IMG/VR virus record: IMGVR_UViG_3300010300_000058
Span: 1-31,344 of that record
Direction: 5' to 3' (one strand)
Origin: a virus
Length of the DNA stretch: 31,344 nt
A program made the translations under genes and the position numbers. Under the pieces are notes generated by a model. It did no database searches and was not told the origin of the DNA. It saw only the letters and a list, made by a program, of their open reading frames with translations. This document shows positions 1 to 31,344 of the stretch, piece after piece (positions within the stretch are counted from its first letter, which is position 1; every line of letters begins with the position of its first letter).

Positions 1-159
1 AAAGCAAGAGAAATACAAATTCAATACATGGCAAAAGAGTGGCATTGGTTAGTTGATGAACTAATAACTGAACCAAAGCATATAGATCCTAAAGCTAAAC
101 TTTATCACTTCATAAACAAGAAAATGGAGTGGATAGAAGATATAAATAAGAACAAATAA
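1..159 (+). CDS. C-terminal fragment of an unrecognised phage protein
   Basis: The first 52 codons are open in frame 1 and end in TAA; the start lies upstream of the window. The visible part is charged and helical-looking, rich in Lys, Glu and Trp (for example the stretch KEWHWLVDEL), and ends in a Lys/Asn-rich tail. I do not recognise the family. Its last codons contain the TATAAATA box that probably drives the next gene, so it lies at the end of an upstream transcription unit. By position next to tail-fibre genes it could be a baseplate or assembly factor, but this is only inference. Confidence 0.55.
   Translation, partial: KAREIQIQYMAKEWHWLVDELITEPKHIDPKAKLYHFINKKMEWIEDINKNK
141..148 (+). 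promoter_or_regulatory. T4-type late promoter box TATAAATA
   Basis: Exact match to the T4 late-promoter -10 element, 27 bases before the ATG at 175 and overlapping the end of the preceding gene. T4-type late promoters need gp55, which is encoded in this window at 28666. It should drive the tail-fibre cluster beginning at 175. Confidence 0.7.
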
Positions 160-174
160 CCTTAGAGTGTTCAA

Positions 175-525
175 ATGGCCCAGTATGAAGAATTAACAAT
201 AGATAAAGGTACTGACGTTACTCTCCAATTAGAATTGGAAGATACTAACGGTAATGCAAAAAATCTTACAAATTACACGGTTGCAGGTAAACTTAAGAAA
301 ACTTATAATACGCCTGATGGCGAAGCAACCGTATTTACTACTGAGGTAAAAGCTCCTGCCACAGGCGGAGTTGTAAACCTTACATTATCAAACACTCAAA
401 CAGACGCACTCAAAGCCGGGCGATATGTATATGATGTAGAAATTTCTTTCGTAGATAGCGATGCACAAACAGTGATAGAAAGAGTTCTTGAAGGCACAAT
501 CACAGTCACACCATCCGTGACATAG
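175..525 (+). CDS. Small Ig-like/BppU-N-like virion protein
   Basis: A 116-aa protein predicted to be almost all beta-strand. It shows the pattern of the small structural proteins found beside tail-fibre genes in T4-like marine phages: an N-terminal strand with GTDVTLQLEL, a central GKLKKTYN segment, then GRYVYDVEISF and a closing RVLEGTITVTPSVT. This resembles the N-terminal beta-sandwich of baseplate upper proteins (BppU-N type) and probably connects fibres to baseplate or forms a small decoration. It starts 27 bases after a late-promoter box and lies 15 bases before the large fibre gene at 541, so the two are probably co-expressed. The structural role is inferred from fold-like sequence and position; no catalytic residues are visible. 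Confidence 0.6.
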   Translation: MAQYEELTIDKGTDVTLQLELEDTNGNAKNLTNYTVAGKLKKTYNTPDGEATVFTTEVKAPATGGVVNLTLSNTQTDALKAGRYVYDVEISFVDSDAQTVIERVLEGTITVTPSVT

Positions 526-540
526 CTTAAGGAATTCCAT

Positions 541-3500
541 ATGAAGGTTGTTGTTGGTCAAAACACGATCGTTAAAAAAATTACTGTTGGAACTCCATTA
601 CGGGTGGGATCGGCAGCAAATGGTTCACTCACAGGATTAGATGATGTAAACGGTTCTATTGGTTTAGCTAATGGTACTTTATTACAATACGACAGCGCGT
701 CAGGAAAATTTAATCACGTACCAGCAACGACAATAGCTGGTCCAGATATTCACGCCACATTTGATTCAAATGCGATTGGTACTCTTACATATAATGATAG
801 TACCGGAGCCGTAAGACTTGTAGGTCCGACTCCAGCTCAAATTCGATCGCAATTTAGAGCTCATCCATCTATCCATAATATTATTCAATATGACTCAGCT
901 ACTGGTACATTTTATGCTGAAGCTCCAGGTGGTGGAGGTATTGGTGATGGTGGTCAAAACTTATCAGTTAACACATCTGGCGATTACGGGTCATTATCTT
1001 ACAATCAATCTAATGCAGTTTTAACTCATGTCGGAACAACTGATTCTGACATTCGAGGATCTATATCAGTTGGCGGAGATCTTTCATATAATCAAGCATC
1101 TGGTACAATCACATATAATAAAAGAACAGATGCAGATATTAGATCTCTCTTTAGCGCTAGTGGAGATCTGACATATAATAGTACAACTGGTCAGTTTGCT
1201 ATTACTACTGGTGCACATTATGCAGATTCAGATGCTCGCCAAGTTTTCTCTGTTAACTTTGTTGGTGATACTGCATTTGATAGTTCTCCATACGGTGGAG
1301 CTTCGTATGATGCTAATACTGGTGTACTTACTATTAATGGTACAACCGATTCTAATATACGTAACTCTATCAGTTTAGAAGACTCTGGTGGTTTAGGGTC
1401 ATTAACATACGATCCTAAAGAAGGTAAATTTGTATTTAAAGGCCCTGAGCTTGCTGATATATCTTCTCTGCTCTCAGTTACTGAAGGTCCAACTTCATTA
1501 GGTGATCTATCTCTTGATTCTGCAACTGGAGCAATTAGATTTCAATTAGACGAAGATAGTATTAGAAGTTTAATATCTCTTGTATCTGATAATGAAGGTG
1601 GTACACATTTATCATATGATCATTCAACTGGTGTAATTACTTACAGAGGTCCAAGTACTTTAGAAGTACGCGATCTAATATCTGTTGATTCAACGGCTAA
1701 TACTGGTGATGGTTCATTCTCATATCATGAATCTTCAGGCGTGTTTACATATGTTGGTCCATCTCCTACAGAAACTAGAGCGCACTTCCAAGTTAATGAT
1801 ACTGGCGGTGATGGTTCATTAAATTATGATTCCGCAACAGGTAAGTTTACATATGTTGGCCCAAGTCCTGCCGAAGTAAGAGCCCACTTTGAAGGTGGTC
1901 TTGGTATTGATTATATTGAATCGACCGGTACTTTTAGATTAGATAGCTCAGCTAGTATTGTTACAGGTAGTATTGTTACAGGTACTTTAAGAGTAACAGA
2001 TTCGGCTACAATTGAAAATGCTACAATAAATCAAACATTAAATGTTCAAAATATTAATTCATTAGATTCCACTAGCGACGTTAATATTACTGCCGGTGAT
2101 GATGTTGATATCACAGCGGGAGATAAAATAAAATTAAATACTCCGCTTTTAATAACTTCATCTCGAACTCTTCACATTAGAGATGATGATAGTGATGCTG
2201 TTTCTCTTAACGGTAGTGGGATTGTTGTTGGCGGTGGATCTAACCAAAAAAGTATTTTGTATCAGCAAAGTACTGAGCAATTTGTAATAAGCGGAAATAC
2301 AGGATTAAATGTTCCTGGACCTTTAACCGGTACTACTATTGATTCAATTAATAAACGCATAGATGAGTTACCTGATTCTGCTCAGATGAAAGGTATTCTA
2401 TCTGCTGGTCCTGGTTTATCATACGATAATATAAATGGAATATACAGAATAACATCTTCGGGTGTTGTCGCTGGAACTTATGGCGATGCAACTAATGTTC
2501 CAAGATTTGCTGTTGATTCTCTTGGTCAAATAGATAGCATTAGCTTAGTTCCGATATCAACAGTCAATAACTTTCAGTTTGATTCCACAAGCGGCAATCT
2601 TAAGATTACAACTGCAACAGATAGTTATAATGTTGGAATTACATTAGATCCATATTCAACAGCAAACCTAGTTGAAGATCCTAATGCTACGCCAACATCA
2701 GGTACACAATATTTTACTGACGCAAGAGTTGATTCTAATTTAGCATCAAGTAGATCAAGTCCTATTGTTCGTACTGGTGACATTACTGGTGTAACATTAA
2801 ATGCAACTGGACCTACATCAGCTGGTGATAACGCAGCAGTTGGTTATACAGATTCTGAAGGTTTAATATTAACTGGTCAAGGTGATTCAAGTGATGTAAC
2901 AGTTAAGAATGATGCTAATGAATGGGTAATGAAAGTTCCAACAGGAACAAGAAATATTAACATTCATAGTAATCTAAATGTAGGTGGATTTGTTTCTGGT
3001 CCAGAAGAATTTATACTTGATCCAGCTGCTGTTGGTGATGCTACTGGTACGGTTAAGATTCTAGGTAACTTACAAGTTGAAGGTACTACAACAACAATTA
3101 ATTCAACTACAATATCTCTTAACGATAAAAATATTGTTATTGCCGATAGCGCAGCAGACTCATCAGCGTTAGATGGATCTGGAATTACATTTGGTGGTAC
3201 GAATGTTGTAGACAATCCAACATTTCAATATTCTCATGCAAACCAAAGATTTGTATTCAATAGAGATATAACAGCTAATAGATTCTATGGTGATGTTACT
3301 GGACAGATTACATCTATTGGAAATCATACTACAGCTGATTTAGCAGAAGATTCATTTGCCACAGTATCAAGTGGTACGATGTATTTTACTCAAGCAAGAG
3401 CTCGTTCCTCAATCAACTTTGTTGATGCTGGTGGCGATGGATCGTTTACTTACGACTCAGCTAACGGGACAATGACATACACTGGACCAAGTCCAGCAGA

Positions 3501-3984
3501 AACAAGGGCGCATCTAAATGTTCTTGATGCTGGTGGCGACGGCAGTTTTACATATGATAGTGCCACCGGAAAATTTACTTACACGGGTCCTTCGCCGGCC
3601 GAAACAAGAGCACATTTTCAAGTAAACGATACTGGTGGGGATGGATCTCTTGGATATGATTCTGCAACTGGTAAATTTACTTACACCGGACCTTCTGAAG
3701 CTGAATGGTATCAACATTTTGTAGATAATGCAGATAGCTTTGGTGATATGATTTGGGATTCAAGTTATGGAACCAAAGGTGGTCTGTCATTACATAAACG
3801 TCATATAATAAACCAACAAGAGGCGTTTGCTGACTCGTTTATCAATTCACAAGAATACTTTTTGTATTATAGTGGTACGTTAGGTGAATTAAGAAAGGTT
3901 AGTGCAGATACACTCTCCTCAAGAATTGGCGGAGCTGGCGGTGGTGGCGCAGGCGGCGGACTACTAAGTTATGTTAATCTCTAA
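541..3984 (+). CDS. Large repeat-containing tail fibre / virion structural protein
   Basis: An 1147-aa beta-rich fibrous protein. Most of it is built from degenerate repeats of about 34 residues: a YDSATGxF(T/V)Y core, GPSPAE(T/V)RAHF, then a D(T/A)GGDGS turn. The clearest copies are at residues ~390-450 and ~962-1060. The middle (residues ~470-560) switches to a regular pattern of Thr/Ile/Asp strands (SIVTGSIVTGTLRVTDSATI) typical of triple-helical or beta-helical fibre shafts. The C-terminus has a Gly-rich segment (GGAGGGGAGGG) before the last residues. Similar long proteins are found in marine T4-like phages as long-tail-fibre or fibre-hinge components; assignment to a T4 fibre gene (gp34-37) is not possible. 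Late expression from the box at 141 is likely. Confidence 0.65.
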   Translation: MKVVVGQNTIVKKITVGTPLRVGSAANGSLTGLDDVNGSIGLANGTLLQYDSASGKFNHVPATTIAGPDIHATFDSNAIGTLTYNDSTGAVRLVGPTPAQIRSQFRAHPSIHNIIQYDSATGTFYAEAPGGGGIGDGGQNLSVNTSGDYGSLSYNQSNAVLTHVGTTDSDIRGSISVGGDLSYNQASGTITYNKRTDADIRSLFSASGDLTYNSTTGQFAITTGAHYADSDARQVFSVNFVGDTAFDSSPYGGASYDANTGVLTINGTTDSNIRNSISLEDSGGLGSLTYDPKEGKFVFKGPELADISSLLSVTEGPTSLGDLSLDSATGAIRFQLDEDSIRSLISLVSDNEGGTHLSYDHSTGVITYRGPSTLEVRDLISVDSTANTGDGSFSYHESSGVFTYVGPSPTETRAHFQVNDTGGDGSLNYDSATGKFTYVGPSPAEVRAHFEGGLGIDYIESTGTFRLDSSASIVTGSIVTGTLRVTDSATIENATINQTLNVQNINSLDSTSDVNITAGDDVDITAGDKIKLNTPLLITSSRTLHIRDDDSDAVSLNGSGIVVGGGSNQKSILYQQSTEQFVISGNTGLNVPGPLTGTTIDSINKRIDELPDSAQMKGILSAGPGLSYDNINGIYRITSSGVVAGTYGDATNVPRFAVDSLGQIDSISLVPISTVNNFQFDSTSGNLKITTATDSYNVGITLDPYSTANLVEDPNATPTSGTQYFTDARVDSNLASSRSSPIVRTGDITGVTLNATGPTSAGDNAAVGYTDSEGLILTGQGDSSDVTVKNDANEWVMKVPTGTRNINIHSNLNVGGFVSGPEEFILDPAAVGDATGTVKILGNLQVEGTTTTINSTTISLNDKNIVIADSAADSSALDGSGITFGGTNVVDNPTFQYSHANQRFVFNRDITANRFYGDVTGQITSIGNHTTADLAEDSFATVSSGTMYFTQARARSSINFVDAGGDGSFTYDSANGTMTYTGPSPAETRAHLNVLDAGGDGSFTYDSATGKFTYTGPSPAETRAHFQVNDTGGDGSLGYDSATGKFTYTGPSEAEWYQHFVDNADSFGDMIWDSSYGTKGGLSLHKRHIINQQEAFADSFINSQEYFLYYSGTLGELRKVSADTLSSRIGGAGGGGAGGGLLSYVNL
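1798..1890 (+). repeat. Internal fibre repeat copy, 31 codons
   Basis: Encodes the DTGGDGSLNYDSATGKF core and GPSPAEVRAHF. It is nearly identical in protein to the copies at 3424-3720 but uses many different synonymous codons. It follows another, more divergent copy directly upstream. Confidence 0.7.
3424..3720 (+). repeat. Three tandem 34-codon fibre repeats
   Basis: Three consecutive units begin with Asp codons at 3424, 3526 and 3628, exactly 102 bases apart. Each encodes D(A/T)GGDGS, YDSA(T/N)G, TYTGPS and a closing E-containing helix start. The protein repeat is strongly kept while third codon positions differ between units. The last unit diverges after TYTGPSEAEW, where the shaft ends. 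Confidence 0.8.
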
Positions 3985-3995
3985 GTAACAAAACA

Positions 3996-4003
3996 TATAA
4001 ATA
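3996..4003 (+). promoter_or_regulatory. T4-type late promoter box TATAAATA
   Basis: Exact late-promoter octamer in the 50-base gap after the large fibre gene, 31 bases before the ATG at 4035. It would start transcription of the two small virion genes and probably the 1397-aa gene. Confidence 0.7.
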
Positions 4004-4034
4004 AAGAATAAGTAATCTAAAAAGATAATAAAAT

Positions 4035-4373
4035 ATGGCAGCAACATTTCATACTAGCTTTCAACATAATGTGGGAAAAACTCCACACACTTTGTATACG
4101 GCTCCAACAGGATTGACAGGACGTCATCTTGTTGTTAGTTGTGTTGCTACAAATATATTTGGTTCCGCTTTACCAATAACTGTAAAGTTAGTTAGAGGAG
4201 CAACAGAAATATACTTAGCTTATAATAAAAGAATTTTAGCTAATGATACTGTAGATCTCCTTATAAATAACTCTAAGATCATGATAGAGGAATATGATGA
4301 AATTCACACATCGGCTCCCGCTGACAATGCTTTCAGTATTATCATGACAATGGTAGAGGAAGTTGAAACATGA
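4035..4373 (+). CDS. Small virion-associated protein, 112 aa
   Basis: A 112-aa beta-rich protein starting MAATFHTSFQHNVGK with a TLYTAPTGLTG segment. This resembles the N-terminal part of small structural proteins encoded between fibre genes in marine T4-like phages, which present a jelly-roll-like sheet (compare VYTVPAGK in the gene at 8896). No catalytic motif, signal peptide or membrane segment is seen. It follows a late-promoter box and its stop overlaps the next start by four bases (ATGA at 4370), so the two small proteins are translationally coupled and may act together. Function unknown; a fibre or baseplate accessory is inferred from position. Confidence 0.55.
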   Translation: MAATFHTSFQHNVGKTPHTLYTAPTGLTGRHLVVSCVATNIFGSALPITVKLVRGATEIYLAYNKRILANDTVDLLINNSKIMIEEYDEIHTSAPADNAFSIIMTMVEEVET

Positions 4374-4645
4374 GTAGCGATAACAGTGTGTATGGTCATG
4401 ACAATCAAGGTGGTATCTATGAAGGTACTGCGTATCATGATAAAACATTCTACGGTTTTAAACTAAGTCCAGCAACTGGAGATTGTACTGTAGATGTTAT
4501 CCGAAGCGATGATAGCGATGCTGTCATTCTACCTCAACCAGATAATATTGGCGGCGACGATTATAAAGCGCATTTCTTTAGCATGGATGCGATAGATTTT
4601 GAATTCAACCATAGTACTGGCCATTTAAAGATGAAATTTCTTTAA
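4370..4645 (+). CDS. Small hypothetical virion protein, 91 aa
   Basis: A 91-aa acidic protein beginning MSSDNSVYGHDNQGGIYEG and ending GHLKMKFL. The C-terminal half contains the DAIDFEFNHSTGHLKMKF pattern, reminiscent of the YDSATGxF units of the large fibre at 541, so it may share a beta-hairpin fibre motif. It overlaps the previous gene by ATGA, pointing to coupled translation. A degenerate late-promoter box follows its stop. I do not recognise the family; a structural role is inferred only from the neighbourhood. Confidence 0.5.
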   Translation: MSSDNSVYGHDNQGGIYEGTAYHDKTFYGFKLSPATGDCTVDVIRSDDSDAVILPQPDNIGGDDYKAHFFSMDAIDFEFNHSTGHLKMKFL

Positions 4646-4651
4646 TAAATA
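4644..4651 (+). promoter_or_regulatory. Degenerate late-promoter-like box AATAAATA
   Basis: One mismatch from TATAAATA, 26 bases before the ATG at 4678. The spacing matches the exact boxes elsewhere in the window, but AT-rich DNA gives such matches by chance. Confidence 0.3.
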
Positions 4652-4677
4652 GCAGTATAGTAATATAGGATCGAAAG

Positions 4678-7600
4678 ATGGCAACGATTATAGACCTCGG
4701 TAAGTTAAGATTTCATTTTGCTGGTGAATGGAGTAACAGCACTACATATGAAATCAACGACATCGTAAAGTACGGTGGTAACGTATACGTATATAGTAAT
4801 ATAGCAAGATCAAATGGTAACTTGCCTACTGATGATGCATATTGGGCATTAATGGTAGAAGGATTTAAGTTTAGATCAGATTGGTCTTCGTCCACACAAT
4901 ATCGCGTTGGTGATGGTGTTGCTCATGGTGGTGTTATATACATTGCTATTGCAGATTCACAAAACCAGGTTCCACCTAATGCAACATATTGGAGTCAGTT
5001 TGCCGACGGTATTCAATGGGAAGGTGAGTGGGTTAATACTGGTACTTATCAAGCAAGTGATGTTGTAAAGTATGGTGCTCAAGCATATATCGCTAAACAA
5101 GATGTCCCGGTTGGAACCGATCCTACTAACGCTACATATTGGGAAACATTTGTAAGTGGTATCAGCGCCGAAGGCGTATGGAATGTCGGTACAGATTATG
5201 TCCCTGGAGACTTAGTCGCATACGGTGCAAACATATATCGTTGTATCGCTAACAGTACAGGCAACCTTCCAACTAATACAGGTTATTTTGAATTATTTCA
5301 AACTGGGAATGACTATCAAGGTGTCTGGTCATCAAGTGCTAGCTATTTAATTGGACAAACTGTTCGTTACGGTGGTAATGTATACAAAGCTAAACAAGAT
5401 AATACTGCTTCTACTCCAGATACTTTTACTAATGCTTGGGAAATCTTCACAACTGGCGTAAACAACAGAGGTACTTGGACAAGTACTACTGAGTATCAGA
5501 TAAATGACGTTGTTGCTCATGGTGGTAATACATATATTGCTCTTATCTCTCACACCGCCGGCGTATTTGATACTGACTTAGCCGCAAATAAATGGCAGAA
5601 ATTTAATAGTGGTGTACGCTATATGGGTGCTTGGACTTCAGGCACAACATATTTAAAAGACGACATTGTTAGTGAAAGTGTTAGTACATACATTGCTACG
5701 CAAGATCACACTGCAGGCTCAGACTTCTTCATTGATTTTAATACAAATAATTATTGGAATAACTTTGTGGTTGGTGCTAGTTATGTGCTTCCAGCAACAT
5801 CAGGAAATGCAGGTAAGTATCTACAAACACCAGACGGAACAAACTATAGTTGGCAATTTGCAGGTGCTAACGATAAGATCTTTTATGTGGCAGAAGATCC
5901 AACAAGTTCCGCAGATGATTCAGATCACGGTCTTGCAGTTGACTATGCATTTGCAAGTGTGAGATTTGCTTGTGATTTCATTAGCGCAGACCTCGCAAAT
6001 AGAACACCTGCTACTATCTTTATTAAAGACGGTACATATAACGAACAACTTCCAATTCATATTCCGGCCAATGTAACTATTGTGGGTGACGGACAACGTA
6101 ACTGTATTATTCAACCAGACACAACTACAGATATTGGTTATGGTGCTGGTATATCCGGTGATGGTACAACTCCAAACAATGAACAAACAATGTTCTTTGT
6201 AAACAGTGGTACAATGATTGAAGGTCTAAACCTAAAAGGTTTAACAGGATTTTCTTTAGGATCAACAACACCTACAGATCCTAACGATGCAACTATCAAA
6301 GGTGTTTACTTTAGATTAGAGCCAGGCGCTACTATTCTTAAATCTCCATATATTAAAGAATCAAGTGCATTTTCATCAGGTGGTGTTGGCGCAATTGTTG
6401 ACGGTTCTGTTGTCTCTAGCGGTAATCCTGGTTCAATGGTTTTCCATACATATACGCAAGTACATGATGGAGGTATTGGTTTCTGGATTAAAGATAACGG
6501 TCTTGCAGAGATCGTATCTTGCTTTACTTACTACTGTGATATGGGATTTGTATCTAGTGGCGGCGGTAAAATTCGTGCGCTAAACTGTAATAACTCATAT
6601 GGTACATACGGTACAATTAGTACTGGTTACGATAGTGATGAACTTCCAGTAAATGGTTATATGTATGGTGACACGATCACATATGATCCTTCAACATTGA
6701 ATACTTCTGATGGCTTTACAGTTGGTGATACTATTACAGGTCCTGCAAAGACTGGTAGTAGAATTGTAACAGATATGAGTATTGCTTCTCAAGCTGTTAT
6801 TTCTACTAAGAAAGATGCTACCGTATCAGCTGTCACGCAAGCAAGCCCCGGACAAGTTACAACTTCAGCCGCTCATGGATTTGAAACCGGTCAAAGTATT
6901 AAGTTTACCGGTGTGGGTGGTATGACAGAATTAAATGGTAATAGTTATACTATCACAGTTGTTGATACGACAAACTTTACAATTGGTGCCGATACCACAG
7001 CATTTACCGCTTACACATCAGGTGGTACAGCCACTCTCGGTGGAGCTCACGGTCTAGCAGACGGTGATATGATTTCATTTAGTAATGTTGGTGAAGCGGC
7101 ATGGCAAACACTTCTAGGTGATTATGCGGCTAACGATAAGCGCGCTTGGTATGCAGATATACAAGATAGTAACTCATTTAAAATAGCTACAAACTATGAC
7201 TTAACTAACTATTTTGATACAAGATCAGAAGCTGGTTGGGGTTTTGTCATTGTAAACTTCACAGATGCTACACGATCTAATCCAGTTCGAGTAACCGCGC
7301 CAAGTCATGGATTTAGTTCAGGCGATCAAATGACTGAAGTCAAAGATGTCGTAGGTATGACTGAACTAAATGGTAATAACTATTATGTTAGCGTAATTAA
7401 TGCAAACACAATAGATCTTTATACAGACGCCGGATTAACAAGTGCTGTTAACGGTGTTAGCTATGGTTCTTACACATCAGGAGGTAATGGTACAAGAACA
7501 CTAACCGGTACATCATTAACTGCGTGTGATTTTAGAGTTGATGATGCATTAGATGCAACAATTAAAAATATTCAGACAAATCTAGTAACTAATCACAGAC

Positions 7601-8871
7601 TAGTTGTATCAGATCAAAAACGAGGTCTATCAGGACAAACAATTAAAGTCAATGTTGGTCCCCCAGAATATTTGGGAACAGGAAACAGATTCTACTTTAA
7701 TGGTCAAATTGATCTAGCGTTTAACGGATATGATGAACGTCAATATATCTTTGAGCAGAACGATGCATCAAATGATTCACATCCAATGTACCTTGCTGAT
7801 ACTAAAAACTCAACTGGCGGGGCTAATGCATGGTCAACTGGTGTAAGTTATTATTTAGATGGACAACCAGTAGCCGACTTAGCAACGTATGTTGCAGGAT
7901 TTGCAGCTGCAACTGCTAGAGAAGTAAGATTTAAGATTCCTGCAGGACAAAGTGGATCACTATCATCCGTCTATATGTGTTGTCATACTCATGCAAATAT
8001 GGGTAATGGCCAACTGTATATCAATGCAGCGAGCGGAACTGCAAAAGAAAGATTTATTGGTAATCATCCAGTATTCTATCCGTTCTCAAATGGAGATTCA
8101 ATTGAGGCCCAAGATTCTCAAGGCGCGGTCATTGCTGGAGATGGAAACAGAGGTCAGTTTGGTTTCTCACTAGTTCTTGGTGGATTGAAAGAAGAGCCAA
8201 GAGCAGGTGGTAGTATTCAGTTTACTACTGGACCAGCATACGATAGTGATAACTCAACATATTTAACTAATCCAAGCCTAGGTGAAGATGATCGTAGTTA
8301 TATTATTACAACAGTAACTGGATATGACTCAAGTAACGATCCAAGAGTTGGTGGTACGGCTACTCTAACATTAAGCCAAGAAAAATTAAATACTGATCCA
8401 GCATATTATGGTCAGCACTTTAACATTAGATACAACTACTCACAAGTTCGTATGACAGGTCATGACTTCTTGAGTATTGGTACTGGTGGTAAAGCAACTA
8501 CTAATTATCCAGGTGAACCAACTCAAGCGGCCTCACAAGGTAACGAAGTTACAGAGACACTTCCAGGTCGTGTTTATTACGCAAGTACAGACCAAGATGG
8601 TAACTTTAGAGTTGGTAACTTCTTTAGAATTGATCAGGCAACTGGTCGAGCTACATTGGATGCAAGTGCGTTTGACCTTTCTGGTTTGACGTCATTAAGA
8701 CTAGGTTCAATTGGTGCTCAATTAGGTGAAAGTATTAATGAGTTTAGTGCTGATGGTACTTTATCCGGAAACAGCAATACAGCTGTTCCAACAGAACAAG
8801 CAGTTAAGACATATGTGGATTCCAAGCCGGGAATCTCAGAAGCTAAGGTTACCTTTATAGGAACATTTTAA
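4678..8871 (+). CDS. Large tail fibre/tailspike-like protein with seven binding repeats and beta-helix-like region
   Basis: A 1397-aa protein with three parts. Residues ~14-366 hold seven tandem ~50-aa repeats of the form W-x(5)-Y-x(3)-D-x-V-x-Y/H-G-G-x-x-Y-x-A ending in (Y/N)xW, with the lead Trp at 18, 69, 118, 168, 217, 267 and 319. This resembles chitin/carbohydrate-binding CBM5/12-type repeats. Residues ~400-700 look like a pectate-lyase-type right-handed beta-helix (IFIKDGTYNEQLPIHIPAN, then VTIVGDG). The C-terminus carries FRVGNFFRIDQATGRATL and VPTEQAVKTYVDSKPG, common in fibre ends of marine T4-like phages. No catalytic residues for glycan cleavage can be identified by eye. It probably binds or contacts surface glycans of the host. 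Confidence 0.65.
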   Translation: MATIIDLGKLRFHFAGEWSNSTTYEINDIVKYGGNVYVYSNIARSNGNLPTDDAYWALMVEGFKFRSDWSSSTQYRVGDGVAHGGVIYIAIADSQNQVPPNATYWSQFADGIQWEGEWVNTGTYQASDVVKYGAQAYIAKQDVPVGTDPTNATYWETFVSGISAEGVWNVGTDYVPGDLVAYGANIYRCIANSTGNLPTNTGYFELFQTGNDYQGVWSSSASYLIGQTVRYGGNVYKAKQDNTASTPDTFTNAWEIFTTGVNNRGTWTSTTEYQINDVVAHGGNTYIALISHTAGVFDTDLAANKWQKFNSGVRYMGAWTSGTTYLKDDIVSESVSTYIATQDHTAGSDFFIDFNTNNYWNNFVVGASYVLPATSGNAGKYLQTPDGTNYSWQFAGANDKIFYVAEDPTSSADDSDHGLAVDYAFASVRFACDFISADLANRTPATIFIKDGTYNEQLPIHIPANVTIVGDGQRNCIIQPDTTTDIGYGAGISGDGTTPNNEQTMFFVNSGTMIEGLNLKGLTGFSLGSTTPTDPNDATIKGVYFRLEPGATILKSPYIKESSAFSSGGVGAIVDGSVVSSGNPGSMVFHTYTQVHDGGIGFWIKDNGLAEIVSCFTYYCDMGFVSSGGGKIRALNCNNSYGTYGTISTGYDSDELPVNGYMYGDTITYDPSTLNTSDGFTVGDTITGPAKTGSRIVTDMSIASQAVISTKKDATVSAVTQASPGQVTTSAAHGFETGQSIKFTGVGGMTELNGNSYTITVVDTTNFTIGADTTAFTAYTSGGTATLGGAHGLADGDMISFSNVGEAAWQTLLGDYAANDKRAWYADIQDSNSFKIATNYDLTNYFDTRSEAGWGFVIVNFTDATRSNPVRVTAPSHGFSSGDQMTEVKDVVGMTELNGNNYYVSVINANTIDLYTDAGLTSAVNGVSYGSYTSGGNGTRTLTGTSLTACDFRVDDALDATIKNIQTNLVTNHRLVVSDQKRGLSGQTIKVNVGPPEYLGTGNRFYFNGQIDLAFNGYDERQYIFEQNDASNDSHPMYLADTKNSTGGANAWSTGVSYYLDGQPVADLATYVAGFAAATAREVRFKIPAGQSGSLSSVYMCCHTHANMGNGQLYINAASGTAKERFIGNHPVFYPFSNGDSIEAQDSQGAVIAGDGNRGQFGFSLVLGGLKEEPRAGGSIQFTTGPAYDSDNSTYLTNPSLGEDDRSYIITTVTGYDSSNDPRVGGTATLTLSQEKLNTDPAYYGQHFNIRYNYSQVRMTGHDFLSIGTGGKATTNYPGEPTQAASQGNEVTETLPGRVYYASTDQDGNFRVGNFFRIDQATGRATLDASAFDLSGLTSLRLGSIGAQLGESINEFSADGTLSGNSNTAVPTEQAVKTYVDSKPGISEAKVTFIGTF
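4717..5775 (+). repeat. Seven tandem ~50-codon CBM-like repeats
   Basis: Repeat starts are spaced 51, 49, 50, 49, 50 and 52 residues apart by the position of the leading Trp. Each unit keeps Trp, the Asp-x-Val pair, the Tyr-Gly-Gly turn and a second Tyr, while loops vary. Confidence 0.75.
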
Positions 8872-8895
8872 TAATTTTAATAAGGAAAATTAAAG

Positions 8896-10416
8896 ATGAC
8901 ACAATCTCGACTTGCGTCTGCTAAAATTACTAAGAACACAAACCAATTAGTGTATACTGTTCCTGCAGGTAAATCTTTAGTAGGCTCACTTTTTATAAGA
9001 AATTTTAATAAAAACGGAAATTCTGCCAGTATAGATATTGCAACTACGCAAAATACTCTTGGTGCAGACTATCAATCAGCATCATTAGTTAATACAATAA
9101 ACTACACTTCTAGTAATACTGTTCCTATTGGGGTACCGATAGACGGACAACATTTAGCTCAAGGGGGTAGACTTACTGGTGATTTTAGAGCTAACTATAG
9201 TTATGGTAACCAGTATGCTCATTATGATGAAGCGACTGATACCGTGACCTATAACGTATATAACAACCAACATGGTTCTGGTCAATATATTATGAATAAC
9301 CAGTATATGGAAGGTAATTATCAGATTTCAGGGTTTTATACAGAACCAGATGATTATCTATTTATTCAACAAAATAGATATCCAAGAATTTTTAAAAATT
9401 ATCCTTGGACTTATACTACATCAGGAAATTTTAGTGATAATAGTGGTGGTAATATTGCAGGTGGTTATAATAACGATTTAGACTATTATACATATGGTGG
9501 TCAAGGTTTTAGAAACATATATATTTCTATGAATGATAATGGATACACTACTTATATGTCAAATATTAGTAAAGATCCTGCTAGTTTTAGTGGTAACAAG
9601 TATAACGAAACAAATACTTCTCAATCTTTTTATTGGCAAGAAAGCCAGCTTGGAGGAAAAGTTACTAAAGGTTCAATGTCTTTAATTCCAACTGCGCCAA
9701 GAACGTCTGGTTCTGGACTTTGGGCTGTTGTTCATGGAAATCTGAGTAGTAACGGTAATATGTGTTTGCAATGGATGCCTGTTTACGACTCCTCTGGAAA
9801 TCATATTAATGGTACAAATAACAGAGCCGGTTGGTATGGACAAGTTAATGCTTTGGCAACTACTGATAACGAATCCGAGTGGTATTGGTTACGGCCTGTA
9901 GGTAACTATGTTTATGCTGCTTCAGAATCTCAAGACGTATTTAGGGCACCTCTTTCTACTAATTTAGAATGGCAAACCCAATCTAATTGGTCTAAAGTCA
10001 CTAGTGATGTAGTACCTACCGGAAAACAAATTAACCAACACTTTCCGTTTATAGAAACTACTGCAGGTATCGGCTATGGTGCTTGTACAGATGGTAGCAT
10101 TATTACTAGCTTGGATCAAGGTGCAACTTGGACTCAAGGTGATCTTTCAGCAATATCAGGAGTTACTACAACATCAGGTGCTCAAGTAGCTGGTAAAGAC
10201 ACTTCAGGTGCTTTTGTAATTTACAGTGCCGATGGAAAATATGAATTGAATAAAGCTATTAGAGATAATTTACAAGATGCTATTGAAGTTGATTTAACTC
10301 TTAGCGCAAAAGGACATTTAGAGCATAGAGGACTAATCCTTAATGCAGGTGACAAAGTTTATGTTCAAGCAAGCCAAGATGATGTGGTTGCTCAACTTTA
10401 TGGATATGAGGAGTAA
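8896..10416 (+). CDS. Tail fibre / adhesin-like virion protein with Asp-box
   Basis: A 506-aa protein. Residues ~1-60 (LVYTVPAGKSLVGSLFIRNF) and the last ~45 residues (GLILNAGDKVYVQASQDDV then LYGYEE) match the two ends of a beta-sandwich seen in phage head/tail decoration proteins. Between them is a long insertion of ~400 residues rich in Tyr, Asn, Gly and Trp. It holds a BNR/Asp-box-like motif TSLDQGATW (Ser/Thr-x-Asp-x-Gly-x-x-Trp) and another Trp-rich strand (LEWQTQSNW), suggesting a beta-propeller-like region. Asp-boxes mark sialidase-type propellers, but catalytic Arg/Tyr/Glu sets cannot be assigned, so enzymatic activity is not claimed. An AAGGA ribosome site precedes the ATG, and the next adhesin gene begins 6 bases downstream. 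Confidence 0.55.
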   Translation: MTQSRLASAKITKNTNQLVYTVPAGKSLVGSLFIRNFNKNGNSASIDIATTQNTLGADYQSASLVNTINYTSSNTVPIGVPIDGQHLAQGGRLTGDFRANYSYGNQYAHYDEATDTVTYNVYNNQHGSGQYIMNNQYMEGNYQISGFYTEPDDYLFIQQNRYPRIFKNYPWTYTTSGNFSDNSGGNIAGGYNNDLDYYTYGGQGFRNIYISMNDNGYTTYMSNISKDPASFSGNKYNETNTSQSFYWQESQLGGKVTKGSMSLIPTAPRTSGSGLWAVVHGNLSSNGNMCLQWMPVYDSSGNHINGTNNRAGWYGQVNALATTDNESEWYWLRPVGNYVYAASESQDVFRAPLSTNLEWQTQSNWSKVTSDVVPTGKQINQHFPFIETTAGIGYGACTDGSIITSLDQGATWTQGDLSAISGVTTTSGAQVAGKDTSGAFVIYSADGKYELNKAIRDNLQDAIEVDLTLSAKGHLEHRGLILNAGDKVYVQASQDDVVAQLYGYEE

Positions 10417-10422
10417 AAATAA

Positions 10423-11286
10423 ATGAGTAGATATATAACAGGAGGTGCTACAGGTGCTTCAGGTGGATCTGGTGGTGGAGGCGGCGGTGGAACCGTTCGC
10501 CAAGAACGATTTATTTCATCAGGAACTTTTAACGTTCCATCAGGAGTAACTTCTGCTGAAGTTTTACTTGTTGCAGGCGGAGGCGGCGGTGGTCGCGGAT
10601 ATTCTTGGCAAGTCTCGCATGCAGGTGGTGGTGGCCAAGGTGGTCAAGTTAAATGCGAAGTAGTTGATTTAACTGGAATAGCTTCTTGTGCTATTATAAT
10701 TGGTTCAGGCGGACAAAGGACAAGCCACTCATCTAGTGATTCTTATAACAGTTATCCTGGAGGTAAATCTTCTTTTACTTATGGCAGTAATGTAATTGAA
10801 TGCGTAGGTGGACGTCAAGGTATTGGTGGTGGCGTTGGTGGACAAGGTGGACCTCACTGGCAAGATTATTATAATAGTAGAACCTCTCCAGATGGTGACA
10901 ATTATGGATATTATAGCAGCACCTGGTGGAATACGACGGGCGGTCATACTCGTGGTGCTGGTGGTCACGGCCGTGGAAGTGATGGTAGTGGTAACTATAA
11001 TATGCATGGTATGCCCGGAATGTACGGCTATGGCGGCGGTGGTGGAGGAGGTTACTACTCCAGTAGTAACTCGCAAGCCAAAGGTGGTCAAGGTTCAGAT
11101 GGTGGCGGCGTAGCTTCTTCTTATGACTGGTGGCATGGTGGTCCTGGAGGTGATAACCAAAGTAAAGCGTATCATCGATGGGGTGAGAGAAATACTGGCG
11201 GTGGTGGTGCTGGCGGCAATTACAACCAAAACGAAGAAGGCGGTTCTGGTGCAGCTGGCATTTGTATTGTCACTTATACGGTTTAG
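10423..11286 (+). CDS. Glycine-rich distal tail-fibre adhesin
   Basis: A 287-aa protein with very high Gly, Ser, Tyr and Asn content. After a poly-Gly N-terminal segment it has ERFISSGTFNVPSGVTSAEV then LLVAGGGGGG, the standard opening of glycine-rich phage adhesins. Later Gly blocks (GGGGGGGYYSS, GGGGAGGNY) alternate with variable Tyr/Trp/His loops, and the end (AAGICIVTYTV) is a typical closing strand. In T-even phages, glycine-rich adhesins (gp38 type) sit at the fibre tip with polyglycine-II-like loops that contact the receptor; a similar receptor-binding role is inferred. The gene lies between a fibre gene and a likely chaperone, a usual tip-module order. The reverse strand and other frames are open here only because of the repetitive GGN codons. 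Confidence 0.7.
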   Translation: MSRYITGGATGASGGSGGGGGGGTVRQERFISSGTFNVPSGVTSAEVLLVAGGGGGGRGYSWQVSHAGGGGQGGQVKCEVVDLTGIASCAIIIGSGGQRTSHSSSDSYNSYPGGKSSFTYGSNVIECVGGRQGIGGGVGGQGGPHWQDYYNSRTSPDGDNYGYYSSTWWNTTGGHTRGAGGHGRGSDGSGNYNMHGMPGMYGYGGGGGGGYYSSSNSQAKGGQGSDGGGVASSYDWWHGGPGGDNQSKAYHRWGERNTGGGGAGGNYNQNEEGGSGAAGICIVTYTV

Positions 11287-11297
11287 GAGAATAGATA

Positions 11298-11792
11298 ATG
11301 GCACAATTTAATATAATACAACCTAAAGAAGCAGCTGATTCAGATGAAAATCATGAGCAGTATATTGTTAATATTATTGAAGCTGACGATATGGAAGCTG
11401 CAGAATCTGTTACTGATACAGAAGTAAGTTTAATTATACAAAATTCAGGTGATGGCGAAGGTATTGGATGGATATATAATCCTGATAATAGCTCAACTCC
11501 CTTTTCTGCACCTGCAATTGAAGTACCTCCAGGCTTTGATCAAGCAGCTTTTAAAGAACATTTAAAAACAAATGTAAAAGCAGAAGCACGAAGCCGTATT
11601 GAAGCTCTTGCTTGGAAAATTGAAAAAGCTACTGAACAAGATGCTTTAAACGGTACTACAACAATTAATGATGTTTATGCAGAAAGAGAAGCTATTCGAG
11701 TTAAAAGTAACGAAATTGAAGCTGATATAGACGCTGAAACAGATGATTTAACAGTATTCACTATGGGTACTGTAGTTAAGTTTGACGAATAA
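11298..11792 (+). CDS. Possible tail-fibre assembly chaperone
   Basis: A 164-aa acidic protein. Residues ~1-85 look like a small beta domain (MAQFNIIQPKEAADSDENHE, then WIYNPDNSSTPFSAPAIEVP). Residues ~88-150 form a long predicted helix rich in Glu, Ala and Lys (SRIEALAWKIEKATEQDALN). The layout of a short N-terminal beta domain, a P-rich linker and a helical C-terminus, directly after a distal adhesin, is that of tail-fibre assembly proteins (Tfa/DUF4376-like), which fold or attach fibre tips. The Shine-Dalgarno AGGAGA overlaps the stop of the adhesin gene, so the pair is co-translated. Assignment rests on position and architecture, not on a clear motif. Confidence 0.45.
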   Translation: MAQFNIIQPKEAADSDENHEQYIVNIIEADDMEAAESVTDTEVSLIIQNSGDGEGIGWIYNPDNSSTPFSAPAIEVPPGFDQAAFKEHLKTNVKAEARSRIEALAWKIEKATEQDALNGTTTINDVYAEREAIRVKSNEIEADIDAETDDLTVFTMGTVVKFDE

Positions 11793-11795
11793 ATA
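11788..11795 (+). promoter_or_regulatory. Degenerate late-promoter-like box AATAAATA
   Basis: One mismatch from TATAAATA, overlapping the stop codon of the preceding gene and 44 bases before the heme oxygenase ATG. A 7-bp hairpin lies between box and gene. It is the only late-type signal seen before the bilin cassette, and it is weak. Confidence 0.25.
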
Positions 11796-11802
11796 AATGA
11801 TT

Positions 11803-11819
11803 TTGCGGCTCAGCCGCAA
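11803..11819 (+). terminator. Hairpin (7-bp stem, TCA loop) without T-tract
   Basis: TTGCGGC and GCCGCAA form a perfect stem around TCA. No T-run follows on either strand, so it is not a standard intrinsic terminator. It separates the adhesin cluster from the heme oxygenase gene and may be an RNA-end stabiliser or processing site. Confidence 0.45.
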
Positions 11820-11839
11820 CTAGATAATGAGTAAATAAT

Positions 11840-12370
11840 ATGGCGCTTAGAGATCATATAAAAGAAAATCATGATCTTGCTGAAAATCACCCCTTTGTAA
11901 AACTTTTGTTTTCGGGGGGTGTTTCCTCAAAAATTTATGCTGAATACTTATTTAATCAACACTTAATATATAATGTGTTGGAAAAAATTGCTTTAGAACA
12001 AGGTTTGTTAGAAGGTGTAGAAGACGTAATAAGAGCAAAATTAATATTAGAAGATTTTATAGAATTAAAAGAAACAGATATTAAAGTTCATGATTGTTCG
12101 TTAGACTACATTAAATACATACAAACTAAAGTATCTAAAGAAAATTTAATGGCACATATTTACGTACGACACTTTGGCGATTTATTTGGTGGACAAATGA
12201 TGAAAAAAGTTGTTGTAGGCTCTGGTAAGATGTATGATTTTAAAAATAGATCAGAACTTATTCAAGAATTAAGAAGTCGTTTAGATGATAGTTTAGCAGA
12301 CGAAGCTAACGCAGTCATGCTTTGGGCAATTGAGTTATTTAAAGCTTTGGAAAAACGATTTGATCTTTGA
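11840..12370 (+). CDS. ho1: Heme oxygenase (biliverdin-forming)
   Basis: A 176-aa heme oxygenase, converting heme with O2 and electrons to biliverdin IXalpha, CO and iron in the host cytoplasm. The N-terminal helix HDLAENHPFVKLLFSGGVS aligns with the proximal-histidine helix of HO-1 (HTQAENAEF), making His11 the probable heme ligand. The distal helix is at residues 107-121 (IYVRHFGDLFGGQMM), with Gly113, Asp114, Gly117 and Gly118 matching the GDLSGGQ signature; Asp114 corresponds to the catalytic Asp140 of human HO-1. It is shorter than cyanobacterial HO1 (about 235-240 aa), mainly at the C-terminus. Its 3' end overlaps the bilin reductase gene, so the product is probably passed to that enzyme. 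The ribosome site is weak. Family call is confident; regiospecificity is inferred. Confidence 0.9.
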   Translation: MALRDHIKENHDLAENHPFVKLLFSGGVSSKIYAEYLFNQHLIYNVLEKIALEQGLLEGVEDVIRAKLILEDFIELKETDIKVHDCSLDYIKYIQTKVSKENLMAHIYVRHFGDLFGGQMMKKVVVGSGKMYDFKNRSELIQELRSRLDDSLADEANAVMLWAIELFKALEKRFDL

Positions 12371-13010
12371 AAAACTTATAGAAACAAGTGAACGAATGAG
12401 AGATCTTATTGAGTCTCTTGCTACTACTAAACACAATCATGACTTTCCTTGGCCTGCGACAACATATTTGTCTCCTAGTATTTGGCGTAGAGCAGACTTA
12501 GATATTATTGATGCAAGAGAAGATCGTAAATTATGGATGATGCATCTGTGTGTATATCCACATACAAACGATCCTGCTCCGATTTATGGTTTTGATGTTA
12601 TTGCCGGACCGAATAAAGTAACTGGAGCTTTTCATGACTTCAGTCCTATTGATCCGAATAGTCATATATTAACACAATTTAAAGAGAATGTACACAGTTT
12701 TATTCCATCAAAACAAAGAGAATTACCTGATTGGGCAAAAGCTATTTTTAGTGGTTCTATGGTTTCTGCTGGTAATATTAGAGATCCAGAAGAATTACAG
12801 AATTTATTAGATCTTGCCGTTAATAATCTTGATTACTTTATTCATAATATAGGAATGAGCACTAAACAAGATTTTACAAAAGAACATAACTGGTATGCAA
12901 TCAATCAAAAGAAAAATCCACATACACCAAGAGTTATGGAGAACATGGGAGTAGCTCCTGATGTCGTTAGGAAATATATAGACGAATGCTTATTTCCTGA
13001 GATTAGCTAA
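12360..13010 (+). CDS. pcyX: Ferredoxin-dependent bilin reductase, PcyX-like
   Basis: A ferredoxin-dependent bilin reductase of about 216 aa, reducing biliverdin to a phycobilin with electrons from ferredoxin. Numbered from the TTG at 12360, the core is WMMHLCVYP at 59-67, IYGFDVIAGP at 75-84 and FHDFSPID downstream. His62 and Asp79 align with the catalytic His88 and Asp105 of PcyA. The PcyA Glu76 position reads as Asp48. The C-terminal motif QKKNPHTPRVME aligns with PcyA QKQNDKTRRVLE, so the Asp220 position is Pro. The small size, fusion-free form and partner heme oxygenase fit PcyX, the oceanic-virus enzyme reported to make phycoerythrobilin. The start is uncertain: TTG at 12330 or 12360 keeps the N-terminal helix FEKLIETSERM; ATG at 12396 would remove it. 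Every option except 12396 overlaps the heme oxygenase gene. Confidence 0.87.
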   Translation: MIFEKLIETSERMRDLIESLATTKHNHDFPWPATTYLSPSIWRRADLDIIDAREDRKLWMMHLCVYPHTNDPAPIYGFDVIAGPNKVTGAFHDFSPIDPNSHILTQFKENVHSFIPSKQRELPDWAKAIFSGSMVSAGNIRDPEELQNLLDLAVNNLDYFIHNIGMSTKQDFTKEHNWYAINQKKNPHTPRVMENMGVAPDVVRKYIDECLFPEIS

Positions 13011-13388
13011 TCATGCTCTACGTTTCTTTTCTCTTTGAGAGTCGCCCATAGAGACTCTGTAATTATCTTCAACTGAATCTGGCGTAGAAACTTCTAATAA
13101 TGTACCCTCTTCAATACAGATAACTTGATGAGGAACTAAAGGTTCGTTTCTATGAACTCCACCTGCTTCTAATCTTTTACGTTCAACAGATGCATCTTTT
13201 GTATTAATAACTAATATATCAAACACTCCATTCATTACATACCAAGTCTTATCTTTGTCTTTATGAAAGTGCATAGAACACTTTGCACCTTTATTAAACT
13301 GCAAAAACTTTCCACAGTACATGTCATTGGTTGCCCAGATAAATTCATGGCCCCAACCTTTTTCTATAAATCCTTCAAGTTGTGTCAT
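13011..13388 (-). CDS. Cupin-fold protein (mannose-6-phosphate-isomerase-like)
   Basis: A 125-aa single-domain cupin, the only reverse-strand gene in the window. Residues 10-15 (KGWGHE) and the sequence around MHFHKDKDKTWYVMNG at 39-54 match small type-II mannose-6-phosphate isomerase/GDP-mannose pyrophosphorylase C-terminal cupins. Metal-ligand candidates are His40 and His42 (motif 1) and His87 in VPHQV (motif 2); the usual motif-1 Glu appears as Lys47. Such proteins bind sugars or small ligands and the substrate cannot be told from sequence. Its stop codon abuts the stop of the bilin reductase with no gap. A strong sigma70-type promoter lies just upstream, with the -10 only six bases from the ATG, so its mRNA is probably leaderless and it is expressed apart from the late genes around it. 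Confidence 0.75.
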   Translation of the reverse strand: MTQLEGFIEKGWGHEFIWATNDMYCGKFLQFNKGAKCSMHFHKDKDKTWYVMNGVFDILVINTKDASVERKRLEAGGVHRNEPLVPHQVICIEEGTLLEVSTPDSVEDNYRVSMGDSQREKKRRA

Positions 13389-13394
13389 TATTCT

Positions 13395-13423
13395 ATTATA
13401 TCACACTTCATAAATATTGTAAA
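13395..13423 (-). promoter_or_regulatory. Sigma70-type promoter with extended -10 for the cupin gene
   Basis: On the reverse strand: TTTACA (13423-13418), a 17-base spacer, then TATAAT (13400-13395), preceded by TGA, giving an extended -10. The -35 matches five of six consensus bases and the -10 all six. Only six bases separate the -10 from the ATG, so transcription should start at or beside the A of the start codon. Confidence 0.75.
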
Positions 13424-13432
13424 CCTTTATTA

Positions 13433-13440
13433 TATAAATA
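13433..13440 (+). promoter_or_regulatory. T4-type late promoter box TATAAATA
   Basis: Exact late-promoter octamer 27 bases before the gp13 ATG. It lies back to back with the reverse-strand sigma70 promoter of the cupin gene; an AAAGGA ribosome site follows before 13468. Confidence 0.75.
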
Positions 13441-13467
13441 GATACAAATTCTTTAAAAGGACTTAAT

Positions 13468-14223
13468 ATGGCAGCTCCAGCATCAAGACAAGGATTCATC
13501 GATTATTGTCTTCGTAGACTTGGCGATCCAGTTATTGAAATAAACGTGGACGACGATCAATTAGAAGAACGAGTAGACGATGCCCTGCAAGTGTATCAAG
13601 AATTTCATTCAGATGCAACCGTTAAAACTTATCTTAAACACCAGGTAACTCAAACTGATGTAGACAACGGTTACATTCCTATCTCATCTAATATTATATA
13701 TGTATCTAGGTTATTACCGATTAATTCATCATTTGGATCTTCGCGTAATTTCTTTGATATAAAATATCAGTTGATGTTAAATGATATTGCTGATATGCAA
13801 AACTTTGCAGGTGACTTAGCTTACTATGAACAATTACAACAATATCTATCGTTGCTAGATATGAAACTAAACGGTCATCCGCAGGTAGAATTTGCTAGAC
13901 GCCAAGATAGACTTTATATACATGGTTCGTTTGCAGATCAAGAAATAAAAGCTGGCGAATTTGTTGTTGCCGAGATATATCAAATAATAGATCCAGATAC
14001 TCATACAAGTGTATATGATGATATGTGGTTAAAAGAATATGGAACTGCTCTTATAAAACAGCAATGGGGCGCAAACCTAATTAAATTCGAAGGAATGCAA
14101 CTACCAGGTGGCGTTACACTAAATGGTCGACAAATATTTGAAGATGCTTTAGGAGAAATAACACAACTCAGAGAACGAATTAGATTAGAACATGAACTTC
14201 CCCCTAACTTTTTTGTAGGTTAA
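13468..14223 (+). CDS. 13: Neck protein gp13
   Basis: A 251-aa homologue of T4 gp13 (309 aa), a head-completion neck protein that with gp14 forms the connector collar where the tail docks. The N-terminus (FIDYCLRRLGDPVIEINVD) matches the T4 opening LKDVILRRLGAPIINVELT. The C-terminus (MQLPGGVTLNGRQIFEDAL, then LRERIRLE and PPNFFVG) matches T4 MMLPGGVTIDGQRLIEEA and PPFGILVG. It is shorter than T4 gp13, mainly in the middle loop region. It begins the compact neck-terminase-tail run; the next gene starts one base after its stop. Confidence 0.92.
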   Translation: MAAPASRQGFIDYCLRRLGDPVIEINVDDDQLEERVDDALQVYQEFHSDATVKTYLKHQVTQTDVDNGYIPISSNIIYVSRLLPINSSFGSSRNFFDIKYQLMLNDIADMQNFAGDLAYYEQLQQYLSLLDMKLNGHPQVEFARRQDRLYIHGSFADQEIKAGEFVVAEIYQIIDPDTHTSVYDDMWLKEYGTALIKQQWGANLIKFEGMQLPGGVTLNGRQIFEDALGEITQLRERIRLEHELPPNFFVG

Positions 14224-14224
14224 T

Positions 14225-15097
14225 ATGGCACGCAATATATACTTCTCTGACAAAGTTCGATCAGAACAAAAGTTATATGAGAATATTATTATAGAATCGT
14301 TGAAGATGTTTGGACAAGATGTCTATTATCTTCCACGAACTATTGTAAATGAAAATAGAGTGTTCGGAGAAGACGTTCCATCTAGATTTAGTAACTCTTA
14401 CAAGATTGAGATGTACATTGAAAACACAGAAGGATTCGAAGGAGAAGGAGATCTCTTCACTAAGTTCGGTGTTGAGATACGAGATGAAGCTACTTTTATC
14501 GTCGCTCGCAAACGTTGGAATACTACGGTTGGTCGCGTTGATAACCAAATAGAAGGTGAAAGGCCAAGAGAAGGAGATCTAATATTTCTTCCATTGTCTA
14601 ACTCTTTATTTGAGGTTATGCATGTAGAGCACGAACAGCCATTTTATCAATTGTCTAATCTACCAACATTTAAGATGCGTTGTCAGCTATTTGAATATTC
14701 TGGCGAAGATCTTGATACTGATATTACATCGATTGACGGGATAGAACAAAACAACGCCTATGAGTTTGATATGGTTCTATCTGGAATAACCGGTGATTTT
14801 GAAATAGGAGAACGTGTCGAACAAATATTATTAGATGGCACGATCTTAGGAGCTGAAGTATCTAAGTGGGTATCGGACACAAATACTCTTTCGGTTATAC
14901 ATCTAGGCGGAAACGATGGTAAGTTTCATTTACCCTCAACTGGTAGAGTAATTACCGGACAAGAATCAAATGCTAGCGGTACAGTTTCGTCATTCACCGA
15001 AGATAATCAACTAAGCGCAAATGAGCAAAATAATGATTTTGACGGATTAGATTTTATAGACTTTAGTGAAACAAATCCATTTGGAGATCCTGAATAA
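14225..15097 (+). CDS. 14: Neck protein gp14
   Basis: A 290-aa homologue of T4 gp14 (256 aa), partner of gp13 in the neck. The match is in residues ~20-165: IIIESLKMFGQDVYYLPR, FGEDVPSRF, then REGDLIFLPLSNSLFEVMHVE and PFYQLSN, aligning with T4 [47 protein letters not shown] and PFYQLGQ. A C-terminal part (~185-260) carries an added beta-like section (SGITGDFEIGERVEQILLDG) before an acidic Asn-rich tail, explaining the extra length. Its last codon overlaps the gp15 start by one base. Confidence 0.92.
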   Translation: MARNIYFSDKVRSEQKLYENIIIESLKMFGQDVYYLPRTIVNENRVFGEDVPSRFSNSYKIEMYIENTEGFEGEGDLFTKFGVEIRDEATFIVARKRWNTTVGRVDNQIEGERPREGDLIFLPLSNSLFEVMHVEHEQPFYQLSNLPTFKMRCQLFEYSGEDLDTDITSIDGIEQNNAYEFDMVLSGITGDFEIGERVEQILLDGTILGAEVSKWVSDTNTLSVIHLGGNDGKFHLPSTGRVITGQESNASGTVSSFTEDNQLSANEQNNDFDGLDFIDFSETNPFGDPE

Positions 15098-15882
15098 TGT
15101 TTGGCAATTATTATTATCATCAACGTATACGTAAAGCTGTTGCCACATTCGGCGCTATGTTCAACGATATATATGTTCTTCGTAAAGATTCGGGCGGTGG
15201 AGTTATTAGTACAGTAAAAGTACCATTATCATACGGACCAAGAGCAAAGTTTTTAGATAGAATCAGAGAGTTTCCTGATCTTCAAACAGACACTAAAGTT
15301 GCTATTAAACTTCCTAGACTTTCTTTTGAAATTACAAATATATCATATGATCCAGCAAGACAACTACCAAAAGTAAATAAAACAATTCAACCAGTGCCCG
15401 GTTCTATTTTGTCTAGAAATAAAATACAACAAGGCGTTCCTTACATTGTTAGTTTTCAGTTGAGTGCATATGCAAAAAATCAAGATGATGCGTTACAAAT
15501 CGTAGAACAAGTTATACCATATTTTAATCCACAATATACATTAACAATTCAGCCATTTGATGATTTTGATAATATAAAAGAAGACGTGCCTATTATTTTA
15601 ACTGGCGTAGTATTAAACGATGAATATGAAGGTAATATGGAATCGCGTCGTACTATCGTTTATACTATGGATTTTGACATGCATGTTATCTTCCACGGAC
15701 CAGTAACAACTAGCGGTATTATACGTTCTGCTATTACAGATGTATTGAATCAAGGTGCTGGTTTAAATGATTCAGACATTCCATTAGAAAGAATAACAGT
15801 AACACCTGATCCGGCTAATGCAAATCCGGATAGTGACTTTGGATTTAACACAGATATATTAGGAATTGACAGTGCGTTATGA
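15097..15882 (+). CDS. 15: Tail sheath stabiliser / tail terminator gp15
   Basis: A 261-aa homologue of T4 gp15 (272 aa), the hexameric protein that caps the tail, holds sheath and tube at their upper end and binds the neck. It starts MFGNYYYHQRIRKAVATFG, like T4 MFGYFYNSSFRRYATLMG. Later come VPLSYGPRAKFLDRI, LPRLSFEITNISYDPARQ and QIVEQVIPYFNPQYTLTI, against T4 QIVEQILPYFQPHFN. The stop overlaps the gp16 start (ATGA at 15879), so these are coupled. Confidence 0.93.
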   Translation: MFGNYYYHQRIRKAVATFGAMFNDIYVLRKDSGGGVISTVKVPLSYGPRAKFLDRIREFPDLQTDTKVAIKLPRLSFEITNISYDPARQLPKVNKTIQPVPGSILSRNKIQQGVPYIVSFQLSAYAKNQDDALQIVEQVIPYFNPQYTLTIQPFDDFDNIKEDVPIILTGVVLNDEYEGNMESRRTIVYTMDFDMHVIFHGPVTTSGIIRSAITDVLNQGAGLNDSDIPLERITVTPDPANANPDSDFGFNTDILGIDSAL

Positions 15883-16217
15883 TGGATTCAAACACAGCAG
15901 CAAATGACTTTGAGTATGCTAGACAGGTATATCACGATCTGTTAGCAAAAGGATCTGAGTCAATGGAAGAAATGATGGAAGTTGCAAGAGCAACTGAACA
16001 TCCACGTGCTTTTGAAGTTTTGTCTAATATGATGAAAAACATAGCAGACATTAATGGCAATCTTATGGATATGCATAAAAAGAAAAAAGATTTTGATCAG
16101 AAAGAACAGAAGGCTTTGCCGCAAGGGCAAACTACTAATAATGTTTTCGTTGGATCTACTGCAGATTTACAACGTATGTTACAAGATGAAATGATTGATG
16201 TTACTCCAAAAGAATGA
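15879..16217 (+). CDS. 16: Terminase small subunit gp16
   Basis: A 112-aa protein in the gp16 position, shorter than T4 gp16 (164 aa). Residues ~10-75 are predicted helices with a central region rich in Met and Lys (SMEEMMEVARATEHPRAFEV, then MKNIADINGNLMDMHKKKKD), fitting the coiled-coil core that forms the oligomeric ring of small terminases. The C-terminal part (NNVFVGSTADLQRML) resembles the segment that contacts the large subunit in T4-like phages. It recognises DNA and stimulates gp17 ATPase during packaging. Another in-frame ATG lies one codon in. It overlaps gp15 by four bases and gp17 by about 20. Confidence 0.85.
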   Translation: MMDSNTAANDFEYARQVYHDLLAKGSESMEEMMEVARATEHPRAFEVLSNMMKNIADINGNLMDMHKKKKDFDQKEQKALPQGQTTNNVFVGSTADLQRMLQDEMIDVTPKE

Positions 16218-17799
16218 TACATATCTCGGAAATCCTAATGTAAAACGAGACGGTATTGTCACTCAATGGACAAATGAAGAAGTCCTTGAGTATGCTCGTT
16301 GCATGAAAGATCCTTCATACTTTGCTACAACTTATTGTAAGATTATATCTCTTGACGAGGGTTTAGTTTCTTTTGAACTATATCCATATCAAGAAAAAAT
16401 GTTTGAAGCATTTAATACAAATCGATTTAACATTGTATTAGCGTGTAGACAATCAGGAAAATCTATATCTTCTGTTGCATATCTTCTATGGTATGCTTTA
16501 TTTCATACAGAAAAAACTATTGCTGTAATGGCAAACAAAGGCGCTACGGCCCGTGAAATGCTTGGTCGTATTACTCTTATGCTAGAAAATTTACCTTTTT
16601 TCTTACAGCCCGGTTGTAAGGCTTTGAATAAGGGTTCGATTGAGTTTTCAAATAATTCACGAATTGTTGCGGCTGCAACATCAGGTTCCTCGATTCGAGG
16701 TATGTCTGTGTCGTTATTGTATTTAGACGAGTTTGCGTTTGTGGAAAATGCTGCTGAGTTTTATACGTCGACATATCCGGTTATCTCATCTGGTACAAAT
16801 ACTAAAATTATTATTACATCTACTGCAAACGGTATTGGTAATGTATTTCATAAAATATGGGAAGGTGCTTCTCAAGGAATAAACGAGTTTAAACCTTTTC
16901 GTGTAGATTGGTGGGATGTACCTGGTCGTGACGAGGACTGGAAAACCCAGACAATAGCGAATACGTCTCAGCTACAATTTGACCAAGAGTTTGGAAATAC
17001 ATTTTTCGGTACCGGTGATACGTTAATTAATGCCGAAACTTTATTAAAGCTTCGAGCAAAAAATCCTTTACGCTATCTTGAAGGCGGAGACCTTAAGATA
17101 TATGAAGAAACACAACAAGGACACGAGTACGTCATGTTAGTTGACGTATCGAAAGGAAGAGGACAGGATTATTCTACTTTTAATGTGATCGATATTAGCT
17201 CTAGACCTTTTAAACAGGTTGCTGTTTATCGCAATAACCTTATCTCTCCATTACTCTTCCCTAATATTATATATAAGTGGGCCGTTTCTTATAACAAAGC
17301 ATATGTTGTAATTGAGTCAAATGATCAAGGATCTCTTGTGACAAATGGTCTCTATCATGATTTAGAATACGAAAATATGCATGTTGAGTCTGCTATCAAA
17401 GCAAACGCACTTGGTATTGAAATGACTCGTAAAGTAAAAAGACTTGGTTGTTCTTCGTTTAAAGACATATTAGAAAATAACAAACTAGAAGTGTGCGATG
17501 ATGATACTATTTTAGAAATATCTACGTTTGTAGCAAAGGGCGTATCATACGAAGCATCTCCAGGAAATCATGATGATTTAGTTATGAATCTAGTAATGCT
17601 AGGATATTTTATATCTACGCAATACTTTACTGACATGACAGATATTAATTTAAAAGAGATGATGTTTAAACAAAAAATGAAAGAAATAGAAGATGATGTT
17701 GTTCCATTTGGATTCATTGATGATGGATTGCCTAATCATCCAACAGAAGAAGAAATCGAAGGAAGGCAATGGGCCATAGAATATGCCCCAGATATTTAA
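16198..17799 (+). CDS. 17: Terminase large subunit gp17 (ATPase-nuclease)
   Basis: A 533-aa packaging motor protein that pumps DNA into the prohead and cuts concatemers at headful. From the ATG at 16198: Walker A is CRQSGKS at 83-89; Walker B LLYLDEF has Asp177 and Glu178; the coupling motif TSTAN is at ~207. The RNase-H-like nuclease has Asp316 (LVDVSKG), Glu373 (VIESND) and Asp459/460 (NHDDLVM), matching T4 Asp401, Glu458 and Asp542. It is shorter than T4 gp17 (610 aa). An in-frame TTG lies one codon upstream; ATG is preferred. The start lies inside gp16, as is usual for this pair. Confidence 0.95.
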   Translation: MLLQKNDTYLGNPNVKRDGIVTQWTNEEVLEYARCMKDPSYFATTYCKIISLDEGLVSFELYPYQEKMFEAFNTNRFNIVLACRQSGKSISSVAYLLWYALFHTEKTIAVMANKGATAREMLGRITLMLENLPFFLQPGCKALNKGSIEFSNNSRIVAAATSGSSIRGMSVSLLYLDEFAFVENAAEFYTSTYPVISSGTNTKIIITSTANGIGNVFHKIWEGASQGINEFKPFRVDWWDVPGRDEDWKTQTIANTSQLQFDQEFGNTFFGTGDTLINAETLLKLRAKNPLRYLEGGDLKIYEETQQGHEYVMLVDVSKGRGQDYSTFNVIDISSRPFKQVAVYRNNLISPLLFPNIIYKWAVSYNKAYVVIESNDQGSLVTNGLYHDLEYENMHVESAIKANALGIEMTRKVKRLGCSSFKDILENNKLEVCDDDTILEISTFVAKGVSYEASPGNHDDLVMNLVMLGYFISTQYFTDMTDINLKEMMFKQKMKEIEDDVVPFGFIDDGLPNHPTEEEIEGRQWAIEYAPDI

Positions 17800-17803
17800 A
17801 TAT

Positions 17804-17811
17804 TATAAATA
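17804..17811 (+). promoter_or_regulatory. T4-type late promoter box TATAAATA
   Basis: Exact octamer five bases after the gp17 stop and 67 bases before the sheath ATG, leaving a leader of roughly 55 bases. The sheath is made in large amounts, and this separate late promoter fits that need. A GAGAGGA ribosome site lies before the ATG at 17879. Confidence 0.75.
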
Positions 17812-17878
17812 ACAGTAATTGAACAACTTCGTATTATGGACCCGCATATAATTTAAAATTTTCGAGAGGAAAAAAATC

Positions 17879-19615
17879 ATGGCATTTTCAGAATCTCCGG
17901 CAATTACGGTAAGAGAGGTCGACGCATCTGGTGTGGTGCCAGCAGTTTCTTCTTCTACTGGCGCTCTTGTCGGTAATTTCAGATGGGGCCCTGTGGATCA
18001 AGCAACTCTTATTTCTAATGAAGCCGAGTTAGCTGAAACATTTGGTACGCCTACATCTGCAAATGCTGTTGACTATCATTCAGCAGCGTACTTTCTTAAG
18101 TACACAAATGCTCTTCAAGTGGTTCGAGTATTAGGCGATAGCGATGGCTATAATGCTTATAATCATAATGAAGCAGCAAACGGATTAAATGTCAGAATCA
18201 AAGACGGTGATGCATGGGATAATTCCTTATCAGCATTTGATTCAGACCAACATACTTTTATAGCTAAATGGCCAGGGGAACTTGGCAACAGCTTAACTGT
18301 ATCATTATGTCCAAACCAAACAAATGATTCAGCTTATAATAACTGGACACATAAAGACAATTTTGATGCACCTCCAGGCACTTCAGCATATGCTGAGGGA
18401 CTTAATGCAACTAATGACGAACTTCACGTTGCTATCGTTGATGCTGGCGGTAAGTTCTCAGGAACAAAGGGTACTGTTCTAGAAACATTCCCATTTGTAT
18501 CATTAGCATCTGACGCTAAAACAGCAGACGGATCTACAAACTTTGTAAGAGACGTTGTCAATAGAAAATCAGAATATATCTGGATGGCCGGATTTGATTC
18601 TGATTATACTGTTGCAAATGCTGGTACAGCTGTAGCTACTGGAAAAGATTATCAAATTTCTAATCCATTAATAGTTGCTAAAGACTACGCTTTAGATTCA
18701 GGTGATGAATCTACAAATATGGACGTAGGGGATTACATTTCAGGCTTTGATAAATTTGAAGACAAAGATCAAATTCAAGTAGATCTTATGATTGCACCTC
18801 AAATGAATTCAAGAGCAGACACAACAACAATCGTTAATGACATGGTAAGTATTGCTCAAGGTCAGCGTAAGGATTGTGTGGTTGTTGCTTCACCTGCAAG
18901 GAGTGATATCGTCGGCGCAACCGCAACTGCTGCTAATACAAACGCAGTTACAACTGCCGCAACATTTACTTCATCATCATACTTAGTAGTTGATAATAAC
19001 TATCTCAAAGTCTATGATAAATATAACGATGAGTTTATCTTTATTCCGGCAAACTCTTCAACCGCAGGCATCATGGCCGCAACCGACGTAACGGCTGCAA
19101 CATGGTTCTCACCAGCTGGTCCACGACGTGGTCAATATCTCGGTGTGACAGGTATCGCATACTCTCCAAACAAAGCTCAGAGAGATGTACTATATCGTAA
19201 CGGTGTAAACCCGATTGCGAATATTCCTGGTCAAGGGTTGTTGCTATTTGGTGATAAAACAAAACTCGCTAGACCGTCTGCATTCGATCGTATTAACGTA
19301 CGACGATTGTTCTTGACTATCGAAAGAGCAATTGCAATCGCAGCTCGAAACGTAATGTTTGAATTCAATGATGAATTTACAAGAGCAGAATTCGTTGGAG
19401 TTGTAGAGCCATTCTTACGAGACATTAAGGGTCGACGTGGTATAACAGACTTCCGTGTAGTTTGTGACGAAACAAACAATACGGGTGCAGTTATAGATAG
19501 AAATGAATTTGTCGCTACGGTCCTTGTCAAACCTGCACGTTCAATCAACTTTGTTACTCTTAACTTTGTTGCCGTACGTACCGGTGTTGATTTCTCAGAA
19601 ATCGCAGGGGTGTAA
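17879..19615 (+). CDS. 18: Contractile tail sheath protein gp18
   Basis: A 578-aa tail sheath subunit (T4: 659 aa). The opening ESPAITVREVDASGVVPAVS and GALVGNFRWGPVD is the standard sheath start. The C-terminal third is the conserved core that carries contraction contacts: QYLGVTGIAYSPNKAQRDVL, RRLFLTIERAIAIAARNVMF, EFNDEFTRAEFVGVVEPFL, then FVATVLVKPARSINFVTLNF. The variable middle (~90-330), rich in Asp and Ser, is the surface-exposed protease-resistant region. It forms hexameric rings around gp19 and shortens on infection. A strong AAGGAGGT site at its end serves gp19, 12 bases on. Confidence 0.95.
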   Translation: MAFSESPAITVREVDASGVVPAVSSSTGALVGNFRWGPVDQATLISNEAELAETFGTPTSANAVDYHSAAYFLKYTNALQVVRVLGDSDGYNAYNHNEAANGLNVRIKDGDAWDNSLSAFDSDQHTFIAKWPGELGNSLTVSLCPNQTNDSAYNNWTHKDNFDAPPGTSAYAEGLNATNDELHVAIVDAGGKFSGTKGTVLETFPFVSLASDAKTADGSTNFVRDVVNRKSEYIWMAGFDSDYTVANAGTAVATGKDYQISNPLIVAKDYALDSGDESTNMDVGDYISGFDKFEDKDQIQVDLMIAPQMNSRADTTTIVNDMVSIAQGQRKDCVVVASPARSDIVGATATAANTNAVTTAATFTSSSYLVVDNNYLKVYDKYNDEFIFIPANSSTAGIMAATDVTAATWFSPAGPRRGQYLGVTGIAYSPNKAQRDVLYRNGVNPIANIPGQGLLLFGDKTKLARPSAFDRINVRRLFLTIERAIAIAARNVMFEFNDEFTRAEFVGVVEPFLRDIKGRRGITDFRVVCDETNNTGAVIDRNEFVATVLVKPARSINFVTLNFVAVRTGVDFSEIAGV

Positions 19616-19626
19616 GGAGGTAAAAA

Positions 19627-20154
19627 ATGGCTATTTTAGGTGTAGACGATTTTAAAGCAAAACTGGCTGGTGGCGGTGCTCGCCCCAACCTATTTAAGGT
19701 AACATTAGGATTTCCAGCGTATGCTGAAGGTGATGTTGAATTAACGTCATTTATGTGTAGAACAGGACAACTTCCTGCTTCAACCGTACCAGCAATGCCT
19801 GTTGCATTCCGTGGTCGCCAGTTACAAATGGCAGGTGATCGTGTTTTCGAACCATGGACAACTACTATCATTAACGATACAAACTTCACGATTCGAAACT
19901 CAATGGAACGTTGGATGAATGGTATTAACGCCCATTCACTTAATACTGGTTTAGTGAATCCGACAGATTATCAAGCAGACTTAACAGTTGATCAGCTAGA
20001 TAAAGACGAGACGATTCTTAAAACGTATAAATTTGTAGCTGCCTTCCCGACAGCAATTTCTCCAATTGATCTTGCATATGATGCCAATGATCAGATTGAA
20101 GAATTTACAGTAGAATTTACGTATCAGTACTGGACATCCAATACTACCACATAA
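19627..20154 (+). CDS. 19: Tail tube protein gp19
   Basis: A 175-aa tail tube subunit (T4: 163 aa) forming the hexameric inner tube through which DNA passes. It has the gp19 pattern: an N-terminal FKAKLAGGGARPNLFKVTLG, TSFMCRTGQLPAS, a central PWTTTIINDTNFTIRNSMER then WMNGIN, and a C-terminal EEFTVEFTYQYW. A near-consensus Shine-Dalgarno AAGGAGGT is immediately upstream, overlapping the end of gp18. A stable hairpin lies after its stop, before the portal gene, and may reduce read-through from this abundant transcript. Confidence 0.93.
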   Translation: MAILGVDDFKAKLAGGGARPNLFKVTLGFPAYAEGDVELTSFMCRTGQLPASTVPAMPVAFRGRQLQMAGDRVFEPWTTTIINDTNFTIRNSMERWMNGINAHSLNTGLVNPTDYQADLTVDQLDKDETILKTYKFVAAFPTAISPIDLAYDANDQIEEFTVEFTYQYWTSNTTT

Positions 20155-20167
20155 TTGAAAATTAGAG

Positions 20168-20189
20168 AGAGGGGCAGCAATGCCCCTCT
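20168..20189 (+). terminator. 9-bp GNRA-loop hairpin between gp19 and gp20
   Basis: AGAGGGGCA and TGCCCCTCT form a perfect 9-bp stem around GCAA, a GNRA tetraloop. What follows is only T-biased (GTATTCTATT), not a clean T-run, so it is more likely an attenuator or 3'-end stabiliser for tube mRNA than a full terminator. Confidence 0.65.
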
Positions 20190-20209
20190 GTATTCTATTA
20201 GGATAAACT

Positions 20210-21721
20210 ATGGCCGACAATAATGCACTAAAAATATTTGGCTTCGAGATTCGAAGAGCAAATCAAAAACAAGAAGACAAGAAGCTACAGTCTATTGTTC
20301 CGCGTCAAGACGATGACGGGGCAGGTTACGTTACTGCTTCTGGTTCTCATTATGGTCAGTATATTAATATTGATGGAGATGATTCTAAAGATAATCATCA
20401 GATGATAATGAAATACCGTGGGGTATCAACACATCCAGAAGTTGATGCAGCAATTGAAGATATTATAAATGAATCTATTTCAGCTTCTGAATCTGAGGCT
20501 CCGGTCTCAATTGTTCTTGACAAAGTTGAAGTATCAGATCAGATTAAAAAAGGAATTACAGAAGAGTTCGATAACGTATTATCGATGTTGGACTTTACAA
20601 ATAATGGCCACGACATGTTTAAACGTTGGTATATTGATGGCCGTTTATATCATCACCTTGTTGTAAATGAATCTAATATTAAAGCAGGTATTCAGGAAAT
20701 CCGTCCTATTGATTCTGCAAAGATTCGTAAAGTAAAACAAGTAAAGAAAAAGAAAGATCCGATTACAGGAGCTAACTTAGTTGAATCAGTTGATGAATAT
20801 TACATTTATCAAGAGAAGCCTGGCCAACAAACGTCAGGTGTAAAATTATCACACGATTCTGTAAGTTATGTGACATCTGGCCTTTTATCTGCCGATAGAA
20901 AGAAAGTTGTATCACATTTACATAAAGCTCTGAAGCCAATTAACCAGCTTCGAATGATGGAAGACTCACTGGTTATCTACCGGCTTGCACGAGCGCCTGA
21001 GAGACGAATATTCTATATTGACGTAGGTAACTTGCCACGAGGTAAGTCTGAACAATATATGAAAGATATTATGGCTCGTTATCGTAATAAACTTGTATAT
21101 GACGCAGACACAGGACAAATAAGAGATGATCGAAAACATATGTCGATGCTTGAAGATTTTTGGCTCCCGCGACGAGAAGGTGGTCGAGGAACTGAGATCT
21201 CTACCTTACCAGGAGGTGAAAACCTGGGACAGATCGACGATATCATTTACTTCCAAAAGCGTTTATACCGTTCACTCAATGTACCTATAAACAGGTTAGA
21301 GCAAGAAGCACAGTTTAGTCTAGGTCGATCTACTGAGATAAGTAGAGATGAATTAAAATTTCAGAAGTTTATCGATAGGCTTCGTAAACGTTTCTCAATG
21401 TTATTCTTAGAGATTCTAAAGAAACAACTTGTAATGAAAGGTTTAATCACAGACGAAGATTGGAATGGATGGAAAAATGATTTGGTTATTGATTATTCAA
21501 GAGATAACCATTTTACAGAATTAAAGGATGCCGAGTTATTAAGAGAAAGATTACAAACTCTTGATCAAGTAAGTCAATACGTGGGTGACTACTTCTCAAA
21601 AGAATGGGTTATGAAAAACGTATTACAGTTTAACGATGAAGATATTAAACAAGTTTCACAACAATCTGATGAAGAGCAACCAAATGATAATGACCAGCAA
21701 AACCTTCCAGATGAAGAATAG
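20210..21721 (+). CDS. 20: Portal vertex protein gp20
   Basis: A 503-aa portal protein (T4: 524 aa), a dodecamer at one capsid vertex that starts head assembly and forms the DNA gate. Recognisable blocks include RGVSTHPEVDAAIEDIINES, FKRWYIDGRLYHHLVV, the long conserved stretch YRLARAPERRIFYIDVGNLP then EQYMKDIMARYRNKLVYD, and EDFWLPRREGGRGTEISTLP. These are the blocks used as gp20 markers for T4-like phages. The C-terminus is acidic and Gln-rich. The next gene begins behind a late-promoter box. Confidence 0.95.
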   Translation: MADNNALKIFGFEIRRANQKQEDKKLQSIVPRQDDDGAGYVTASGSHYGQYINIDGDDSKDNHQMIMKYRGVSTHPEVDAAIEDIINESISASESEAPVSIVLDKVEVSDQIKKGITEEFDNVLSMLDFTNNGHDMFKRWYIDGRLYHHLVVNESNIKAGIQEIRPIDSAKIRKVKQVKKKKDPITGANLVESVDEYYIYQEKPGQQTSGVKLSHDSVSYVTSGLLSADRKKVVSHLHKALKPINQLRMMEDSLVIYRLARAPERRIFYIDVGNLPRGKSEQYMKDIMARYRNKLVYDADTGQIRDDRKHMSMLEDFWLPRREGGRGTEISTLPGGENLGQIDDIIYFQKRLYRSLNVPINRLEQEAQFSLGRSTEISRDELKFQKFIDRLRKRFSMLFLEILKKQLVMKGLITDEDWNGWKNDLVIDYSRDNHFTELKDAELLRERLQTLDQVSQYVGDYFSKEWVMKNVLQFNDEDIKQVSQQSDEEQPNDNDQQNLPDEE

Positions 21722-21727
21722 TTTTGT

Positions 21728-21735
21728 TATAAATA
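21728..21735 (+). promoter_or_regulatory. T4-type late promoter box TATAAATA
   Basis: Exact octamer seven bases after the portal stop and 18 bases before the gp67 ATG, the shortest such spacing in the window, so the leader would be very short. It should drive the prohead genes gp67-68-21-22-23. Confidence 0.7.
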
Positions 21736-21753
21736 ATAGGAAATGGAGACATT

Positions 21754-22062
21754 ATGGAAAACATTGAACAATTGATACAACAAGCTGCAGATAAAGATTA
21801 TGCCGCGGCTAATACTACATTTGTAGATATTATGAATCAAAAGCTTGGTGATACTTTAGAACAAGAAAAAATTAAAGTATCTGGCGAAATATATAATGCT
21901 TTAGAATCTGAAGAAGATGAGCAGTTAGAACTAGATTTAGATGATGAGGAAGAATCCGAAGAAGATGAAGCTACGGATGAAACTGAGTCTGAAGAGGATG
22001 AAGTAGATGTTGAAGACGAACCTGATACAGACGAGTCCGATGAAGACGCTGAAGAATCTTAG
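21754..22062 (+). CDS. 67: Prohead core protein gp67
   Basis: A 102-aa protein matching T4 gp67 (80 aa) in layout: a short helical N-terminal part (ENIEQLIQQAADKDYAAANT, then FVDIMNQKLGDTLEQEKIKV) followed by a run of about 45 residues made almost only of Glu, Asp, Ser and Thr. T4 gp67 (also called Pip) is a minor core protein needed for correct head shape and is cut to an internal peptide by gp21. Position between gp20 and gp21 supports this. The gene overlaps the next start by 23 bases. Confidence 0.85.
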   Translation: MENIEQLIQQAADKDYAAANTTFVDIMNQKLGDTLEQEKIKVSGEIYNALESEEDEQLELDLDDEEESEEDEATDETESEEDEVDVEDEPDTDESDEDAEES

Positions 22063-22240
22063 AGAAGCTGTAACAAAAGAACGAACGGTTTATAAAAGAA
22101 AATATATGGGTTTCAAATTAGAAATTATACAGAAGTATGATAGGTTTGAAGCATATGTAGACGGTGAGAAATTAGACACTTATGATACGAAAAAGCATGC
22201 ACAAAAAATGCTTATGCAATTCGTTAGGGAAGTAGATTAA
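22040..22240 (+). CDS. 68: Prohead core protein gp68
   Basis: A 66-aa basic protein from the ATG at 22040 (an upstream in-frame ATG at 22007 lies deep inside gp67 and is less likely). It carries KYMGFKLEIIQKYDRFEAYV and a C-terminal DTKKHAQKMLMQFVREVD. The overlap with gp67, the position before the protease and the basic charge fit gp68 of T4-like phages, though T4 gp68 is longer (141 aa). It probably helps form the prohead core with gp67 and gp22. Its stop TAA shares one base with the ATG of gp21. Confidence 0.7.
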   Translation: MKTLKNLREAVTKERTVYKRKYMGFKLEIIQKYDRFEAYVDGEKLDTYDTKKHAQKMLMQFVREVD

Positions 22241-22902
22241 TGAAGCTTATTGCTGAATACACAGAACAAAATATTCAATGCTTGGTCGAAGCCAAGGAGG
22301 ATGGTAGTAAAAAATATACTATCGAAGGCGTATTCGCACAAGCTGAACAAAAGAATAGAAATGGTCGTATTTATCCAAAGATGATTATGGAAAAGGCAGT
22401 AAATAAATACGCCAAAGAACAAGTTGAAACTAAACGGGCTGTCGGTGAGTTAAATCATCCCGAAGGTCCTACTGTCAACTTGGATAAAGTTTCCCATCTC
22501 ATAACCGAACTCAAAGTTGAGGACAATAATGTGATGGGTAAGGCAACTATTTTGGGCACTCCAATGGGTGAAATCGTAAAAGGTTTACTTGAAGGTGGTG
22601 TACAACTAGGTGTCTCAACTCGTGGTATGGGTAGCCTTGAGAAGCGTGGCGATGCCATGTATGTCAAAGATGACTTTATGCTTAATACGATTGACATCGT
22701 ACAAGATCCATCAGCTCCAGGAGCTTTCGTTAATGGAATTATGGAAGGCGTTGACTGGGTCTGGAATAACGGCATCATTGAAGCTCAAGAAATTGAAAAA
22801 ATGGAGACTGAAATTAAGAAGGCTCCGCGTGCTGATCTCTATGGAGTTCAGACCCGTGAGTTTAAAAATTTCCTCTCGTTACTGAAAACTAAATCTTATT
22901 AG
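22240..22902 (+). CDS. 21: Prohead maturation protease gp21
   Basis: A 220-aa serine protease (T4 gp21: 212 aa) that is built into the prohead core, activates itself, and then cuts the scaffold and capsid proteins. Catalytic candidates are His73 (GELNHPEGP) and Ser126 (LGVSTRGMGS), the herpesvirus-type protease arrangement, with Asp153 or Asp156 (IDIVQDPSAPG) in the conserved block after the serine. The start overlaps the gp68 stop. Its stop lies within an AGGAGGT ribosome site for gp22. Confidence 0.93.
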   Translation: MKLIAEYTEQNIQCLVEAKEDGSKKYTIEGVFAQAEQKNRNGRIYPKMIMEKAVNKYAKEQVETKRAVGELNHPEGPTVNLDKVSHLITELKVEDNNVMGKATILGTPMGEIVKGLLEGGVQLGVSTRGMGSLEKRGDAMYVKDDFMLNTIDIVQDPSAPGAFVNGIMEGVDWVWNNGIIEAQEIEKMETEIKKAPRADLYGVQTREFKNFLSLLKTKSY

Positions 22903-22912
22903 GAGGTCAAAC

Positions 22913-23968
22913 ATGACTGATCAAGTAGAAGACCAGGAAGTTGAGCTCGAGGACGAGATCGAAATCGAAGAAGCTCACGATCCTAAAAATGCAGAGGCGC
23001 AATCAGTTGCTTCTGTAAAGGGTGCTGAAGGTAAAGGTAAAACCGCAAAAGAGCCAGGTGGCAAAGGCGGAAAAGCTGAACCAATGCAAAAGTTGCCAGG
23101 AACCAAAGCTGGTATGATTAATGCAATGTACATGAAAGCAAGCAAAATGAAAAAAGAAGAACTTGCCGGAATGTATGCTAAACTTATGGGCGAAACTGTG
23201 GCTGAAGAAGTTGAAGCTGATGATCAACCAATCGTTGAATATCAAGCTGATTTTTCTGCAGATCTAGACGCATTAATCGAGTCTGAAGCTACTCTTTCAG
23301 AAGAGTTTAAAGCTAAAACAGCCGTAATTTTTGAAGCAGCTATTAAATCTAAACTATCAGAAGAAATTGATCGTTTAGAAGAAAACTATAAGACTGAACT
23401 CGAAGAAGAAGTAGCAGCTACTAAAGCTGATATGGTCGAGAAAGTCGATAGCTACCTCAACTATGTTGTTGAGAATTGGATGGAAGAAAATAAACTTGCT
23501 GTACAATCAGGTCTACGTACCGAGATTGCTGAGAAGTTTATGAACTCATTGAAAGATCTATTTACAGAATCTTACATTGAGGTTCCAGAATCTAAAGTCG
23601 ACCTAGTTGACGAATTAGCCGCAGAAGTTGAAGAGTTGGAAGAAGCTCTAAACAGCTCTATGGCAAAAGCCATCGAAACTGCTGAAGAATTAGAAGAAAT
23701 GAAACGAAACGAAGTAATTCGTGAAGCTTCTAAAGATTTAGCAGAAACACAAGTTGAAAAACTTGCGAAGTTGGTTGGAGATATTACCTTTGAAGATGCA
23801 GATACTTTTGCAGAAAAAGTAAAAACAGTCAAAGAATCATATTTCAAAAAAGAATCCGTTGAGTCTGTAATAGAAGACGCAGTTGAAGATGACGATGGTA
23901 ACATTGTTGAAACAACTGGAACAATGGAACAATACCTCACCGCGATTCGTAAAGCATCGCAAACATAA
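22913..23968 (+). CDS. 22: Prohead core scaffold protein gp22
   Basis: A 351-aa scaffold protein (T4: 269 aa). After an acidic N-terminus and a Gly/Lys-rich part (residues ~40-65) comes a region typical of gp22, KAGMINAMYMKASKMKKEEL, then long Glu/Lys/Ala-rich coiled-coil helices (residues ~130-290), with LNYVVENWMEENKLAVQSGL and SLKDLFTESYIEVPESKVDL in the middle. Both segments are conserved in gp22 of T4-like phages. It forms the temporary core that shapes the head and is degraded by gp21; several Leu/Ile-x-Glu sites suit that protease. A strong AGGAGGT site precedes the start. Confidence 0.92.
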   Translation: MTDQVEDQEVELEDEIEIEEAHDPKNAEAQSVASVKGAEGKGKTAKEPGGKGGKAEPMQKLPGTKAGMINAMYMKASKMKKEELAGMYAKLMGETVAEEVEADDQPIVEYQADFSADLDALIESEATLSEEFKAKTAVIFEAAIKSKLSEEIDRLEENYKTELEEEVAATKADMVEKVDSYLNYVVENWMEENKLAVQSGLRTEIAEKFMNSLKDLFTESYIEVPESKVDLVDELAAEVEELEEALNSSMAKAIETAEELEEMKRNEVIREASKDLAETQVEKLAKLVGDITFEDADTFAEKVKTVKESYFKKESVESVIEDAVEDDDGNIVETTGTMEQYLTAIRKASQT

Positions 23969-23986
23969 ATTTGGGAGTCCAAAAAA

Positions 23987-25312
23987 ATGCAATCTTATGA
24001 CAAATTAGTCGAAAAGTGGGCACCAGTACTTAATGAAGAATCAGCGGGTACTATCAAAGACGCTCACCGAAAAGCAGTAACAGCTGCGATTCTAGAAAAC
24101 CAAGAGGTCGCTCTACGTGAAGAGCGTGCTCAAAATAACTTCTTAACAGAAGCTGCTCCGGCCGGTGCTAACACTGGTTCTATCGGAACATGGGATCCTG
24201 TGTTGATCTCACTTGTACGACGTGCAATGCCAAACCTAATGGCGTATGACGTTGCAGGTGTTCAGCCAATGTCAGGTCCAACTGGTCTCATCTTTGCGAT
24301 GAAATCACGTTTTGATGGTGGTGCAACTAACCAAACAGAAGCTCTCTTTAACGAAGCTCCTACACGTCACTCAGGTACAAAAACAGCGGCAGCTCCAGGT
24401 ACAGACGGTTCAGGTCTAGACGTAACGAACGCGAATTCGCCAAACACAATCGATTCCGATCGTACAACAGATCTTGCTCGCGCTGGTATGACAACAGACT
24501 CTGCTGAAGCTCTTGGTGATTCATCCTCAAATGCTTTCGAGCAAATGGGTTTCACCATTGAGAAAGCAACTGTGACTGCGAAGTCACGTGCGTTGAAAGC
24601 GGAATATACTCTAGAACTAGCACAAGACTTGAAAGCAATTCATGGTCTTGACGCTGAGACAGAGTTGGCCAACATTCTTTCAACAGAAATCTTGGCTGAA
24701 ATCAACCGCGAAGTAATCCGAACAATTAACTCACAAGCGAAAACTGGTGCGCTACAAGCGTCAACAGCAATCAACGGTGTGTTTAATATGAACTCAGATG
24801 CTGATGGTCGTTGGTCAGTTGAAAAATTCAAAGGCCTAATCGTTCAAATCGAACGAGAAGCTAACGTAATTGCAAAAGAAACACGTAGAGGAAAAGGTAA
24901 CTTTATTATCTGTTCTTCAGACGTTGCTTCAGCTCTTGCAGCTTCAGGCATGTTGGATTACTCTCCTGCACTATCAACTAACTTAAACGTAGATGACACA
25001 GGTAACACATTTGCTGGTGTTCTTAACGGTCGCACACGAGTCTATATTGACCCATATGCAACTGTAGATTACGTAACTGTTGGTTATAAGGGTACAAACC
25101 CATACGACGCAGGTATCTTCTATTGCCCATACGTACCACTAACTATGGTTCGTGCGGTAGGGGAAGAAAACTTCCAGCCAAAAATCGGTTTCAAAACTCG
25201 ATACGGCATGGCTTCAAACCCATTCGTAGGTTCAACACCTGCAAACGGTTTGGCAGCTGCAAAATCAAACCAATACTACAGAATTTTCCGCGTAGACAAT
25301 ATCATGGCATAA
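23987..25312 (+). CDS. 23: Major capsid protein gp23
   Basis: A 441-aa major capsid protein (T4: 521 aa) with HK97 fold. Characteristic blocks are PNLMAYDVAGVQPMSGPTGL and IFAMKSR, EQMGFTIEKATVTAKSRALK then AEYTLELAQDLKAIHGLDAE, and the C-terminal YVPLTMVRAVGEENFQPKIG with FKTRYGMASNPF. The gp21 cleavage site is probably after Glu55 (NNFLTE then AAPAG), giving a mature protein of about 386 residues. The insertion domain is reduced compared with T4. A strong terminator follows and no gp24 vertex gene is seen next to it. Confidence 0.97.
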   Translation: MQSYDKLVEKWAPVLNEESAGTIKDAHRKAVTAAILENQEVALREERAQNNFLTEAAPAGANTGSIGTWDPVLISLVRRAMPNLMAYDVAGVQPMSGPTGLIFAMKSRFDGGATNQTEALFNEAPTRHSGTKTAAAPGTDGSGLDVTNANSPNTIDSDRTTDLARAGMTTDSAEALGDSSSNAFEQMGFTIEKATVTAKSRALKAEYTLELAQDLKAIHGLDAETELANILSTEILAEINREVIRTINSQAKTGALQASTAINGVFNMNSDADGRWSVEKFKGLIVQIEREANVIAKETRRGKGNFIICSSDVASALAASGMLDYSPALSTNLNVDDTGNTFAGVLNGRTRVYIDPYATVDYVTVGYKGTNPYDAGIFYCPYVPLTMVRAVGEENFQPKIGFKTRYGMASNPFVGSTPANGLAAAKSNQYYRIFRVDNIMA

Positions 25313-25337
25313 GCCTACGGAAAATAATACCTCCACA

Positions 25338-25362
25338 GGGTCGCTTCGGCGGCCCTTTTTTT
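25338..25362 (+). terminator. Intrinsic terminator after gp23, UUCG tetraloop
   Basis: GGGTCGC and GCGGCCC form a 7-bp stem (one G-T pair) closed by TTCG, followed by seven T bases at 25356-25362. This is a textbook Rho-independent terminator ending the capsid transcript. A late-promoter box begins three bases after the T-run. Confidence 0.92.
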
Positions 25363-25364
25363 AT

Positions 25365-25372
25365 TATAAATA
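25365..25372 (+). promoter_or_regulatory. T4-type late promoter box TATAAATA
   Basis: Exact octamer immediately after the gp23 terminator and 22 bases before the ATG at 25395. It restarts late transcription for the second tube-like protein. Confidence 0.75.
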
Positions 25373-25394
25373 CAGTTATTAAATAGGAAATGTC

Positions 25395-25937
25395 ATGGCA
25401 ATATCTAGTACAGTAACATCGGCTGGTATTCTGGAATCTACCATTACGACTAATACAAACTACTTACAGCCTACAGGTTTTAAGTTAGGAATTAATCGTA
25501 AATATTTTCCAAACATAGAATACTTTGCTCAATCTATACAGCACCCGGATATGCAAATATCTGCGGTAGAAGTTCCTTATAAAAGAATAGGAGCTATTCC
25601 ATTAACTGGTGATAAATTAGTTTTTGGCGAAATGACTGCAATGATTATTATGGATGAGAATTTATCCGCATATACAGAAATGTATAATTGGCTAAAGTCT
25701 TTTGTTGAAGCACCTGACGTAAAACCTTCGGAAGCTCAGAATGGTGCTAAAGGTCCATCAGCTGCAAATATAACTGTATCAATATTAACTAGCCATAATA
25801 ACGTTGCGAAGAAATTAATATATAGAGATGCAATACCAACTTTATTAGGTGACATTGCATTTGAAGCAGCTACTGGTGATGTGCAATATATGACATTCCC
25901 TATATCGTTTAGATTTTCTTATTTTGATATTGAATAA
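25395..25937 (+). CDS. Second tail-tube-like protein (gp19/gp54-type fold)
   Basis: A 180-aa protein related in pattern to the gp19 tail-tube superfamily but distinct from the gp19 gene at 19627. It has PTGFKLGINRKYFPNIEYFA, a QSIQHPDMQISAVEVPYK segment, the strand pair LTGDKLVFGEMTAMIIMDEN, a NWLKSFVEAPD helix end, and a C-terminal VQYMTFPISFRFSYFDIE. Similar proteins occur near gp23 in marine T4-like phages and are called tube-like structural proteins; a role as tube initiator or baseplate tube protein like T4 gp54 is possible but not shown. It has its own late promoter and comes before uvsY. Confidence 0.65.
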   Translation: MAISSTVTSAGILESTITTNTNYLQPTGFKLGINRKYFPNIEYFAQSIQHPDMQISAVEVPYKRIGAIPLTGDKLVFGEMTAMIIMDENLSAYTEMYNWLKSFVEAPDVKPSEAQNGAKGPSAANITVSILTSHNNVAKKLIYRDAIPTLLGDIAFEAATGDVQYMTFPISFRFSYFDIE

Positions 25938-25952
25938 CATTTAGGATTTATT

Positions 25953-26396
25953 ATGGATTTAAAAATGATTCTCGACATGTGGTCGAGTGACAGCGTTATT
26001 GGTCAATCGAGTTTAGATGAGTCATCTCGTCAGACTCCCATACTTCACGCAAAATATTTAGAATTACTTTCTCTTGCAAAGCTAAAAGTTAAAAAAGCTG
26101 AACAAGACCAAAAAATATTACTTAAAGACAAATGGCTTTATTATAATGGAAAGATGGATCAGGATCAAATAGTTGATAAAGGGTGGAAGCCGGACCCTTT
26201 TGATGGACTTAAAATACTAAAAGGTGAAATGGATTACTATTACGATTCGGATCCAGAAATTCAGCAGTCTGTTGAGAAAATAGAGTATCTGAAAACTATA
26301 ATAGATACTTTAAATGAGATCATGAATAATATAAATTGGAGACATCAGACTATTAGCAACATGATCAAATGGAGGATCTTCGAAAGTGGCGGCTAG
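25953..26396 (+). CDS. uvsY: UvsY recombination mediator
   Basis: A 147-aa protein matching T4 UvsY (137 aa), which helps the recombinase UvsX replace single-strand-binding protein gp32 on ssDNA. Shared features are an N-terminal short acidic helix, HAKYLELLSLAKLKVKKAEQ in the region of T4 YSKWLNKHSSIKKEMLRIEAQ, KDKWLYYNGKM in the region of T4 KARLDYYSGRG, and a C-terminal helix ending in MIKWRIFESGG, against T4 MRAFEAGK. The position next to uvsW agrees with T4. The next small gene starts within its last codons. Confidence 0.88.
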   Translation: MDLKMILDMWSSDSVIGQSSLDESSRQTPILHAKYLELLSLAKLKVKKAEQDQKILLKDKWLYYNGKMDQDQIVDKGWKPDPFDGLKILKGEMDYYYDSDPEIQQSVEKIEYLKTIIDTLNEIMNNINWRHQTISNMIKWRIFESGG

Positions 26397-26562
26397 GTAT
26401 AACAAAGAATTTAAGTTAAACCCAAAAGATATCGAATTAATTGAAAACGCATTAGTAAAATACCCATCAGACGATAGAAGTGAAATTACTAAATTATTGG
26501 CAAAACTATATCATCAAAAAATATGGTATAGACCTGAGGATGAAACATATATAAGTGGCTAA
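26386..26562 (+). CDS. 58-aa conserved-looking protein between uvsY and uvsW
   Basis: A small gene starting at GTG with a strong GGAGG ribosome site at 26371-26375, ten bases before it. The product begins with a short basic stretch (ARYNKEFKLNPKDIELIENA), continues as two predicted helices (SEITKLLAKLYHQKIWY) and ends RPEDETYISG. It overlaps uvsY by 11 bases and uvsW by 8, so the three are coupled. Small proteins of this pattern sit beside uvsW in other T4-like marine phages, and T4 itself has small genes near uvsW. Function unknown; a helper in recombination or repair is inferred from context. It is easily missed because of its size and GTG start. Confidence 0.75.
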   Translation: MAARYNKEFKLNPKDIELIENALVKYPSDDRSEITKLLAKLYHQKIWYRPEDETYISG

Positions 26563-28078
26563 CACTGACATAAAAATATGGAAGAAAAATGAAAGTATAG
26601 CTTTAGTCGATTGCGATCCTGGTATTGCTCAAGGATTAAGTGAATATTTTTCTTTCTTCGTTCCTGGTTACAAGTACATGAAATTGTACAAACGTAAAAT
26701 ATGGGACGGTAAAATTAGATTATTTAATGTTAACTCTCATGAGTTACCGGCCGGTTTGTATCCTTTTGTAGAAGAGTTTTGCAAAAGAAATAATTATAGT
26801 TTACTTACTAGATCTTCTGATTATGGTTCTTTATTAGATAAAGACGAACAAGATCCTAAACAAATCTATGAATATATAAAAGATTTAGAATTAACTAGCC
26901 GCGGACAGAATATTGAGATTCGTGATTATCAGTTTGATGCTGTTATGAAAGCACTAAACTTAAATCGCTGTGTGTTGCTGTCTCCAACCGGATCTGGTAA
27001 ATCACTTATAATATATTGCTTATCTCAAATTTGGCTTAAATATTTAACAGATGGATTCAGATATCCTAAATCTGGTAGAGTATTAATAGTTGTACCAACA
27101 ACATCTCTTGTTGAGCAAATGCAAAAAGATTTTGTTGATTATGGTCTAGAAGAAAGAGCCATACATAAAATATATTCTGGTAAAGATAAAGATAATATAG
27201 AATCTTCCGTAGTAATATCTACATGGCAATCAATATATAAGTTGCCTAAAGATTGGTTTGATCAATTTGGTATGGTTATTGGAGATGAATGCCATGGATT
27301 TAAATCAAAATCTCTGACTGACATTATGAATAAATGTACCGAAGCAAAATATAGAATTGGTACAACTGGCACTCTGGATAATGCACAAGTCCATCACCTC
27401 GTCCTTCAGGGACTGTTTGGAAAAATACATAGGGTAACAACAACCAAAGCTCTGCAAGACAATAATACACTTGCTAAATTAGATATAAATATAATTATAT
27501 TAAAATATGATGAAGAGATACGTAAGTCTCTCGGAAAGGTGACATATCAGGATGAGATCGATTGGATTGTTAAAAATAAGTCTCGGAACACTTTTATTCG
27601 CAATCTGGCTTTGGATGCTAATGGAAATACTCTCGTCCTTTTTAATTTTGTTGAAAAGCACGGCAAGCCTCTCTTTGATATGATTAATGACAAAGCCGAA
27701 GAAAATAGAAAAATATTTTACGTATCAGGCGAGGTAGAAACTTCAGATCGAGAAGCTATAAGAGAAATAACGGAGAAACAAAAAAATGCTATCATTGTTG
27801 CAAGCTTGGGCACATTTAGTACAGGAATCAACATTAAAAATCTTCACAATATTATCTTCGCCTCTCCGTCAAAGTCACAAATCAAAGTCCTACAATCAAT
27901 CGGTCGAGGACTCAGAAAAGCGGATGATGGCCGCAGAACGAGATTATATGATATTGCCGACGACTTACAAACGAAAAGCAGAAAAAACTACGCGATCCTC
28001 CACAGCGAGGAAAGAGTGAAAATATATAATAAAGAAAAATTTGATTATAAAATCATAGAGGTGCCAATTGGAAATTAG
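26555..28078 (+). CDS. uvsW: UvsW DNA/RNA helicase
   Basis: A 507-aa superfamily-2 helicase (T4 UvsW: 503 aa) that unwinds R-loops, D-loops and stalled forks and shifts replication from origin to recombination mode. An N-terminal ~90-residue domain precedes the helicase core. Motif I is SPTGSGKS at 143-150, motif II DECH at 244-247, motif III TGTLDN at 271-276, and motif VI QSIGRGLRK at 447-455. Start is GTG at 26555, inside the 58-aa gene. The 3' end overlaps the next gene by 11 bases. Confidence 0.95.
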   Translation: MANTDIKIWKKNESIALVDCDPGIAQGLSEYFSFFVPGYKYMKLYKRKIWDGKIRLFNVNSHELPAGLYPFVEEFCKRNNYSLLTRSSDYGSLLDKDEQDPKQIYEYIKDLELTSRGQNIEIRDYQFDAVMKALNLNRCVLLSPTGSGKSLIIYCLSQIWLKYLTDGFRYPKSGRVLIVVPTTSLVEQMQKDFVDYGLEERAIHKIYSGKDKDNIESSVVISTWQSIYKLPKDWFDQFGMVIGDECHGFKSKSLTDIMNKCTEAKYRIGTTGTLDNAQVHHLVLQGLFGKIHRVTTTKALQDNNTLAKLDINIIILKYDEEIRKSLGKVTYQDEIDWIVKNKSRNTFIRNLALDANGNTLVLFNFVEKHGKPLFDMINDKAEENRKIFYVSGEVETSDREAIREITEKQKNAIIVASLGTFSTGINIKNLHNIIFASPSKSQIKVLQSIGRGLRKADDGRRTRLYDIADDLQTKSRKNYAILHSEERVKIYNKEKFDYKIIEVPIGN

Positions 28079-28520
28079 ACAATTTAAATTAGCTAACGAT
28101 GATGAAATCATGTGCGAAGTGGTTGAATACCACGAGGAAGATGATGCCATTGTTATACGCAAAACCATGAAAATGGTACAAATGGACAATATGGCAAATG
28201 GTACTAGATACTATGCGTTTCGCCCGTTTATGATGTATCAAATGACAAAAGAGGCTTTTCAAATAATAAACTGCGCTCATATTATTTCAGAAGCAAATCC
28301 TAATCAAGATCTTATTTTAGAATATTTTAAAGCAATTGAAACCGCGATGGAAGATGAAGGCGGCGCTAAAGAAAATATGGATGATATGAGAAATAAGTAT
28401 AATGCATTTGTAAAAAAGCAACATGAAATATTAATGTCTGAAGCCGGAGAGATTGACGTTGATTCGGGCGCCGGAAGTAATATTATTAAATTTTCGGTAG
28501 ATAAAAGTAAACTTCATTAA
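28068..28520 (+). CDS. Sm/Lsm-like phage protein
   Basis: A 150-aa protein starting at TTG (28068), overlapping uvsW by 11 bases. Residues ~4-60 look like a small Sm-type beta barrel: KLANDDEIMCEVVEYHEEDD, AIVIRKTMKMVQ and RYYAFRPFMMYQMT. Sm-like proteins of cyanophage-type origin with this layout are known from marine sequence and structural work, where they form rings that may bind RNA. Residues ~75-125 are helical and acidic, and the tail is variable. RNA binding is inferred from the fold resemblance only. It ends the replication unit; a promoter region for gp55 follows. Confidence 0.55.
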   Translation: MEIRQFKLANDDEIMCEVVEYHEEDDAIVIRKTMKMVQMDNMANGTRYYAFRPFMMYQMTKEAFQIINCAHIISEANPNQDLILEYFKAIETAMEDEGGAKENMDDMRNKYNAFVKKQHEILMSEAGEIDVDSGAGSNIIKFSVDKSKLH

Positions 28521-28559
28521 GGTATACTGTCCACCCTCAAGCTTACTCTTTTATTATAC

Positions 28560-28573
28560 ACCAGTTTTCTGGT
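28560..28573 (+). other. Small hairpin in the uvsW-gp55 intergenic region
   Basis: ACCAG and CTGGT form a 5-bp stem with a TTTT loop. There is no strong T-run, so termination is uncertain. It lies just before the inverted repeat that precedes gp55. Confidence 0.3.
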
Positions 28574-28575
28574 AT

Positions 28576-28620
28576 TGTACACAGTTAATTTAGTAAAATT
28601 AAATATTTTTTTAGTGTACA
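28576..28620. repeat. Inverted repeat TGTACAC...GTGTACA, possible operator
   Basis: TGTACAC at 28576-28582 and its exact reverse complement GTGTACA at 28614-28620 are separated by 31 AT-rich bases. The downstream arm contains the proposed -35 element of the gp55 promoter, so a dimer bound to both arms could block or loop the promoter. The half-site is short and chance cannot be ruled out. Confidence 0.45.
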
Positions 28621-28643
28621 TCCGTGCAAAAACGTGATAGAAT
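28615..28643 (+). promoter_or_regulatory. Sigma70-like promoter with extended -10 for the gp55 operon
   Basis: TGTACA (28615-28620, four of six -35 consensus bases), a 17-base spacer, then TAGAAT (28638-28643) preceded by TGA as an extended -10. The start would be near 28650, followed by AAGGA (28655-28659) and the gp55 ATG at 28666. No TATAAATA box is present, as expected for the gene that encodes the late factor. Confidence 0.6.
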
Positions 28644-28665
28644 TATATTATATTAAGGATATATT

Positions 28666-29244
28666 ATGAAACCTAAAGATAGACCACATTATGTAAATAA
28701 TGCACAATTTTCAACAGCAGTAGTAGAATACGTTACAGAAGTAAGAGAGGCCAAATCTAAAGAAGAGGCTCTTCCTGTTGTTCCCGATTATATTGCCCAA
28801 TGCTTTCTTAAAATAGCAGAAGGACTTTCCCATAAATCAAACTTTATTCGATATACTTATCGTGAAGAAATGGTTATGGATGCAGTCGAAAACTGTCTTA
28901 AAGCAATCGAAAATTATAATTTAGAAGCTGCCACAAGATCAGGTAAACCTAATGCTTTTGCATACTTTACTCAGATTTCTTGGTACGCATTCTTACGTCG
29001 TATTGCCAAAGAAAAGAAGCAACAAGATATTAAATTTAAATATATGTCTCAGTCAGGAGTAGAAGCTTTTCTACTAGATGAATCTGAAACAGGAGTTGCA
29101 GCTCACTTTGTTGATACTCTTAAAGATAGAATAGAAAAAATTAAAGATTACGACACCGAAATAAAAGAGTTTGCAAAGAAAGAAAAGAAACGTAAAAGAC
29201 CAGTACAAAAAGTAGATTCTGATTTGGTGAAGTTTTTTAAATGA
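28666..29244 (+). CDS. 55: Late-transcription sigma factor gp55
   Basis: A 192-aa homologue of T4 gp55 (185 aa), a small sigma factor that directs host RNA polymerase to TATAAATA late promoters. It shows the T4 pattern: YVNNAQFSTAVVEYVTEVRE (T4 YVNNKELLQAIIDWKTELA), LKIAEGLSHKSNFIRYTYRE (T4 LIAEGLSKRFNFSGYTQSW), EEMVMDAVENCLKAIENYNL and PNAFAYFTQISWYAFLRRIA with KEKKQQDIKFKYM. The six exact late boxes in this window are its likely targets. The C-terminal DLVKFFK may be the clamp-binding tail that contacts gp45. Its stop overlaps the next start by four bases. Confidence 0.93.
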   Translation: MKPKDRPHYVNNAQFSTAVVEYVTEVREAKSKEEALPVVPDYIAQCFLKIAEGLSHKSNFIRYTYREEMVMDAVENCLKAIENYNLEAATRSGKPNAFAYFTQISWYAFLRRIAKEKKQQDIKFKYMSQSGVEAFLLDESETGVAAHFVDTLKDRIEKIKDYDTEIKEFAKKEKKRKRPVQKVDSDLVKFFK

Positions 29245-29780
29245 AAATTGAATACTATGACGATCCATGGGATCATTATCAAGTGACAGATTTTTTGACT
29301 GAAGAAGAATTTAATATTGTTAAAGATTATCACATTAACAATGTAAAACCACTTGAAGAAGGACGAAATGTTTTTAGTTTACCGTTGATATCAGAAGAAA
29401 TACGTGGTATACTTTCTAAAAGAATGTATGAACTTGCATCTCAAGTTGATCCAGAAAATAACAACTCTAATCATGAGATGAATATTGAAATGCACACTAT
29501 TCAACCTAATTGGCAGCATTCTGTTCATCGAGACATTTCAGTAAAGAAAATTACATTCGTTCTTGACATATCCGCGGAAGGAAATGGAACACGCCTGCAT
29601 AAAACAAAAGATGGTCCAATTGTAAAAACTATGCCATGGATTATAAATGGTGGTGGCGGATTTATTCGAAACGATTCAACATGGCATTCTTTCGATACAA
29701 ATGGTGCGACAGAACCTCGCAGAACTATAATTTTAAATATTATGAATGCCACCGGACAGTGGTGGAATGGTAAAAAATGA
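29241..29780 (+). CDS. 2-oxoglutarate/Fe(II)-dependent oxygenase-like protein
   Basis: A 179-aa protein with the facial-triad pattern of 2OG/Fe(II) oxygenases: His96-Arg-Asp98 (SVHRDIS), His149 (STWHSFDT) and the 2OG-binding Arg160 or Arg161 (EPRRTIILNIM). The strands between (KKITFVLDISAEGNGTRLH and GGGGFIRNDS) fit the double-stranded beta-helix, as in prolyl-hydroxylase-like phage proteins. Substrate unknown: protein, nucleotide or small metabolite are all possible. It overlaps gp55 (ATGA at 29241) and gp47 (ATGA at 29777), so it is translated with a transcription factor and recombination enzymes. Such oxygenases are common in marine T4-like phages but have no settled function. Confidence 0.8.
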   Translation: MKIEYYDDPWDHYQVTDFLTEEEFNIVKDYHINNVKPLEEGRNVFSLPLISEEIRGILSKRMYELASQVDPENNNSNHEMNIEMHTIQPNWQHSVHRDISVKKITFVLDISAEGNGTRLHKTKDGPIVKTMPWIINGGGGFIRNDSTWHSFDTNGATEPRRTIILNIMNATGQWWNGKK

Positions 29781-30838
29781 AAGTAGCAATAATAAATGAC
29801 ACTCATTGTGGTATCCGCAATTCTTCTGACATATTTCTCGATAATGCAGAGAAATTTTGGAATGATGTATTTTTTCCTACTCTTTTGGAGCGGGGTATTC
29901 GCCATATCATTCACCTTGGTGACTACTTTGATCACCGGAAGTTTATCAATTTCCGTGCCCTTAACCGTAATCGTCATGTCTTTCTTGAACGAATACGGAA
30001 AGAACAGATAACTATGGATATTATTTGTGGTAATCATGATACTTACTACAAAAATACAAATGACTTAAACTCTCTCAAAGAACTATTAGGTCATTATATG
30101 AATGAGGTTCATATTATACATGAGCCTACTGTGATGGAATATGATTCTTTGAAGATGGGTATGATTCCATGGATTTGTGCTGATAATTATGATAAGACTA
30201 TGGAGTTTATTAAGAATGCTAAATGCGATTGGATTGGTGGTCATTTCGAGTTTGCTGGTTTTAATGTTATGCGTGGCGTCGTCGCTCCTCATGGGTTAGA
30301 CCATAAAGAATTATCAAGATTTGAAAGAGTTTTATCTGGCCACTTTCATACTAAGTCTCATAAAGATAACGTAACTTATCTTGGAACACAAATGGAATTT
30401 ACTTGGTCAGATGCTGGAGATCCTAAGTTCTTTCACATCCTTGATACAGAAACACGTGAGCTAGAAGCCATACAAAATAATTATACTTTATTTGAAAAAA
30501 TAGTGTACAATGACGAAGAAACAGATTATAATAAGTATAACGTAACTAATTTAGACGGTAAGTTTGTAAAGATAGTTGTTGTCAATAAAAAAGATATATT
30601 TACATTTGATCGATTTGTTGATAGAATACAAAATAAAAAGATTCATGATCTTAAGATTGCTGAAAACTTCGATGAGTTTTTAGGATCTAATGTCGAAGAT
30701 GAATCTGTTTCTATTGAAGAAACAACTGAATTATTAGATACGTATATTGAAGCAGTAGAAACTGAACTTGATAAGGCCAGACTAAAACTTTCTATGCGTA
30801 ATCTTATGACTGAAGCACAGGCTATCGAAACAGTATGA
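29777..30838 (+). CDS. 47: Recombination nuclease subunit gp47 (SbcD/Mre11-like)
   Basis: A 353-aa calcineurin-type nuclease (T4 gp47: 339 aa), partner of gp46 in degrading host DNA and processing ends for recombination-dependent replication. Metal-site motifs are Asp8 and His10 (NDTHCG), Asp49 (HLGDYFDHRK), Asn86-His87-Asp88 (CGNHDTY), His156 (IGGHFEF) and His189-x-His191 (SGHFHTK). The C-terminal ~100 residues form the cap region contacting gp46. The start and stop overlap both neighbours by four bases. Confidence 0.94.
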   Translation: MKVAIINDTHCGIRNSSDIFLDNAEKFWNDVFFPTLLERGIRHIIHLGDYFDHRKFINFRALNRNRHVFLERIRKEQITMDIICGNHDTYYKNTNDLNSLKELLGHYMNEVHIIHEPTVMEYDSLKMGMIPWICADNYDKTMEFIKNAKCDWIGGHFEFAGFNVMRGVVAPHGLDHKELSRFERVLSGHFHTKSHKDNVTYLGTQMEFTWSDAGDPKFFHILDTETRELEAIQNNYTLFEKIVYNDEETDYNKYNVTNLDGKFVKIVVVNKKDIFTFDRFVDRIQNKKIHDLKIAENFDEFLGSNVEDESVSIEETTELLDTYIEAVETELDKARLKLSMRNLMTEAQAIETV

Positions 30839-31344
30839 TTATATTTAAATCGTTGAGGTTTAAGAATTTCCTATCTACAGGAAATAATTGGACTGATATT
30901 AATCTTAATAGATCTAAGTCTACTTTAATTGTAGGCCAGAATGGTGCTGGTAAATCTACTATGCTAGATGCAATTGCATTTGCTTTGTTTGGTAAACCGC
31001 ATCGTAATATTAATAAACCACAACTTGTAAACACAGTTAATAATAAAAACTGTGTCGTTGAAGTAACATTTGTAATAGGTAAATCACAATATAAAGTTGT
31101 ACGTGGCATTAAGCCAAACGTATTTGAAATTTGGAAGAACGGTGACATGATAAATCAATCGTCTCATTCCAAAGAGTACCAGAAGATCCTTGAACAAAAC
31201 ATCTTGAAGCTAAATCATAAAAGCTTTCATCAGATTGTTGTCTTGGGGTCCTCCTCCTTTGTTCCTTTCATGCAACTCCCTGCACAACACCGGCGAGATG
31301 TTATCGAGGATCTTCTGGACATTAACGTATTCTCTAAAATGAAT
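30835..31344 (+). CDS. 46: Recombination nuclease subunit gp46 (SbcC/Rad50-like), 3' end cut off
   Basis: The first 170 codons of gp46 (T4: 560 aa), an SMC-like ATPase working with gp47. It begins MIIFKSLRFKNFLSTGNNWT, close to the T4 opening. Walker A is GQNGAGKST at 34-42. The Q-loop region and conserved SSSFVPFMQLPAQHRRDVIE then DLLDINVFS are present before the window edge. The coiled coil, Zn hook and second half of the ATPase lie outside. Its ATG overlaps the gp47 stop by four bases. The gene is open through base 31344, so it is truncated only by the window. Confidence 0.95.
   Translation, partial: MIIFKSLRFKNFLSTGNNWTDINLNRSKSTLIVGQNGAGKSTMLDAIAFALFGKPHRNINKPQLVNTVNNKNCVVEVTFVIGKSQYKVVRGIKPNVFEIWKNGDMINQSSHSKEYQKILEQNILKLNHKSFHQIVVLGSSSFVPFMQLPAQHRRDVIEDLLDINVFSKMN

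Follow-up and report, generated by a model that had tools for sequence, protein, structure and literature searches.

A viral sequence of 31,344 bases (the window, by which we mean the whole stretch of DNA analysed) carries overlapping genes for a heme oxygenase (HO) and a PcyX-type ferredoxin-dependent bilin reductase (FDBR); both genes are intact, belong to the right families, keep their catalytic residues and are under purifying selection. We consider it probable that they form a two-enzyme pathway from heme to phycoerythrobilin, which would be late cargo of a T4-like marine phage. Judged by gene neighbourhoods, the pair appears to accompany one tail-fibre family as it moves among unrelated phages.

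PHROG and Pfam matches show that the window covers the region of a T4-like myophage that encodes fibre, neck, tail and head; its virus record may be a fragment. Genes for a gp13-type adaptor, gp14 and gp15 lie downstream of the cassette, and a tail fibre and a Gly-rich adhesin-like gene lie upstream (Table 1). The same matches identify genes for terminase, sheath, tube, portal, protease, scaffold and major head protein, together with UvsY, a helicase, a late sigma factor (at 28666) and an SbcD-like nuclease. The initial annotation had placed an HO gene overlapping a reductase gene between an adhesin cluster and gp13 in a T4-type morphogenesis region. This layout is right, with the addition of a reverse-strand cupin gene, absent from that account, between the reductase and gp13. 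An assembly chimera at 11.8-13.4 kb, which had also been raised, is unlikely because a separate 135-kb contig, L002, keeps the gene order of the window (fibre, adhesins, HO, reductase, cupin, gp13, gp14, gp15) at 65-97% protein identity, with one additional carbamoyltransferase-like gene between reductase and cupin.

Table 1 Features of the window in and around the bilin cassette.
Feature	Position	Strand	Basis
112-aa gene, part of shared fibre block	4035-4373	+	Homologues in group B contigs, same location, 24-31% identity
91-aa gene, part of shared fibre block	4370-4645	+	Homologues preceding the fibre in group B contigs and L051, 33-53% identity
Tail fibre, 1397 aa, cassette-linked family	4678-8871	+	PHROG 9851; family match and neighbourhood scans
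506-aa adhesin-region protein, no family match	8896-10416	+	74% identical in L002
Gly-rich adhesin-like protein	10423-11286	+	Pfam PF21722, 2e-13
164-aa gene before HO, no Pfam or PHROG match	11298-11792	+	79% identical in L002
ATAAATA, T4-late-promoter-like, 44 nt before HO	11789-11795	+	Position and comparison with group A loci
Heme oxygenase (HO), 176 aa	11840-12370	+	PF01126, 5e-15; His11, Asp114, Gly117, Gly118; AF2 and Foldseek
Overlap of HO stop and reductase start, 11 nt	12360-12370	+	
PcyX-type ferredoxin-dependent bilin reductase, 216 aa, TTG start	12360-13010	+	PF05996; 5owg, E 2e-55; Asp48, His62, Asp79; AF2 and Foldseek
Cupin gene, tail to tail with reductase	13011-13388	-	PHROG 7851, 6e-39
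gp13-type neck/adaptor protein	13468-14223	+	PHROG 211
gp14 neck protein	14225-15097	+	Pfam PF11649, 2e-40

The gap between the reductase and gp13 is variable. In L001, L007, L013 and L016 it holds reverse-strand genes for carbamoyltransferase, cytidylyltransferase-like, HAD and cupin proteins in changing sets; of these sugar genes the window retains only the cupin, and L016 has alaS in addition. On the other side of the cassette, a short GC-rich inverted repeat (TTGCGGC...GCCGCAA, 11803-11822) can be seen by eye between the 164-aa gene and HO and appears different in L002 and L013; an Rfam scan of the window gave no match.

Identity of the two enzymes and closest known systems

The HO protein scores 56.2 bits against Pfam Heme_oxygenase (cut-off 23) and has both features on which it had been named, His11 and the distal GDLFGGQ stretch. 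His11, Asp114, Gly117 and Gly118 are unchanged in all 27 aligned HO sequences. The predicted fold agrees: the AF2 model (pLDDT 94.7) is all-helical, and all 50 Foldseek matches listed are heme oxygenases, with TM up to 0.87, so that proximal His, distal Gly-rich helix and fold are all those of the family. Comparison of the window with its relatives gave dN/dS values of 0.07-0.27 for HO (NG86, four pairs) and 0.045-0.16 for the reductase (NG86, six pairs).

The program-made open reading frame of the reductase begins at a TTG at 12330. We rejected this start, and 12360 is most likely the true one, giving the 216-aa protein and the 11-nt overlap, because 15 of the 18 close relatives with both genes (group A, the window's group) have an in-frame stop between the equivalents of TTG 12330 and TTG 12360, and 8 of the 18 have an ATG exactly at the position of TTG 12360, so placed that it overlaps the HO gene, stop codon included, by 11 nt. 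The residues His62 and Asp79 given in the initial annotation are correct in the numbering of this shorter protein.

The reductase falls within the FDBR family by Pfam (Fe_bilin_red, 42.6 bits, cut-off 31) and by its predicted model (AF2, pLDDT 91.9), for which the top Foldseek matches are PcyA and PcyX. Its best solved relative is PcyX_EBK42635 (5owg, E 2e-55, as against 1e-9 for the best PcyA). In a tree of 67 rows, which left out the short L017, L020, L045, L084 and first extraction of L067 and also P-RSM6 PebS, the window stands beside L001 in a group of 18 rows (100/100). This group is part of a PcyX clade of 62 rows (98/93) to which Mosig and 5owg belong, while P-SSM2 PebS and the four PcyA rows fall outside it; all PcyA rows are from cyanophages, and the nearest cellular lineage is alphaproteobacterial PcyA. 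The position of Asp48, equivalent to Asp55 of PcyX, is Asp in 62/62 rows of the PcyX clade and Glu in 4/4 cyanophage PcyA, and His62 and Asp79 are retained in 62/62. We take these last two to be His69 and Asp86 of PcyX, numbers that fit the offset of 8 seen in the 5owg alignment. PebS was considered and rejected, P-SSM2 PebS being a far outgroup with Asn at the His62 position. Tree and residues thus bear out the earlier reading of PcyX rather than PebS, and place the enzyme in the PcyX type, apart from cyanophage PcyA and PebS.

We think it very unlikely that the reductase has PcyA activity and makes phycocyanobilin, as in phage CB_2. According to PMC10151467, PcyX and alphaproteobacterial PcyA form one lineage, and our tree holds cyanophage PcyA only; against this, PMC11480375 describes Asp55 as PcyX-specific and absent in CB_2, and the window has the corresponding Asp48.

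Cassettes of this kind are already in print. Pelagibacter phage Mosig EXVC030M (MT647606) has overlapping hemO-pcyX genes immediately upstream of gp13, and marine hemO-pcyX cassettes with or without alaS, near gp13, are reported by Wegner et al. 2024 (PMC11480375), where the contigs were assigned by gp13 to pelagiphage-like myophages, grouping with two isolated pelagimyophages. Because Mosig and these contigs carry hemO-pcyX near gp13, the window cassette is a further member of the published kind. The find is therefore less novel than the initial annotation implied, the cassette of a SAR11 phage at the same site and its marine relatives having been published (PMC11480375).

Several differences separate the window from these systems. 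Mosig shares the HO gene overlapping the reductase just upstream of gp13 and a fibre of the same family upstream; its reductase is 43% and its HO 35% identical to those of the window. Beside its pair, Mosig has a ferrochelatase and four genes annotated as 2OG-Fe(II) oxygenases, and its genome encodes a Fer2 ferredoxin at another place; none of these was found in the window. PcyX_EBK42635, from an uncultured oceanic virus, belongs to the same family and has the same Asp/His/Asp residues, the alignment covering residues 35-226 of the window protein in its 226-aa reading, but sits beside Mosig in the tree and in a different 70%-identity cluster. The cassettes of PMC11480375 share the two genes and their place near gp13; unlike the alaS-bearing ones, the window and its 135-kb and 152-kb relatives have no alaS, which as a third gene gave a full match only in the L016 record and a 42-position match, below the cut-off, in the L015 record. 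Cyanophages with ho1, pebS or pcyA (P-SSM2, P-RSM6, P-SSM7 and others) share the heme-to-phycobilin logic in T4-like phages, but their enzymes fall in other clades, with Glu in PcyA for the PcyX Asp and Asn in PebS at His62.

Linkage to a tail-fibre family and exchange of the two genes

Homologues of the block at 4035-8871, consisting of the 112-aa gene, the 91-aa gene and the 1397-aa fibre, also precede the cassette in contigs that gave no match to the window's gp13-gp15. Of the cassette loci with 5 kb or more of upstream sequence, 29 of 32 contain the fibre family: 9/12 in the window's group (all but L015, L016 and L019), 14/14 in group B (L021-L042), 5/5 among L051-L056, and Mosig; L049, L050 and L057 duplicate L013, L002 and the window and were not counted. 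These carriers appear to differ in virion type. Both group B contigs that were sampled, L022 and L029, have an internal-virion-protein gene, and L051 and L053 have a J-type central tail fibre. T4 gp23 was not found in the 11 group B and four L051-L055-type records searched (up to 62 kb), an absence that is weak alone because 4/9 records of the window's group, being fragments, are also without gp23. We read group B as podophage-like and the L051-L055 type as siphophage-like, which widens the range of the cassette beyond myophages. The words tail, fiber, siphovir and podovir are absent from the main text of PMC11480375, and we found no mention of the fibre linkage or of podophage-like or siphophage-like carriers in the available portions of the PcyX literature searched.

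The linkage was also examined from the side of the fibre. With its C-terminal part as bait and at least 9 kb downstream, HO or the reductase lay downstream in 32 of 56 loci among the best 80 matches; 20 of these had both genes, seven the reductase alone (some with alaS) and five HO alone, four of which end just past HO while L136 does not. Sorted by fibre identity, again among the best 80 matches, HO or the reductase was present in 3/3 loci at 85% or above, 13/18 at 65-85%, 15/23 at 55-65% and 1/12 below 55%. The N-terminal part of the fibre as bait, with at least 5 kb downstream, gave HO or the reductase in 7/21 loci among the matches listed. Among the matches listed for a gp13 bait, which are mostly distant relatives and include few of the window's close ones, HO or the reductase was found in 2/10 loci with 9 kb upstream and 3/27 with 3 kb. 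All baits were drawn from the window and the fibre-bait loci were picked by similarity to its fibre; many IMG/VR loci are near-identical contigs of different samples, so that these numbers count contigs, not independent events.

The fibre matches 130 records in the named phage collection, mostly partially and mostly in cyanophages. Because Mosig alone among the 130 has a PcyX-type match, the fibre by itself does not imply the cassette; Mosig is also the only such match in the collection as a whole, the other 13 reductase matches coming from cyanophages, where PcyA or ferredoxin oxidoreductase is the usual annotation. Conversely, the L212 lineage has the cassette and no fibre match within 7 kb. 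The linkage applies to cassette carriers and to the nearer marine relatives of the fibre, and there it provides a handle on which phages, and via the fibre perhaps which hosts, to examine.

Within the cassette, the two genes have different histories. The window HO is 98% identical to that of L013, 97% to L002 and 88% to L051. The window reductase, by contrast, shares 98% identity with that of L001, although the HO proteins of these two are only 41% identical. In the HO tree, which left out the partial L003 and L052, the window, L013 and L002 fall inside the siphophage-like L051-L054 clade (100/99). Forcing the HO sequences of the window's group together was rejected (AU p 0.0006), as was forcing the reductases of the window, L002 and L013 together with those of L051-L054 (p 3e-48), both groupings having been named after trees or identities had been seen. 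In 60-nt blocks of DNA, the window is 82-97% identical to L051 over 11841-12320, while the three preceding blocks give 42-47% and those that follow 35-80%; compared with L001, it is 92-100% identical from 12381 on. Because L051-like identity is confined to the first interval and L001-like identity begins at 12381, the exchanged piece, on this comparison, comprises the HO gene, beginning at about its start codon and ending a little ahead of the reductase gene. The window's HO allele is probably of siphophage-like origin; since it sits within the L051-L054 clade, the transfer would most simply have run from siphophage-like to T4-like phages. Separate exchange of HO and PcyX implies that the pair works with interchangeable parts.

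Such mobility would fit a passive hitch-hiker that persists only through a recombination hot spot behind the tail fibres: HO has been exchanged on its own, neighbouring sugar genes come and go, and some relatives have only one of the two genes. With dN/dS far below 1 and the catalytic residues kept in 62/62, however, we regard this explanation as improbable.

The pairing itself is regular: in 48 of the 49 loci with both genes (L001-L055, the window and Mosig; duplicates dropped), the reductase follows HO with no gene between. Some individual loci depart from the usual layout. In L025, a 2OG-Fe(II) oxygenase gene (3948-4523) lies between HO and the reductase and breaks the usual overlap. A reverse-strand pair of alaS-like and FDBR genes follows the same fibre family in L094 (10211-12063), L096 and L104, and HO was not detected in the examined stretch of these three. 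The HO of L136 (8212-8787) is 89% identical to that of L139, which has both genes, but in L136 no reductase occurs in the next 2.7 kb; L111 has HO, and no reductase was found in its examined stretch.

Timing, host and possible role of the pathway

We take ATAAATA to be the core of the T4 late promoter. By number it is not enriched in the window (15 found vs 17 expected). Its placement is distinctive: on the plus strand, 9 of 13 copies fall in the interval 10-80 nt ahead of a gene, which takes up 6.8% of positions (p 2e-8, uniform binomial), and none of 20 other words of the same letters matches this, the next best reaching 5/10. The motif occurs within 120 nt before HO in 13/15 group A loci whose upstream sequence reaches 120 nt or more, and in 1/29 other loci; L002 and L013, which share the window's HO allele, have no exact copy before HO. 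Because ATAAATA precedes HO in most group A loci, we infer that the pair would be expressed late. The motif thereby predicts the stage of infection at which the pathway acts, and Mosig on HTCC1062 offers a cultured system for that prediction.

The capsid and portal of the window are nearest those of Phage C48C1 (67% and 70%; host not stated). The OM43 phage Melnitz comes next (64% and 53%), closely followed by cyanophages and pelagiphages. For the Melnitz line, a past host change from SAR11 to OM43 is proposed in PMC9004378. The host of the window is probably not a cyanobacterium. A copper protein of the plastocyanin/azurin family (PF00127) with a signal-like start is encoded in the 135-kb relative (G001; L292:4603-5031), and presumably it is of the pseudoazurin type, which is proteobacterial-looking; it had no match in the phage collection. 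A proteobacterial host would be suggested by this reading of one copper protein and by one distant relative in culture. The 135-kb relative has two tRNAs and the 152-kb relative one; the gp23 gene of the latter (G002:C1:110962-112079) is broken by in-frame stops, perhaps through sequencing error or an intron.

In the proposed pathway, HO would open heme to biliverdin IX-alpha, with release of Fe2+ and CO, and PcyX, made from the overlapping start, would reduce biliverdin with four electrons to phycoerythrobilin, the likely donor being host ferredoxin. Activity and product are predicted from Asp48 and the tree. A Fer2 ferredoxin was found in Mosig only among 29 records searched (27 cassette records, C48C1 and Melnitz; most are fragments).

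What phages of non-photosynthetic marine bacteria gain from a phycobilin is called enigmatic in PMC11480375. We tentatively suggest, as a possible answer, that late in infection the host heme pool is destroyed, with iron recovered and biliverdin removed, and that the reduced bilin is a selected product, in a redox or protective role, and not the chromophore of a phage-encoded photoreceptor. Iron release as the sole benefit would make the reductase dispensable, yet it is mostly kept. Use as a chromophore would require an acceptor, and the known kinds are not encoded in the 29 records, none of which has a PHY domain or a phycobiliprotein family (0/29); the earlier suggestion of a phytochrome chromophore thus finds no support in phage-encoded apoproteins.

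The acceptor could instead belong to the host: the bilin would then serve one of its photoreceptors or its antenna, the use proposed for cyanophage ho1, pebS and pcyA. PcyX is related to enzymes that feed phycobiliproteins and phytochromes, and the PcyA of phage CB_2 can supply a phytochrome, according to PMC11480375. Nevertheless, we consider host light chemistry quite unlikely. A photosystem reaction-centre gene (PF00124) was found in 3/3 cyanophages (P-SSM2, P-SSM7 and P-RSM4) and in 0/43 cassette- or FDBR-bearing non-cyanophage records, most of them fragments, nor was it found in the window or in the 135-kb and 152-kb relatives, in agreement with the earlier remark that no photosystem gene appears here; phage-borne PHY and phycobiliprotein families are missing from the 29 records; and the one cultured carrier, Mosig, infects Pelagibacter ubique HTCC1062. 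To our knowledge, this bacterium has no phycobilisomes.

Iron capture had also been put forward, and the released iron might supply phage Fe(II) enzymes encoded beside the cassette, such as 2OG oxygenases, perhaps acting on fibres. The oxygenases and ferrochelatase beside the Mosig pair fit this, and 2OG-type genes adjoin the pair in L037, L025, L084 and L081. Strong in such single cases, the linkage is not specific once a control set is compared: the two Pfam families occur in 14/30 cassette records and in 6/20 fibre-bearing or cultured controls, and neither occurs in the window or in the 135-kb relative, although the relative does have two TauD-type dioxygenase matches. On this comparison, we regard iron supply to neighbouring oxygenases as unlikely.

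The fibre linkage allows a broader proposal, that the bilin pathway travels in a transferable host-recognition package, in which one fibre family, on at least three virion architectures, would carry heme-to-phycoerythrobilin synthesis as linked late cargo with its enzymes mixed and matched, and the bilin would be useful through the hosts that the fibre recognises or through assembly or adsorption events. We offer it as a speculative, rather unlikely reading.

Four genome matches to PcyX (L081-L084), with Hsp20-ClpS-HO-PcyX contexts, were considered as cellular PcyX and rejected; we read them as phage contigs in metagenome bins, because one of them, a 335-kb "Neomarinimicrobiota" contig, also has a T4-type gp23, and the other three by analogy, gp23 not being found in their bins. 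On this 335-kb contig, L083 (47233-55763 of the 335,231-base contig G028:C57), genes for an IMPDH/GMP reductase, Hsp20, a ClpS-like protein, HO, a nitrilase-like protein and PcyX lie together, and gp23 is at 237745; this contig is probably a jumbo T4-like phage. In L081, a ClpS protease-adaptor gene (3155-3457; Pfam ClpS, 1e-28) directly precedes HO, and similar open reading frames can be seen by eye in L082, L083 and L084. A ClpS adaptor beside heme breakdown may point to the turnover of hemoproteins.
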